Of a stretch of 64,000 nucleotides of DNA, positions 1 through 64,000 are shown one piece after another. Source of the DNA: Psychrobacter sp. JB385 (GTDB taxonomy: Bacteria > Pseudomonadota > Gammaproteobacteria > Pseudomonadales > Moraxellaceae); contig NZ_FUKN01000001.1 of assembly GCF_900163785.1 (NCBI RefSeq), positions 1 through 64,000 on the forward strand, written 5' to 3'. Positions within the stretch are counted from its first letter, which is position 1. Each line of letters opens with the position of its first letter. The notes beneath the pieces are model-generated. The model worked only from the letters and a program-made list of their open reading frames with translations. It was not told where the DNA came from and searched no databases. The translations under genes and the position numbers were made by a program.

Positions 1-34
1 AGGCGCTGGTGTTGTTGCTAACGTATTGAACTAA
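1..34 (+). CDS. tuf: Elongation factor Tu, C-terminal end (partial)
   Basis: The first bases encode GAGVVANVLN followed by a TAA stop, the frame starting at base 2. This matches the conserved extreme C-terminus of EF-Tu, which ends GAGVVAKVLG in E. coli. The rest of the gene lies upstream of the window. A tuf gene followed by tRNA-Trp, secE and nusG is a well known gammaproteobacterial arrangement, which supports the call. Only ten codons are visible. Confidence 0.85.
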   Translation, partial: GAGVVANVLN

Positions 35-71
35 TCATTAAGTCTCAGTAATGAGCTTATGAGTTAGTCAT

Positions 72-106
72 AAAAAAGCCATCCTAAATAGGGTGGCTTT
101 TTCTTT
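72..106 (+). terminator. Intrinsic terminator of tuf
   Basis: A ten-pair stem (AAAGCCATCC with GGGTGGCTTT, one G·U pair) around a six-base loop, followed by a T-rich tract. It lies 38 bases after the tuf stop codon and closes that transcription unit. Confidence 0.85.
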
Positions 107-330
107 GTCATAAGAAAATAGATTCAAATTCAGAGACGCTAATCTCAGTACTATTTTCTAGAAAGATTTTCTCAATAAGAATAATGAATTTATCTTTTCT
201 TCTATTGTAATCTATGACATACCTTGTTATATTAGCGCTCCCTCTTATCGTTAGTATTTTTTTAGACTGATCGATAAATATGACGACTTTTGATTCAGAG
301 GAAGCGAGATAAAAAATTATCTCTGAAGGC

Positions 331-358
331 TTGCATTTTACACTAAATATTGTATAAT
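331..358 (+). promoter_or_regulatory. Sigma70-type promoter of tRNA-Trp/secE
   Basis: TTGCAT and TATAAT are separated by 16 bases and end 18 bases before the tRNA. This is the only good promoter seen between the tuf terminator and secE, so it probably drives trnW and may read on into secE-nusG. Confidence 0.7.
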
Positions 359-376
359 GCTGTCCTTTACACCCAT

Positions 377-452
377 AGGCGATTGGCTCAATTGGTAGAG
401 CATCGGTCTCCAAAACCGAGGGTTGTAGGTTCGAGTCCTACATCGCCTGCCA
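377..452 (+). tRNA. trnW: tRNA-Trp (anticodon CCA)
   Basis: A full cloverleaf can be drawn. The acceptor arm AGGCGAT pairs with ATCGCCT, the D arm is GCTC/GAGC, the anticodon stem TCGGT/ACCGA carries the loop CTCCAAA, and the T arm GTAGG/CCTAC carries TTCGAGT. A G discriminator and an encoded CCA follow. The anticodon is CCA, specific for UGG (Trp). It sits between tuf and secE as in many gammaproteobacteria. Confidence 0.97.
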
Positions 453-503
453 TCTTCTTATCACATCTTTGTTATACCCCACCATCTCCGAAGTGAGTTC
501 TTT

Positions 504-989
504 ATGAGCAATAATCAAGATAACCTCGAGACTAAGTTATCTGATGCCAAGGCGGTTACTGGTGGAATGCTGTCTAAAGATAAGCATGTATCAGCGGTCA
601 ATACTTCTGCCGTTGAAGTTGCTAAAACAGGCTCAATAAAAGATGTGATCTTGTGGCTACTTGCTGCAGCAGTTTTGATAGGGGCGACTTTAGTCAACCA
701 ATATCTACCCGGTTATTGGCAACCAGCCAATGATATCTGGATGCGTATTGGGATTATCGTTGCCCTTGTTGTATTTGCATTTGTCTGCTTGGCGCTGACA
801 CATCAAGGCCGTGCTTTTAAAATATTATTAAAAGATGCTGCCGTTGAACTGCGCCGAGTGACATGGCCAAGTAAAGATGAAACCTTTCAATATACATGGC
901 AAGTGATTGTCATGATTGCTATTGTTGGATTCTTTGTTTGGTTGTTGGATAACTTCTTTAACTGGTTCGTTGGTATCTTTATTGGTTAA
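504..989 (+). CDS. secE: Preprotein translocase subunit SecE
   Basis: SecE is the small essential subunit of the SecYEG protein-conducting channel in the inner membrane. The 161-residue product shows three hydrophobic segments (about 45-69, 79-102 and 130-157). The conserved amphipathic stretch RRVTWPSKDE (about 117-127) lies just before the last membrane helix and is the SecE signature. An N-terminal polar extension of about 40 residues makes it longer than the 127-residue E. coli protein. nusG follows after 71 bases in the usual secE-nusG pair. Confidence 0.96.
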   Translation: MSNNQDNLETKLSDAKAVTGGMLSKDKHVSAVNTSAVEVAKTGSIKDVILWLLAAAVLIGATLVNQYLPGYWQPANDIWMRIGIIVALVVFAFVCLALTHQGRAFKILLKDAAVELRRVTWPSKDETFQYTWQVIVMIAIVGFFVWLLDNFFNWFVGIFIG

Positions 990-1060
990 TAGCACGTATT
1001 GGTGACTGTTGACGAGAGATTTACCCATAACAACTTATTTATAATGATCAGGAGCGTGAT

Positions 1061-1591
1061 ATGCGTTGGTATATTGTTCAAGCGTTTTCAGGATATGAAA
1101 AGCAAGTACAACGTTCATTAACTGATCGTATTAACCGTAGCGACTTTGCTGAGTCATTCGGTGATGTATTGGTTCCTACTGAAGAAGTCGTCGAAATGAA
1201 GGACGGCAAAAAACGTAAGAGTGAGCGTAAGTTTTTTCCAGGGTATGTATTGATCCAAATGGAAATGAACGACAACACTTGGCATATTGTCAAAGACTGT
1301 CCCCGTATTATGGGTTTCATTGGTGGTACGCCTGAAACGCCAGCACCTATTACACAGGTAGAAGCAGATCGTATTTTAAATCGTCTCAATCAAACTGAAA
1401 CTGACCCACGTCCTAAGACGCTCTTTGAGCCAGGCGAAGAGCTGTTGGTTATTGATGGTCCATTCACTGACTTTAAAGGGTTGGTTGAAAAAGTGGATTA
1501 TGAGAAATCTAAATTACATTTGACGGTAAACGTATTTAATCGACCGACTCAGGTCGAGCTTGAGTTTAGCAAAGTTGAAAAACTAGACTAA
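1061..1591 (+). CDS. nusG: Transcription termination/antitermination factor NusG
   Basis: NusG binds the clamp of RNA polymerase, suppresses pausing, and bridges to Rho or ribosomal protein S10. The N-terminal NGN domain (about 1-115) starts [16 protein letters not shown] and contains FFPGYVLI. The C-terminal KOW domain (about 123-176) contains GPFTDFKG. At 176 residues it is within a few residues of the family norm. An AGGAGC ribosome binding site precedes the ATG. It sits between secE and rplK as usual. Confidence 0.97.
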
Positions 1592-1605
1592 ACCAGCAAA
1601 AAGTT

Positions 1606-1653
1606 CATCAACCGGGGAGCTGTTAGTCAATTCGGTATATACCACGTTGATTT
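1606..1653 (+). promoter_or_regulatory. Candidate L1 translational operator in the rplK leader
   Basis: The nusG-rplK spacer holds ATCAAC at 1607 and GTTGAT at 1646 enclosing CGGGGAGCT. In E. coli, ribosomal protein L1 represses the rplKA mRNA by binding a stem with a purine-rich internal loop just upstream of rplK. Position and the GGGGAGC loop sequence fit that type of site. The pairing was judged by eye only. Confidence 0.4.
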
Positions 1654-1681
1654 GGCGCTATCACCCATTTAGGAGAGTATC

Positions 1682-2113
1682 ATGGCTAAGAAGATTGATG
1701 GTTACATCAAACTGCAAGTGCCTGCAGGCAAAGCAAACCCTTCACCACCGATTGGTCCAGCATTGGGTCAAAAAGGCGTGAACATCATGGCATTCTGTAA
1801 AGAATTTAACGCTGCGACCTCAGGCCAAGAGCCAGGTCTACCGATCCCAACTGAGATCACAGTATACAGCGATAAGTCTTTTACCTTCATCATGAAGTCA
1901 CCACCAGCTGCGTACTTACTACGTAAAGCTGCTGGCATTGCTAAAGGTTCAGGTACACCGAACACTGCTAAAGTCGGTAAAGTTGACCGTGCACAACTAG
2001 AAGAAATCGTTAAGACCAAAAACGCAGATTTAACTGCTGCTGATCTTGATGCTGCTGTCCGTACCATCGCTGGTACTGCACGTTCAATGGGTATTACCGT
2101 GGAGGGTGTATAA
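1682..2113 (+). CDS. rplK: 50S ribosomal protein L11
   Basis: L11 forms the base of the GTPase-associated stalk on 23S rRNA. The protein starts [20 protein letters not shown] and contains [15 protein letters not shown], the classic N-terminal L11 motif. The C-terminal rRNA-binding half contains [10 protein letters not shown] at its end. The length of 143 residues is typical. The start follows AGGAGAG by a short spacer. Its stop codon overlaps the start of rplA, indicating translational coupling. Confidence 0.98.
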
Positions 2114-2814
2114 TGTCTAAGCTAACCAAACGTCAAAAAGAAATCCAAAGCCGTATTGATAACGAAAAGCAATACACTCTTGAAGAAGCCGTTCAAATCC
2201 TAAACGATTTGCCAGCGCTAAAATTCAAAGAGTCTATTGATATCGCAGTAAACTTGGGCGTTGACCCACGTAAATCTGATCAAGTGGTTCGTGGTGCAAC
2301 TAACCTACCTGCGGGTACTGGTAAAACCAAACGCGTTGCTGTATTTGCTCAAGGCGCTGCTGCTGAAGCCGCTAAAGAAGCTGGTGCAGACATCGTTGGT
2401 TTTGAAGACCTAGCAGAGCAAATCAAAGCTGGTAACATGGACTTTGATGTTGTTATCGCAGCTCCAGATGCTATGCGTGTTGTTGGTCAATTGGGTACGA
2501 TCCTAGGTCCACGTGGCCTAATGCCTAACCCAAAAGTTGGTACGGTAACGCCAAACGTTGCTGAAGCTGTGACTAACGCGAAAGCAGGTCAAGCACAGTA
2601 CCGTGTTGATAAAGCTGGTATCATCCATGCAACTATCGGCCAAGTTGGTTTCACTGCTGAGCAAATCGAGCAGAACGCGCAAGCGATTCTTTCTGATCTA
2701 AAGCGTGCTAAGCCTGCTACCTCTAAAGGTACTTTCATTAAGAAAATTACCTTGTCTAGCACGATGGGCCCTGGTCTAACGATCGACGCTGTTCCTTATC
2801 GTACTGCAAAATAA
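2113..2814 (+). CDS. rplA: 50S ribosomal protein L1
   Basis: L1 forms the mobile stalk at the ribosomal E site and acts as repressor of its own rplKA mRNA. The 233-residue product has the family features: an N-terminal TKRQKEIQ segment, [15 protein letters not shown] near residue 137, and the C-terminal [10 protein letters not shown]. Its ATG overlaps the TAA of rplK by one base. A 473-base leader separates it from rplJ, so rplKA and rplJL may be partly independent units. Confidence 0.98.
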
Positions 2815-3287
2815 TTAAAGTCTCTATCTTTGAGTATTTGAACTTCAAGTATTTTGAATGATGAGCACATACTATATTAAAAATTAGGTCAGCGTAGTAT
2901 TTGCTACGCTGTCTAAGACCGTAGGTAGAAAGTGGTTTAGCGTCATAAGTAACAATTTTCGAATGGTTAAATATGATACTGAGTCTCTTTTGTTAATCGA
3001 CGACAGATGAAAATCTTAGTTGTCCTACGCAGACGGTGGCCCACACAGTTTAAGACACGAGCGAATAGGGCAGTAAGGTTATTTATATAATCTTCAAACT
3101 ATTACTCAACGTCATTCTGATAACGGTGCCGTAATCAGTCGTTACCAGTAGATGCTTTTTTTATTAATTGAATCCGCTGGTAATGTGTCGTATCAAGTCA
3201 GTCCTAGCTTAAAATTTGAGTCTGCGAAAATCTCGATTTTTAGCGCTTTTATGATAAGCAGATTGATAAGATTAAAGGAGTCAACTT
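2815..3287 (+). promoter_or_regulatory. rplJ leader with candidate L10(L12) autoregulatory RNA
   Basis: This 473-base spacer has no plausible gene. From about 2890 it is highly structured. AGCGTAG and CTACGCT form a perfect hairpin (2891-2911). Further on, the segments GACCGTAGG (about 2917) and CCTACGCAGACGGTGG (about 3024) can pair at long range. In E. coli the L10-L12 complex binds a leader of this type and blocks rplJ translation. Position and the CCTACGCAGACGGTG-like core support a homologous leader at roughly 2890-3062. No convincing promoter hexamer pair was found. Confidence 0.55.
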
Positions 3288-3815
3288 ATGGCATTAACGC
3301 TAGAGCAAAAACAACAAGTTGTGGCTGAAGTGTCTGAAGTTGCTGCTAATGCTTACTCAGCAGTAGCTGCCGAGTATCACGGAATTGGTGTTGCTAAGCT
3401 TACTCAGCTTCGCGAACAAGCTCGTGATAAAGGTGTTGTTTTGAAAGTGGTAAAAAATACCCTTGCAAAACGCGCTTTTGAAGGCACTAAGTTTGAGAGC
3501 ATGTCAGACCGTATGACTGGTCCACTACTTTTGGCTTTCTCTATGGAAGATTTGGGATCTGCAGCGCGAGTCGTTTTCGACTTTAGCAAAGATAACAAAG
3601 CTTTAGAGACCAAATTGGTATCAGTCGGTGGTGAAGTTTATGGTCCAGAAGAGCTAGAGCGCGTATCGAAGCTACCAACTCGCGACGAAGCAATCTCTAT
3701 CTTGATGGCGACTATGAACGCACCAGTGACCAAGCTTGTCCAGACTATGAACGCTGTTCCTGGCAAGTTCGTTCGCACTGTAGCGGCAATCAAAGACGCA
3801 AAAGAAGCTGCTTAA
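3288..3815 (+). CDS. rplJ: 50S ribosomal protein L10
   Basis: L10 anchors the L7/L12 dimers to the ribosome and with them represses its own operon. The protein starts MALTLEQKQQVVAEV, has the conserved EYHGIGVAKLTQLR region near residue 29, and carries the C-terminal helical L12-binding tail. The length of 175 residues is close to the usual 165. An AAAGGAG ribosome binding site precedes the ATG. rplL follows 120 bases downstream. Confidence 0.97.
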   Translation: MALTLEQKQQVVAEVSEVAANAYSAVAAEYHGIGVAKLTQLREQARDKGVVLKVVKNTLAKRAFEGTKFESMSDRMTGPLLLAFSMEDLGSAARVVFDFSKDNKALETKLVSVGGEVYGPEELERVSKLPTRDEAISILMATMNAPVTKLVQTMNAVPGKFVRTVAAIKDAKEAA

Positions 3816-3935
3816 TTGCTTGTTTTAACGTAACTTTAACATCGCTAATTTTGGTTGCATTTTATTGCCACATTCGGCAAGCAATCAAAGCGATATTAGA
3901 ATCAATTAATTTTTATCAGATAACGGAGAGTTCTC

Positions 3936-4307
3936 ATGGCACTATCTAAAGATGATGTGTTAAACGCAATCGCTGAAATGTCAGTAATGGATATCGTTGA
4001 ATTAATCAGCGCTATGGAAGAAAAATTCGGCGTAACAGCTGCTGTTGCTGCTGCTGCACCTGCTGCTGCTGGTCCTGCTGCTGCTGCTGAAGAAAAAGAC
4101 GAGTTTGACGTTGTTCTTGCTAGCTTTGGCGAGAAGAAAGTTGGCGTAATTAAAGCTGTACGTGAAGCTACTGGTCTTGGCCTAAAAGAAGCGAAAGATT
4201 TGGTTGAAAGCGCTCCAGCTCCAATCAAAGAAGGCGCATCTAAAGCTGAAGCTGAAGAGTTGAAAAAGAAACTTGAAGAAGCTGGTGCAACTGTTGAACT
4301 AAAATAA
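3936..4307 (+). CDS. rplL: 50S ribosomal protein L7/L12
   Basis: L7/L12 is the multicopy stalk protein that recruits translational GTPases. The N-terminal dimerisation domain (about 1-33) is followed by an Ala-rich hinge (about 36-52) and the C-terminal domain, which carries [25 protein letters not shown], the factor-binding surface. The 123-residue length is typical. An intrinsic terminator lies 15 bases after its stop and probably acts as a partial attenuator, lowering rpoBC expression relative to ribosomal proteins. Confidence 0.98.
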
Positions 4308-4321
4308 GTTTAACACTGTAC

Positions 4322-4361
4322 AAAAAAAGCTGGTAATGCCTTGCATTGCCAGCTTTTTTTT
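4322..4361 (+). terminator. Terminator/attenuator after rplL
   Basis: AGCTGGTAATG pairs with CATTGCCAGCT (one G·U pair) around a five-base loop. An A-run precedes it and eight T follow. Its distal arm also contains the -35 hexamer of a second candidate promoter (see 4341-4369). Confidence 0.88.
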
Positions 4362-4369
4362 ACTATAAT
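4341..4369 (+). promoter_or_regulatory. Candidate promoter embedded in the rplL terminator
   Basis: TTGCAT (4341-4346) and TATAAT (4364-4369) are separated by exactly 17 bases. The -35 lies in the terminator hairpin and the -10 directly after its T-run. The same hexamer pair occurs in front of tRNA-Trp with a 16-base spacer. Initiation would fall near 4376. Confidence 0.55.
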
Positions 4370-4449
4370 TTGTAGCTTGACCTTTTGTGTCTGCCAACAT
4401 ACGTATGCAACAACACGGTGGATACCCATCAAAAGGACAGACGATATAC

Positions 4450-4485
4450 ATGCAAGCACACATGCCAGTTTTTGAAATCAGTTAA
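4450..4485 (+). CDS. Possible 11-residue leader peptide
   Basis: ATG at 4450 opens a frame reading MQAHMPVFEIS and ending in TAA, five bases before a terminator stem. AAAGGA lies 12 bases upstream, a long spacing, so translation is uncertain. The peptide has no run of a regulatory amino acid. It is listed because it sits inside the candidate small transcription unit between rplL and rpoB. Confidence 0.2.
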   Translation: MQAHMPVFEIS

Positions 4486-4489
4486 ATAA

Positions 4490-4521
4490 GCTAAACGTCC
4501 GTAGATGTTTGGCATTTTTTT
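4490..4521 (+). terminator. Second intrinsic terminator between rplL and rpoB
   Basis: GCTAAACGTC pairs with GATGTTTGGC (ten pairs including two G·U) around the four-base loop CGTA, directly followed by A and seven T. It does not end any annotated gene. It closes the candidate transcript starting near 4376 or attenuates read-through into rpoB. Confidence 0.75.
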
Positions 4522-5043
4522 GTGTCTGCATGCTTTCCCATTAACACTATAGTTTATACTGATTCTAAAAGTTATAGTTATCCCAATTATTATTAATTCC
4601 GAAAACTGTTGGTATTAGATTATCTATTTAGCATGGTTTACTGTCATTGCATAGGCTTAAAGACGGTTCATACCAGCGACGATATCAGTTTTAGTGATGA
4701 ACTGGCTCAACAATCCTGTCAGTTTTAATGACGAATCGTTCAAAATTTTAGTAAAAATTATTTTTTCATAAATATATTAAAAAGTTAAGCCCTAAAGGCA
4801 ATGGTTTGTACTAGGTTGAATTCTTCGGTATGCGCATCTATATAGATGGGTTCATATACTGATTATAAGATTGAATAAGGTGTGCTAAATACACACTGGT
4901 TAGTGAAGTGATAAGTGACAAAAAATATGAGTTGAACACGAACACCTGTTTTGTATTATCGTTTACGTCGCTCAGTTTGCATCGTATTTATGCATACTGG
5001 CCACGCTTTTAATTTGTTTCCACGTTTACTGTAAGGACTCTCG
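4522..5043 (+). other. rpoB upstream region without a gene
   Basis: About 520 AT-rich bases separate the second terminator from rpoB. No coding frame with a ribosome binding site was seen. The region contains an A/T-rich block near 4740-4790 and one good promoter candidate at 4816-4844. The long untranslated leader suggests independent control of the RNA polymerase genes. Confidence 0.6.
4816..4844 (+). promoter_or_regulatory. Candidate rpoBC promoter
   Basis: TTGAAT and TATATA are separated by 17 bases, with AT-rich DNA immediately upstream that could serve as an UP element. It lies about 200 bases before rpoB, after both terminators, so it could supply rpoBC transcription independent of rplJL. 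Confidence 0.45.
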
Positions 5044-8000
5044 ATGGCATATTCTTATACTGAAAAAAAGCGTATTCGCAAAAGTTTTGCTGAATTGCCC
5101 ACTGTGATGGACATTCCCTATTTACTGTCTATTCAAGTAGATTCTTATGAGCAATTTTTGCAAGAGCACAAAAAGCCAAAAGCTCGTGAGAATACTGGCT
5201 TGCAAGCTGCGTATTCCTCTATTTTCCCAATTGAGAGTCACTCTGGTAATGCTGAGTTGCAATTTGTTGAGTATTATTTAGGCACGCCTGAATTTGATGA
5301 GCGTGAGTGTATCTTACGTGGTTCAACGTTTGCGGCGCCAATGCGCGTCAAAATCCGTTTGATCATCAAAGACAAAGACAGTAAAGACAAAGATAGCAAA
5401 GCTGCTATCAAAGATATCCGTGAGCAAAGCGTTTACATGGGCGAGATGCCTTTGATGACTGCTAACGGTACTTTCATTATTAATGGTACTGAGCGTGTTA
5501 TCGTATCTCAGCTACATCGTTCACCTGGTGTGTTCTTTGACCATGATAAAGGTAAGTCGCATTCAAGTGGTAAAGTGCTTTATAACGCACGTATCATCCC
5601 TTACCGTGGTTCATGGTTAGACTTTGAATTTGATGCAAAAGACTTAGTCTTTGCTCGTATTGACCGTCGCCGTAAACTATTGGCTTCTATTATCTTACGT
5701 GCACTTGGCTTGACCACACCTGAAATTCTAGATTTGTTCTTTGATAAAGTCGCTGTTTATAAAGCTGAAGAGACGTTTGAAATTGATCTAGTTGCTGATC
5801 GTCTACGTGGCGAGATGGCTCAGTTTGATATCGTATCACCTGAAGGTGACGTTATTGTAGAGCAGGGCAAACGTATTAACGCACGCCGTATCCGCCAGCT
5901 TGAAGAAGCAGGTATGACGAAAATTGCTGTGCCTGATGAGTATCTATATGAGCGTATTTTAGCTGAAGACATCGTTGTTAATGACGAAATCATCGCTAAA
6001 GCAAACACGCCAATCGACCACGAGTTATTGGTAAAATTGAACTCATTTGAAGCCAGTGGTGCCATCAAAGAGTTTAGCATTCTGTTCACGAACGATATCG
6101 ACCAAGGTAGTTATATTGCCGATACGCTACGTGCTGACAGTACTTCAAGCCGTGAAGAAGCGTTGATCGAAATCTATAAAGTTATGCGTCCAGGTGAGCC
6201 ACCAACGGTTGAAACTGCTGAGAAACTATTTGAAAGCATGTTCTTCAACGCAGATCGTTATGACCTATCTAATGTCGGCCGTATGAAGTTCAACCGTCGT
6301 CTTGGTCTGCCATTTGAAAATACCGATGATCCAGACGTACAGCGCGAACGCAGTGTATTGACCAACGATGATATCGTTAACGTTCTAAAAGAACTTATCG
6401 AGATTCGTAATGGTCGCGGCGATGTCGATGATATTGACCATTTGGGTAACCGCCGTATTCGTTCAGTGGGCGAAATGGCAGAAAACCAATTCCGTGTTGG
6501 TTTAGTACGTGTCGAGCGTGCCGTAAAAGAGCGTTTAAGCTCAGCAGAATCAGACAACTTGTCACCACAAGATTTGATTAACTCTAAGCCAGTTGCGGCT
6601 GCAGTGAAAGAATTCTTTGGTTCAAGCCAGTTGTCACAGTTTATGGATCAGAACAACCCGTTGTCTGAAGTTACCCATAAGCGCCGTGTATCAGCGTTAG
6701 GACCTGGTGGTCTAACTCGTGAACGTGCAGGCTTTGAAGTACGTGACGTACATGATACGCATTATGGCCGTGTATGTCCTATTGAAACTCCTGAAGGTCC
6801 AAACATTGGTCTGATCAACTCATTAGCGACCTTTGCTAAAACCAACAGCTTTGGCTTCTTAGAAACGCCTTATCGCCGTGTGGTTGATGGTAAAGTAACA
6901 GACGTTATTGAGTATCTATCAGCAATCGAAGAAGTCGGTACTGTGATTGCACAGGCTGATTCTCCGATGACTGAAGATGGCGCGTTATCTGACGAGATGG
7001 TCAGTGTACGTAGCTATGGTGAATTCGTTCGTATGCCGCCAGAAAAAGTGACGCATATGGACGTATCACCAAGTCAGGTAGTATCGGTTGCAGCAGGTCT
7101 GATTCCATTCTTAGAGCATGATGATGCTAACCGTGCCTTGATGGGCTCGAACATGCAGCGTCAGGCAGTTCCTACACTACGTGCTGATAAGCCGTTAGTA
7201 GGTACTGGTATGGAGCGTCACGTCGCTCGTGACTCTGGTGTTTGTGTGATCGCTAAGCGTGGCGGTGTGATTGAAGATGTTGATGCCTCACGTATCGTTG
7301 TTCGTGTCAACGAAGACGAGATGACTGCTGGTGAAGCGGGTATCGATATCTATAACTTGATCAAATACACGCGCTCTAACCAAAACACTTGTATCAACCA
7401 ACGTATCATCGTTAACCAAGGTGACGAGATCGCTTTGGGTGATATCTTGGCTGACGGTCCTTCAACGGATCTTGGTGAGCTAGCACTAGGCCAGAACATC
7501 CGCATCGCATTTATGCCGTGGAATGGTTACAACTTCGAAGATTCAATCTTGTTATCTGAAAAAGTCGTGAAAGAAGATCGTTTCACTACGATCCATATCC
7601 AAGAATTGACTTGTGTGGCTCGTGATACCAAACTAGGTACAGAAGAGATCACTGCTGATATTCCAAACGTTGGTGAAGCAGCATTATCAAGTCTTGATGA
7701 AGCAGGTATCGTCTATATCGGTGCTGAAGTTGACGCTGGTGATATTCTAGTTGGTAAAGTGACGCCAAAAGGTGAAACGCAACTAACGCCAGAAGAGAAA
7801 CTACTACGGGCTATCTTTGGCGAAAAAGCGGCTGACGTGAAAGACACTTCACTACGCGTACCAACTTCAAGTAAAGGTACGGTTATTGATGTACAGGTCT
7901 TCACCCGTGATGGCGTTGAAAAAGACGCACGCGCAAGAGCGATTGAAAAATCGCAGCTTGATAGCTATCGCAAAGATTTGAAAGAAGAGCTACGTATCTT

Positions 8001-9162
8001 TGAAGAAGCAGCACGCGGTCGTATTGGTAATCTATTAGATGGCCAAAAAGTCAGCGGCGGTGCTGGTCTAAAAGCGGGTACAGTTATGGCATTGGCTGAT
8101 ATGAAAGATATGAGCCTTGAGACCTTGCTTGATATTCAACCAGTAGAAGAAGAAATCTCTGAGCGTCTAACGCAAATCGCTGATTACTTGGTTGATAAGC
8201 AAAAAGACATTGATGTGAAGTTTGCTGAGAAAAAACGCAAATTGACTGCTGGTGATGACTTACAACATGGCGTACAAAAAATCGTTAAAGTATATCTAGC
8301 GGTTAAGCGTCGTATTCAGCCTGGTGATAAGATGGCTGGTCGTCATGGTAACAAAGGTGTTGTATCGCGCATCATGCCAGTTGAAGACATGCCTTATGAT
8401 GAAAATGGTAATACCGTTGACATCGTATTGAACCCACTTGGTGTACCATCTCGTATGAACATCGGTCAGGTTTTAGAGACGCATTTGGGTATGGCAGCGA
8501 AGGGGTTGGGCGAGAAGATTGATGGTATGCTCAAATCTCAAGCAGCGATCAAAGAGCTACGTGACTTCTTGGACAAAATCTACAACCAAGTAGGCGGCGA
8601 ACAAGTTGATCTTGATAGCTTAAGTGATGATGACATCATGGCGCTAGCAGACAACTTACGTGGCGGCGTACCGATGGGCACAGCAGTATTTGACGGCGCA
8701 AGAGAAAGCCAAGTTAAAGACCTGTTAGAGCTTGCTGGTATGGATCGCGATGGTCAGCAGACGTTATATGATGGTCGTACAGGTCAGAAGTTTGACCGCA
8801 AAGTAACCGTCGGCTACATGTACATGCTCAAGCTTAACCATTTGGTTGATGACAAAATGCATGCGCGTTCAACAGGTTCTTATTCTCTAGTGACGCAGCA
8901 GCCACTTGGCGGTAAAGCTCAGTTTGGTGGTCAGCGCTTCGGTGAGATGGAAGTATGGGCACTAGAAGCATACGGTGCGACTTACACGTTGCAAGAAATG
9001 CTAACGGTGAAGTCGGATGACGTTGAAGGCCGTACTCGTATGTACAAAAACATCGTTGATGGTGAGCAGTATATGGATCCAGGCATGCCTGAGTCGTTCA
9101 ACGTACTGACCAAAGAAATCAAATCACTGGGTATCAATATTGAGTTAAAACAAAGCAACTAG
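5044..9162 (+). CDS. rpoB: DNA-directed RNA polymerase subunit beta
   Basis: Beta subunit of RNA polymerase, forming one jaw of the active-centre cleft. The 1372 residues match the gammaproteobacterial size of about 1342-1365. The rifampicin region is clear: [20 protein letters not shown] starts at residue 526, with Asp535, His545 and Ser550 corresponding to E. coli D516, H526 and S531, all the rifampicin-sensitive residues. [15 protein letters not shown] near residue 1095 and the C-terminal [14 protein letters not shown] are further signatures. A short Lys/Asp repeat ([12 protein letters not shown], near residue 110) is slightly unusual. rpoC follows after 151 bases. Confidence 0.99.
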
Positions 9163-9184
9163 CCCGTTGTTTAACTTAGTTGTC

Positions 9185-9223
9185 CACTAAAGGCAGTCTG
9201 CTTTATTGCTGCTGCTTTTAGTG
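9185..9223 (+). other. Hairpin between rpoB and rpoC
   Basis: CACTAAAGGCAG pairs with CTGCTTTTAGTG over twelve positions (one G·U) around a 15-base loop. There is no following T-run, so it is not an intrinsic terminator. It may be an RNase III-type processing site or an mRNA stabiliser between the two cistrons. Confidence 0.5.
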
Positions 9224-9313
9224 ATTTGTCTCAACCCTATTCATTGCCTTCATTCATCTTATCTGCGTCAATGGTACGCTGTCAGATGATTATAAAGATA
9301 ACGGAGAAGCAAC

Positions 9314-12300
9314 TTGAAAGATTTACTCGATATCATGCAAAGCCCTACCGGCAACGGTAATACAGAGTTTGATAGCATTCAAATTACCTTAGCCTCGCCT
9401 GACGTCATCAAGTCATGGTCACATGGCGAAGTAAAAAAACCTGAAACCATCAACTATCGCACGTTCAAGCCTGAGCGTGACGGTCTTTTTTGTGCCAAAA
9501 TCTTTGGTCCAGTAAAAGATTTCGAATGTTTATGTGGTAAATATAAGCGCCGTAAGTTCCAAGGTGTTATCTGTGAAAAATGTGGTGTTGAAGTCACCAC
9601 TGCTAAAGTCCGTCGTGACCGCATGGGTCATATCGACCTAGCCAGTCCAGTGGCGCATATTTGGTTCCTAAAATCACTACCAAGCCGCATCGGTCTATTA
9701 CTAGATATGACATTGCGTGATATTGAGCGCGTTCTATATTTTGAAAGCTATATCGTGACTGAGCCTGGTCTAACTTCTTTAGAGAAGTACCAATTGCTTG
9801 ATGATGAAGATTATTACAAAGCCCTAGAAGAGTTTGGCGATGAATTCACTGCCAAAATGGGTGCTGAGGCTGTCCAAGACCTATTGAAAGATATCGATAT
9901 GGATCTTGAGATTGACGAGCTGCGTGAAGCAATTCCGCAAACAGGTTCTGAGACCAAGCTTAAGAAGATGTCTAAGCGTCTTAAATTATTAGAAGCATTC
10001 CGTGATTCTAATAACAAGCCTGAGTGGATGGTAATGAACATCTTGCCAGTACTACCACCAGATTTGCGCCCGCTAGTACCGCTAGAAGGTGGTCGTTTTG
10101 CGACATCAGATCTAAACGATCTATATCGCCGTGTGATCAACCGTAACAATCGTCTTAAGCGTCTGCTTGAGCTAAGCGCACCTGACATCATCGTACGTAA
10201 CGAAAAACGTATGTTGCAAGAGTCAGTGGATGCGTTGCTTGATAACGGTCGTCGCGGTCGTGCGATTACTGGTAGTAACAAGCGCCCATTGAAATCTTTG
10301 GCAGATATGATCAAAGGTAAGCAAGGTCGTTTCCGTCAAAACTTACTTGGTAAGCGTGTCGATTACTCTGGTCGTTCGGTTATCGTTGTAGGTCCAACAC
10401 TACGTCTACATCAGTGTGGCCTACCTAAAAAAATGGCGCTAGAATTATTCAAGCCATTTACTTATAACAAACTATTATCTCATGGTTTGGCAACGACGAT
10501 TAAAGCTGCCAAAAAGATGGTAGAGCGTGAAGAGCCACAAGTTTGGGATATGCTGGCCATGGTTATCCGTGAGCATCCAGTACTACTTAACCGTGCGCCA
10601 ACGCTTCACCGTTTGGGTCTGCAAGCCTTTGAGCCAGTATTGATTGAAGGTAAAGCTATCCAGTTGCATCCACTGGTTTGTACCGCGTTCAACGCTGACT
10701 TTGATGGTGACCAAATGGCCGTTCACGTGCCATTGACCCTAGAAGCACAGCTTGAATCACGTGCACTTATGATGTCTACTAACAATATTCTATCTCCTGC
10801 GAACGGTGATCCAATCATCGTACCATCACAGGATGTGGTATTGGGTTTGTATTACATTAGTCGTTCATCAATCAATGCTAAAGGCGAGGGCATGATTTTT
10901 GCCACTGTTAATGAAGCATTGCGTGCGATTGGTTCAAACGATTTGCATGTGAACGCTAAAATCAAAGTGCGTGTTACAGAGACGCATATTGATGAAGATG
11001 GTAACCAAACCAAAGAAATTAGCATGAAAGAAACGGTTGCTGGTCGCTTACTGATCTGGAACATCATGCCTAAAGGTATGTCGTTTGACGAGTGTAACCA
11101 AGAAATGACGAAGAAAAATATCTCTCGTTTGATCAACTCTTGCTACCGTAAAGTTGGCGTAAAAGAAAGCGTCATGTTTGCCGATCAATTGATGTATCTT
11201 GGTTTTGCTCAAGCAACGCTATCAGGTGTGTCTATCGGTATCGATGACATGGTCATTCCGCCACTCAAAAAGCAAATAATCGAAGTGGCAGAAGGCGAAG
11301 TTCGTGAAATTGAAGATCAATTCGAGCAAGGCTTTGTAACGGCTGGTGAGCGTTATAACAAAGTCGTTGATATCTGGTCACGTACCAATGACAAAGTCGC
11401 TAAGGCAATGATGGATAACTTGGCAACGGATAAAGTCATCAATGCACAAGGCGAAGAAGACGAGCAGAAGTCATTCAACTCGATCTTTATCATGTCAGAT
11501 TCTGGTGCTCGTGGTAGTGCGGCTCAGATTCGTCAGTTGGCTGGTATGCGTGGCTTGATGGCGAAACCAGATGGCTCAATCATTGAGACGCCAATTAAAG
11601 CCAACTTCCGTGAAGGTTTGACCGTACTTCAGTACTTCATCTCAACGCATGGTGCACGTAAAGGTCTAGCGGATACAGCACTAAAAACGGCTAACTCAGG
11701 TTACTTGACACGTCGTTTGGTTGATGTGGCACAAGATTTGGTTATCACCAGTGATGACTGTGGTACTGAAGAAGGCCTACTCATGAAGCCACATATCCAA
11801 GGTGGTGAAATCATTGAGAAGCTAGGTGAGTTGGTACTGGGTCGTGTCACTGCACGCGATGTGACTTACAACGATGACGAATCAAAAGTCTTGATTCCAG
11901 CTGGTACTTTGATTGATGAGCATTGGGTAAACGTGCTTGATAACAATGCCATCGATGATATCTGGGTACGTTCAGTTATTACTTGTGATGTTGAGCATGG
12001 CGTTTGTTCACAGTGTTATGGTCGTGACCTTGCTCGTGGTCACAAAGTGAACATTGGTGAATCTGTTGGTGTTATGGCTGCTCAGTCTATCGGTGAGCCA
12101 GGTACTCAGTTAACCATGCGTACGTTCCACGTGGGCGGGGCAGCAAGCTCAGCATCTGTGGACAATAGCATCTCTGTCCGTAACGCAGGTCAAGCGCATT
12201 TCGAAAACATGAAAACAGTACAGCATACTGATGGTCACTTAGTCATCGTATCACGTTCAGCTGAAATCGCTTTAACTGATGAACTTGGTCGTGAACGTGA

Positions 12301-13531
12301 GCGCTATAAAGTGCCATATGGTTCAAGCGTTCTTGTAAAAGACGAAGAGCAAGTTGAAGGCGGCCAAACTATCGCCAAATGGGATCCGCATACGCATCCT
12401 ATCATCACAGAATTTGCTGGTACAGCGCGCTTTAGTGATATTGTCGATGGTTCAACGGCAACGGTTAAAGTTGATGATGCAACTGGTATGAGCTCATTTG
12501 AGATTTTAGCGACTCGTGATCGCTCAAGTTCAGCAAAAGATCTACGTCCTGCGATTATCTTGAATACGGACGAAGGTAAAGAAGTGGTTTACTTCTTACC
12601 AGCTGAAACCATCATCCGCGTAAGCGATGGTGAAAAAGTAGCAGCCGGTTCAATTTTGGGCCGTGTGCCACAAGCGTCTTCTGGTACAAAAGATATTACC
12701 GGTGGTCTACCACGTGTTGCTGACTTGTTCGAAGCACGTCGTCCGAAAGATCACGCTATCATGGCAGAAATGACTGGTGTCGTGAGCTTTGGTAAAGAGA
12801 CCAAAGGTAAGAATCGCTTCATTATTACCAATGAAGATGGCGAGGTTCATGAGGAGCTGATCCCGAAATGGCGTCAAATTAACGTCTTTGAAAACGAGAC
12901 AGTAGCACGTGGTGAGATTATTGCTGATGGTCCACAAAACCCGCATGACATCTTGCGTCTGAAAGGTCAGACGGCACTTGCTGATTATATCGTTAACGAA
13001 GTACAGGACGTTTATCGCTTGCAGGGTGTAAAAATCAATGACAAGCACATCGAAGTCATTATTCGTCAGATGCTGCGCAAAGTTGAAATTACCGATGGTG
13101 GTGATTCAAACCACTTCAAAGGTGATCAAGTCGAGTATGCTGATATCAAAGCATTGAACGCAAAACTAGAAGCGGAAGATAAATTCCCAGTACAGTATGA
13201 GCGTCAATTACTTGGTATTACCAAAGCAAGCTTGGCAACAGAAAGCTTTATCTCAGCGGCTTCGTTCCAGGAAACAACCCGTGTACTAACGGCGGCGGCT
13301 GTGACTGGTAAAGTGGATGAGCTACGTGGTCTAAAAGAGAACGTAGTGGTTGGTCGCTTGATTCCTGCTGGTACAGGTCTTGCTTATCACAAGACACGTA
13401 AAGAAAAAGCCGATCAGAAGCTACAAGATAAAGATCTGAATGCTGCTTTCGATATGACTGCAAGTACAGATGCTAAAGATTTTGCTAGCTTTGATGAAGC
13501 CTTTGCTCAAGAGTTAAATCAAGATAATTAA
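9314..13531 (+). CDS. rpoC: DNA-directed RNA polymerase subunit beta'
   Basis: Beta' subunit carrying the catalytic magnesium site. The frame opens with TTG after an AACGGAGAA ribosome binding site, and residues start [10 protein letters not shown]. The N-terminal zinc site is Cys72, Cys74, Cys87 and Cys90. The absolutely conserved NADFDGD occupies residues 460-466. A second zinc cluster includes [11 protein letters not shown] near residue 890. The length of 1405 residues equals the usual size. A strong terminator follows 36 bases after the stop, ending the block. Confidence 0.99.
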
Positions 13532-13566
13532 TGGTATTCACTATTTTTGATTGTTTCTTAATTTGA

Positions 13567-13599
13567 TAAAAAAGCCAGCCTAAGATGCTGGCTTTTTTA
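13567..13599 (+). terminator. Intrinsic terminator of rpoBC
   Basis: AAAAAAGCCAGC and GCTGGCTTTTTT form a perfect stem around seven bases, ending in six T. Confidence 0.93.
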
Positions 13600-13699
13600 C
13601 GGCTGTAAAAAATTAAGAAAGGCATGGTGCTATTATCCAAAAAAATAGTAAACTGGAAAATATGCCTTAATTCACTATTCATAGAAGGATCAGTCGCAA

Positions 13700-14227
13700 A
13701 TGGCAGGTAAAACTCGCGTTGCCAAATATCAAGCAGATCGAACCAATCAGAAACTTTATTTTTGTCGCCTCTCTTGCCAAGCAGCAGGAAACACCAATGA
13801 TAAGCAGTTATATCAAGCACATTGTGAGACGGCGATTTTTCATTTGTACGGCGCTTTTTTGGCATTCATACAAGAGCTGAGCCATTTTTACAGTTTGAAC
13901 ATGGCAATGCCTACTTTGGTGGATGTAGAAAATGCATTGGCAGAACGTACTCAAGTGTCTCCTGAGGTTCAGCGCTTGCATCAATTGCGACAGCAAGGGT
14001 TTCTTGCAGATGTAGAGCGAGCTTACCAGCGCTGTTTATATGCCGTACAATCAGATACGGTGGTAGAAGACAGTACAACCAACGGAAGGGTACAAGCACC
14101 TGATTTGATTGTGAATGTGGTCACGCTATCCAACCAGTGGTTGCCAGATGAAGCCACCATACGTGAATGGCGTCAGCAGCTTTTAGAGCTGATTGAGCAG
14201 TTACGTGCTGGTATGGTTGAGTTTTAA
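13700..14227 (+). CDS. Conserved hypothetical protein, probably DUF6586 family
   Basis: A 175-residue soluble, helix-rich protein. The N-terminal part (DRTNQKLYFCRLSCQAA and following) resembles the DUF6586 family found in Pseudomonas and Moraxellaceae, judged from memory of that pattern. Hydrophobic HLYGAFLAFIQELSHFY near residues 48-66 looks like a buried helix rather than a membrane span. It has its own AGAAGGA ribosome binding site and terminator, so it is monocistronic. Function is unknown. Confidence 0.6.
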   Translation: MAGKTRVAKYQADRTNQKLYFCRLSCQAAGNTNDKQLYQAHCETAIFHLYGAFLAFIQELSHFYSLNMAMPTLVDVENALAERTQVSPEVQRLHQLRQQGFLADVERAYQRCLYAVQSDTVVEDSTTNGRVQAPDLIVNVVTLSNQWLPDEATIREWRQQLLELIEQLRAGMVEF

Positions 14228-14245
14228 AAAATATCAACAGATAGC

Positions 14246-14283
14246 AAAAAGCCTGTTTAGTGATTACTAAACAGGCTTTTTTT
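14246..14283. terminator. Bidirectional terminator
   Basis: AAAAAGCCTGTTTAGT and ACTAAACAGGCTTTTT form a perfect stem around GATT, with A-run and T-run on opposite sides. It sits between converging genes (the 13700 gene and mrcA) and can serve both. Confidence 0.93.
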
Positions 14284-14314
14284 GTGGCGATATATCAAAG
14301 TTTAATAGGATGAT

Positions 14315-16951
14315 TTATTCTGGCATCGGCGGCATCTCATCAAGTGGTGTCACTGATAAGGGATTTTGCGGCACACTGTCGTTATCACGGTTAGTCGACC
14401 GTGCTGATGATGAAGTGTTTGTCTCATCACTAGAGGTATCAACTGGCACTCTACGCTGCTGAGCTTGTGTCTTGACAGGTTTTTCAACCGCGCTGTCTTC
14501 AGCGTCTTCATCCGTCACAATACCATCATCTGTCATCTCGATTATTCTTTGCTTTTGCTTTTGAGATTTAGAGCGATTGTTGATAGAAACCCATTGGTGA
14601 GGCGTGTCTTTAAGTTGGGCTTTCATAAAGTCCATCCATACGGGCAGGGCAGCAACGCCGCCATACTCTCGGCGACCCATGGTAGAGGGTTGATCAAAAC
14701 CCATCCACACTACAGTGGCATTGGTAGGATGGAAGCCTGCAAACCACGCATCTTTAGCATCATTGGTTGTGCCTGTTTTCCCACCGATATCATCACGGCC
14801 TAAAGCCTTTGCTCGTACCGCTGTACCGCGCTGTACCACATCACGTAAGATATCTGCCATCTCAAAAGCCACTCTCGGTTTTAGTATGCGCGGCGCTTGT
14901 TTTGCTATCGTATACTGTACGGCAGGTGCTTTTAAACGATCCGATTGCGGGCTGGCATCATAAACGCTTGTATTCATGACTTCAGATTTTTGCGACTCGT
15001 CATCATTAGATGCTGAATCTTGTTCTTTATCGGTGACTTGATCGCCAGTGGTGCTACTGGTAGTGGCCTGATCATGTTCTTCTACTAGTTTTTTATTCAG
15101 TGTGTCGAGCTGCTCATTGAAACACAAAGCGCAGGCGTGACGCGGATTAGCTTGAAATAATAGCTCATTATTATAGTTATAAATATGTTCAATAAAGTAA
15201 GGTTGTATACGATGACCACCATTGGCAAAGGTAGAATAGGCCGTTGCCATTTGTAATGGCGTCGCTTGCCCTGCACCTAATGCAAGCGATAAGGTGGTCG
15301 GTAGCTTTTCTTTATCAAGGCCAAACTCATCTAATAAGTTGCGTACATCAGAAATACCAATAGACTGTAGCAAACGAATAGAGACCAAGTTACGAGATAA
15401 GTAGAGACCACGACGTAAGGTAATATCACCTAGGAAACGTGCATCAGAGTTTTTTGGTTTCCAGTCACCTACTTGGATAGGACGATCCGAAACAATACTG
15501 TCTGGACGATAACCTTTTTCTAGTGCAGCGGTATATACAAGAGGTTTGATAGTAGAACCTGGTTGACGCCAACCTTGCAAGGCACGGTTAAATTTACTGT
15601 GATTAAAGTCAAAGCCACCAACCAATGCATTCACTGCACCCGTTTCTGGGTTTAGCGAAACCAAACTGCCTTGTATTTTAGGAATTTGTCCTAGCTGCCA
15701 GTTGCCATTTGCAGTAGGTATCACACGAACGATATCGTTTTTCTTAACAATTTGGCCAGCATTATCAGGAAGGTAACCAACACGGTCAGCAGAGATGTAC
15801 TTGCGAGCCCAGCTCATACCAGACCAGTTCACAGTCACATTCTCACCAGAAGGCATGGTCGCTTCAAAACTTCGATAGTTGACTTTGGTGACTTTAGCAG
15901 GAGACATATTGCTATAGCGACTGAAGTTTTCTAATGGTTCATCATTCGCTTCTGCACCGCGCCAACCGTGACGATGCTCATAAGCGATTAGACCCGTTAG
16001 TATGGCTGCTTCTGCATCGGTCTGTGCTTTGCTATCAACGGTAAGACGGACACGCCAACCACTGTGCATTACTTGCTCACCATAACGCTCAACCAAAGCG
16101 CCACGTGTCATTTCTGCTAGATAAGGCATATTGACGTCAAGTTTTTCTTGATATAGTTTGATGCCTACTGGTGCATTAATCGCTTCATCACGCTGTGCTT
16201 TAGTAATATATCCCAGCTCATGCATACGTCCAATGATCCAGTTGCGGCGAGTCAGGGCTCGAGTAGGATTGGCAACTGGATTGTATTTAGAAGGGGCTTT
16301 TGGCAAACCTGCCAACATGGCCATCTCAGCAATAGTCAAGTTGTCTAATGATTTACTATAGTATTTTTTGGCAGCAGCCCTAATGCCATAAGCGCCTTCA
16401 CCCAAATAAATTTTATTCACATAAAGGGTTAAAATCTCATTCTTACTCAGCTCGTCTTCCATTTTGCGTGCCAAAAAAAGCTCAGTCAGCTTACGATTTA
16501 GCGTGCGCTCAGGACTCAAGAAGTAGTTTTTGGCGACCTGCATGGTGATAGTAGAGCCACCTGTCTGCCCTTCGTCATCAGTAACCACTTCAGTAACTGC
16601 GCGACCAAGACCTTTAATACTGATACCACTATGTTGAAAAAAGGAGGAATCTTCTGCGGCTAAAAAAGCATGAGTCAAGTCTTCAGGGATTTCTTGAAAA
16701 GTGACTGGTAGGGATAGGCGATTGCCATATTGACCAATGAGCTTGTCATCTCTGCTATAAATCTGCAATGGCATTTCAAGATTTGCCGTTTTTATTTCTT
16801 GAGTGCTAGGCAAAGTAGGCGATAGATACATGGCCATGCCGTAAAAACCGATGGGCACCGCGAGGGCTAATATAACTGCTAACGCTAAGCAGGCAATAAA
16901 AAGTCCCACCAAAAAATGAATGAGACGAGCGGTAGCAGTTTTTTTAATCAT
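14315..16951 (-). CDS. mrcA: Penicillin-binding protein 1A, bifunctional peptidoglycan synthase
   Basis: A class A PBP that polymerises and crosslinks peptidoglycan. One N-terminal membrane anchor (about 13-40) is followed by the glycosyltransferase domain with catalytic Glu100 in AAEDSSFFQHSG. The transpeptidase domain has Ser466-T-I-K469, the SRN motif and Lys725-T-G727. An OB-like insert separates the domains. The C-terminal tail (about 820-878) is rich in Ser, Thr, Asp and Pro and looks disordered. The 878-residue length is typical. Divergence from pilM is the standard gammaproteobacterial arrangement. Confidence 0.97.
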   Translation of the reverse strand: MIKKTATARLIHFLVGLFIACLALAVILALAVPIGFYGMAMYLSPTLPSTQEIKTANLEMPLQIYSRDDKLIGQYGNRLSLPVTFQEIPEDLTHAFLAAEDSSFFQHSGISIKGLGRAVTEVVTDDEGQTGGSTITMQVAKNYFLSPERTLNRKLTELFLARKMEDELSKNEILTLYVNKIYLGEGAYGIRAAAKKYYSKSLDNLTIAEMAMLAGLPKAPSKYNPVANPTRALTRRNWIIGRMHELGYITKAQRDEAINAPVGIKLYQEKLDVNMPYLAEMTRGALVERYGEQVMHSGWRVRLTVDSKAQTDAEAAILTGLIAYEHRHGWRGAEANDEPLENFSRYSNMSPAKVTKVNYRSFEATMPSGENVTVNWSGMSWARKYISADRVGYLPDNAGQIVKKNDIVRVIPTANGNWQLGQIPKIQGSLVSLNPETGAVNALVGGFDFNHSKFNRALQGWRQPGSTIKPLVYTAALEKGYRPDSIVSDRPIQVGDWKPKNSDARFLGDITLRRGLYLSRNLVSIRLLQSIGISDVRNLLDEFGLDKEKLPTTLSLALGAGQATPLQMATAYSTFANGGHRIQPYFIEHIYNYNNELLFQANPRHACALCFNEQLDTLNKKLVEEHDQATTSSTTGDQVTDKEQDSASNDDESQKSEVMNTSVYDASPQSDRLKAPAVQYTIAKQAPRILKPRVAFEMADILRDVVQRGTAVRAKALGRDDIGGKTGTTNDAKDAWFAGFHPTNATVVWMGFDQPSTMGRREYGGVAALPVWMDFMKAQLKDTPHQWVSINNRSKSQKQKQRIIEMTDDGIVTDEDAEDSAVEKPVKTQAQQRRVPVDTSSDETNTSSSARSTNRDNDSVPQNPLSVTPLDEMPPMPE

Positions 16952-17144
16952 AATAAGGCTTATTAAGTAAAATTTGCAACAGGTCAGCTATTATACCTTG
17001 AACAAAATACACAGGTCACACTAAATGTGTAAGTTATCCTTCATGGCCAATTTAAACGCTTGAATCTCTCTATTAAGTAAAGTATTGTGTTCAATTATTA
17101 CAAATAACTATCAAAGTGTACACTTAATATAAGGTATAGAGTTT

Positions 17145-18200
17145 GTGAGGCTATTTACTTCCAAAAGTCGACATTTGATTGGCGTGGATATTTGTGCCAC
17201 CTCAGTGAAGTTAGTTGACATACAGCGTCAACAGGGTGCTTTTCACTTAAAGTCTTATGGTATTGAGAGACTGCCGGAAGGTGTGGTCGTTGATAAACTT
17301 TTAGTAGATACAGAAGCGGTTGGTCATATTATTGCTACTGTCGCTAGGCGTTGTCAAGTTGGGGGTAGCAATGCTGCAACCGCCGTATCAGGCTCGGCTG
17401 TGATTACCAAGATTATTGATATGGATGTCGCGCTAAGCGATGTAGAGCGCGAAGCTCAAATACGTCTGGATGCCGATCAATATGTTCCTTATCCATTGGA
17501 AGACGTCAATTTGGATTTTGAAGTCTTGGGTCCTTCTTTGATAAGCGATGATATGGTGCAAGTATTGCTTGCTGCATCTCGTTCAGAAAACGTCGACCAA
17601 CGCGTTGATGCCCTAACTTTTGGCGGTATGCAAACCAAGGTGATGGACATCGAGTCTCATGCAATTGAGCGTGCTTTTGGACTGATGACTGATAGTTTAC
17701 CAAATTTTCCAGAGTTAGTAGCACTGGTAGATATTGGGCACAATCAAACGACCTTATATATCGCCAAAAATGGTGAGTTTATCTATAGCCGCGAACAGCT
17801 ATTTGGTGGTGTTCAACTGACAGAAGCTATACAGAATCGTTATGGCCTGTCGGCTGAGGAAGCGGCGTTTAGTAAGCGTGAGCGTACTTTGCCTGATGAC
17901 TACTATATCGAAGTATTGACACCTTTCATTGAAAACACCATTCAACAAATCACCCGTTCATTGCAATTTTACTTCTCCTCTAGTCAATACAGTAGTATCG
18001 ATCATATAGTGCTTGCTGGTGGCAGTAGCGCTATAGCAGGTCTTGCAGGTATGGCTCAACAGAGACTTGGTGTGCCTGTTAGTGTGGCCAATCCATTTAC
18101 CAATATGACCATTGCACCACATATTGACAATGAGCAATTGGCCATTGATGCACCAAGTTTAATGGCCGCTTGCGGTCTTGCGTTAAGGAGCTTTGACTGA
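17145..18200 (+). CDS. pilM: Type IV pilus inner-membrane platform protein PilM
   Basis: PilM is a cytoplasmic actin-like ATPase-fold protein that binds the N-terminus of PilN in the type IV pilus alignment complex. The product starts MRLFTSKSRHLIGVDICATSVKLVD, containing the phosphate-1-like GVDI motif, and later VALVDIGHNQTTLYI and VLAGGSSAI motifs of the actin fold. The start is GTG at 17145; no better ATG is nearby. At 351 residues it fits the family. It overlaps pilN by one base, at the head of pilMNOPQ. Confidence 0.95.
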   Translation: MRLFTSKSRHLIGVDICATSVKLVDIQRQQGAFHLKSYGIERLPEGVVVDKLLVDTEAVGHIIATVARRCQVGGSNAATAVSGSAVITKIIDMDVALSDVEREAQIRLDADQYVPYPLEDVNLDFEVLGPSLISDDMVQVLLAASRSENVDQRVDALTFGGMQTKVMDIESHAIERAFGLMTDSLPNFPELVALVDIGHNQTTLYIAKNGEFIYSREQLFGGVQLTEAIQNRYGLSAEEAAFSKRERTLPDDYYIEVLTPFIENTIQQITRSLQFYFSSSQYSSIDHIVLAGGSSAIAGLAGMAQQRLGVPVSVANPFTNMTIAPHIDNEQLAIDAPSLMAACGLALRSFD

Positions 18201-18871
18201 TGGCTCGTATTAACCTTTTACCGTGGCGACAAGAAGAGCGCGAACGTCGCAATAAAGAGTTTATAACTCTGGTGGTTGCCATCACTTTACTGACTCTACT
18301 GGCTGCATTTGCTACGTGGAGTTATTTTAACAATGAGTTGGATGAACAATTGGATGCCAATGCACTGGTTGAGCAAGAAAACGCTCGTCTAGATGCAGTA
18401 TTGACTGAAATCGATGGCTTGGAGCAACGTAGAGAAGATATCATCTCACGTATGCAGGTCATTCAGGATTTACAGGGTCGACGTCCTGTGCCTGTTCGCT
18501 TGTGGGATGATCTGGCAAGAGCCGTACCGCCTGCGCTCTATTTGACCAACCTAAAACGCGAAGGCGATGTCCTAACTTTAACGGGTCTTGCTGATAATCC
18601 AAATGTCGTATCGAGCTTGATTCGCAATCTAGACAATAGTAAATGGATGGGCAACTCAGCGGTCAGTAATATTCAACAAAACATTAATGCTTATGAGACG
18701 GCGCCTACGCTTAACGCGCCTGCGACTACGGGCAACAGTGAAACGCCGCGCCCTGTGTACCCTGAAGACAGCTATGTTCAGTTTGTGGTAACAACGAAAG
18801 TACAGTCAGAGTCGGCTGTGCCAGCTGATACTGAAGCCAATACTAATGCTGGGCTTGGAGGTGCGTCATGA
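18200..18871 (+). CDS. pilN: Type IV pilus assembly protein PilN
   Basis: A bitopic inner-membrane protein of the pilus alignment complex. The short cytoplasmic N-terminus ARINLLPWRQEERE contains the conserved INLLPWR motif that docks PilM. One membrane helix (about 24-44) follows, then a coiled coil and a periplasmic ferredoxin-like domain that pairs with PilO. At 223 residues it carries a low-complexity C-terminal tail. Its start overlaps the pilM stop and its end overlaps the pilO start, so translation is coupled. Confidence 0.95.
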   Translation: MARINLLPWRQEERERRNKEFITLVVAITLLTLLAAFATWSYFNNELDEQLDANALVEQENARLDAVLTEIDGLEQRREDIISRMQVIQDLQGRRPVPVRLWDDLARAVPPALYLTNLKREGDVLTLTGLADNPNVVSSLIRNLDNSKWMGNSAVSNIQQNINAYETAPTLNAPATTGNSETPRPVYPEDSYVQFVVTTKVQSESAVPADTEANTNAGLGGAS

Positions 18872-19605
18872 AGCTTGTCCGCAAAAAAAGCCTAGTCAAA
18901 ACCAAAAAATCAGATTTGAAACCCAAAAAACAGTTTGATTTACAAGAGTTTCGTCGAAGTTTTGAGTCGTTAGATTCAGAAAACTATGGTAGTTGGCCAA
19001 CGCCAGTAAAAGTGACAGTCATCGGACTGATTATTACTTTTATTGCTGCGATGGCATGGGCGTTACCGATTAGCAGTAAGATCGACGAGATCACGGCAGC
19101 TGAAAGTCAACAACAAACCTTGCGTGATAGCTACCGTGAAAAAGAATCACGCGCGCGTCATCTAAAAGCTTATCAAGCTCAAGTTGTCCAGATGGAAACA
19201 GAGTTCAATACCTTGCTTGATCAGCTACCAAAGGATACTCGTGTGTCGGAGCTTGTCGAGGGCATCAACATGACAGGCGTGGGTAGTAACATCCGCTTCC
19301 AAGATATTTCAGTAGAGCCTGAAATTGAAAACGAGTTCTTTATTGAGCAGCCTATTCGTATTGCTGCTTTGGGTGATTACCACCAATTTGGCAGCTTTAT
19401 CAGTGGTCTTGCTGCTTTGCCGCGAATCATCACGATGCACGACTTTGAGGTGAATAACCCTCAGCCGTCATTGGATGTGCTACCAGAGCTTACTTTGGTA
19501 TTACAAACCAAAACGTACCGCTCAAAAGAAGCCGCTCCTGAAGGCGAAGAAACTGCGGCGGCAGGTGACGCTGCTGCTACCCCTGATACTGCTGGAGGCA
19601 ATTGA
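18868..19605 (+). CDS. pilO: Type IV pilus assembly protein PilO
   Basis: The partner of PilN in the inner-membrane alignment complex. A Lys-rich cytoplasmic N-terminus is followed by a membrane helix (about 49-67), then a coiled-coil segment rich in Glu, Arg and Gln, and the periplasmic domain with RVSELVEGINMTGVGSNI. The C-terminal tail is Ala/Glu/Thr-rich. 245 residues. ATG overlaps the pilN stop (ATGA) and the pilP ATG overlaps its own end. Confidence 0.95.
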   Translation: MKLVRKKSLVKTKKSDLKPKKQFDLQEFRRSFESLDSENYGSWPTPVKVTVIGLIITFIAAMAWALPISSKIDEITAAESQQQTLRDSYREKESRARHLKAYQAQVVQMETEFNTLLDQLPKDTRVSELVEGINMTGVGSNIRFQDISVEPEIENEFFIEQPIRIAALGDYHQFGSFISGLAALPRIITMHDFEVNNPQPSLDVLPELTLVLQTKTYRSKEAAPEGEETAAAGDAAATPDTAGGN

Positions 19606-20138
19606 TGAACATTCAAAAACTGCCTACGCTACTGGCTTTGAGTGTGGCTGCTTTATCAATAACAGGATGTACGGATCGTATTGGCTTGGCAGAACAGGCA
19701 ATGGCCGATATACGTAATCAACCTGCACAGCCCATTGAGCCACCGCCCAAGGCTGAATTGGTAGAAGACTTTGTTTATAGTGCCAGTGCCCTGCGTAGCC
19801 CATTTTTGCCGCCAAGCTTGGTCAATGTAGAGGGTCCTACCACTTCTATCGATGGTGTGCGCCCAGACATTACAAGGGTAAAACAACCTCTTGAACAGTA
19901 TGAGCTATCGCAACTGATCTTTCGCGGTGTGGTGATTTCGCCAGAAGGCCAGCAATACGCGTTGATACAACGCCCTGATGGCTCGGTTGCTAGTGTAAAA
20001 GTAGGTGATTATCTTGGATTAAATGACGGCCGTATTGTTGAAATCACGCCGACTCAGATTAACTTGATTGAAATTGTGCCAGACAGCCGCGCTGGGTTTG
20101 TTGAAAAACCCCAGTCGCTGGTTTCCCCTATAAGCTAA
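19602..20138 (+). CDS. pilP: Type IV pilus lipoprotein PilP
   Basis: A periplasmic lipoprotein linking PilNO to the PilQ secretin. The signal peptide ends in the lipobox ITGC at about residue 23 (ALSITGCTDRIG). A flexible proline-rich stretch follows, then the beta-rich homology domain containing LRSPFLPPS and YALIQRPDGSVASVKVGDYLG. 178 residues is typical. Two adjacent ATG codons at 19602 and 19605 could both serve; the first overlaps the pilO stop. Confidence 0.94.
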   Translation: MMNIQKLPTLLALSVAALSITGCTDRIGLAEQAMADIRNQPAQPIEPPPKAELVEDFVYSASALRSPFLPPSLVNVEGPTTSIDGVRPDITRVKQPLEQYELSQLIFRGVVISPEGQQYALIQRPDGSVASVKVGDYLGLNDGRIVEITPTQINLIEIVPDSRAGFVEKPQSLVSPIS

Positions 20139-20165
20139 GTCGGCAGATTTTTTGAGGAATACATA

Positions 20166-22526
20166 ATGACAGTACGCAATAACAAGGTAATGATGATGAG
20201 CAACCGCGTGTCTTCTGCTTTTGCCATTTCAGCATTGGCAATCAGTATGGTAGCAGTGAGTAGCAGTGCCCATGCTGCACAGCGTATTAACAACATCTCT
20301 GTGGTACAAACGGCGCCTGCTGTAACACAAATGCGTTTGGGTTTTGCAGGCGCGCCAGTATTACCTGCCGCTTATCAGCTTGATGATCCGAGTCGTTTGG
20401 TACTAGATTTTGAACAGGTACAAAACGGCTTGGTAAGCCGTTTTAATGAGTACAATGTTGGGATGGTCAATGAGGTCACTACTTTAAGTAGCGACAGTAC
20501 CACGCGTCTTATTGTTGGTCTTAAACAGTCAGGTAATTATACGACAGAGATTGAAGGTAACGATCTACTACTCACCATCACAGATCCTGCTCGCCCTGCT
20601 GTGACTAATGACCCGGTTCAAGACGTAATCAATAACAGCAATGCGATGACGACCACGGCAGTTGTGACACCAATCGTTGAGACCAGCGTTGCCCCTGTTG
20701 CTGCGGTTCGTACAACCAGCACGGCGGTAGTAAAAAATGAAGTACCAGCTGATACGATGGTAGTCAGAGTTAATCCATTATTAAACCCGCAACTTGCTTC
20801 TGCACAGGTCAGTAAACAATACAGTTATGATGGTCTGAGCGCAGTTAATTTTTCGGCAGGTAACGATGGTGGCGGTGATGTCAGCATGGTACTTGCCAAC
20901 GAAGCCATTCCAGTAGATGTGCAACGTCAAGGTAATAAACTGGTCGTACGTTTGACTGGCAGTACCGTACCTAGAAACCTGTTACGTCGCTTAAACATCA
21001 ATAGTGGTCTTGTGAGTAGCATTGATACCCAAAACCAAGGCCAAAACGGTGTTATCACTATCAACATGGCGGAAGACTATGAATATCAAGCGTATCAGTC
21101 AGGTAATCAGTTAAATATTAGTATCAGCAAGCCTGAATTGCTACGTGAACCAACGCTTGAAGAAAAAGTGTATAGCGGTGAGCCGCTGTCTATGGAATTC
21201 CAAGACGTCGAAATCCGCAGTGTGTTAGATATTCTAGCGCAGTTTACAGAAATGAATATTGTGGCGAATGATTCGGTCACTGGCAATATTACCTTACGAC
21301 TGATCAATGTACCGTGGGATCAAGCGCTTGATATCATCCTAAAAAGTAAAAACCTAGGCAAACGCGAAAATGGCAACGTCATTTTGGTGGCGCCTGCTAC
21401 TGAACTGGCTGAGCAAGAAGCGCGTGAACTTGAAGCCCAGCAAGCGGTTGAATCTTTTGCCCCACTGCGTACTGAATACATTCGTCTGAGCTATGCTAAA
21501 GCCCAAGATGTATTAACTCTGATTTCTCAGGGTAGTGGAGCGACTGGTGGCGCCAGTAGTAGCGGTATTGCAAACCGTGCCAATGACAACAATACATTGT
21601 TGTCCGATCGCGGAACGGTAACGGTTGACGAGCGTACCAATACTTTAATCGTTAAAGATGTCGCCAATAGCATTGAGAATATTCGCACATTGATTGGGAA
21701 AATTGATATTCCTGTGCGTCAAGTTATGATTGAAGCGCGTATCGTAAGTGCTACTGATAGCTTTAGTAAAGAGATTGGTGTGCGTTGGGGTATTTTATCC
21801 AACGGTGCGGCCAATAATCGCAGCTTATTGGTGGGCGGTAGCGATCAAACCTTATGGGATTTGAAAAACTTCGACGTAGAGACGACAACGGTCAATGGTC
21901 AGACCGTTTCTTATCCTTCGTACGATATTAGCCGTCCTGATAATTTAAACGTTGATTTAGGAGTGGCTAACCCAGCAGGTAGCATCGCTTTTGGTCTACT
22001 TAGCCTGTCTGATGTGATGCTTGATCTTGAACTATCAGCATTGCAAGCAGACAACCGCGGTGAGGTTATTTCTACGCCGAAAGTTTTGACAGCTGATAAG
22101 CAAACGGCAAAAGTCTCTTCTGGTACTCAGATTCCTTATCAAGAAGCATCAGCAAGCGGCGCAACTACAACCAGCTTTAGAGAAGCGGCATTAAGTCTAG
22201 AGGCGACACCAAATATTACGCCTGATGGTAAAATTGGTTTGCAGTTGCTGATCACTAACGGTACGCCAGTATTTACCAATGGTATTGTTGCTATCAATGA
22301 AGACTCTATCTCAACCAATGTGACTGTAGAAGATGGTCAAACCGTGGTGCTGGGTGGAATCTTTAGAAACCGTACCAATAATGATGTGAGTAAAGTACCT
22401 TTCTTAGGAGACTTGCCCTATATTGGCCGCGCCTTCCGTAAAGATGTGCGTAACAATAACAAAGAAGAGCTATTGATATTTATTACACCAAAACTCATCA
22501 ATGACGGTGTTAGCCGCTTGAATTAA
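20166..22526 (+). CDS. pilQ: Type IV pilus secretin PilQ
   Basis: The outer-membrane secretin that lets the pilus fibre through. A signal peptide ends near SSAHA (about residue 38). Two AMIN peptidoglycan-binding domains (about 42-125 and 220-325) are followed by the STN/N0 domain (about 345-410, with LSMEFQDVEIRSVLDILAQF), the N1 domain and the secretin core (about 515-785). The core contains QVMIEARIVSA, VISTPKVLTADKQTAKVSSG and VPFLGDLPYIG. GAGGA precedes ATG by nine bases. 786 residues fits the family. A terminator follows. Confidence 0.97.
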   Translation: MTVRNNKVMMMSNRVSSAFAISALAISMVAVSSSAHAAQRINNISVVQTAPAVTQMRLGFAGAPVLPAAYQLDDPSRLVLDFEQVQNGLVSRFNEYNVGMVNEVTTLSSDSTTRLIVGLKQSGNYTTEIEGNDLLLTITDPARPAVTNDPVQDVINNSNAMTTTAVVTPIVETSVAPVAAVRTTSTAVVKNEVPADTMVVRVNPLLNPQLASAQVSKQYSYDGLSAVNFSAGNDGGGDVSMVLANEAIPVDVQRQGNKLVVRLTGSTVPRNLLRRLNINSGLVSSIDTQNQGQNGVITINMAEDYEYQAYQSGNQLNISISKPELLREPTLEEKVYSGEPLSMEFQDVEIRSVLDILAQFTEMNIVANDSVTGNITLRLINVPWDQALDIILKSKNLGKRENGNVILVAPATELAEQEARELEAQQAVESFAPLRTEYIRLSYAKAQDVLTLISQGSGATGGASSSGIANRANDNNTLLSDRGTVTVDERTNTLIVKDVANSIENIRTLIGKIDIPVRQVMIEARIVSATDSFSKEIGVRWGILSNGAANNRSLLVGGSDQTLWDLKNFDVETTTVNGQTVSYPSYDISRPDNLNVDLGVANPAGSIAFGLLSLSDVMLDLELSALQADNRGEVISTPKVLTADKQTAKVSSGTQIPYQEASASGATTTSFREAALSLEATPNITPDGKIGLQLLITNGTPVFTNGIVAINEDSISTNVTVEDGQTVVLGGIFRNRTNNDVSKVPFLGDLPYIGRAFRKDVRNNNKEELLIFITPKLINDGVSRLN

Positions 22527-22550
22527 GCAGCTACTGATGGATTTTTACTT

Positions 22551-22581
22551 AAAAAGGCAAGCAGTGATGCTTGCTTTTTTT
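22551..22581 (+). terminator. Terminator of pilMNOPQ
   Basis: GCAAGCA and TGCTTGC around GTGA, followed by seven T. It separates the pilus genes from aroK. Confidence 0.9.
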
Positions 22582-22670
22582 ACGCATGACTTTTGAGCAG
22601 TACGCACAATAATCATGACTGCTTACTAGCCAGAATATCAATGACGTTGTATCATACCTAATTTAGCTGA

Positions 22671-23240
22671 GTGAGTATTATGGTGGAGGAATTACCGTCG
22701 GTGTTTTTAGTAGGACCGATGGGAGCAGGGAAGACCACGATCGGTAAATTGCTTGCCAAGCAATTAGGGCGCTCTTTTGTAGACAGTGATTGGTATATTG
22801 AGTCTCAGACAGGGGCGGATATTGCTTGGATCTTTGCTAAAGAGGGCGAAGCTGGGTTTCGGGAGCGTGAAACACGAGCCATTGATGAGTTGACTCAAAA
22901 AAATCAAATTGTCTTAGCGACTGGCGGCGGCGCAGTCATGTGTGCCGAAAACCGAGAGTTTTTAAGGCAACGTGGTATCGTGGTCTATTTGAATGCACCA
23001 GTTGATGTGCAAATGGCACGTACTGCCAAAGACAAAACAAGACCATTACTACAACAGCCCAATCCCAGAAAAATCTTGCAAGAACTGTACAATAAACGCG
23101 ATCCCTTATATCGCCAAGTTGCACATATCATTATGCCGACCGGTCATACTTATCCACGCCACATGGTGAATCAGCTCTTACAGCAGCTGAGCGCATTTAT
23201 TCCTTCTATCTCTAAAGAACCAGAACCCAAAGAAGAGTAA
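22671..23240 (+). CDS. aroK: Shikimate kinase
   Basis: Phosphorylates shikimate to shikimate 3-phosphate in aromatic amino acid synthesis. The P-loop is GPMGAGKTT at residues 15-23, and the shikimate-binding motifs DSDWYIE, FRERE and ATGGGAV follow in order. The lid Arg lies in KDKTRPLL. 189 residues. GTG at 22671 gives MSIMVEELPS; the in-frame ATG at 22680 is an equally possible start. aroK followed by aroB downstream of pilQ is the classical order. Confidence 0.96.
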   Translation: MSIMVEELPSVFLVGPMGAGKTTIGKLLAKQLGRSFVDSDWYIESQTGADIAWIFAKEGEAGFRERETRAIDELTQKNQIVLATGGGAVMCAENREFLRQRGIVVYLNAPVDVQMARTAKDKTRPLLQQPNPRKILQELYNKRDPLYRQVAHIIMPTGHTYPRHMVNQLLQQLSAFIPSISKEPEPKEE

Positions 23241-23317
23241 GACTGACGAACGACTGATGGTAGAGTCATGCGACGTCTTCTGCTTTTACTTTATTACATA
23301 CGTTTAGGGAGTATTCA

Positions 23318-24421
23318 ATGTCATTGTTTCAGGATGGCTTAACGGTTCATACGCAAAGCCATGATTATCCCATTGTCATCACTGAAAAAACAGTGACAGA
23401 GCACGACAGTATGGCGAAGCAAATTGTCCCTTATATTGTTGGTCGCCAAGTACTGATTGTCACGAATGATACAGTAGCACCTTTATATTTAAACGCGTTA
23501 GAAGAAGAGTTGGCAGGGCAGTTTACAGTTAAGGTATGTGTGCTGCCAGATGGTGAGCAGTATAAGAATCAGGATAGTATCAACCAAATTTATGACGCGC
23601 TAATGGCTGAGCATTTTAATCGTGATGTCACACTGATCGCGCTTGGCGGCGGGGTAGTTGGTGATATGACAGGTTTTGCCGCGGCAAGCTTTATGCGCGG
23701 TGTGAATTTTATCCAGATTCCAACGACGCTATTGTCACAAGTAGATTCAAGCGTCGGTGGTAAGACAGGTATCAATCATGCTCAGGGCAAAAACATGATT
23801 GGTGCCTTTTGGCAGCCGCAAATGGTACTTGCTGATATGAGTACGCTGAAAACATTGCCTGCGCGTGAGCTATCTGCAGGACTTGCTGAAGTGATTAAAT
23901 ACGCCCTCATCATGGATGAGGCGTTTTTGACATGGCTTGAAGACAACCTACCTGCCATGATGGCACTAGATCTGGCGGTACTTGGCGAGGCAGTAAAACG
24001 CTGCTGTCAGTATAAGGCCGATATCGTGGCGCAAGACGAAAGAGAGTCAGGCGTGCGTGCATTGTTGAACTTTGGACATACCTTTGGACATGTGATTGAA
24101 ACCCATCAAGGCTACGGCAATTGGCTCCATGGCGAGGCAGTTGCAGCTGGCATGGTACAAGCGGCTGAGCTGTCACAAAAACTTGGTTGGTTAACGACCG
24201 AGGAGGTTGCTCGTGTTAAACGTATTTTAACGCTAGCCAATTTGCCCACCACACCGCCATCTATTGATGTACAAACGGCATTGAACTTGATGGGGCATGA
24301 TAAAAAAGTGAAACACGGACAAATCCGCCTTATTTTGTTAAAATCATTAGGCAAGGCTGTCTTAACCAATGAGTTTGACACCAATCTTTTGACTGACGTT
24401 TTATCGCAACATAGCGAATGA
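23318..24421 (+). CDS. aroB: 3-dehydroquinate synthase
   Basis: Converts DAHP to 3-dehydroquinate, step two of the shikimate pathway, using NAD and a divalent metal. The protein has DGEQYKN near residue 70, the nucleotide-binding [15 protein letters not shown] near residue 108, and the metal-binding His residues in [12 protein letters not shown] and [10 protein letters not shown]. 367 residues is normal. It sits 77 bases after aroK and probably belongs to the same transcript. Confidence 0.97.
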
Positions 24422-24551
24422 TATATTAAGTGACCAACGCGCGTAAATGTTCATTGCGCGTCACCATTTAGCATATATTGGTCAGCCATAACGTTAGTTG
24501 AACACGCATTTATTTCATGCGGTTACCTATATTTTTACCAAGGATATTTTC

Positions 24552-25640
24552 ATGGCTGCTTTAAGATCGACGCCTCGTACCGCTAGCCAATCCTATCGCC
24601 GACAAGCTTTGATATGGCTAGTCGCAACCTTACTACTGGGTGTGGTCACAGCATTACTTTGGATGTTGAGTCAGACACCAGCGATGGGTGCTAAAATCGA
24701 AAATGCCCCGATATCGACACCGCAAGCCCTGAGTACTGAGCTTAAACAGCCATTGAAAATCGAATCATTGCATGAGCTGGATACAGATGTGCAGCCTATC
24801 AGTTTTGATACGACGGTTCGGGATTTGCGCAACTACCCCAAAGAGTTTAAAGATAAACGTTATCTGCTGGCCAATAAGGGTAAGTGGACAGTGCAGGTCA
24901 TGAATGTGGCTGAAAATGACGTGATTGTCAGTTATTTAGAAGGTCGTGACGACCGCGAAAAATTCGCTTACTTCCGTTATCTCGATGATGAGAAGCAAGT
25001 GCGCTATATGCTCACCTATGGCATCATGAGCAGCCCGCAAGAAGCGATTGGCGCCGCAAAACTCATTGACTTTAAACTGCCCAATAACGTGCGCGTGTTG
25101 CCAGAAGAGATCAATCGTTATGTGGGTATCATCGATAACTACGAGCGTCCTGATCCTGTCAAAGACTTGAGTACCAAACGCACCCGTTCTGTGAATCTAA
25201 AGCCCACCAAACGTGAAGTACCTGTGCGTCAGCAAACACAAGAAACTAATGATGCGGCTGATCAAAACACAGGAAACAACACCAATCAGAGCAATCAATC
25301 ATCAACGCGCTATAGTGAAGAAAGTATTCGCCAGTCAGCTGATACTTCTGATACGTTATCTGTTACAGAAGAGCGCATCGTTGGTTTTGATGAGCGCACT
25401 ACATCTGCACCGCCTAAGAGCGAAGAGGGCGCTGCCAAACCTGCGAGCCAAGACAACAAAAAACCGTCAGGATCTGAGGCAGATAACGGCGCTGCTAAAA
25501 AACCGCCAGTCGTACCCGCTCCTAAGCAGCCAACTACCAACGGTAACGCAAATTCGAACAGTACCAGCAGGAACGCCAATGCGGCTCCTAAGGCTAACCC
25601 TGATAGTATGAAAGCGCTGATTGAAGATAAGAACAACTAG
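24552..25640 (+). CDS. SPOR-domain membrane protein
   Basis: A 362-residue bitopic protein with one membrane helix (about 19-39) and a SPOR-like domain at about 108-192 (KWTVQVMNVAENDVIV through LPEEINRYVG). SPOR domains bind denuded peptidoglycan at division sites. In enterobacteria the SPOR protein DamX likewise follows aroB, so this is a positional counterpart. ATG at 24552 was chosen because AAGGA lies eight bases upstream; the longer frame opens with TTG at 24498. Unusually, the SPOR-like domain is followed by about 170 low-complexity residues rich in Asn, Ser, Thr, Pro and Lys. Confidence 0.75.
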   Translation: MAALRSTPRTASQSYRRQALIWLVATLLLGVVTALLWMLSQTPAMGAKIENAPISTPQALSTELKQPLKIESLHELDTDVQPISFDTTVRDLRNYPKEFKDKRYLLANKGKWTVQVMNVAENDVIVSYLEGRDDREKFAYFRYLDDEKQVRYMLTYGIMSSPQEAIGAAKLIDFKLPNNVRVLPEEINRYVGIIDNYERPDPVKDLSTKRTRSVNLKPTKREVPVRQQTQETNDAADQNTGNNTNQSNQSSTRYSEESIRQSADTSDTLSVTEERIVGFDERTTSAPPKSEEGAAKPASQDNKKPSGSEADNGAAKKPPVVPAPKQPTTNGNANSNSTSRNANAAPKANPDSMKALIEDKNN

Positions 25641-25684
25641 TATGTAATGGTTGCTGTTATTCAGTCATAATAAGAAGTACAAAG

Positions 25685-25718
25685 AACCCACGAGTAGACA
25701 TACTGAGTGGGTTTTTTT
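25685..25718 (+). terminator. Intrinsic terminator after the SPOR gene
   Basis: AACCCAC and GTGGGTT around a 15-base loop, followed by further T. It ends the aroK-aroB-SPOR unit. Confidence 0.8.
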
Positions 25719-26544
25719 GTGGGCTTTATTATTTAACTATAACGGTATTCAACTATGTTGGAAGGGTTTTATTAATGCTGCCCAACCTGTAATGATTACT
25801 CTATTTGAGGCCAAGAAACGTTACTCTAATTTAGTGCCAGATTAGTATTTTCTTTTGTCTTATAACCAATAGGAATACGTAGTCTTACAAAATATGGCTA
25901 ATGAATTGATAGAAAAGACTAGATTTTTTCCAAATCATTAACTAATATAACTGTGGGCGACGTTCTGTATAGTTATCGTAAAAACTGTATATTTAACAAT
26001 TATTTAGTAAGGTTTTTGGCATTTATAGAACATTTTACTAAAACTTGTTGTCTCAAGCGTGGCTACTTGCGTTTTGTATTAAAACGCTCATAAGTGGTCC
26101 AACCTCTCTTATAGTCGCTTTGATTAGGGTGACTAAAGCGCTTGAATACAGAGCGTCAGATATTCAAAACCAATCGAATGCACTGTCATTCAAAGCCTTG
26201 CTTAGCAGTTTTAAGCGCTAGGCATGACACAGTGACAAGCGTTACTCAAGATGCGATAGTACATCATTGATGAATGAATAACGGATATACAGGGTCGTAT
26301 TTCCTCCCATTGTAAAGGGTTACTGCTGACTGCCTGTTGATATCCCAATTATCCGTCAAAACATCATCTAATAACTGGAAAGGGTGAGTTTTAATTTTCC
26401 TCTCCAAATATGATGTGTATGAGCATCACGCCATTTATTAATGTTGATATACGAATATTAATTATCAGCCCGTTCTGCCTACGGGTGTCAGCTTATGTGC
26501 CGCATTGGATATATACGCTACCCGTTTACTTAAAAGGACCAGCT
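25719..26544 (+). other. Long leader region upstream of gltB
   Basis: About 825 bases hold no convincing gene. Two hairpins can be seen: GCGTTTT/AAAACGC around 26074-26092, and CGCTTT/AAAGCG around 26117-26141. A frame that extends gltB upstream to 26410 lacks a good ribosome binding site and would add residues unlike any GltB. The region may hold the gltBD promoter and control sites, but no hexamer pair stood out. Confidence 0.5.
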
Positions 26545-29500
26545 ATGTCAATGATTTCCTCGCAAACCCACCTGGCCACGCCAGATGATTTTTCTGATAA
26601 TTGCGGTTTTGGTTTGATTGCTCACATTGAGGGTGAAGCCAGCCACAATTTGGTAAAAACTGCTATTCATAGCTTGAGCTGTATGACCCACCGCGGCGGT
26701 GTTGCTGCTGACGGTAGAACGGGCGACGGTTGTGGCCTATTATTGGCAATGCCAACCAAATTTTTTAAAAATATTGCCGCTGAACAGCAATTCGTCGTGA
26801 CGGATAATTTTGCCGTGGGCATGGTATTCGTGAATACGGACGAGACAAAAGCCAACCATAGCCAGCAAGTGCTAAACGAGGAGCTGGTGGCACAAGGGCT
26901 AGACGTCGCTGGTTGGCGCGATGTACCACTTGATTTGAGTATTGTCGGCGAGATTGGTCGTGAGACATTACCAGATTTTAAGCAAGTATTTGTGAATGCG
27001 GCTGATGATTTGGCAGCAGATGACTTCAATCGTAAGCTGTTTGTTGCGCGTAAAAAAGCAGAGCAGCGTCTGACTGAAGATGAGTTGTTTTATGTTTGCT
27101 CATTGAGCTGCCAGACGATTATTTATAAAGGTCTGGTGATGCCATCAGACTTGCCAGCCTTCTTTTTAGATTTACAAGATGAGCGTTTGGCCTCTCACAT
27201 TGTGGTCTTTCATCAGCGTTTTTCAACCAATACACTACCGCGCTGGCCACTGGCGCAGCCATTCCGCTATCTTGCTCACAATGGCGAGCTAAATACCATT
27301 ACAGGTAACCGTAATTGGTCTGAAGCACGCACACCAAAGCTAAAATCTAAAAAATTGCCTGAGTTGAATCAGCTAACCCCTCTAGTAAATAGCACAGGCT
27401 CAGACTCCTCAAGCTTAGACAATATGCTTGAAGTACTGATGTCAGGTGGCATGAATCTGTTCCACGCAATGTCAATCCTAGTACCACCAGCATGGCAGAA
27501 TGTCGATAGCATGGATATGGACTTGCGCGCATTTTATGAGTTTTACTCGCAGCATATGGAAGCGTGGGATGGTCCAGCAGGTCTAGTGATTCAAGACGGA
27601 CGTTATGCTGTTTGTATGCTGGATCGTAACGGCCTACGTCCATCGCGCTGGGTAACGACCAAAAATGGTTATATCACGGTCGCCTCTGAGGTTGGCGTTT
27701 GGGATTATGCGCCACAAGATGTATTGGCAAAGGGTCGCGTTGGTCCAGGTCAAATGCTGGTTATTGATACATTGACGGGTCAAATTTTAGATACCAAAGC
27801 CATTGCAACCCTACTCAAAAAGGCGCATCCATATCGCAAATGGCTGCGTGAAGAGGCAACACGTATTCGTGATGATGAGCGTTTGGAAGAAACCTTGGCA
27901 GCGCAGTCTTGCCGCGGTGATAAGCTAAAAGCCTTACAAAAGATGTATCACATCACCAACGAAGAGCGTACAGAAATCATTCGTCCCAATGCCGAAAACG
28001 GTCAAGAGCCAGTGGGTTCGATGGGTGATGACACGCCGATGGCGGTACTGTCGCAGCAAATCCGCCATGTCGGTGACTTCTTCCGTCAGCAGTTTGCGCA
28101 GGTAACCAATCCACCGATTGACCCATTACGTGAATCTATCGTAATGTCATTACAAACGTGCCTAGGCGCTGAAACCAATGTGTTTGCGCCTTCAGCAAGA
28201 GACGCGCACCGTATTATCTTATCGTCGCCAGTATTGTCAGCCAGTAAAATGCAGCAGCTTGAAACGTTGAATGATCCAGCGTTCAAGACCGCTCGTATTG
28301 ATTTGAACTATGATCGCACCTTGGGCTTGTCTGATGCTATTAAGAGTATCTGTGAGCAGGTGGAGAGCAGCATCCGTGCTGGTAATACATTGATCGTACT
28401 GTCTGATAAAGCCATCGATGCAGACAAAGTGCCTGCCAACGCGATCATGGTGACAGGCGCTGTGCATCACTATCTGATTGCCCGCGGTATTCGTACCGAT
28501 GCCAACTTGATTGTGGAGACAGGTCTTGCCCGTGACTCGCATCAAGTGGCGGTATTGATTGGCTTTGGTGCGACCTGTATTTATCCATACTTAGCCTACG
28601 ATGTCATTGATGATTTGGTCGCAACAGGTGAGCTGCTCGGCGATCCGATTCAAGCGAGAGTGAATTTCCGTAAAGGCTTGGATAAAGGGTTATTAAAAAT
28701 CTTATCAAAAATGGGTATCTCTACCATTGTGTCTTATCGCGGTGCTCAATTGTTTGAAGCAGTCGGGCTGTCTGAAGAAGTCGTAAACTTATGCTTTAAA
28801 GGGGTGCAAAGCCGTATTAAAGGCGCAACTTTTGAAGATTTGGCAGCCGATCAAGCGCAATTGGCAGCGAATGCTTTTAAACGCCGTGCACCACTGGATC
28901 AAGGCGGTTTGCTCAAGTTTGTCTTTAACAAAGAGTACCATGCCTTCAATCCAGACGTGATCAACAGCTTGCACACGGCGGTACGCACAGGCGACTATGA
29001 GAATTATCGTCAGTATGCCAATCTGGTCAATAGCCGCCCAGTCGCGACGTTGCGTGATTTATTGCAGTTGAAGACGGACAACAGTATTGATGTTAATGAT
29101 GTTGAAGACATCTCTGAGATTTTGACGCGTTTTGATTCAGCAGGCATGTCATTGGGAGCATTGTCTCCTGAAGCGCACGAAGCCATTGCCATGGCGATGA
29201 ACACCATCGGTGGACGCTCGAACTCTGGTGAAGGCGGTGAAGATCCAGCCCGCTATGGTACGCTACGCAACTCTAAAATCAAGCAAGTTGCTTCGGGTCG
29301 TTTTGGGGTGACGCCAGCATACCTGCGCTCAGCAGAAGTGATGCAAATCAAAGTCGCTCAAGGCGCAAAACCAGGTGAAGGGGGTCAGCTACCAGGTGGT
29401 AAGGTCAACGCGTTGATTGCGCGCTTGCGTTACTCTGTACCAGGGGTGACGCTGATTTCACCACCGCCGCATCACGATATTTACTCTATCGAAGATTTGG

Positions 29501-31008
29501 CGCAGCTGATTTTTGATTTAAAGCAAGTCAACCCAGATGCTTTGGTATCGGTAAAATTGGTCTCACGCCCTGGCGTTGGTACCATCGCAACAGGGGTGGC
29601 AAAAGCCTACGCGGATTTGATTACCATCTCAGGTTATGATGGCGGTACAGCGGCGTCTCCACTGTCATCTATTCATCATGCAGGCTCACCGTGGGAGCTT
29701 GGACTGGCTGAGACTCATCAGTCGTTACGTGTCAATGGACTGCGTGATAAAGTCCGTGTACAAACGGATGGCGGCTTGAAGACGGGTCTTGATGTGGTAA
29801 AAGCGGCGATTCTTGGCGCAGAAAGTTTCGGTTTTGGTACCACACCGATGATTGCGGTTGGTTGTAAATACCTACGTATCTGTCACCTTAACAACTGCCC
29901 GACAGGCGTTGCCACACAAAAAGCCATGTTGCGCGATGATCATTTCATTGGCGAGGCTGAGATGTTAATCAACTTCTTCAAATTCGTCGCAACTGAGACA
30001 CGTGAGTGGCTTGCAGTACTGGGCGTTCGTAGTATGGAAGAGTTGGTTGGACGTACAGATTTGCTTGAAGTGTTAGAGGGTAATACCGATAAACAGCGTC
30101 ATCTTGATTTAACGCCATTATTGTTCAGTCATCCAGCAGCAGAGGGTAAAGCGCAAACGTGTCAAGTAGCACGAAACGAGCCTTTTGATAAAGGTTTACT
30201 CGCTGAGCAGATGATCAGTGATATGTTATTAAGTATTCGTCAAGGCACAGGCGGCGACTATAGCTATTATGTTGGTAACTGTGACCGCTCTATCGGCGCT
30301 CGTATTTCTGGCGAAATTGCTCAATTGTGGGGCAATCTTGGTATGAGTGATATGCCAATCAAACTGCACCTGACAGGCACAGCAGGGCAGAGTTTGGGCG
30401 TTTGGAATGCTGGCGGTTTGAATATTGAGCTTGAAGGCGATGCCAACGATTACGTCGGTAAAGGCATGGCAGGTGGCGAGATTGTCATTTATCCACCAAA
30501 AGACTCAAGCTTTAACGCACAAGACACCGCCATCATTGGCAATACCTGCTTGTATGGTGCCACTGGTGGTAAATTGTATGCAGCGGGTACAGCAGGTGAG
30601 CGTTTTGCGGTTCGTAACTCTGGTACGCATGCCGTCATTGAAGGCACTGGTGATCATTGCTGTGAATATATGACAGGGGGCATCGTTACCATATTGGGCC
30701 GCACTGGTCTGAATTTTGGTGCAGGCATGACAGGCGGTTTCGCTTACGTGCTCGACATGGATGGTGATTTCTTTGATCGCTGCAACCATGAGCTGATTGA
30801 TTTGAACCGTATCTCAAGCGAGCAAACGGAAGAGCATCGTATTTACTTACAACGAGTGATCAAAACGCATGTAGACAAAACTGGCAGTGCATGGGGTCAG
30901 ACGATATTGGCTGATTTTGAACATTACATTCGTAAGTTTTACTTAGTGAAGCCAAAAGCGGCGAACATTGCGAGCCTTCTTAAAACCACCATGGCTGATC
31001 CTCAATAG
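26545..31008 (+). CDS. gltB: Glutamate synthase (NADPH) large subunit
   Basis: Transfers the amide of glutamine to 2-oxoglutarate, giving two glutamates, together with GltD. ATG at 26545 follows AAAGGA by seven bases and gives 1487 residues, the normal size. The class II amidotransferase domain opens at Cys20 (NCGFGL), expected to be exposed by removal of the first 19 residues. The FMN-binding synthase domain follows. The 3Fe-4S cysteines are Cys1107, Cys1113 and Cys1118 ([12 protein letters not shown]). The C-terminal beta-helix domain contains GGxxG repeats such as [14 protein letters not shown]. gltD is next on the same strand. Confidence 0.97.
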
Positions 31009-31114
31009 AGGGTCTGTTATGACTTTGATTGGTCATTTAGCAATAGGTTTTTAGAGGTATTTTAACTCACAGGTTTTAAGCAGGTAAGTGACAACAGCTG
31101 CCCACGCGTCTTAA

Positions 31115-32594
<1,480 letters not shown>

Positions 32595-32596
<2 letters not shown>

Positions 32597-32612
32597 GTAA
32601 AAGCTTTTACTT
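32595..32612. repeat. Perfect 18-bp palindrome after gltD
   Basis: AAGTAAAAGCTTTTACTT overlaps the last two bases of the gltD stop codon. It is immediately upstream of the terminator and may add stability to the mRNA 3' end. Confidence 0.5.
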
Positions 32613-32636
32613 AAAGTAGTCATGAGCTTTGACCTC

Positions 32637-32678
32637 AAGCGTCTTTTGTCTTTTAATAGGCAAAAGACGTTTTTTTTT
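32637..32678 (+). terminator. Terminator of gltBD
   Basis: CGTCTTTTG and CAAAAGACG form a perfect stem around a 12-base loop, followed by nine T. Confidence 0.9.
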
Positions 32679-32780
32679 GAGAATGGCTTTGTAAATACAG
32701 ATGTGGCTGCTAGCATGTTCACTTGTAGCTTGTCATTTATCTTCCTGATTCTAACCATCAACTAACAAGAGTGGTTTTGC

Positions 32781-33992
32781 GTGAAATTACCTATGTGGCA
32801 ACGATTTACCGCACCGTTTATTGAGCCTTATGTTCGCTATCAGTATGCGGATGTGTTGCACGCCATACGTTTGGGTGTGGCAATAATACTGGCGTTTTTA
32901 GCGAACAAACTTACCAATCTTCCTCATGGAGAGTGGACGACCATTACGGTCTTTATCATATTGGGCTTGTTACAGTATCAAGGGGCGATCTATACCAAGG
33001 CCAAAGAGCGAGTACTTGGTACATTGTTCGGTATTGTTACCGCGCTTGGTGTGCTTTGGTTTACTCACAATGTCGGTGCGTGGTTATGGGTAGATTATGC
33101 ACTCATTGGCTTACTAAGTGGCATCATTGGCTATTTGGCAATCAGGCAACTTGGGTACACAGGGTTACTGACGGGTATCACTATGCTGATGATTGTCTCA
33201 GACTTGGGCCATAGCACTATCGCTCAAGATGGGATTTACCGTGTCCTTAATATTTTAATTGGAACTGGTGTTGCGGTCGCAGTGACGTTGATTTTGCCGC
33301 TCAAATCTACCTTGATGTGGCGCTTTTTATTGGCAAGTAATCTTGAGGCTTGTGGCAGTCTCTATGCAGGGGTGGGCAATCACATTGATGCCACAGAAGG
33401 TGCAACTGAGCACACGGCCAAGCAACCAAATACCGTCGCTTTTCCTGCTAATGATGTGCCCGTTGATAAAGTGCTGGTCACCTCATTACAGCAGATCAAT
33501 AAGCGATTGCTGGCGGTACGTCCTCATATCGCAGCGACTGCGAGTGAATCAGGCATCAAAAAAGAGACCCTAGAGACCATTCAACGTACGCATCGCAATA
33601 TTATTGGCACTATTGATTTGTTATTAAGTGCGGCACCGCGTTTGGCAAATATTGAGATTGATGATGAAAACCACACGCTGTTGATTCATTATCAGCATGA
33701 GTTGACTCAAGCCATGCAGCACATGGCAGCAGTGCTGCGTAGTCCAAGTGATGAGATGTTTCGTCCCATTACGCGCATTACTGTATCAGAATACCCAAGC
33801 GTCCATCACTTGGCATTTGAGTGGCAAGGATACTTTTGGTTAACCAAGACCTTACAAGCGCAATTGCAGCAGCTCAGTGACTTGTTGCAGACCACCAAGC
33901 CGCATTGGTATGCCGCTTCAGGTCTGGGCTATCAGCGTCGTGAGCAGAGAAAAATCAAGCAGCAAGGCGGTGAGACAGATTTGCACTTATAA
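32781..33992 (+). CDS. FUSC-family inner membrane protein
   Basis: A 403-residue protein with six hydrophobic segments in the first 185 residues and a soluble, helix-rich C-terminal half. The N-terminal pattern (ADVLHAIRLGVAIILAFLAN, then GEWTTITVFIILG and AKERVLGTLFG) is the FUSC/aromatic acid exporter family signature shared with YccS, YhfK and AaeB. It is shorter than YccS-type proteins because it lacks the second membrane module. The start is GTG at 32781 with only a weak Shine-Dalgarno. It is monocistronic, between two terminators. The substrate is unknown. Confidence 0.8.
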   Translation: MKLPMWQRFTAPFIEPYVRYQYADVLHAIRLGVAIILAFLANKLTNLPHGEWTTITVFIILGLLQYQGAIYTKAKERVLGTLFGIVTALGVLWFTHNVGAWLWVDYALIGLLSGIIGYLAIRQLGYTGLLTGITMLMIVSDLGHSTIAQDGIYRVLNILIGTGVAVAVTLILPLKSTLMWRFLLASNLEACGSLYAGVGNHIDATEGATEHTAKQPNTVAFPANDVPVDKVLVTSLQQINKRLLAVRPHIAATASESGIKKETLETIQRTHRNIIGTIDLLLSAAPRLANIEIDDENHTLLIHYQHELTQAMQHMAAVLRSPSDEMFRPITRITVSEYPSVHHLAFEWQGYFWLTKTLQAQLQQLSDLLQTTKPHWYAASGLGYQRREQRKIKQQGGETDLHL

Positions 33993-34027
33993 AAAAACGC
34001 TGACTCAAAAAGTCAGCGTTTTTATTT
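33991..34027. terminator. Bidirectional terminator
   Basis: AAACGCTGACT and AGTCAGCGTTT around CAAAA, A-run before and T-run after. It overlaps the last bases of the FUSC stop codon and also closes the convergent binding-protein gene. Confidence 0.9.
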
Positions 34028-34056
34028 CGGTATTATTAAGGGTACAGAAGAAAGGA

Positions 34057-35193
34057 TTAACGCCCAGTTTTTAGCTTGTCCCAATACTGCTGATACACTT
34101 GCAAGGCTTCATCACCCACATCTTCTTGGAATTCAGCTTTGGCCAATACTTCTTTGCTTGGATAAATCGTTGCGTTGTTGCGCACACTTTCGTCCATGAG
34201 CTCACGCGCTGCTAAATTCGGTGAGGCATAGCCAATCTCTTCACTGACGATCTTGGCGACTTCAGGACGCAATAAGTAATCGATAAACTTGTGGGCCGCA
34301 TCGACCTGTTTGGCATTTTTTGGAATGACGAAGTTGTCCATCCACAAGATTGCGCCTTCAGTAGGATATTTATAAACCAAGCTGGTTAGACCTTCATCGT
34401 TTGCCATAACAGCTTCGCCATTCCAGCTCATACCAAGCGCTGTTTCGCCTTCAATGTAGGGCATACGCGTTGCATCAGAATTAAAGGTTTTGACGTTTGG
34501 CATGAGGGTCGTCAGCTTATCATAAGCGGCTTTAATCTCATCAGGGTTGCTGCTATTGCCTGAATAACCTAGTGTCAATAATGTCATACCGAATACTTCG
34601 CGTACGTCATTGGTCAACATCACCTGACCTTTATACTCAGGACGCCATAAGTCGTTCCAGCTGTTTACCTTGCTAGCATCAACCGTATCACCATTGATTG
34701 CCAAACCTGTGCTGCCCCACATATAAGGGATCGAGTATTTATTCTCAGGATCAACTTTGGTATTGGTAAATGAGGTATCTAGGTTTTTAAAATTGGTTAA
34801 TTTGGATTTATCCAGCTCTTGTAAAAGACCTTCTTTTGCCATCTTTTCGACATAATAGGTCGATGGAATAGCAAGGTCATATTGACTGGAATCATCAAGC
34901 AACTTTAGCTTTGCGTACATGGCCTCATTAGAATCAAACGTGGTGTAATTCACATTGATACCCGTCTCTTCCTCAAAGCCATCCAAAACCTCTTGCGGCA
35001 TATATTCTGACCAGTTATACAAATTAAGCGTCACATCGCTCGCGGCAGCACTACCATCAGCCGATGCATTATCAGAGTTGCTACAGCTGGCAAGTGCCAA
35101 ACCCACTGTCATCGCCAATAAGGCTTTTGGCAGCGTACGACTGAGAGAGGCAGTAGTGCTAAGGGATAGGTGGGACGAGGATAAATGGGTCAA
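34057..35193 (-). CDS. Polyamine-type ABC transporter substrate-binding lipoprotein
   Basis: A periplasmic binding protein of the PotD/PotF family: VTLNLYNWSEYMPQEVLDGFEEETGI is preceded by a signal peptide whose lipobox ALASC puts the modified Cys at residue 37. Further family motifs are PSTYYVEKMAKEGLL and WNGEAVMAND. TTG at 35193 was chosen because AGGAG lies seven bases upstream, giving 378 residues, close to PotF; the frame is open further upstream but without a ribosome binding site. No permease or ATPase gene is adjacent, so its transporter must be encoded elsewhere. Putrescine or spermidine is likely but not provable. Confidence 0.88.
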   Translation of the reverse strand: MTHLSSSHLSLSTTASLSRTLPKALLAMTVGLALASCSNSDNASADGSAAASDVTLNLYNWSEYMPQEVLDGFEEETGINVNYTTFDSNEAMYAKLKLLDDSSQYDLAIPSTYYVEKMAKEGLLQELDKSKLTNFKNLDTSFTNTKVDPENKYSIPYMWGSTGLAINGDTVDASKVNSWNDLWRPEYKGQVMLTNDVREVFGMTLLTLGYSGNSSNPDEIKAAYDKLTTLMPNVKTFNSDATRMPYIEGETALGMSWNGEAVMANDEGLTSLVYKYPTEGAILWMDNFVIPKNAKQVDAAHKFIDYLLRPEVAKIVSEEIGYASPNLAARELMDESVRNNATIYPSKEVLAKAEFQEDVGDEALQVYQQYWDKLKTGR

Positions 35194-35423
35194 AATTTCT
35201 CTCCTAAAGAAGGTAGTACAAATGGATAAAAGCTTATAAACAATAAACCAGTAAATACGAGCAAGTAATCTTACTATTATGGTCATTGTCCTTTGGTTTT
35301 TAAAGGGGCAAGGTCAATAACGCCAATCTGCAATCATACTATGAGACGTTTAGACGTAGCTTCAGCCAGATGCTTATCGTTATACTGGCGCCTGTCTCTA
35401 ATTCAATTGATGGTCATATAAAT

Positions 35424-35525
35424 GGAATAAATTTTGCCAATTTAGCACTGCTTATGGCATCTGATTTGAGTGCAGCCATCACTGAACAATCTATTGCGGT
35501 CGATGGTGGTTCGACGGTGCCATAG
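35424..35525 (+). pseudogene. C-terminal remnant of a short-chain dehydrogenase
   Basis: In one frame the DNA reads FANLALLMASDLSAAITEQ and then SIAVDGGSTVP before TAG. This is the C-terminal end of an SDR oxidoreductase (typical pattern: ANLxLFLASDxSxxITGQxIxVDGG). No start codon, ribosome binding site or upstream SDR motifs (TGxxxGIG, YxxxK) are present, so only about 33 codons survive. It lies between two intact unrelated genes. Confidence 0.7.
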
Positions 35526-35677
35526 CATTGACTTTGAACGCTTGATAAACCAATGAATGCTCGATATAGTTAGCTCAAAACAAAAAAGATATCTTTAAAC
35601 CGGTTTTTTAATGAATCAACGATAAGCCTTACACCACAAAGAAGACAGTTAATTGATTTTGATAAACGAGAGATGAA

Positions 35678-35941
35678 ATGGACAATCGTAGACTTGCTGG
35701 CATGATCACTATTCTTATAGGTCTGTTCGGTATTATCGCCTACTTGAATGCGGGTAATGGAATGCCAGTAGAAAGCTGGCCATTAGAGGCTTATCTTAGT
35801 CTGGCCGCTAGTATTGAGACACTAACGAGCGTATCGACAACGTTGGTTTATGTTCTCACAGTTGGGCTATTGTTTTTGATTATTACAAGACTTTATAAAA
35901 CTGGTATTTGGGCTTATGATCAGATGTCTCGGCGCGGATGA
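35678..35941 (+). CDS. Small membrane protein of unknown function
   Basis: An 87-residue protein with two hydrophobic segments (about 8-25 and 58-72) and short charged ends. ATG follows ACGAGAG with a short spacer. It resembles no family I can name. It converges on the HAD gene with only 23 bases between the stops and no clear terminator. Coding is supported by the length, a plausible start and the two-helix topology, not by homology. Confidence 0.6.
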   Translation: MDNRRLAGMITILIGLFGIIAYLNAGNGMPVESWPLEAYLSLAASIETLTSVSTTLVYVLTVGLLFLIITRLYKTGIWAYDQMSRRG

Positions 35942-35964
35942 GTGCTAATGCGCGCCTAAAATTT

Positions 35965-36789
35965 CTACGCTATACAAAATTGATCTAGCACAGCTTGTAT
36001 CCCAAACTCTTCAATCGTTCCTGTCACAAAATCTGCTCGCTCGATTAGGGCAGGTTTTGCGTCACCCATTGCCACAGCAAATCCGACCAGATCAAACATC
36101 TCAAGATCATTCATGCCATCACCAAATGCCATGCACTCGCGCACATCCACACCATAGTATGCACACATGTCTTTGATACCGCGCGCTTTGGATGCCTCAA
36201 TCGGTAAAATATCAGCACCGATATGATGCCAATGTACCAACTTCAAATCATATTTCTCAAAATCGACCTCTTGCATTTTGTCTTCTTGATCGTTGAAAAA
36301 TACCGAACACTGATAAACCGTATTTGACTTGTAGTATTCTGGATCAACGATAGAGTTGGGCGTTCTGGCATTATAGTCACGCAAACGCTCGTTTTCATCT
36401 GACCATACAATATGCGTCGCTGAGTCAAACTTATGAATAAGGTTACTTTGCTGACAAAGATAAGAAATCTTATCGGTCTGCTCAGTACTCAATGGGTAGT
36501 GGCTAATCATGCCACCGTGATCAAAACTGTATTGACCATTCATACAAATAATCGCATCCAAAATATTGGCATCCAGCAGTGCCAAAATGTCATTAGGCAA
36601 AATGGCTTTGGAGCGTCCAGTCGAAATCACAAGCTTAATATCCGTTTCTGCCAGCTGTTCAAGGGTTGCTTTATTATGCTCTGCGATAATTCCATTACGG
36701 CTCAAAGTATCATCGATATCAAAGAATATAATCTTAGGCGTGGTTACTTTATTCATTATCTCTTTTGCGATCTTATCTTTAATAAACAT
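35965..36789 (-). CDS. HAD-superfamily hydrolase, Cof type
   Basis: A haloacid dehalogenase-like phosphatase of 274 residues. The nucleophile motif is FFDIDDTL near residue 22, motif II is STGRS, and the C-terminal motif is GDGMNDLEMF, with the large C2-type cap in between. That is the Cof/YidA class, which acts on sugar phosphates, nucleotides or cofactors. ATG at 36789 with AAGGAT just upstream was preferred; the frame is open to 36858 but that extension looks non-homologous. The substrate cannot be predicted. Confidence 0.88.
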   Translation of the reverse strand: MFIKDKIAKEIMNKVTTPKIIFFDIDDTLSRNGIIAEHNKATLEQLAETDIKLVISTGRSKAILPNDILALLDANILDAIICMNGQYSFDHGGMISHYPLSTEQTDKISYLCQQSNLIHKFDSATHIVWSDENERLRDYNARTPNSIVDPEYYKSNTVYQCSVFFNDQEDKMQEVDFEKYDLKLVHWHHIGADILPIEASKARGIKDMCAYYGVDVRECMAFGDGMNDLEMFDLVGFAVAMGDAKPALIERADFVTGTIEEFGIQAVLDQFCIA

Positions 36790-37162
36790 GATTATCCTTC
36801 GTGATTTACACCCTAGGTGCGAGGGTGATAAAAATACAATGAGCCACATTGATGGCATTTGATTGCTTGTCTGTATTGGTTTTATCGTACCGTTTCATCA
36901 ATTGTAAGTGAAAATTTTTTTGACTAGATTGTGTAACGTATTGACAGCTGGTTTTGTTTAGTCAAACAATTGCACAGACTATGGTTGATTTTACTACTGA
37001 TGGCTATATATATATTCTACATATTTGCTTCAAGTTTTTTAGTAAAGCTAATCAATATTGTTTGATTATTGAATTTTAAGTGATCTATCAAAATATCGAT
37101 AACGCATATACGAGCACTACTAAAAGAGTGAGTGAGCAAAGCCAATTTATAAGGATAATACC
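36790..37162. other. Divergent AT-rich spacer
   Basis: The region between the HAD and hemerythrin genes holds no gene. It contains the inverted repeat TTGTTT-AGTC-AAACAA at 36954-36969 and an alternating TA run near 37008. Either could be part of a control region for the hemerythrin gene. Confidence 0.4.
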
Positions 37163-37735
37163 ATGACGACCTTTACTAAAAATTCAAACTCTCAAGAAGC
37201 CTTATCACCGCGTCATCCTGACAGTCGGCTTCAAGCGGATTGGCTGTTTTTGTATGATAAACTGCCTCCTGCCCAATGGTTCAGCGCACAGTATGTCTAT
37301 AAAACGTCAGGCTGGTTAAACATTCATGCCGATATACGTAAACGTCAGCATATCTTGACGCAGATTAGTGATGCCTATCATTCTGGTAGTATTGAATGGG
37401 CGCAATACCGTGTGCAACTCTTACCACGAATCAATCAGTATATTATGAAATTGCATCATCACCATAATATCGAGGATCAGGCGTATTTCCCAACGTTTAT
37501 TCGTATGTACCCGCAGCTAAAATCAGGCTTTGAGATACTGGATCGAGACCACATACACTTGGATACCATATTAAATGAGCTGCAAACGTTAAATGGCAAG
37601 CTTGCAAATAGTGAGGTGGAAAATAAAGCATTGGGGGAGCAACTGCACAAGATCTTGATTGACGTCAGCAATTTATTGTCTCAGCATCTGACAGATGAAG
37701 AGGATCTGGTGATTCCTATTTTGGGTTTGAATTGA
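37163..37735 (+). CDS. Hemerythrin HHE-domain protein
   Basis: A 190-residue soluble protein with a four-helix HHE cation-binding domain. Candidate di-iron ligands are His98-His101 with Glu104 (HHHHNIEDQAYFP), His130 and His132 (DRDHIHLD), and His175 with Glu179/Glu180 (HLTDEEDLVIP). Such proteins bind O2 or NO or sense them. An AAGGATAAT ribosome binding site precedes the ATG. It is 196 bases upstream of the first BLUF gene on the same strand, so a shared sensing role is possible but not shown. Confidence 0.85.
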   Translation: MTTFTKNSNSQEALSPRHPDSRLQADWLFLYDKLPPAQWFSAQYVYKTSGWLNIHADIRKRQHILTQISDAYHSGSIEWAQYRVQLLPRINQYIMKLHHHHNIEDQAYFPTFIRMYPQLKSGFEILDRDHIHLDTILNELQTLNGKLANSEVENKALGEQLHKILIDVSNLLSQHLTDEEDLVIPILGLN

Positions 37736-37832
37736 ACCTACAAGCAATAATAGAATAAACGTTCTAATTATTGATATAATATTTTCACATATTTTAAAAA
37801 GTACTGAGGCTGAATGGTCAGGATGTTATGAA

Positions 37833-38408
37833 AATACAAAAACATGGCAAAAGACGAAAAAATGTTATTGCGTGTATTTAGTATTAAATAGTATCTTAAT
37901 CTAAATGAATTTCTTATAAATAGGATTTCTGATGCAGACAAACACTCGCCATACTTCAGATAAGCATAAGAGAAATGGAGAGCATATTCTCATTAGCTTG
38001 ACTTATATTGCTAAAAAAACTGAAAAAAATTCAGGTGTAGAGTTGGCTCGTGCGCTTGAGCATTGGCGCAGATACTTTGAAAACAATCATATAACCTCAG
38101 CCTTGGTCGTTAATGATGATTATTTTATTCAAAATATTCAGGGTTCAAGACCTGCCATCAATCAGGCTTTGGCAAAAATAATCAGTGAGTATTTAGAAAT
38201 CTCACCCAATGTGATCGAGGTCGAAGAAATAGAAGTACGCACGTGGGATAAGTTTTTAATCAAGCATCTGACCTCAAGCGTTGAGGATGAGGAATATGCC
38301 TTGCAACATTTTTCAGCAGGTGCTGATTTTAATCCCTATTTGATGAAAAGTGTTCAGATTAGACGTTTTTTAAATGCCATTTTTGCAGAGGATAAAATTG
38401 TATCGTAG
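37833..38408 (+). repeat. BLUF gene duplication, copy 1 with upstream segment
   Basis: Both BLUF genes are preceded at nearly the same distance (99 and 98 bases before ATG) by a near-identical 23-base sequence starting AATACAAAAACATGG. The first 80 coding bases are also almost identical. The duplicated unit is therefore about 570 bases with a period of 828-829 bases; the second copy starts at 38662. Confidence 0.85.
37932..38408 (+). CDS. BLUF-domain protein, copy 1 (divergent flavin pocket)
   Basis: BLUF domains bind FAD and sense blue light. This 158-residue protein is a stand-alone BLUF of the short BlsA type, with a C-terminal helical part. Tyr25 (ISLTYIA) and Gln67 (YFIQNIQG) sit where the photoactive Tyr and Gln belong. 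However, the Asn that contacts the flavin (five residues before the ITG-like motif) is Phe49 here, and ITG reads ITS. The Trp and Met of the usual FxxWxM are Phe and Ile. It may be non-photoactive or tuned differently. ATG follows AGGAT. Confidence 0.8.
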   Translation: MQTNTRHTSDKHKRNGEHILISLTYIAKKTEKNSGVELARALEHWRRYFENNHITSALVVNDDYFIQNIQGSRPAINQALAKIISEYLEISPNVIEVEEIEVRTWDKFLIKHLTSSVEDEEYALQHFSAGADFNPYLMKSVQIRRFLNAIFAEDKIVS

Positions 38409-38759
38409 CTTAACTAAAGCTAGAGACAGGTTTTGATGTATCATTTTTAATAAGGAGCATCTGATAATTGCTCTGTCTTGTCGCTCAAAATCATAGAAAA
38501 ATGCCACTCATATCTTTTAATAATTAGCATAGCGCTGCTGCCTTGACTGAGCCAGCTTTCTACCACCACTGCTTTATAGTAAATGCCACCATATTACTTG
38601 TTTAATATCGCCATATTGCCTTCATAGGAATGGCGATAGCAGATTACAAGACAGTCATTAGAATACAAAAACATGGTAAAAGACAGACAAACGTTGTTGG
38701 CTATGTTCCGCTTTAGACGTTATCTTGATTAAATGAACTTTTTATATACTGGACTCCTT
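38409..38759 (+). other. Spacer between the BLUF genes
   Basis: No gene is visible in this 351-base spacer. Its last 98 bases belong to the duplicated upstream segment shared with copy 1 and presumably carry the promoter. The remaining 250 bases are not similar to the region before copy 1. Confidence 0.5.
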
Positions 38760-39218
38760 ATGCAGACAAACACTCGCCATACTTTAGAAAAGCATAAGAG
38801 AAATGGAGAGCATATTCTCATTAGCCTGACATATATTGGTAAAAATAGTGAAAAAAATAATGGCATAGAGTTAACTCGCATACTTGAACAGTGGCGAAGG
38901 AACAATGAAAAAAGCGATATTACTTCAGCGCTGGTCATCAATGATGATTATTTGCTTCAAAGCATAGAAGGATCAAGACCTATTATTAATGAAGTTTTAG
39001 CAAAACTGATCAATGAGTATTCGCACCTTTTGCCTCATATCGTGGAAGTCAAAGAGATCGAAGCACGCAAGTGGGATGGTTTTTTAATAAAGTACTTAAC
39101 CTCAAGCGCTGAAGACGAAGAATACGCACTAAAAAGCTTCTCAGCAGGTGCTGACTTTAACCCTTATCTCATGAAAAGCACGCAAATCACCAGTTTTTTG
39201 GATGCTATCTTTGCCTAG
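38662..39218 (+). repeat. BLUF gene duplication, copy 2 with upstream segment
   Basis: Second copy of the unit starting at 37833. It shares the AATACAAAAACATGG element 98 bases before the ATG, the region just before the start, and the coding start. The copies diverge progressively toward the 3' end. Confidence 0.85.
38760..39218 (+). CDS. BLUF-domain protein, copy 2
   Basis: A 152-residue short BLUF protein, paralogous to the gene at 37932. It keeps the canonical flavin-site residues Tyr25, Asn49 and Gln67, so it is the better candidate for a working blue-light sensor. The end EEYALKSFSAGADFNPYLMK resembles the C-terminal part of Acinetobacter BlsA. ATG at 38760 was chosen because it aligns exactly with the start of copy 1; an upstream ATG at 38733 would add nine residues. 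The PEBP-like gene follows after 24 bases, probably in the same transcript. Confidence 0.85.
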   Translation: MQTNTRHTLEKHKRNGEHILISLTYIGKNSEKNNGIELTRILEQWRRNNEKSDITSALVINDDYLLQSIEGSRPIINEVLAKLINEYSHLLPHIVEVKEIEARKWDGFLIKYLTSSAEDEEYALKSFSAGADFNPYLMKSTQITSFLDAIFA

Positions 39219-39242
39219 AGACAATTACTTCAAGGAAGAAGT

Positions 39243-39758
39243 ATGAAAATTTTTACCTTAAAATCAATCCCTGCTTTGACGGCACTGGCAACATTGACAC
39301 TTTCTGTCACTGCGTTTGCGATGGATGTTAAGTTTACTGATGCCGCTTGGAATGGCAAAAAAATACCGGAAGGTCAGCAGTGTGTGAACTATGACGGCAA
39401 AAGCCCTGCTACACCAAGCATGACAGTCACAAACATTCCCGCGGGCGCAGAGAGTTTGGTATTCGTCTATAACGATGTGAGCAATAAACGTATGCAAAAT
39501 GGTGGCCATGGCATTGTAGAGTTTGCATTACCAAAAGGTGCCACGAGCGCTGAGGTGCCACGAGTGTTTGGTCATACCTATGAAGTACCAGTCGGTATTG
39601 AGATGATCGCGGAATATCGTAGCCGTAAAGGTGAGATAGGTGGTGCTTATAAACCGCCTTGCTCAGGTGGTAAAAACCATCTATATACGGTAGATGTGCA
39701 GGCGTGGCAAGGCGATACGGTACTTGCTGAAACAACGGTTGAGATGGGGCGTTATTAA
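39243..39758 (+). CDS. Exported PEBP-like protein
   Basis: A 171-residue protein with a signal peptide (cleavage expected after VTAFA, residue 26). The mature part shows features of the phosphatidylethanolamine-binding/YbhB family: SPATPSMTVTNIPAGAESLVF, a conserved His89 in GGHG, and YKPPCSGGKNHLY near residue 136. Cys47 and Cys140 could form a disulfide. An AAGGAAG ribosome binding site precedes the ATG. It directly follows BLUF copy 2, so expression may be coordinated with it. The molecular function of this family in bacteria is poorly known. Confidence 0.7.
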   Translation: MKIFTLKSIPALTALATLTLSVTAFAMDVKFTDAAWNGKKIPEGQQCVNYDGKSPATPSMTVTNIPAGAESLVFVYNDVSNKRMQNGGHGIVEFALPKGATSAEVPRVFGHTYEVPVGIEMIAEYRSRKGEIGGAYKPPCSGGKNHLYTVDVQAWQGDTVLAETTVEMGRY

Positions 39759-39899
39759 TGTCTTAAGTGATTTTCCTAACTTTAAAACTGTCTTTTTATA
39801 ATGAGGGACTGGGCTAGAAATTCAGTATACGGTTGCTATAAGTGCTTTTATAGTTAGCTAAAAATTGTTTGTCTATGATAATAATATTACTTTAGATAG

Positions 39900-40775
39900 T
39901 TAATTAGCATCGAGGTATTGTATGACTTGCAAAAATGATTTGCCTAAATCATTCAATTCTAGTTTAAACATATATAAACCTACTTCACCACTCAAAACCT
40001 CGTACGGATAGGCTCTATTTCTTTTTAAGTTAGCTTTAGGGAAAATGCTATATACTGATTCACAAAGGTTATCTGCATAGAAGTCTTCGTCTAAATGTAC
40101 GGCAGCCCATGGATAAACGGTTTCAACTGCTTCAGTAATTTCATACCCAGAGTAAACAAAATTATTACTTTCAATAATTTCTTGAGTTCCATTAAGATTA
40201 GTTTTAATTAGCTGTACAAGACCACGACTCAGGGACTTGTGTAGCCAGTCCTCCTTTTTTACTTGTAAAGTGCCTCCATTGTCTAGAAATTCCATAAGAC
40301 CTGCATGAAGCAGTAAATTTCGATATCGTACTTCAAACTTTGTACCATCAGCAATACTACTGAGAGTTAATAAAGACGTTTCATTAAGCAATTGTGACTT
40401 CGGAATTTTAATTTTCCACGATTTTTCAGTCATTTCAATAGAGTCTTTGGATATTTCTACCCAACAAATTTGTTTGTTTTCGGGAAGGTAACTAATTAAA
40501 ATGACTGGTAATGAATGTTTCAACCAGTATTCTAAATGAGTAATTGAGCCGTAATATACTAAATGATCGGTTTTATCTTTGAAGTGACTAGCACCTGTTT
40601 TTATTTGGACTCCCAGTAATCTACCAGTTGGGTTTTTGTTAAAGTCGACTACTTCGATATGTGCATCAATACCCATATCTACAATCGGTTGTTCACGAAA
40701 AATCCATCCTAAAGATGAAATTTTATTTTCAATGGCGGACACACCAATTCTTTCAGTTGGACTATATCTACTCAT
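39900..40775 (-). CDS. DUF4365-domain protein, PD-(D/E)XK nuclease-like
   Basis: A 291-residue protein whose N-terminal 130 residues match DUF4365, a family with a restriction-endonuclease-like fold. The expected residues are visible: Glu16, Asp37 in [10 protein letters not shown], and Gln57-I-Lys59 in GVQIKTG. The C-terminal half is not recognised. Related genes often occur in defence and mobile contexts. The DNA is clearly more AT-rich than parC. Its ATG overlaps the parC TGA by four bases, so it is translated as the second cistron of parC. A nucleic-acid role is inferred, not shown. Confidence 0.75.
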
Positions 40776-43096
40776 AACCCAACCTCAACACTCGTCACAT
40801 TCTGAAAGCCTCTTGGCAACTGACCACCGCGATTACCACGAGTGCCTGTATAGTTGGCCAAATCATTTGACTTTAGCGTCACATGACGTTTGCCAGCGGT
40901 AATGACAAGGCTGTCTTGCTGATTCAGTGGCGTGATAGCGAGTACTTCTTCACCGTCTTTTAACTTAATCAATTTGTTGCCTTTACCGCGTGCTTGTTCA
41001 GGCAAATCATCAAGAGCAAATATTAATAGATATCCTGCGTTGGTCACAACAGCGAGATGGTCTGGTGCCGCGTTTGCACGACTGCTGGTTGTTTCATCAT
41101 TGTCATCACCACCATTGGTAACCATATCTGCTGGTGCATCGATACGTGCAACTGGTAGCAAGCGACTGTCTGGCGTTAAAGTGATGATGTTTTTACCCGC
41201 TTTCTGATTACTATCGAGATTACCAAGGGTATTGATAAACCCATAACCTGCTGAGCTGGCGAGAATGATACGTTGAGCATTATCACCTGTGAGTAACTGC
41301 TCGAAGCTCGCACCAGCGGGTGGCTTCAACACACTGGTCAGCGGATCGCCCTGACCACGCGCGGAGGCGAGGTTGTGTGCATCGATACTGTAGCTGCGTC
41401 CCGTACTATCGAGGACGTAGATTTTTTCATTAGATTTACCACGCACATGCGCCTGATAACTATCCCCTGAACGATAACTCATACCAGCGGCATCGACGTC
41501 ATGGCCTTTGGCCGCGCGAATCCAGCCTGCTTTGGACAGGATGGCGGTGACAGGCTCGCTCGGTACGAGGTCTGACTCTTTTAGTGCTTGCGCTTCTTCG
41601 CGTTCTGCCAATGGTGACACACGCTCATTGCCGTGCTCTTTCATATCGGCGGTCAGCTCATCGATCATCAGGTTAGTCAGACTGTCTGGATTGTCCAGGT
41701 ACTCTTGAATGATGGCGCGTTCAGCGGCCAACTCGTCTTGCTCGCGGCGCAGTTCAATCTCTTCTAATCTTGCCAATTGACGCAGACGAATATCCAAGAT
41801 GGCATTGGCTTGAATGTCAGTCAGGTCATAGTCCTGCATCAATGTCGCTTTTGGGTCGTCTTCTTCACGAATGATGCGTATCACTTCATCGATATTGAGA
41901 TACGCAATCAATAAACCTGCAAGGATGTGCAAGCGCTTATCGATTTTATCAAGGCGATATTGCAGACGGCGCGTGACCACTGAGCGGCGACAAATGAGCC
42001 ATTCTTCTAAGATTTCTTTTAGATTTTTGACCTGCGGCTTACCGTTTAGGCCAATCATATTCATATTGACGCGGTAGTTGCTCTCAAGATCGGTACTGGC
42101 AAACAGATGACTCATCACACGCTCAACATCGACGCGCGTGGAGCGTAGCTCAAGGACGATACGACAAGCGTTCTCATGATCTGACTCATCATGAATATCG
42201 GTAATCCAAGGCAGTTTTTTGTCCGTCATGAGCTTGGCGATTTGCTCTTGGATTTTGTTGCCTGAGACTTGATAGGGCAGCGCATCGATAATGACTAAAT
42301 TTTTCTCTTTAGGGTCGATATGAAAAGTCGCGCGCATTTTATAACTGCCACGCCCCGTCTCATACATCGCTTGTAAGTCTTTTTTGCTAGTGATGATTTC
42401 CGCTGGCGTTGGCAAGTCTGGCGCTGGTATTGACTGAGTTAGCTGCTTAACCGATAGTTCTGGATTTTTCAGTAATCGAATGGCAGCACGTACCACTTCG
42501 TTTAGGTTATGCGGCGGAATGTCGGTTGCCATGCCGACCGCGATACCTGTGGTACCGTTCAATAAAATATTAGGCAAGCGGGCAGGTAGTGTAGTTGGCT
42601 CCTGCATCGTACCGTCGAAGTTATCTTGCCAATCGACCGTACCTTGTCCTAGTTCTGCGAGCAATGTATTGGCATAAGCAGACATTTTGGCTTCGGTATA
42701 ACGCATGGCCGCAAAGGACTTAGGATCATCAGGGCTACCCCAGTTACCTTGACCCGTGATGAGCGGATAGCGATAGCTGAACGGCTGTGCCATCAGCACC
42801 ATGGCTTCATAACACGCGCTGTCACCATGTGGGTGGTATTTACCGAGCACATCACCGACCGTACGCGCAGATTTTTTCGCCTTGGCAGAGGATTTTAGCC
42901 CAAGCTCGCTCATGGCGTAGACAATACGGCGCTGCACAGGTTTTAGGCCGTCAGCGATATTTGGCAGCGCCCGATCCATGATGACGTACATAGCATAATT
43001 GAGATAAGCCTGCTCAGTGAATTCCGCGACTGAGCGGGTATCCATCGGTTCACTTGGAATGATTGGGGCAACAGTAGGATCAATAACATCGGACAT
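40772..43096 (-). CDS. parC: DNA topoisomerase IV subunit A
   Basis: ParC is the DNA-cleaving subunit of topoisomerase IV, which decatenates chromosomes. The quinolone-resistance region is [15 protein letters not shown], with Ser93 and Glu97 (E. coli S80 and E84) unmutated. The catalytic Tyr133 lies in [11 protein letters not shown]. The C-terminal beta-propeller domain follows (about 520-774) with GxxRGxxGGQLPRG-type blades. 774 residues rather than the roughly 750 of E. coli. parE is not adjacent. A DUF4365 gene overlaps its stop codon. Confidence 0.96.
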
Positions 43097-43488
43097 AAAA
43101 TAGGGTTCACTTTTGAGTTTTAATAGGTATTAATAAATGGGACAAGTAGACAATAAGAATAGTGCTATCGTAAAGGATATTGCGGCAATTAAAAAGGTGC
43201 ATGTCAGTATAGACGACAATGCATGACGTGCTCATATCGTTTTAGACAATACTCTGCACCACACTTTAATCAATAGCTTTTAGAAAACAACTTGAGTATA
43301 GTTAATCTAAATATTTTTTATCATTTTACTTATGAACGTAAAATCTAGCGATGTGATATAGCCATTTTCTCTATACCTCTATTATCTACTTTTTAAAGAA
43401 CTCGGTGTGAGTGGGTGGCATAAATTATCATAAATAGATGAATACGGACAATTCATCATTGATCGATGTGACTTATGGAGTACTTGCT
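43097..43488. other. Divergent spacer between parC and the VWA gene
   Basis: About 390 bases of AT-rich DNA with no supported gene. It must hold the promoters for parC (leftward) and the VWA lipoprotein (rightward). No hexamer pair with good spacing was convincing. Confidence 0.4.
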
Positions 43489-45261
43489 ATGTCGCCTGTC
43501 TATTTACCACAAAAATATCCTCATTATTTTACCAAAAGTGCGCTGCTAGCCAGCATGGTTATTGGTGCAGGGCTGAGTGCTTGTAGTTCATCACAAATGA
43601 CTCCGCCAGTATCAGAACCGAGTAGTAGCACGATTGGTCAGAATACGGCTAATCAAAGTGCTGTTGCTCCAATGAGCATTGTGGCATCAGAGCCTGTCAT
43701 GACTATGCAAAATGCCGTAAGCAGTAATATGCTGATACGCGCAGCGCCTCAAATGGGTGTTCGTCCAGTCCCAAGTATCAGCATACCGTCCCAAGAGCGC
43801 GACAATTATCAAAAAAATGCGGCCAATCCTGTCCATCGTACGACAGAAATGGCGATTTCTACTTTATCTATCGATACTGATACGGGCAGTTATGCCAATG
43901 TACGTCGCTATCTGAATGAAGGTCGATTACCACCTGTCGATGCGGTGCGAGTAGAGGAGTTGATCAACTATTTTCATTATCAGTTTGACGATGGTAAGCG
44001 CCTTAATAATGCGCCCTTTGTGGTGGCAACTGACGTGGTTGATTCGCCATGGGATAGGGCAGATCAAGACAACAAGATTGTCAAAGTCGGTATCAAGGCA
44101 GTTGACAATAACTGGTCTAAAAATAGCAATGCACAGCCAATGCCACCTGCCAATCTTGTGTTTTTGGTCGATGTGTCAGGTTCTATGTCCTCTCGCGATA
44201 AGCTGCCATTGGCGCAAGCCTCTCTCAAATTACTGACAGAGCAGATGCGTGCAGAAGACAGCATCAGTATCGTCACTTATTCTGGTAGTACCACGGTGGC
44301 ATTACCTGCGACCAGCGGTGACCAAAAAGCCAAAATACTGGCTGCGATCGAAAGCTTAAACGCAGAAGGCTCCACCAATGGTGAAGATGCGTTAAAGCTG
44401 GCTTACAGACAAGCTGAGCAAGCCATGAAAAAGAATGGCATCAATCGTATCATGATGTTGACTGATGGCGACTTTAATGTCGGCATTAGCGATGTCGATG
44501 ACATGCTAACGCTGGTTAAAGCCAATCGTGATCGTGGTATTTCCTTATCGACAGTTGGCTTTGGACGCGGCAATTTAAACGATTATATGATGGAACAAAT
44601 GGCAGACAATGGTAACGGTAACTACAGCTATATCGACAGTTTGACCGAAGCCAAAAAAGTCTTCGGTGACGAGCTGGCTGCGACTTTTAATACGGTTGCC
44701 AAAGACGTCAAAGTCCAAGTTGAGTTTAATCCAGAGGTGGTCAGTGAGTGGCGCTTAATTGGTTACGAAAATCGTGTGCTGGACGAGCAAGACTTTAATA
44801 ATGATAAGGTGGATGCAGGGGAGCTTGGTGCAGGAAAAGCAGTGATTGCACTATTTGAAGTGACACCCAAAGGTAAAAAGGGTCTATATAGCGACCGCCG
44901 TTATGACAGTAGCAATAGCAAGTCCAGCACCAAAAAGACACAGAACATGAATGAGCTGGCTTATCTCAAGATTCGCTATAAAGCACCGACAGGCGGCGGC
45001 TCAAACCTGCTCAGTCAACCAATTTATAAAACCAGTCGTGCGTTAAATAGTGCCAACATCGATACGCAGTTTGCGGTGGCAGTGGCTGGTTTTGGTCAGC
45101 GCTTAACGCAAAATGAATACATCAATGATTGGCAATATGCTGATAGTCAAAAACTGGCAAGTAATGTGCTCACTCGTCAACCAAGCAGTGATAAAGATGG
45201 GATACGTCGCAACTTTGTCACTTTGACAGAGCTTGCAACAGCGCTTGACCGTAGCAAATGA
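43489..45261 (+). CDS. VWA-domain lipoprotein, YfbK-like
   Basis: A 590-residue lipoprotein. The signal peptide ends in LSAC, with the modified Cys at residue 32. A YfbK-type N-terminal region (SIDTDTGSYANVRRYLNEG) is followed by a von Willebrand A domain whose metal site is Asp228-V-Ser230-G-Ser232 and a later MLTDGDFNVG, then the family C-terminal region. ATG at 43489 was chosen because GGAG lies eight bases upstream; the frame is open back to 43438. Adhesive or surface-complex roles are typical of VWA domains, but the partner is unknown. Confidence 0.85.
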   Translation: MSPVYLPQKYPHYFTKSALLASMVIGAGLSACSSSQMTPPVSEPSSSTIGQNTANQSAVAPMSIVASEPVMTMQNAVSSNMLIRAAPQMGVRPVPSISIPSQERDNYQKNAANPVHRTTEMAISTLSIDTDTGSYANVRRYLNEGRLPPVDAVRVEELINYFHYQFDDGKRLNNAPFVVATDVVDSPWDRADQDNKIVKVGIKAVDNNWSKNSNAQPMPPANLVFLVDVSGSMSSRDKLPLAQASLKLLTEQMRAEDSISIVTYSGSTTVALPATSGDQKAKILAAIESLNAEGSTNGEDALKLAYRQAEQAMKKNGINRIMMLTDGDFNVGISDVDDMLTLVKANRDRGISLSTVGFGRGNLNDYMMEQMADNGNGNYSYIDSLTEAKKVFGDELAATFNTVAKDVKVQVEFNPEVVSEWRLIGYENRVLDEQDFNNDKVDAGELGAGKAVIALFEVTPKGKKGLYSDRRYDSSNSKSSTKKTQNMNELAYLKIRYKAPTGGGSNLLSQPIYKTSRALNSANIDTQFAVAVAGFGQRLTQNEYINDWQYADSQKLASNVLTRQPSSDKDGIRRNFVTLTELATALDRSK

Positions 45262-45609
45262 TTAGTAAGTAAAAGACAATATGTACAAAATTAATGAGTC
45301 TGCCATCATCAAAAAAGTATGAATTTTTACTCAAAAATTGCGCAAAAGAAAAAGCAGTATAGGTAACATTGTTGAACGTCAAATCTGTTTGCAAACGCAA
45401 GTAACAATCTTTTGTATTGAGTAGTCTGTATAAAGTGTGTATGTTAATTAAAAGAGGGTTTTTGACCATTATGTTGTTTGCTCATGATCATACGATAACA
45501 TGACAACTTTGCTTACCAGCGTAAGCCTAAATGCTCAGTTTTTGTATGTATATCACACTGTGATTGTATGAGTGATCGCTCGCGTACTATGACTAGGAGA
45601 AAAAAGATT
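45262..45609 (+). other. Spacer before the first fadD-type gene
   Basis: About 350 AT-rich bases without a supported gene. TATAAA at 45429 is preceded by TG but by no good -35. Presumably holds the acyl-CoA ligase promoter. Confidence 0.35.
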
Positions 45610-47343
45610 ATGGAAAATCAGGGCAACCCCATTCGTCGCAATGATAAAGTATGGCTAAAAACTTACGAAAAACTTGGTATTCAGTATGACATCACGATGC
45701 CAGCTGCCAATACCTCTTTAATCGACATACTCGAAAAAAACTTTGTTACCTATGCTGGCAAAACAGCATTTGTGTGTATGGATGTCAAACTGTCCTATGA
45801 AGAGTTGGATCGCTATAGCAAACAGATGGCCGCTTATCTGCAATCGTTGGGGCTAAAAAAAGGCGATAAAGTGGCGGTAATGATGCCTAATATCTTACAG
45901 CTGCCAGTGGCTGTCCTAGGCGTACTGCGCGCAGGCATGACGTTGGTCAACGTCAATCCACTTTATACCACAAAAGAGCTGGCACATCAGTTAGAAGACT
46001 CTGATGCCAAAGCTCTTATTTTGCTAGAGAACTTTGCCAAAACCTACCAAGACATTGGTAAAGACTTGGTTGACCATGTTGTGATTACCTCCATGGGCGA
46101 TCTTATGAGCCCACTAAAAGGCTTTATCGTGACTGCTGTGGTTCGTCATGTCAAAAAAATGGTGCCTGATTATAGTATCAAAGGCAGTGTTAAATTTAAA
46201 AAGGCACTGAATCGTTTTTCTGCTGACCACTACAAGCGTCCTGATAATATCGGTCTTGATGATGTGGCAGTTCTGCAATATACCGGTGGTACAACGGGTG
46301 TTGCCAAAGGCGCAATGCTCACGCATGGCAACTTAGTGGCAAACCTTATCCAGTGTGATGTTTATTTAGGTGATGCTTTTGATAAATTTGAAAAGCTAGA
46401 TGAGCAGCCAGTGATCATGACGGCGCTGCCCTTATATCATATTTTCTCATTCACTGTTTGTGGGATGTTTGGCTTGTACCGCGGTTGTATCGGTCTACTT
46501 GTGCCAAATCCACGCGACTTTGATAGCTTGCTTAAAGCCTATAAAGCGTATCCGCCTGCCTTCTTCCCAGCGGTCAATACGTTATTCAACGCCCTTGCAA
46601 ATAGTGAAGAGTTCCAAGCCATAGACCATAGCAAGCTTGAGATGTCTATGGGTGGCGGTATGGCAGTATTAAAAGACACAGCGACTAAATGGCAAAAAAT
46701 AACGGGCAATATCATTGTTCAAGGTTATGGTCTATCAGAGACCTCTCCGGTTGCTTCAGCCAATCCAGAAGGCACCAACGAGTTCTCAGGTAACATTGGT
46801 CTGCCAATGCCTTCAACGGATATGGCCATTTTGGATGAAGAGGGTAATGAAGTCGCCCTTGGTGAGCGCGGTGAGATTTGTGTTCGTGGCCCACAGGTCA
46901 TGAAGGGCTACTGGAAACGCGCGGATGCGACAGCAGAAGTCATGACAGAAGATGGGTATTTCCGTACTGGTGATATCGGCGTGATGGATGAAGACGGTTA
47001 CTTTAAAATCGTTGATCGTAAAAAAGACATGATTTTGGTCTCAGGGTTCAACGTCTATCCAAACGAAGTTGAAGACGCCATGTCGACACATCCAAAGATT
47101 TTGGAGTGCGGCGTGATTGGTATTGAAGACGAAAAAAGTGGTGAAGTACCAAAAATTTATGTCGTACGCAGTGATGACAGCTTGACGGTCGAAGAGGTTC
47201 TCGCCTACGGTAAAGAAAATCTGACTGGCTATAAACGCCCTCGTTATGTTGAATTCATCGATGAGCTGCCAAAATCGAATGTGGGTAAAATCTTACGTAA
47301 AGACCTACGCGCGCTTGAAGAAAAGAATCATGGCCAATCGTGA
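45610..47343 (+). CDS. fadD: Long-chain fatty acyl-CoA ligase, copy 1
   Basis: Activates fatty acids with ATP and CoA for beta-oxidation or lipid synthesis. The ATP/AMP motif YTGGTTG lies at residues 224-230, GYGLSETSP follows, and the C-terminal signature is TGDIGVMDEDGYFKIVDRKKD and NVYPNEVED. The final catalytic Lys lies in PKSNVGKILRKDLR. ATG at 45610 follows AGGAG by ten bases and gives 577 residues; earlier in-frame ATGs at 45568 and 45589 lack a better site. A close paralogue follows on the same strand. Confidence 0.93.
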   Translation: MENQGNPIRRNDKVWLKTYEKLGIQYDITMPAANTSLIDILEKNFVTYAGKTAFVCMDVKLSYEELDRYSKQMAAYLQSLGLKKGDKVAVMMPNILQLPVAVLGVLRAGMTLVNVNPLYTTKELAHQLEDSDAKALILLENFAKTYQDIGKDLVDHVVITSMGDLMSPLKGFIVTAVVRHVKKMVPDYSIKGSVKFKKALNRFSADHYKRPDNIGLDDVAVLQYTGGTTGVAKGAMLTHGNLVANLIQCDVYLGDAFDKFEKLDEQPVIMTALPLYHIFSFTVCGMFGLYRGCIGLLVPNPRDFDSLLKAYKAYPPAFFPAVNTLFNALANSEEFQAIDHSKLEMSMGGGMAVLKDTATKWQKITGNIIVQGYGLSETSPVASANPEGTNEFSGNIGLPMPSTDMAILDEEGNEVALGERGEICVRGPQVMKGYWKRADATAEVMTEDGYFRTGDIGVMDEDGYFKIVDRKKDMILVSGFNVYPNEVEDAMSTHPKILECGVIGIEDEKSGEVPKIYVVRSDDSLTVEEVLAYGKENLTGYKRPRYVEFIDELPKSNVGKILRKDLRALEEKNHGQS

Positions 47344-47421
47344 TTGCTCACACGGTAGAGAGTTATAACGGCAGTAAATGTAAGGGACTGTAATAGTTAT
47401 AGGGTCGCGTTCGCTACAAGT

Positions 47422-47456
47422 GATAAGGTTGCTTATAGGCAGCCTTATCGTTTTTT
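47422..47456 (+). terminator. Terminator after the first fadD-type gene
   Basis: GATAAGGTTGC pairs with GCAGCCTTATC over eleven positions (one G·U) around TTATAG, followed by G and six T. It shows that the two ligase genes are separate transcription units. Confidence 0.85.
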
Positions 47457-47799
47457 ATTTTGATCATTTTAAGCGTTTTTGACAGTGCTAGTATAGATAG
47501 AGAAACTCTAGTAAAACTGCTATAGTGCTCAGCGACGTATTTTTATAAGTATCTAAAAAACGTCAGTGTTACTGTATAAACCATGATGTCAAAAATGATG
47601 GCCAATTTGGTTTTGCTAAATGATTGCGCCAATTATCACGGGCCTGATAAGACGCTTTTATTGACCAGCTTATGAATGATAAGCCAATTGGGTTATTGCC
47701 GTTTATATTCATAAGGGTTTGCTGTCACTGATCAATCATAAAAAATGGTGTTTTCGTTAAAATATTCTACATTTTTCATAGTAACGTTTAGGGAAAGTT
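47457..47799 (+). other. Spacer before the second fadD-type gene
   Basis: About 340 bases lie between the terminator and the next gene, with no coding frame of note. The second ligase must have its own promoter here, but no clear hexamers were found. Confidence 0.35.
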
Positions 47800-49617
47800 A
47801 TGACCGATAATATCAATAAAGAGACAGCAAACGATAAAGCTGCAACCAACAATAACGACAGTGCTCATAAGAGCAGCGCTGATAAAGACAATATTTATCA
47901 AGAAAATGCATTCCCTACCATGCCAACCATCCCTAGCGATAGACCTTGGTTAAGCGCTTATGAGCGCTACGGCATTGATGCTACTATCGATATGCCAGAC
48001 GACAATACCTCTTTGCTAGAAGTGTTTGAGCGTAATTTTAGCCGCTATGGCAAAAAAACCGCTTATATCTGTATGGGCGCTGAGATTAGCTATAAACAAT
48101 TGGACTTGTACAGCCGTCAAATTGCCAGCTACTTACAATCATTAGGATTGGTTAAGGGTGATAAAGTCGGGGTCATGATGCCCAACTTGTTGCAGTATCC
48201 AGTGGTTGCATTGGGTATCATCCGTGCAGGTATGGTATTGGTCAACGTCAATCCTTTGTACACCAGCCGAGAGCTGTCGCATCAACTGCATGATAGCAGT
48301 GCCAAAGCCTTATTTATTGTAGAAAATTTTGCAAAAACTTATCAAGATGCAGAAGACAAAGGCCAGGTGGCGCATGTGATCGTCTGCAAAATTGGTGATA
48401 TGTTAGGGTCTGTCAAAGGTGCTGTGGTCAACCTTGTGGCGCGTCACATCAAAAAAATGATTCCAGCTTATCACTTACCTGATAGTGTGAGCTTTAAGCA
48501 TGCGCTAAACGCAGTATCGGCCAGTCATTATAAACGCCCTGACTTGAGCTTAAGTGACGTGGCATTATTGCAATATACAGGTGGTACGACGGGAGTAGCT
48601 AAAGGCGCGATGCTGTCTCATGGCAACTTAGTCGCCAACATGTTACAAATCAGCGCCCTTATGAACAGTGCGTTTGAAGATGACGTGGAGGCAGGTGATG
48701 TTATTTTGACCGCGTTGCCCCTATACCATGTGTTCTCATTTATGGTTTGTGGTATGTACGGCATGTATCAGGGTTATGCAGGCTTATTGATCCCAAATCC
48801 ACGCGATCTTGATGGTTTGATTAAAGAGATGGGCAAATACAAGCCGTCCTTTATCCCTGCGGTCAATACCTTATTTAATGGCTTGGTGAATAAAGACAGT
48901 TTTGCAGAGTTGGATTTTTCTAATCTAAAAGCCCCTATCGGTGGCGGAATGTCAGTGTTGCCAAGTGTGGCCAAAAAATGGCATAACATCACAGGTCTGC
49001 CAATTGTAGAAGGGTATGGGTTATCTGAGACCTCGCCAGTGGTCGCCTTTAATCCAATGACCATCGCTGAGTTCACCAATAAGATTGGTATTCCTGCTTC
49101 TAGTACGGATGTGATACTAATCGATGACGACGAAAATGAAGTGGTCATGGGCGATCGCGGCGAGATATGCGTCAAAGGGCCACAGGTCATGATTGGCTAT
49201 CAAAACCGTCCTAAAGAAACGGCCGAAACCTTTACCGCTAATGGTTACCTAAAGACAGGTGATATCGGTATCATGGATGAAAAGGGCTTTATTAAAATCG
49301 TCGATCGCAAAAAAGACATGATTTTGGTCTCTGGCTTTAACGTCTATCCAAATGAAATCGAAGAAGCCATGAGCGAGCATCCAGCCGTGGCAGAGTGCGG
49401 TGCTATCGGAGTGCCAAACGAAGAGCGCGGTGAAGAACCAAAATTGTTTGTGGTCAAAAAGGGCGAAGTCACAGAACAAGAATTGCTAGATTTTGGTAAA
49501 AAACAGCTGACCGGCTATAAGCGTCCCCGTCATATCCAGTTCGTGGATGAATTACCAAAGTCAAACGTTGGTAAGATTTTGCGTAAAGAATTGCGTAAGA
49601 TGGAAGGCCTAGAATAA
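47800..49617 (+). CDS. fadD: Long-chain fatty acyl-CoA ligase, copy 2
   Basis: A 605-residue paralogue of the preceding ligase with the same motifs: YTGGTTG at 259-265, GYGLSETSP, TGDIGIMDEKGFIKIVDRKKD and PKSNVGKILRKELRK. It differs by a 35-residue polar, Asn- and Lys-rich N-terminal extension of low complexity. ATG follows AGGGAAAG. Two fadD genes in tandem also occur in Pseudomonas (fadD1/fadD2), where they differ in chain-length preference. Whether that holds here cannot be read from the sequence. Confidence 0.92.
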   Translation: MTDNINKETANDKAATNNNDSAHKSSADKDNIYQENAFPTMPTIPSDRPWLSAYERYGIDATIDMPDDNTSLLEVFERNFSRYGKKTAYICMGAEISYKQLDLYSRQIASYLQSLGLVKGDKVGVMMPNLLQYPVVALGIIRAGMVLVNVNPLYTSRELSHQLHDSSAKALFIVENFAKTYQDAEDKGQVAHVIVCKIGDMLGSVKGAVVNLVARHIKKMIPAYHLPDSVSFKHALNAVSASHYKRPDLSLSDVALLQYTGGTTGVAKGAMLSHGNLVANMLQISALMNSAFEDDVEAGDVILTALPLYHVFSFMVCGMYGMYQGYAGLLIPNPRDLDGLIKEMGKYKPSFIPAVNTLFNGLVNKDSFAELDFSNLKAPIGGGMSVLPSVAKKWHNITGLPIVEGYGLSETSPVVAFNPMTIAEFTNKIGIPASSTDVILIDDDENEVVMGDRGEICVKGPQVMIGYQNRPKETAETFTANGYLKTGDIGIMDEKGFIKIVDRKKDMILVSGFNVYPNEIEEAMSEHPAVAECGAIGVPNEERGEEPKLFVVKKGEVTEQELLDFGKKQLTGYKRPRHIQFVDELPKSNVGKILRKELRKMEGLE

Positions 49618-49930
49618 AGGGTTGAGTACATATATAAATACAAAGGCTCAAGCGTAAAGCCGTCAGAGTAATCAATCAGTGCACCGTTTTATGATTACAC
49701 CGCTTTTTGGTAAAACCACGGCGTCATAGCTTGAGCGAATCTTGCTATTACGCCGCTGTCACGTTAGGATGGCTGTCTTTTTGAGCCTGTTAAGGTATTC
49801 ATTCATCATTTTCTCCGATATATACCAATAACGAATTACTTATGTATTGCGTTATTTATCGAATCGCCAAACGGCACCAGATTTGTTATTTTTATGACAC
49901 TGCTTTTAAAACATTGTACTAGGAATTTTT
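49618..49930 (+). other. Spacer between the second fadD-type gene and rph
   Basis: 313 bases in which I see no gene, no clear terminator and no convincing promoter. Confidence 0.35.
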
Positions 49931-50647
49931 ATGCGTATTGACAATCGTGAGCTTGACCAACTTCGCTCGATCAGCTTTGAGCGCCACTATACTAAGCATG
50001 CCGAAGGATCAGTATTAGTAAGTTTCGGCGATACCAAAGTGCTGTGTACTGCTAGCGTCGAATCGGGTGTACCGCGCTGGCTAAAAGGCAAAGGCAAAGG
50101 CTGGATCACTGCCGAATACGGCATGTTGCCACGAGCGACAAACACACGTAACCAGCGTGAGGCGGCACGTGGCAAACAATCAGGTCGAACCCAAGAAATT
50201 CAGCGTTTGATTGGTCGTAGCCTACGCGCCATGATTGACTTGAGTAAGCTTGGCGAAAACACCATTTATCTTGATTGTGACGTGTTGCAGGCGGACGGTG
50301 GTACTCGTACGGCGAGTGTGACGGGTGCAGCGATTGCGCTTGTTGACGCGTTAGAAAGCCTGCAAAGAACCAAAAAACTCAAAGCAGATCCGCTGATTGG
50401 TTTGGTTGCGGCTATCTCTGTCGGTATGAAAGATGGTAAAGCCTACTTGGATCTGAACTATGAAGAAGACGCCAGTTGTGACACGGATTTGAATGTTGTC
50501 ATGACACAAAAAGGTGAGTTCATTGAGCTACAAGGCACGGCCGAAGAAAAACCATTTACCCGTGCTCAGGCTGACGATATGCTCGCTATGGCAGAAAAGG
50601 GCATCGCTGAATTGATCAAATTGCAACAAACTGCTTTAGGTTGGTAG
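49931..50647 (+). CDS. rph: Ribonuclease PH
   Basis: A phosphorolytic 3'-5' exoribonuclease that trims tRNA 3' ends. 238 residues, the exact family size, starting [12 protein letters not shown]. Motifs include [33 protein letters not shown] with the substrate-binding Arg residues, [10 protein letters not shown], and the phosphate-binding [14 protein letters not shown]. An AGGAATT site precedes the ATG. It is full length, without the C-terminal frameshift known in E. coli K-12. Confidence 0.97.
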
Positions 50648-50752
50648 TTGGTTCTTTTGGTGAGCACATTGTCAGCTCTTTTAAATCTGTCATAAGCTGC
50701 TCATACATACTTGGCTTTTTACTCATAAATGTCTAACGATAGGTAATAATGC

Positions 50753-51256
50753 ATGCTCAAGCTGACCGATGATGGCGCTAAAATTACGTTACAGGGTCAG
50801 TCGCAAGCGGCTGACAACGGTCTGTTTTGGTTCGGGTCAGCGTTACTGGTAGGTGCAGTCGCGGTGGCGTTAGCCATGAGCTTGCTACCAGAGCGCCTTG
50901 CTATTGGTGCCTTGGCCCTACTTATCGTTGGCAGCTTTGTGTTTAATCTAAAGCGTCAACAACGCAAAAAAGCCAAGGCTGGTGTGATCACAAACGGTGT
51001 ATTATGGGTGCGAGCTGGTGAGTTGGTACATGATTATCAAGGCAAGCATGAGCATATCCATTTGACCGATGGCGATAAAATGCTACTTATTGGTGAGCAG
51101 TTACAGATTGTCGATAGTGAGGATAAGCCAAAGTATCATATTAGTGGTTTTGAGAGTCTTCAAGAAGCCACTGCGACCAAAGCTATTTTGCAAGGTCAGG
51201 CACTGACCAAGCGCCATGTCAATATCAAGATGAATGCTGATTCAGACGATTCTTAG
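50753..51256 (+). CDS. Conserved membrane protein of unknown function
   Basis: A 167-residue protein with a short polar N-terminus, two adjacent membrane helices (about 23-44 and 48-65) and a positively charged loop (KRQQRKK), followed by a soluble C-terminal domain with alternating beta pattern. The layout resembles small membrane proteins with a PH-like domain. It follows rph by 105 bases and may be cotranscribed. No family is confidently recognised. Confidence 0.65.
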   Translation: MLKLTDDGAKITLQGQSQAADNGLFWFGSALLVGAVAVALAMSLLPERLAIGALALLIVGSFVFNLKRQQRKKAKAGVITNGVLWVRAGELVHDYQGKHEHIHLTDGDKMLLIGEQLQIVDSEDKPKYHISGFESLQEATATKAILQGQALTKRHVNIKMNADSDDS

Positions 51257-51526
51257 CGGATCAGCTATAGATGAGTATCATTTTTTATCATTAAGCCAAG
51301 TTCTTATTACTCAGTTTTTTATTACTAAATTAAGACCGTTTTAACCTATTGATATTCTCATATACATCCTCTTCTTTAAACCATTGGTCTGGGTTTTTAT
51401 ACCTTTTATCTATTCTAAAATCTGAATAGTGCTTGCAGATTCCTATCCAAATAGTTTATAAGTAAGCTTGAAAAGTCTAATCATCATTCATGCTATTACT
51501 TATATTTTATTGGCAAGGAGTTAGCC

Positions 51527-52324
51527 ATGTCGCGTTTGCCCATTTCGTTGGTTACAGCGTCGTGCAGTTTGTTATTATTTACTTTTGGTTCAATCGGTTC
51601 AGCTTATGCAGATAGCATGAGTGCACTCATCGCCCAAAAGTCTGTCCAATCTAATTATTCATCTCCAGCATACTCTGTAGTCCCTTCTGCCAAAGTCAGT
51701 ACTCGCTCTACTATTCAGCGCGCTGGCACTTACCGTAGCAATACTGCCACCCAGCCTATTATCAGTACCAGATATTCAACTGCCAATGTGATAAACACAC
51801 CCAGTTACGGCACTCAGCAATCGGCCTATCGTTATCCTAGCGTACAAAATCAAGCACCAGTAGTGCTGCCTGCTTTTTTGTCTGGTAACTACGATAATGT
51901 TGATAATGAGTATTTACCGTTGTTGAGTAGCGCAGAGACGCAAAGCAGTTTGGCGGCGCGTGAAGTGGTCAGCATGGCTCGCAAAATGGCGCTCAATGAG
52001 CGTACGATTATTAAGGGCGGCTGTTGGGACTATCTTAATGCGGTGTTTAATCGCGCAGGAGTGAGCCGCGATACCATTCATAAAGGCACTTATAGTCAGG
52101 GCCCTTATGCTCGTAGTGATGAGATTGAAGTAGGCGATTGGCTCTATTATATCAACCACGGTTATAACCGTGTCGAGCATAGTGGGCTGTTTGTGGGCTG
52201 GGTTGATGAAGCGTCCAAACAAGCTTTGATACTCAGCTATGCAGGTGAGAACCGCCGCGAACCTGCACGCTATCGTGTATATGATTTGAGCAACGTCTAT
52301 CAAATCATGCGTCCTAGCGTGTAG
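51527..52324 (+). CDS. Secreted NlpC/P60-like cysteine hydrolase
   Basis: A 265-residue protein with a signal peptide (cleavage after AYA, residue 28), a Ser/Thr/Tyr-rich linker (about 30-140), and a C-terminal papain-fold domain. The candidate catalytic pair is Cys166 in KGGCWDYLNAVFNRAGV and His218 in VEHSGLFVGW, with VGDWLYY between them as in NlpC/P60 and CHAP enzymes. It may cleave peptidoglycan peptides, but the family match is by motif only. An AAGGAG ribosome binding site precedes the ATG. A strong terminator follows. Confidence 0.65.
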   Translation: MSRLPISLVTASCSLLLFTFGSIGSAYADSMSALIAQKSVQSNYSSPAYSVVPSAKVSTRSTIQRAGTYRSNTATQPIISTRYSTANVINTPSYGTQQSAYRYPSVQNQAPVVLPAFLSGNYDNVDNEYLPLLSSAETQSSLAAREVVSMARKMALNERTIIKGGCWDYLNAVFNRAGVSRDTIHKGTYSQGPYARSDEIEVGDWLYYINHGYNRVEHSGLFVGWVDEASKQALILSYAGENRREPARYRVYDLSNVYQIMRPSV

Positions 52325-52401
52325 TGAAGGCTAAATATTTGAGTGTCTGACAGTATAATAGCGTTATCAAGCTCACTTAGTTGACAAGAAAAATGGCAAA
52401 T

Positions 52402-52441
52402 AAAAAAGCGTCCAGCATATAAAAGTGCTGGACGCTTTTTT
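52402..52441. terminator. Bidirectional terminator
   Basis: AAAAAAGCGTCCAGCA and TGCTGGACGCTTTTTT form a perfect stem around eight bases. It serves the secreted hydrolase gene and the convergent hemJ. Confidence 0.93.
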
Positions 52442-52509
52442 GTGAAATGGTGGCTACTTTACTTATTTACTTATGTGTTAGTTTTTCTAAAGGCTCACCA
52501 ATAAAGCGC

Positions 52510-52944
52510 TTAAAAAGGTTTTACCACCACCAAAATCACAATAATGACCAATGCAAACACAGGCACCTCATTAAACCAGCGCCAAAATTTATGGGTTTTA
52601 TAATGTGGATTGTCTATCAGTTTTTTGCGATAAAAACCACATGCACCATGGTAGCCAGATAACAGAACGACCAATAGTAGCTTAACATGTAGCCAGCCTT
52701 GGGTTTTGTAAACCTCCCAGCCCATCCCCAACATCCACAGACCAAACACCCAGGTGGCGATCATCGCTGGTGTCATGATACCGCGATATAACTTGCGCTC
52801 CATAATAACGAAGCGCTCTTGGCTGATGCTGTCGTCACTCATCGCATGGTACACAAACAGGCGCGGCAAATAAAATATGGCGGCAAACCAGCAAACCATA
52901 GAGATGATGTGTGCGGCTTTGATCCAATTAAAATAATCTGGCAT
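52510..52944 (-). CDS. hemJ: Protoporphyrinogen IX oxidase HemJ
   Basis: HemJ (UPF0093) oxidises protoporphyrinogen IX to protoporphyrin IX in heme synthesis in many bacteria lacking HemY. The 144-residue protein has four membrane helices, and its conserved residues are visible: His12 in KAAHIISMVCWFA and Lys88 in WLHVKLLLV. YLPRLFVYH and the C-terminal RWFNEVPVFAL are further signatures. It sits 95 bases downstream of bioB on the same strand. Confidence 0.9.
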   Translation of the reverse strand: MPDYFNWIKAAHIISMVCWFAAIFYLPRLFVYHAMSDDSISQERFVIMERKLYRGIMTPAMIATWVFGLWMLGMGWEVYKTQGWLHVKLLLVVLLSGYHGACGFYRKKLIDNPHYKTHKFWRWFNEVPVFALVIIVILVVVKPF

Positions 52945-53039
52945 GATGTCTCTCTTTTATACACCTAAGCTTAGCTGGGCAGTAAATCATGCTGGCAAGC
53001 TTAGTGCAGATTGCTTGCTAATAGTAGCGTGAGACACGA

Positions 53040-54200
53040 CTACTCAGCCAATACGACTCTTGATTGATGGCCGCTCATGGCGTCCAAAACAGGCACTTGC
53101 TTTGGCGCGCGTGGCGCGGCAAACTGTTTGGTCAAACCCAGCTCTCGCATCAATCTATCATCGCCTGACTGACTGGCATTGCCTGTGGTCAGTAGTTTAT
53201 CACCATAAAAGAACGAATTGGCACCTGCCATAAAGGCCAAGGCCTGCTCAGAATCAGACAAGCTTTCGCGTCCAGCGGACAAACGCACATAGCTGGTTGG
53301 GCAGCAAATACGAGCCACCGCAATCGTACGTATCCATTCAAGTACAGATAGCTGTCCTTCTGCCAAGACTTTATCACCAATCGGTGTGCCAGCAATCGGC
53401 ACCAACAAATTAACGGGAATAGATTCGGGTGCTTTAGGCATTTTGAGCAATTCATGTACCCAATCAATGCGATCGTCGCGGCTTTCGCCCATACCAACAA
53501 TATTACCACTACAAACATTGATGCCTGAGTTGCGCACATTGGCAAGCGTGTCTAAGCGCTCATCATAACTGCGCGTACTGACCACTTGCTCATAATAACG
53601 TCGTGACGTATCGAGATTGTGATTATAATAATCCAATCCTGCGTCAGCCAATTGGGTAGCTTGGTCGGTATCTAGCATACCAAGAGTCATACAAGTCTCT
53701 AGTCCCAACGCTTTTACTTCTTTTACCAGCTCAACCACGTAAGGCATGTCTTTGGCGCTAGGATGCTTCCAAGCTGCGCCCATACAAAATCGTGATGAAC
53801 CAGTGGCTTTGGCACGTTTGGCTGCGGCAATGACTTTATCAATCTCCAAGCGTTTTTCTGCTTGTAATTTGGTGGTATCGCGATGGTGACCAGATTGTGA
53901 GCAATAGCCGCAATCTTCAGGACAGTTACCCGTCTTGATTGACAATAAAGTACTGATCTGTACTTCGTTGGGATTAAAATTCTCTCGGTGAATCGTTTGT
54001 GCTCGTAGCAATAAATCCATCAAAGGCAAATCGAACAGTTGCGCAATGTCTTCACGAGTGTACTGCTCAGTGACGTTTTTTGGTGCCTGAGTAGCATCGC
54101 TAACTAGGCTTGCCAAGAAGTCATTGTTGGTGTCGTTTTGATTATTCATATCAGTGGGGCTACCGGCATGAGGTTCTGAGATGCTAAGTAATCCTGCCAT
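53040..54200 (-). CDS. bioB: Biotin synthase
   Basis: A radical SAM enzyme inserting sulfur into dethiobiotin. The 4Fe-4S motif is Cys93-PED-Cys97-GY-Cys100. Later motifs are [34 protein letters not shown] and RLSAGRES, with the Arg and Cys ligands of the second cluster. 386 residues; an N-terminal extension of about 40 residues rich in Asn and Asp precedes the usual start. ATG at 54200 follows AAAGGA. Other bio genes are not in the window. Confidence 0.97.
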
Positions 54201-54272
54201 GGTATAAGTCCTTTTATCATACTGTTAAGGTGTATCAGATAGTGGCTGATACGCTTATCGTTTTTAAGGTCA

Positions 54273-54310
54273 TAAAAAAGGTTGCGCTATAGTATAACGC
54301 AACCTTTTTA
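54273..54310 (-). terminator. Terminator of the SCP2 gene
   Basis: AAAAAAGGTTGCG and CGCAACCTTTTT form a long stem with an AT-rich centre; on the minus strand it ends in a T-run. It closes the SCP2 transcript before the bioB promoter region. Confidence 0.8.
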
Positions 54311-54421
54311 GAAAAACAGACCACTACCAAATAAGATTTATAATCGACACAATTATGAACATGAGTAGCAACTATTTATAAGCTAATCCTAAATAAAAAA
54401 GGTACCACAATGATAATGGAT

Positions 54422-54489
54422 TGCCAACGATATATTTTCGTAGCCTCTGTCTGCGAAGGCACAGTAAGCGAGAAAATATGACGTTGGCA
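54422..54489. repeat. 68-bp imperfect palindromic intergenic element
   Basis: TGCCAACG at one end and CGTTGGCA at the other flank ATATTTTC and GAAAATAT; the inner part also contains CTGT and ACAG around TGCGAAGG. The whole can fold into one long hairpin. There is no T-run. The layout is that of a REP- or MITE-like dispersed repeat, but no second copy was noticed in this window. Confidence 0.65.
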
Positions 54490-54551
54490 GCGCCGTATAT
54501 CTTTTATATTGGATTGACTATAGTTTGGCTACTTAGTCAATAACTTGCAGG

Positions 54552-55058
54552 TTATTTGCCCATTTTATGCTTTGCCACACCAATCCAATGATTGGCAAAA
54601 CTTTGTGCTTTATAAGCGTACGGCTTGGCTTTTTGGAGATATGGTTTATATTCTTCTGGAATAGGTGGCACGATATGTTTGGCAAGCTTGTTAAACCACA
54701 TCATTAAGCTGTAATCGCCTTCAATACTTAAGTTGCCTTCTTGAACCGCTGTCATAAACGAGGGCAGATCGCCTTTGGTCAAAAGCTTAACGCCAGTCAT
54801 AGAGTCTTTAAAATTAATGGTCAAATCTGCTTTTTCAGCATGGCCACTATGTTGGCTAAATTGACCATCATCAAATCTAAAATAACGAGCGATATTAGAC
54901 TCATCGCTTGCGATTTCGATAGTGACTTTACGGCCAGCAAATAATGCTTTGATCTCTTCATTGTCGCTATCAGCAAGCATCGACAAACGATAACCCACGA
55001 CCGCCAATAATACATCTAATGGATCAGACTTAATATTTAATACAGGCACAGTAAACAT
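54552..55058 (-). CDS. SCP2 sterol-binding domain protein
   Basis: A 168-residue soluble protein with an SCP2-type lipid-binding fold (about 30-125). Diagnostic stretches are ADLTINFKDSMTGVKLLTKGDLPSFMTAV and GNLSIEGDYSLMMWFNKL, in which a tunnel-forming helix is followed by the G-D-x-S-L motif. Similar domains occur in UbiJ (ubiquinone synthesis) and in stand-alone lipid carriers. Without ubi genes nearby, the ligand cannot be named. Confidence 0.8.
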   Translation of the reverse strand: MFTVPVLNIKSDPLDVLLAVVGYRLSMLADSDNEEIKALFAGRKVTIEIASDESNIARYFRFDDGQFSQHSGHAEKADLTINFKDSMTGVKLLTKGDLPSFMTAVQEGNLSIEGDYSLMMWFNKLAKHIVPPIPEEYKPYLQKAKPYAYKAQSFANHWIGVAKHKMGK

Positions 55059-55229
55059 AGATAAACTCCCAAAGAATGAGTACGCAAATAATGCGTACTT
55101 TATACCAGTTTTATTGACAAATATATAAATAGATTATAAACGATGGACAGGTGGCAATTCTTTAGGAGTTACGTAGAGAGCGTTAAGTATCTTGTAACAT
55201 TCAATGATGCCAACATAATGGTGGCACTA

Positions 55230-55631
55230 TTAGTGAAAACGTGGCTGATAGTCATCATCATAGACAGGCGTATGTTCTTTATAACGAGCGGCTTCCAAGG
55301 CACGCTGCTGCTGTACCCTGCGACTCACATCTTCGTATCGCAGCGCTCGATATAATACCCAGCCGACCAACGGCAGCCAGCTAATACCCATCGCAATCAC
55401 GTAGCTGTGCCATTCTGACAGCTCTGCCAGCATAGGACGAGAAGCGAGTAAACTTTGGAGCATCTCCACACTCATCCAATAAGCCATACCACCGAACAGA
55501 TACCACAGTAGCCAGCGCTGAGAGGACAAAGCGAGCGCCACGATTAAGCCGATCAGTCCGCCATAACCGAGCACTGCCGAGCTACTCAAGGTAGCGATAC
55601 CAATAAAAGAAAAGACAGTTAATAACATCAT
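55230..55631 (-). CDS. Small membrane protein of unknown function
   Basis: A 133-residue protein with about four hydrophobic segments (about 3-20, 22-37, 40-60 and 75-95) and a polar C-terminal tail rich in Arg, Glu and Tyr (RRVQQQRALEAARYKEH). Two ATG codons are adjacent at the start; an AGAGATGAATG context precedes them. No family is recognised. It lies alone between the SCP2 and DUF368 genes on the same strand. Confidence 0.55.
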   Translation of the reverse strand: MMLLTVFSFIGIATLSSSAVLGYGGLIGLIVALALSSQRWLLWYLFGGMAYWMSVEMLQSLLASRPMLAELSEWHSYVIAMGISWLPLVGWVLYRALRYEDVSRRVQQQRALEAARYKEHTPVYDDDYQPRFH

Positions 55632-55775
55632 TCATCTCTCTATTCATAAGGTGAATTTCAATGTCATCATTATGAAAGTTTGTTGAACAAAGCTAAAGAG
55701 GGTAAAGGCGACTTTGCGACAACCGTTGACGTTTGATTTTTTGATGAGTTTTGAGTGTTATTTATCACAGATTTG

Positions 55776-55812
55776 AAACTAAACGCCACAAAATGCGCGT
55801 TTAGTTTTTATG
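55776..55812. terminator. Hairpin downstream of the DUF368 gene
   Basis: AAACTAAACGC and GCGTTTAGTTT form a perfect stem around ten bases. A T-run follows on the plus strand; on the minus strand the stem itself ends in TTT only. The neighbouring genes are both on the minus strand, so it most likely ends the DUF368 transcript. Confidence 0.55.
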
Positions 55813-55900
55813 ATAAAAAAGATTTTCAATGATACTTGCAGTAGCGTCTAAAGAAAGCGACTAAAGGTAGACGTGGCACGAGTTTAGACTCAAGTATCGT

Positions 55901-56899
55901 TTATGCGCGATTGCTACGAGTGCCCCACCACGATAATAGTGATACCAAAACCGCACCCAATAACATGAGCCCTATGGTGGTCACCCACTGGGCGCCAGTA
56001 GGGTATTGCCACGGCATCACATTGGTCACGGCGGTGCTATTGAGCGTGCCCAACGCATCGACTTTCCAAGGCCATACCTTTACTAAAGAGCCTGCGATAA
56101 ACCCTGTCAGTAGCGCGAGGGTTGCTTGATAGTAGCGCGACAATAACCATTTGAGCGCACGAGTGAACAATAAAAGACCCGTTGCCATACCAGCGATCAC
56201 CGTAAAAATAATGGCAAAATTTAGGGTATGTACTGCTTCTAAAACCGTGTCATAAGCACCCAGCAATAATAGGATAAAAGAGCCTGATATGCCCGGTAGT
56301 ATCATGGCGCAAATAGCGATTGCCCCTGCAAAAAACAAATAAGGTAAGCTTGGTGTTGAGGTGAGTAAGGGCAAGCTACTAATAGTCACTGCGGCGACAA
56401 GCCCGACAAAGAACAGTGCTACCCGCCCTATATTCCAACGTTTTATCTCAGTCAATAAGATAAGAACAGTTGCTACGACCAAGCCAAAAAAGAATGACCA
56501 GATGAGTAGTGGTTGATGATCCAACAGATACTTGATCATGCCCGCTAACGTAGCAAAGCTGGTGGCAATGCCTAACAATAAGAAAAGCAAAAAGGTAGCA
56601 TCCACGGCGCGCCATACAGCAAATAATCCTTTGATGCCGCCCTGCTGTCGAAATATTTGCCAAAGATTGGGGCCGATACTACTGAGCGCGTTGATCAATC
56701 GCTCATAAATACCCGCAATCAGCGCAATCGTACCACCAGAGACACCAGGGACGATATCTGCTGCACCCATGGCCATGCCTCTAATATAGATGCCCAATAA
56801 CTGTTTGGGACTGTCAGTGATTAGACGGGTGTTTTCATCCGGTAATTGCGGCGTTGACGACTCGTTTGGTCGCGGTGATTGTGGTGCCGTCATGGACAA
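55901..56899 (-). CDS. DUF368 family undecaprenyl-phosphate transporter
   Basis: A 332-residue polytopic membrane protein. The family motif GAADIVPGVSGGTIALIAGIYERL lies near residue 42, and ICAMILPGISGSFILLLLGAYD near residue 196 is its internal repeat. DUF368 proteins (PopT) have been shown to help recycle undecaprenyl phosphate across the inner membrane for cell wall synthesis. A Pro-rich polar N-terminus precedes the first helix. It is separated from serB by about 200 bases and has no partner gene nearby. Confidence 0.88.
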   Translation of the reverse strand: MSMTAPQSPRPNESSTPQLPDENTRLITDSPKQLLGIYIRGMAMGAADIVPGVSGGTIALIAGIYERLINALSSIGPNLWQIFRQQGGIKGLFAVWRAVDATFLLFLLLGIATSFATLAGMIKYLLDHQPLLIWSFFFGLVVATVLILLTEIKRWNIGRVALFFVGLVAAVTISSLPLLTSTPSLPYLFFAGAIAICAMILPGISGSFILLLLGAYDTVLEAVHTLNFAIIFTVIAGMATGLLLFTRALKWLLSRYYQATLALLTGFIAGSLVKVWPWKVDALGTLNSTAVTNVMPWQYPTGAQWVTTIGLMLLGAVLVSLLSWWGTRSNRA

Positions 56900-57013
56900 A
56901 TCCTTTAGTATTTAACGATAAGTGCTGAAAATGAATGCCAACAATCACGCTAAAACAGCGATGTAGTAGGTGGCCGTATCAAATCTGATAAGTGCGTTGA
57001 AATGTTGTGCCGC

Positions 57014-57055
57014 ATAAAAGCCAGATTGACGATGCGACCATCAATCTGGCTTACA
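57014..57055 (-). terminator. Terminator of serB
   Basis: AAGCCAGATTGA and TCAATCTGGCTT form a 12-pair stem around an 11-base loop. Read on the minus strand it is followed by TTAT. It lies 45 bases after the serB stop. Confidence 0.7.
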
Positions 57056-57099
57056 GGTTCGTTAATCTGGCTCATAGTATGCACTTGAGTATGGAGCGA

Positions 57100-58290
57100 T
57101 TACTTAGTAGGGGCAAATGCAGGGTATCCGAGAGCATAAAGTGTGCCTTCAAGACCCGTTACATTGATGGCAGCATCGGCGCGCGCTTGGACAATAGGTT
57201 TGGCACGATAAGCCACGCCTAAATCTGCGACGGCCATCATCGGTAAGTCATTGGCACCGTCACCAATGCAGACGACTTGTGACATCTCAATTCCCAAACG
57301 CTCAGCTGTATGCTCGACGATAGCGGCTTTTTTGGCACCATTGACGATAGGCAGCTGCACATGTCCCGTGACTTCTCCGTCTTCGATGTCCAATGGGTTG
57401 GCGTGTACTTCATCAATGCCAAGTTGCTCTGCGATATAACGAGCAAAATACGTGAAGCCACCTGACACAAGTACCGTATGATAGCCCAGCGCTTTTAGCG
57501 CGCTAATGGTGGTGCGAGCGCCAGTCGATAGTATCAAGCGCGCGCATATCTCATCAAGTACATCCGTTGACAGACCTTTTAATAACGCCACTCGCTGAGC
57601 AAAGGACTCATCAAAGTCGATTTCACCGCGCATGGCCGCTTCAGTAATGACTTCGACCTTGTCACCTACGCCAGCCGCTTTTGCAAGCTCGACGATGACT
57701 TCTTGCTCAATCAAGGTTGAATCCATATCAAAGCAAGCAAGCTTATGTGTGCGTAGCATATGACCGACAGATAAGATATGGCAATCGACGACGTCTAATG
57801 AGTCGGCACTGTCTGTATGGTAAGTATTCTTATAATCTTCGGTCAAATCGCGACGTAAGCGGGTCGTCAGCTGATCATCGATGATGTGAGCGGCAGCGGT
57901 TTTTTTGGCAGGGTGCATCAGCGTGTCGCTTACTGGTACTAACAGATAGCGAAAGACTTGGGATTGTGTAAAGGGTAGGCGCTGTGCATTTCCTGCCATC
58001 GGCTCGGTATCAGACACAGTGATATTGACAAAACTTGCATCTGCATCTTCGGCAACGGTGACCAAATGCCAGTTTGGCTGCTCATCGACCCATGACTGTA
58101 CATATTGATGAATATCAAGCGTGGATACTCTGGCAGGCAATACAACAATGAGGGCAAACACAGGGAGAGACTGTAGCGCATCAAAATCTTGCAAATTGGT
58201 ATCGTTTGGTAATAACGACGCAACAGAGTCGACGGCTTGCTGCCATGCTTTGCTGTCTTTTGGTAACGAATAAGATGTATTGTTTGGCAT
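57100..58290 (-). CDS. serB: Phosphoserine phosphatase
   Basis: Last step of serine synthesis. The HAD-type catalytic domain starts at about residue 185, with nucleophile Asp188 and Asp190 in FDMDSTLIEQEVI. It has GEIDFDESFAQRV (substrate specificity), SGGF and GDGANDLPM. The N-terminal half corresponds to the ACT-like regulatory region of long SerB proteins. 396 residues versus 322 in E. coli. It diverges from an Smp-like gene, the same neighbour pair as serB-smp in E. coli. Confidence 0.95.
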   Translation of the reverse strand: MPNNTSYSLPKDSKAWQQAVDSVASLLPNDTNLQDFDALQSLPVFALIVVLPARVSTLDIHQYVQSWVDEQPNWHLVTVAEDADASFVNITVSDTEPMAGNAQRLPFTQSQVFRYLLVPVSDTLMHPAKKTAAAHIIDDQLTTRLRRDLTEDYKNTYHTDSADSLDVVDCHILSVGHMLRTHKLACFDMDSTLIEQEVIVELAKAAGVGDKVEVITEAAMRGEIDFDESFAQRVALLKGLSTDVLDEICARLILSTGARTTISALKALGYHTVLVSGGFTYFARYIAEQLGIDEVHANPLDIEDGEVTGHVQLPIVNGAKKAAIVEHTAERLGIEMSQVVCIGDGANDLPMMAVADLGVAYRAKPIVQARADAAINVTGLEGTLYALGYPAFAPTK

Positions 58291-58742
58291 GCCTCAATTG
58301 TCCCTTGTATGCTCATATAAGATTAGGAATAATACCAGTTTTACTAAGCAGCGCCTATAGAGGGCACGCAAAGTATCATAGTGTTCCAAAAATGACTATT
58401 GTCACTCAAAAAGTAGAAGAAGTAACAGGCTCATGTTGTAATAAATTTCTCAAGCCGCTAACGCTATAAGACTGATTATGGTGATATAGTAGCGAATATT
58501 CGCTGAGTATGTGACGGCTATTGTGACCAGTATGAACGAGCCAAGATAGCATCCGTTGATGCGAAGTGTGGATGCCCAAAACCGTTGTTTTCAGTAATGG
58601 TGTCTTAGCAGGTTTAAAGGGTGTTACTTGATTTTAGTCACGAGTGATAAAGACACACGCAGTACCATTTTTTTAAATTAGCCAAAAAATGAGCGATAGC
58701 CTTGTTTTTTAATTTCTTTTATCCAAAAAAGTTTACCATATC
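58291..58742. other. Divergent spacer between serB and the Smp-like gene
   Basis: About 450 bases with no supported gene. It contains the perfect 14-bp palindrome AGCGAATATTCGCT at 58491-58504 and must hold both divergent promoters, which I could not place. Confidence 0.45.
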
Positions 58743-60221
58743 ATGACGTATTTAGCGCCGCGGCAAGGGTTGTTTGCCATAATTCTTCTGGTTAGTTTTT
58801 GTTTGCAGACTCTGTTATTGGTCATCAGTACGGACCAACAGCTGAGCAATAGTCGTACGTTAAAAGGCGAGCAGATGGTCGCCCAGCTGATTGATGAAGC
58901 GAGGTTGTCTTTAGAGAATAAAGACCGTGTCAGCCTAAGCGTCATTGCCAATCGCTATACCAGCGAGCAAGATGTCACACGGATTCTGATTAAAGACAAT
59001 AAAGATGAGATTTTAGTACCGGTGGGTAATGCGCCCATGCAACAAGGCGATACTATTCGTCAGATTGCAACCAAAGGGGATGCAGTCATTGGTAGTGTGG
59101 CATTGACCTTAAAAGATGTGAGTAAAGGCGAGATTATCGCCATGCAATGGCCATTTGTCATTGGAACTATGCTGCTGCACCTATTGCTTTGGGTGATTTA
59201 TGGCTATCTTGCGCGCCCGACCAAAGAACAAATCAATGCCCTTAGCCGCGAAATCCAAAATCTGCATCGTGAGCAGTATATGCAAATGGATCCGAGGAAT
59301 TATGATCGCGATTTCGACCGTCGCTCATCAGATAGAGACGCTACTGGCACTGAGCGCTCAGATGAAACGGTGATGGGTAGTGAAACAACCACCGTAAAAA
59401 AACGTGACATCCATAACGAAGTCAATCAGTACTTAAGAAAGCAGCAGAGCCAAGGCAATGCAAGCGAAACGGTCGATATGACCGCAAGTAAAATGGGCGA
59501 GACAACAGAAGCAGGTGCAGAGCATCAAGCGAGCGATGAGGCGCAGAGCGATGCAGGTAGCACCAGTCAGACCTCTGCCAAACTTGCTGGTGCTTCTAGG
59601 TTGTCTGCCACACGATCGTTCGATAGTGTGCGTGTACAGCTGGTCTTTCACGATGAGTTCAATATGCTTGAGCGTTTGGCACCGTCTCAGCGCTTGCCGT
59701 ATTTGGCATTGTGTACGCAACTATTGAACCAAGCGATAACCGAATTGCTCAAACAGCCTTTATTGCTGGGAGTCAGTTTAGTAAATGAGCCACGATTTGA
59801 AGACAAGGGCGCAAGTGTCTTGTTAAAGGCTGATAACAGTCACGCAAAAGTGGCGCTGGCAGGCGTGATGCTTGGTAAGCTCTACTTAATGCTCAATAAA
59901 ATCATCCACGATAAGCATATTGAGCTATCACGTTTTGCATTACCTGCAAAAGCAGGGGTGAGCGATGATGCTCAGTCAGAAGCAATGACACAGTTATTGC
60001 ACAGCGTTGGTCGCAAAGAGCAAATGTTGATCTTGTTACCCAACGCAGGTATCAAACAAATCAATCACCATGTGCAAGTGCATAGCATCATGCGCCCAAC
60101 AACGGTCTATGAGCGCGAGTGCGCGATATTCGACGGTGGCAATGATGCCATGATACAGCGCCTAGCTGATGTTCGTAATGCGGTACTCATGATCGAAAAC
60201 GACAGCGACTCTGCTACGTAA
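58743..60221 (+). CDS. Smp/AhpA-like membrane protein with long C-terminal region
   Basis: A 492-residue protein with two membrane helices (about 10-28 and 136-156) enclosing a periplasmic domain of about 105 residues, as in E. coli Smp (YtjB/AhpA). The divergent position next to serB is also shared with smp, which supports this call although identity is low. After the second helix comes a 140-residue polar, Asp/Ser/Thr/Glu-rich linker and then a cytoplasmic domain (about 305-490) absent from E. coli Smp and not recognised. Role unknown. Confidence 0.55.
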   Translation: MTYLAPRQGLFAIILLVSFCLQTLLLVISTDQQLSNSRTLKGEQMVAQLIDEARLSLENKDRVSLSVIANRYTSEQDVTRILIKDNKDEILVPVGNAPMQQGDTIRQIATKGDAVIGSVALTLKDVSKGEIIAMQWPFVIGTMLLHLLLWVIYGYLARPTKEQINALSREIQNLHREQYMQMDPRNYDRDFDRRSSDRDATGTERSDETVMGSETTTVKKRDIHNEVNQYLRKQQSQGNASETVDMTASKMGETTEAGAEHQASDEAQSDAGSTSQTSAKLAGASRLSATRSFDSVRVQLVFHDEFNMLERLAPSQRLPYLALCTQLLNQAITELLKQPLLLGVSLVNEPRFEDKGASVLLKADNSHAKVALAGVMLGKLYLMLNKIIHDKHIELSRFALPAKAGVSDDAQSEAMTQLLHSVGRKEQMLILLPNAGIKQINHHVQVHSIMRPTTVYERECAIFDGGNDAMIQRLADVRNAVLMIENDSDSAT

Positions 60222-60388
60222 TTGCTGTTATATTTATATACAATTGTCTATTATGGCGTTATCTTAGTATTGGCTATTAAATCTGCCATCATGATAAAAA
60301 GGATTGACAACATTCAATAGAGACTTTATAAGGCATATATATATTGATATGTTTTTAATCCCCTTGCTAAAAACGATAGGAGCTTGTC

Positions 60389-60622
60389 ATGAGTGACACA
60401 GATATTGACGACGATTTTGATGATGATTTTGTCGACGATGATGATGCAAAGATGGTGGAAGAGGCCGAGACGAGTGTACGTACACGCCTAAGCAGTCTTG
60501 AAAAGCGTCGACTAATCGACAATTTGTTAGAAGAGAAGCGTTTGGCAAAAGAGCTCAAAGATGATCTAGATGATATCGACAACTTCGATGAAGATGGCGA
60601 TGACTGGGATGATGATCTTTAG
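60389..60622 (+). CDS. Small acidic protein, PA3496-like
   Basis: A 77-residue, extremely acidic protein: Asp-rich ends flank a basic helical core (LSSLEKRRLIDNLLEEKRLAKEL). The organisation resembles the PA3496 family of putative envelope integrity proteins in Pseudomonas, recalled from pattern rather than search. A GATAGGAG ribosome binding site precedes the ATG. It is not clearly linked to its neighbours. Confidence 0.6.
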   Translation: MSDTDIDDDFDDDFVDDDDAKMVEEAETSVRTRLSSLEKRRLIDNLLEEKRLAKELKDDLDDIDNFDEDGDDWDDDL

Positions 60623-60900
60623 TTGTTAGCGTCAAACAACGGTTTAGAGCCAAAAAATAGTGCCATTTAAGCCGACTAAAGCCTTTTAATCAAGTGTGTA
60701 TATTTGGTTGCACTTAGCCGATGATATCTCGTTTGTGGTTTTTGCGGTGCTCAATCCCCATTTTTATAACCGTTTTTATTTTATTATGGTTGTTTGGTGA
60801 TTTATCCAGACAACCTTCGTCTTCAGATTATCCGCTATCCTGCGTTTACCCAATCAGCGATTGCAATTGACGCAACCCCTCTCTTAAGGACCATGACATC

Positions 60901-61458
60901 ATGAGTAACCCACTAAGTTTCGATGAATTACTAGACTATTTGGACAATCAAGAGAGCCAGTTTGTGCTCGATAGTGTTGCCGCGCATGGTTTTTTGACCG
61001 CGACCGTGATAGGTCGTCCATTGCCAAATTGGATAGACGCGTTGTTTGAAGGCCACACCAGTGAAGTGCCTGAAAATGTCATTGACGGTATCAAGCGCTG
61101 GCGCGATGCTATCATGGCTGAGTTAAAAAACGAGACACCGATTGAGTTGCCGTTTGGAGAAGACGCTGGTAACGAAGAAGTGGCCGTTGATTTTTCGGAT
61201 GAGTCAGACATTGTTGCTTGGTCGATTGGCTTTGTAGATGCCATGTATGCGGATGAAGCAAGTGACTGGTTCGAAGATGAAGAGACAGCAGAAGATGTGG
61301 CGGTATTGACCTTGCCGATGATCGTGTTAAGCGGTATCGATGACGAAGATCCAGAGCTTGCTGAGATGCGCCGCGATGAGGATAAGCTGGTACAAATGGC
61401 CAATAGCATTGAAGGCAATTTGACGGAATTGTTCTTATTGTTCCATACCAACGATTAA
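60901..61458 (+). CDS. UPF0149/YecA-family protein
   Basis: A 185-residue acidic protein with the UPF0149 pattern: an N-terminal FDELLDYLDNQ, then VAAHGFLTATVIGRPLPNWIDALF (typical HGFLTAxxxGP) and WSIGFVDAMYADEASDWF. It lacks the C-terminal SEC-C zinc motif found in some YecA proteins. AAGGACC lies upstream of the ATG. Family function is not settled. A terminator follows after 21 bases. Confidence 0.82.
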   Translation: MSNPLSFDELLDYLDNQESQFVLDSVAAHGFLTATVIGRPLPNWIDALFEGHTSEVPENVIDGIKRWRDAIMAELKNETPIELPFGEDAGNEEVAVDFSDESDIVAWSIGFVDAMYADEASDWFEDEETAEDVAVLTLPMIVLSGIDDEDPELAEMRRDEDKLVQMANSIEGNLTELFLLFHTND

Positions 61459-61479
61459 GCGTACCATTAAAAATAGCCA

Positions 61480-61529
61480 TAAGCAGTACAGATGAATGTC
61501 CCTTGTTGTCAGTACTGCTTAGCGTTTTT
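61480..61529 (+). terminator. Terminator after the UPF0149 gene
   Basis: TAAGCAGTAC and GTACTGCTTA form a ten-pair perfect stem with a 22-base loop, followed by GCG and five T. Confidence 0.7.
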
Positions 61530-61564
61530 GTTCCATCCTATTAAGTCACCGATAAGGTCGTCCT

Positions 61565-62002
61565 ATGACTGTGCAACTCTCCAATCTTGAGCACTTACCC
61601 AATTACCAAATCACTGAGCGCCTAGATGTGGTGTATGGCAGTACGGTGCGCTCAAAGCATGTCGGTAAAGACTTGTTTGCTGGGTTAAAAAATATCGTTG
61701 GTGGTGAATTAACCGCTTATACCGAGTTGCTCGAAGAGTCGCGTCAAGAGGCGATAGATCGAATGGTGCTCAAAGCCGAAGCTTTGGGCGCTGATGCAGT
61801 TGTGGGTTTGCGTTTTTCGACCTCTAGTATCGCACAGGGTGCCTCTGAACTATTCGTCTATGGTACCGCAGTTAAAGCCATTCCCATCCAGCAGCAAACT
61901 GCTCAGCAGCCATCAAATGACGCTTATGGACAGACTACGCAAGCTCAAAATCCTGCCTCTGTCCCAACAGATGATTTGCCACGTTTTAATCCCTTTGGTT
62001 AA
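61565..62002 (+). CDS. YbjQ-family (UPF0145) protein, soluble copy
   Basis: A 145-residue protein with the pentamer-forming YbjQ domain: VVYGSTVRSKHVGKDLFAGLKNIVGGELTAY, a following ESRQEAIDRMVLKAEALGADAVVGLRF, and GTAVKAI. The C-terminal 35 residues are a Gln/Pro-rich tail. A second YbjQ protein with a membrane anchor follows. Metal binding was proposed for the family, but function is not established. Confidence 0.85.
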   Translation: MTVQLSNLEHLPNYQITERLDVVYGSTVRSKHVGKDLFAGLKNIVGGELTAYTELLEESRQEAIDRMVLKAEALGADAVVGLRFSTSSIAQGASELFVYGTAVKAIPIQQQTAQQPSNDAYGQTTQAQNPASVPTDDLPRFNPFG

Positions 62003-62015
62003 TTAGCCAACGCTC

Positions 62016-62040
62016 AAAGCATTTTTTTGATGCTTTTTAT
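62016..62040 (+). terminator. Terminator between the two YbjQ genes
   Basis: AAAGCAT and ATGCTTT around seven bases, ending in TTAT. It would attenuate read-through into the second YbjQ gene. Confidence 0.6.
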
Positions 62041-62055
62041 ATTAAGAGACGTGCC

Positions 62056-62532
62056 ATGAATAACTCTCTCACTCAATTTCTTATCAACTACGCACCGTTT
62101 ATTTTATTATTCGCGGCTGGGTGGTTTTTTGGGTCGCGTCATGAGCGTCAGCATCTAGCGCAGCTGCGCGTGTCGGAGCAAGCGTTGGGTCATATTATTG
62201 TCTCAAGCGAGCGCTTTTATTGTCCCAAACTGGCAACTGGTAGCGAGGGCGAGTTGGTACTGGGTAGTGTTGTCATTGCTCAAGATTACTTTAAAATGAT
62301 CATCGCGCGTGTGTTAAGCCTATTTGGCAAAAACTTGACTACTTACGAGACATTGCTGGATCGTGCTCGCCGTGAGGCCATCGTACGTATGCGTACCGAA
62401 GCCAATGCCAAAGGCTATAACCATATCTATGGCTTACGTATGGAAGTGACTAACATCAATCAATTGGGCAGTATGGTAGAAGCCATTGCTTATGGTACAG
62501 CGGTCATTAGCATTGAAAATCCTAAAATTTAG
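62056..62532 (+). CDS. YbjQ-family (UPF0145) protein, membrane-anchored copy
   Basis: A 158-residue protein with one N-terminal membrane helix (about 12-27) followed by a YbjQ-like domain. The repeated family elements are visible but degenerate: LGSVVIAQDYFKMIIARVLSLFGKNLTTYETLLDRARREAIVRMRTEA, then GYNHIYGLRMEVT and AIAYGTAVISI. Together with the preceding soluble copy it may form a mixed oligomer at the membrane; this is inference from adjacency. Confidence 0.78.
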   Translation: MNNSLTQFLINYAPFILLFAAGWFFGSRHERQHLAQLRVSEQALGHIIVSSERFYCPKLATGSEGELVLGSVVIAQDYFKMIIARVLSLFGKNLTTYETLLDRARREAIVRMRTEANAKGYNHIYGLRMEVTNINQLGSMVEAIAYGTAVISIENPKI

Positions 62533-62565
62533 CTATAATTGTCTAGCAGACAATTAACGATAGCT
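62531..62565. other. Hairpin overlapping the second YbjQ stop codon
   Basis: AGCTAT-AATTGTCT and AGACAATT-AACG-ATAGCT form two stacked stems with a three-base loop and a four-base bulge. There is no following T-run, so it may be a Rho-dependent or mRNA-stabilising structure. Confidence 0.45.
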
Positions 62566-62743
62566 CTAGTTCTTTATTTGTCAAATCACTCATTGATTTA
62601 TTCTGGAATGTATCACTTTAACATCCATTATTTTATTTTGAGACTTCTAAAACTAACTAAGCTAATCAAGCAAACTCTAGCATCCTATCATCTATAATAA
62701 GCAAGCAATAGCAACTGTTATTGAATTTTAGCAAACAAAATTC

Positions 62744-62772
62744 TTGCAGACGTGGTATAAGTTAACGATAAT
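62744..62772 (+). promoter_or_regulatory. Candidate promoter of the lipoprotein gene
   Basis: TTGCAG and GATAAT with a 17-base spacer, about 85 bases before the start codon. Confidence 0.45.
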
Positions 62773-62801
62773 ACTGATATCTGAATCAGAAACGTAACAA
62801 T

Positions 62802-62810
62802 TGGTATAAT
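62802..62810 (+). promoter_or_regulatory. Candidate extended -10 promoter
   Basis: TGGTATAAT is a perfect extended -10 element (TGnTATAAT), 45 bases before the lipoprotein start codon. No strong -35 accompanies it. Confidence 0.45.
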
Positions 62811-62855
62811 TATATTGAAGCGTACTGCTACCTTAATACATTTTAGGAACCATGC

Positions 62856-63791
62856 ATGAAAAATACCTTTGCGTTTAGTGCATTTCTAGTTGCTTCTTTA
62901 GGGCTTGTCGCTTGTGGCGACGATGATAACTCTTCTTATAACAGTATACCATCCACTGATAATCCAGTAGAAACTGCCGATGAGATACAGTTTTCGATAG
63001 TAGAAGGCAGTTACAGTGATAGAGGTTCAGAATATGCAGAACGCATAGATGTAGTCCTTCGTGATGGTCAAAATCAAACAACATCTAAGGTCTTTAAAGG
63101 GGTTAAAAGCGAACCTGACTATGAGTCTTCTTATACTTATATTGCACCTAACTATTATCGTACTTTTGAAGCTAATGACGAAGCGTTCGAAGCACTTATT
63201 AGTCCAACAATAGATGTATTAACGCCTACTTCATACTCATATACCTTGAGTTCTGCAAGCAATAATAAACCATTGACCTTTACACGGATTTTAAAAAGTT
63301 ATGATATATCTGGTATAACAACAGCAGACGAACAACGATTCTTCACGCCTTTGTCTATCTATAGACTTAATAACGCGCAGTTACCAACTAATTCAATTTG
63401 TTATGCAGATATTGTTGAAAAACCTTCTTTTCCAGTGTTTAAAGTTGGACATGCATTCTTAAATGAAAATACTATCGAAGAATGGCTAAATGTAGCCAAT
63501 ATGAGCAATTCAAATAATTATGATTATGAAACTGTTCAGGTTGGCGAGAATAATGAATACCGTGCAATACGTTTAGTAGATCCTGATAATTATCAAGGTA
63601 ACATTTTCTATGAAGCAGCCGTAGAGATGAATGGCAGTGTTTATACCGCTAATTATATCGACAATGGTTATACCCGAAATACAGATCCTGACGCAGATAC
63701 TGTAGACTGTACCTATTTTAATGATACAGCCGCTGATTATTTAGAAACTCAAATTTTAGCAGACGGTTATCTAGCTGTGCCTTTTAGTTGA
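62856..63791 (+). CDS. Putative lipoprotein of unknown function
   Basis: A 311-residue protein with a lipoprotein signal peptide; LVAC places the modified Cys at residue 20, followed by Gly-Asp, an unusual Asp-rich start (GDDDNSSYNS). The rest is rich in Asn, Tyr, Ser and Asp, with a predicted beta-rich pattern. Codon use is visibly more AT-rich than in the neighbours, which hints at a fast-evolving or acquired gene. No family is recognised. It is preceded by TTTTAGGAACC as a ribosome binding site. Confidence 0.75.
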   Translation: MKNTFAFSAFLVASLGLVACGDDDNSSYNSIPSTDNPVETADEIQFSIVEGSYSDRGSEYAERIDVVLRDGQNQTTSKVFKGVKSEPDYESSYTYIAPNYYRTFEANDEAFEALISPTIDVLTPTSYSYTLSSASNNKPLTFTRILKSYDISGITTADEQRFFTPLSIYRLNNAQLPTNSICYADIVEKPSFPVFKVGHAFLNENTIEEWLNVANMSNSNNYDYETVQVGENNEYRAIRLVDPDNYQGNIFYEAAVEMNGSVYTANYIDNGYTRNTDPDADTVDCTYFNDTAADYLETQILADGYLAVPFS

Positions 63792-63829
63792 TATATAGGT
63801 CTATAGAAAATCTAATGACTTAGTACGCA

Positions 63830-63860
63830 GTAGCTGTAGCTGTAGCTGTAGCTGTAGCTG
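63830..63860. repeat. Hexanucleotide tandem repeat (TAGCTG)5
   Basis: Five perfect copies of TAGCTG run from 63831 to 63860, 39 bases after the stop codon of the lipoprotein gene. Such simple repeats change length by slippage. Confidence 0.9.
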
Positions 63861-63957
63861 TTATAAATAGCAAATCAGACATCACTTGAAACCGTCATGC
63901 AGCTGAACTACTTATAGCATAGCGACTATCAGCGTTTAGACGTGAATAACTCATAAA

Positions 63958-64000
63958 AACAAACCCCCTGACATTCTCTATAGTAAGAGTATCAGGGGGT
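63958..64000 (-). terminator. Intrinsic terminator at the window edge
   Basis: ACCCCCTGA and TCAGGGGGT form a nine-pair perfect stem with an inner CTCT/AGAG pairing. On the minus strand it is followed by TTGTTTTT, so it suits a minus-strand gene beyond the window; the plus-strand flank is cut off. Confidence 0.7.

Follow-up and report, generated by a model that had tools for sequence, protein, structure and literature searches.

The window analysed here is a stretch of 64,000 nucleotides from Psychrobacter sp. JB385, and its centre of interest is a pair of stand-alone BLUF genes lying in tandem on the forward strand (Table 1). The initial annotation had described the two genes and their upstream segments as a direct duplication with a period of about 828 bases, and the repeat units and upstream segments that we delimited agree with this description. 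In the open reading frame listing copy 2 starts at an upstream ATG, at 38733; we used the ATG that matches the start of copy 1, at 38760, which gives a coding sequence from 38760 to 39215 with the stop codon extending to 39218. The two proteins are 71% identical and align without a gap, so the assignment of position 49 is unambiguous: its context is WRRYFENN in copy 1, where the residue is Phe, and WRRNNEKS in copy 2, where it is Asn. The alignment also confirms the earlier observation that Tyr25 and Gln67 are found in both proteins.

Table 1. Features of the tandem BLUF locus and its borders (positions in the window).
Feature	Position	Strand	Remarks
Cof-type HAD-IIB phosphatase	35965..36858	-	Left border of the locus
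Hemerythrin HHE-domain protein	37163..37735	+	Neighbour at some array loci
Duplicated upstream segment, copy 1	37825..37900	+	76 nt, 71% identical to the copy 2 segment, spacing 829
Promoter-like block TTGCGT-N18-TATCTT	37868..37897	+	Consensus match only; lies 64 nt ahead of the copy 1 ATG
Direct repeat unit 1	37902..38201	+	300 nt, 77% identity with unit 2, spacing 828
Copy 1, F-type stand-alone BLUF protein, 158 aa	37932..38408	+	Tyr25, Trp45, Tyr48, Phe49, Gln67, Gln70, Phe108, Ile110
Duplicated upstream segment, copy 2	38654..38729	+	76 nt, partner of the copy 1 segment
Promoter-like block TTGGCT-N18-TATCTT	38697..38726	+	Consensus match only; lies 63 nt ahead of the copy 2 ATG
Direct repeat unit 2	38730..39029	+	300 nt, partner of unit 1
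Copy 2, N-type stand-alone BLUF protein, 152 aa	38760..39218	+	Tyr25, Trp45, Asn48, Asn49, Gln67, Glu70, Phe108, Ile110
PEBP/YbhB-like protein	39243..39758	+	Pfam score under the cut-off; located upstream or downstream of the array in relatives
DNA topoisomerase IV subunit A (presumably parC)	40772..43096	-	Right border of the locus

Both proteins pass the cut-off of 25 of the Pfam BLUF model PF04940 (38.0 bits for copy 1, 52.6 bits for copy 2); none of the NCBIfam BLUF models matched either copy. AlphaFold2 models of copies 1 and 2 (mean pLDDT 78.2 and 76.7, pTM 0.74 and 0.73, respectively) predict for both a BLUF fold (beta-alpha-beta-beta-alpha-beta-beta) followed by C-terminal helices like those of PixD, and the closest PDB matches of both are PixD proteins. 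The right border gene was named parC from its sequence. Between the PEBP-like gene and parC, the window also encodes a DUF4365 protein (39900-40775, reverse strand), residues 9-147 of which align with the beginning of the PADLOC model Aga_REase-PNTD1-PNTD2 (E 9e-26); at a threshold of 60 bits, the window is alone among the 53 loci described below in having it.

The two copies share the Tyr and Gln of the BLUF photocycle, and they differ at the flavin-contacting Asn, which is replaced in copy 1 and present in copy 2. The Trp and Met of strand beta-5 are absent from both, Phe108 and Ile110 standing in their place, and in copy 1 Gln also replaces Glu at position 70. Copy 2 keeps Asn49 and Glu70; nevertheless it lacks Ser27 and Gly56, as does copy 1, and like copy 1 it carries Trp45. 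Judged by its residues, copy 2 is thus non-canonical, too. In our own alignment Trp45 corresponds to Ser41 of AppA, a flavin neighbour, and it may clash with the flavin. By residue volumes, the exchange of Leu41 and Asn49 for Ala41 and Phe49 would be approximately volume-neutral, which we mention as a thought only.

At least one BLUF match was found in each of the 105 genomes of the genus, and copy 1 used as a query matched 73 of them at E <= 1e-10. Array-type copies (E <= 1e-40) were present in 53 genomes, including the window's own, and one further genome (G061) added a fragment only. The locus set therefore comprises 52 fetched array loci and the window; many of these 53 genomes are closely related, so the numbers below count loci and should not be read as independent events. 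The related loci that come from named genomes, 27 in number, all belong to Psychrobacter records, and a genome search assigned these relatives to the genus of the window. When the array alignment was searched against 299 genomes of the family, array-strength matches were restricted to the genus itself, the best match elsewhere reaching E 5.7e-22. The window's own genome has six BLUF genes, and the four outside the pair (L001-L004) keep Asn.

Across the 53 loci, the array sits between the HAD phosphatase and parC wherever both borders are within reach. A hemerythrin-like or PEBP-like neighbour was matched at 45 loci, some of the other eight ending at the end of a contig. Copies with Phe49, termed F-type, and of at least 140 residues occur at 49/53 loci; those with Asn49 (N-type), at the same length, occur at 27/53. 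The layouts vary widely: F alone (20 loci), F-F-N (12), F-N (4), F-F (3), N-type plus a Leu49 copy (3), one other layout seen twice and nine seen once. One locus, L064, has only a Leu49 copy, which falls inside the F clade. At 23 loci the F-type is the only type, and 22 of these reach both HAD and parC (L108 stops at a contig end); no N-type match above 45 bits was found at the 22. Since the F-type is held by 49 loci, the N-type by 27, and 22 loci with both borders in view have the F-type only, the core gene of the locus, and the more widely kept one, is that with Phe49 and not that with Asn49. The gene family grows and contracts, and the window pair represents one of its states. Damaged copies are also found at the locus: N-type copies at L084 and L086, a copy with Thr at position 49 and a broken frame at L085, a 52-residue remnant at L083 that lacks position 49 and is F-type by its other residues, and several broken pieces of both types at L090. 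At L079, copy 1 is an N-type protein in which Lys replaces the photocycle Gln67, and it adjoins a Leu49 copy.

The window copies differ by a dN of 0.195 and a dS of about 2.07, which is saturated. Because synonymous sites are saturated, the duplication is old. Both types also occur in other species, between the same HAD-phosphatase and parC genes. A tree of 108 rows (104 different) was built with positions 48, 49 and 70 masked, and in it copy 1 belongs to a clade (SH-aLRT 99) of 61 Phe49/Gln70 rows, one Phe49/Glu70 row and the Leu49/Gln70 row of L064. With position 49 thus kept out of the grouping, 62 of the 63 distinct rows of the copy 1 clade have Phe49 and one has Leu, which answers in the affirmative whether Phe49 is conserved in the orthologues of copy 1. 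The F clade is nested inside the N-type array copies, and the array is separated from canonical Psychrobacter relatives with a support of 100. A more careful tree of 55 rows recovered the F clade (100/99), again inside the N-type copies, and the array clade (100/100); many forks among the N-type copies are weak, and the long rows of L067 (copies 1 and 2) are unsurely placed. The best trees show two independent losses of Asn49, one in the F clade and one in a Leu49 clade of three rows, but a single loss was not rejected (AU p 0.08), and we therefore do not claim two.

For residue and selection counts the F, N and L classes were defined by residue 49 itself, so that Phe49 in 65/65 and Asn49 in 29/29 rows are circular. 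Among the 65 Phe49 rows, Tyr25, Trp45, Tyr48 and Gln67 are each invariant, Gln70 and Ala41 are each found in 64, and Phe49 is encoded by TTT in 63 rows, by TTC in the other two. The 29 Asn49 rows have Glu70 in all, Gln67 in 28 and Trp45 in 24. The median of pairwise dN/dS values, taken over pairs with a dS of 0.1 to 1.5, was 0.133 for the Phe49 rows (1354/2080 pairs) and 0.164 for the Asn49 rows (223/406 pairs); it was 0.135 for the canonical Psychrobacter BLUF outgroup (20/78 pairs). Such values, together with the near-constancy of the residue in its clade, exclude the case in which Phe49 would be unique to this genome and accompanied by decay. The initial annotation had seen in the pair a working sensor next to a pocket-altered paralogue. 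The second half of this picture stands, copy 1 being both altered and maintained; the first is not supported, copy 2 being altered as well. Indeed, since both copies are altered, and since the more altered one has no N-type neighbour in many genomes, a working sensor plus an altered partner is too simple a description.

Both window copies are preceded by a promoter-like block, and copy 1 of a related locus (L065) carries the same block as copy 1 of the window. Searched with a loose pattern, 46 of 95 upstream regions (92 distinct) contain such a block, with a spacing of 18 in 43 of the 46; the other 49 gave no match. A TTGATT-N18-TATNTT block, mostly 64 nt before the ATG, recurs at L073, L078, L087, L103, L104 and other array loci. 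Some F-type blocks carry an AT-rich dyad (ACTTTATNATAAAGT-like) within the spacer; it stands out in these blocks only, and not in that of copy 2. Since BluF of E. coli is described as acting on the MerR-like repressor BluR (PMC3509220), an operator in the promoter spacer is conceivable, and by this analogy the dyad is a lead to a MerR-type operator.

How unusual the array is was judged against a wide sample of 99 BLUF rows taken from elsewhere in the phylum, outside the genus, about 96 of them distinct in sequence. Its first part consists of 70 rows (30 loci and 40 stretches) that are strong family matches, and its second part of 30 loci from 16 genomes that were selected because their matches were weak or numerous; sequence was obtained for 29 of these 30 loci, and L238 (E 4.9e-4), which gave none, was dropped. 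Two of the 29 duplicate places of the first set, and L236 and L241 cover one broken gene. As the sample was drawn from family matches, BLUFs that have drifted below family detection would be missed. Asn49, Ser27 and Gly71 are each present in 99/99 rows, Tyr25, Gln67, Glu70 and Gly56 each in 97/99, and His89 in 95/99; all 99 have Ala, Ser, Cys or Thr at position 45. The beta-5 residues are not strictly universal, Trp108 being found in 90/99 and Met110 in 86/99. From the commonest residue the F-type departs at positions 27, 45, 49, 55, 56, 70, 86, 88, 89, 108 and 110, among others, and the N-type at 27, 45, 56, 86, 88, 89 (where His is kept in 12/29), 108 and 110, among others.

Within the array, all 69 rows without Asn (65 Phe, 4 Leu) have Trp45, and Asn is kept in all five N-type rows whose residue 45 is Ala or Ser. 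As read from the sequences, these five branch off first within the array clade (support 83; 95/87 in the careful tree), which suggests that Trp45 arose before Asn was lost. Elsewhere in the wide sample, two genomes of one genus of another family (G389 and G597) have nine and eight BLUF matches (L223, L224, L239, L240, L242-L252). One of these, L252, has Phe for the photocycle Tyr and Ser for Gln, and keeps Asn. In two genomes of one genus, L231 and L233 have a beta-5 strand free of Trp and Met, and Ser for Gly at position 56; they are possible parallels of the Psychrobacter array.

The nearest known systems are the PixD proteins (Tll0078/TePixD, Slr1694), which the window copies resemble in fold, in length, in the C-terminal helices and in keeping the photocycle Tyr and Gln. 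PixD proteins are the best structure matches of both models, and the copy 1 model superimposes on TePixD over 136 residues (rmsd 1.8, Z 19.6). However, identity in these structure matches is 22-27%, both copies lack the beta-5 Trp and Met and have Trp at 45 and Ser at 56, and copy 1 lacks the equivalent of Asn32. BlsA of Acinetobacter, also a member of the Moraxellaceae, is likewise a short BLUF protein with a matching fold (Z 15.8-16.1), but its residue aligned with position 49 is Asn and its beta-5 strand has Trp-Ser-Met. In a published tree, the Psychrobacter sequence used there did not group with the Acinetobacter BLUFs (PMC3554667). BLUFs encoded elsewhere in Psychrobacter genomes (L116-L123) are 40-46% identical and form the outgroup of the array clade; they differ from it in that 13/13 rows retain Asn49, Glu70, Trp108 and Met110. 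At five of these eight loci (L116, L118, L119, L121, L123) there is a second tandem BLUF pair, both copies of which keep Asn, Trp and Met.

One review (PMC5899715) reports that the flavin C4=O is contacted by the Asn as well as by the Gln of BLUF proteins, and that in one BLUF photoactivity survived the replacement of Asn but not that of Gln. According to the same review, Met93 of PixD carries the signal, its Ala mutant keeping the red shift with function locked; the Trp91 to Phe exchange slows recovery about 50-fold; and the dark-state oligomer of PixD dissociates to dimers in light. For AppA, a second review (PMC4630285) states that Trp or Met mutants disrupt signalling and not the red shift, that Ser41 affects spectra and dark activity, and that no functional studies of the Asn were available. 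LOV receptors lacking an equally conserved Gln (PMC9098866) offer a parallel. Among the matches listed in a literature search over titles and abstract openings, which leaves most subscription papers outside, nothing concerned a tandem BLUF array or natural BLUFs without Asn.

Taken by its sequences, the window pair is part of a clade of small BLUF proteins, PixD-like and tandemly duplicated, which in this analysis occurs in Psychrobacter only. An evolutionary scenario may be suggested: the beta-5 Trp and Met would have been lost first, on the stem of the array clade, Trp would then have entered at position 45, and the F-type, later the core copy, would have exchanged Asn49 for Phe along with a Glu70 to Gln change and an Ala at position 41. 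The F-type, predicted still to fold as a BLUF, would hold the flavin by aromatic contacts from Trp45, Phe49 and Phe65, would run the Tyr25-Gln67 hydrogen-bond switch in blue light with a changed spectrum and changed kinetics, and would have as its output the binding of a partner protein, not the usual Met route. We give slightly less than even odds (roughly 0.47) to this reading, in which the array encodes maintained PixD-like proteins with a stepwise-rebuilt flavin pocket, conserved Tyr-Gln photochemistry and a non-Met output. The predicted fold, the conservation and selection, the phylogeny and the distribution are shown by the data, and the sequence of the changes, the binding of flavin, the response to light and the partner are inferred. 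The mutants of PixD and AppA reviewed in the papers cited above (PMC5899715, PMC4630285) are what makes a maintained regulator of this kind, with changed tuning, plausible. The best argument from sequence that flavin chemistry goes on is that, across the array clade as a whole, few columns vary less than those of Tyr and Gln: over 98 array rows, Tyr25 (98/98) is one of 10 invariant columns out of 97, and Gln67 (97/98) is among 13 columns with at most one exception. Within the F-type alone 26/97 columns are invariant, and the joint invariance of Tyr and Gln there is therefore only mildly improbable by chance (about 0.07).

The best argument against continued flavin chemistry is the number of flavin-site residues that the F-type has lost: Ser27, Asn49, Gly56, Glu70, His89 and the small residue at position 45. 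The F-type may instead be a flavin-free pseudo-photoreceptor, its pocket filled by Trp45, Tyr48 and Phe49, which would serve as a dark binding module or sense another ligand while the BLUF fold is kept for oligomerisation and partner binding. We regard this as the next most credible explanation and as a serious competitor. It would account for the loss of the Asp86/Arg88/His89 group along with Ser27, Asn49, Gly56 and Glu70, and it agrees with the constancy of Asn in the wide sample (99/99); that Asn stays even in L252, where Tyr and Gln are gone, points to a role in holding the flavin. However, there would be little reason to keep both Tyr25 (98/98) and Gln67 (97/98) without a flavin. Moreover, Trp45 alone need not mean an empty site, since it is common to 24/29 N-type rows that retain Asn49 and Glu70. 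That the F-type is a BLUF-derived regulator whose flavin site was rebuilt for another ligand or for none, under long purifying selection beside a half-converted N-type, appears a little less probable still, and somewhat unlikely overall.

It was also proposed that copy 1 is a regulatory subunit in a hetero-oligomer with copy 2, for instance in a mixed PixD-like ring. The tandem arrangement, the 71% identity, the likeness to PixD and the light-dependent dissociation of the PixD oligomer (PMC5899715) speak for this idea; against it, each window copy has its own promoter-like block by consensus match, and copy 2 is itself non-canonical. As a requirement, an Asn-bearing partner from the array is contradicted by the 22 loci that reach HAD and parC with the F-type only and with no N-type match above 45 bits. 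A hetero-oligomer might form where both copies exist, or with BLUFs encoded elsewhere, as BLUF matches occur in all 105 genomes of the genus, but we consider either form improbable. Finally, the view of copy 1 as a decaying duplicate with Phe49 a neutral accident could appeal to the broken or shortened copies at L083, L084, L085, L086 and L090, yet decay, like sequencing error, is refuted as the source of Phe49 by its presence in 62/63 clade rows, the dN/dS of 0.133 and the F-type of at least 140 residues kept at 49/53 loci.

Among the BLUF rows sampled outside the genus, the flavin-contacting Asn (99/99) varies slightly less than the photochemical Tyr and Gln (97/99 for each). A clade that has kept Tyr and Gln over long evolution without Asn, Trp and Met separates the needs of photochemistry, of the flavin site and of the output strand. 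If the flavin site of the F-type had indeed been rebuilt for another ligand or for none, then one genus would show the stages from photoreceptor to pseudo-photoreceptor. Because the Asn-less copy is not decaying and is the more widely kept one, the Psychrobacter array is a natural test of what BLUF sensors need, and it supplies ready-made protein pairs.
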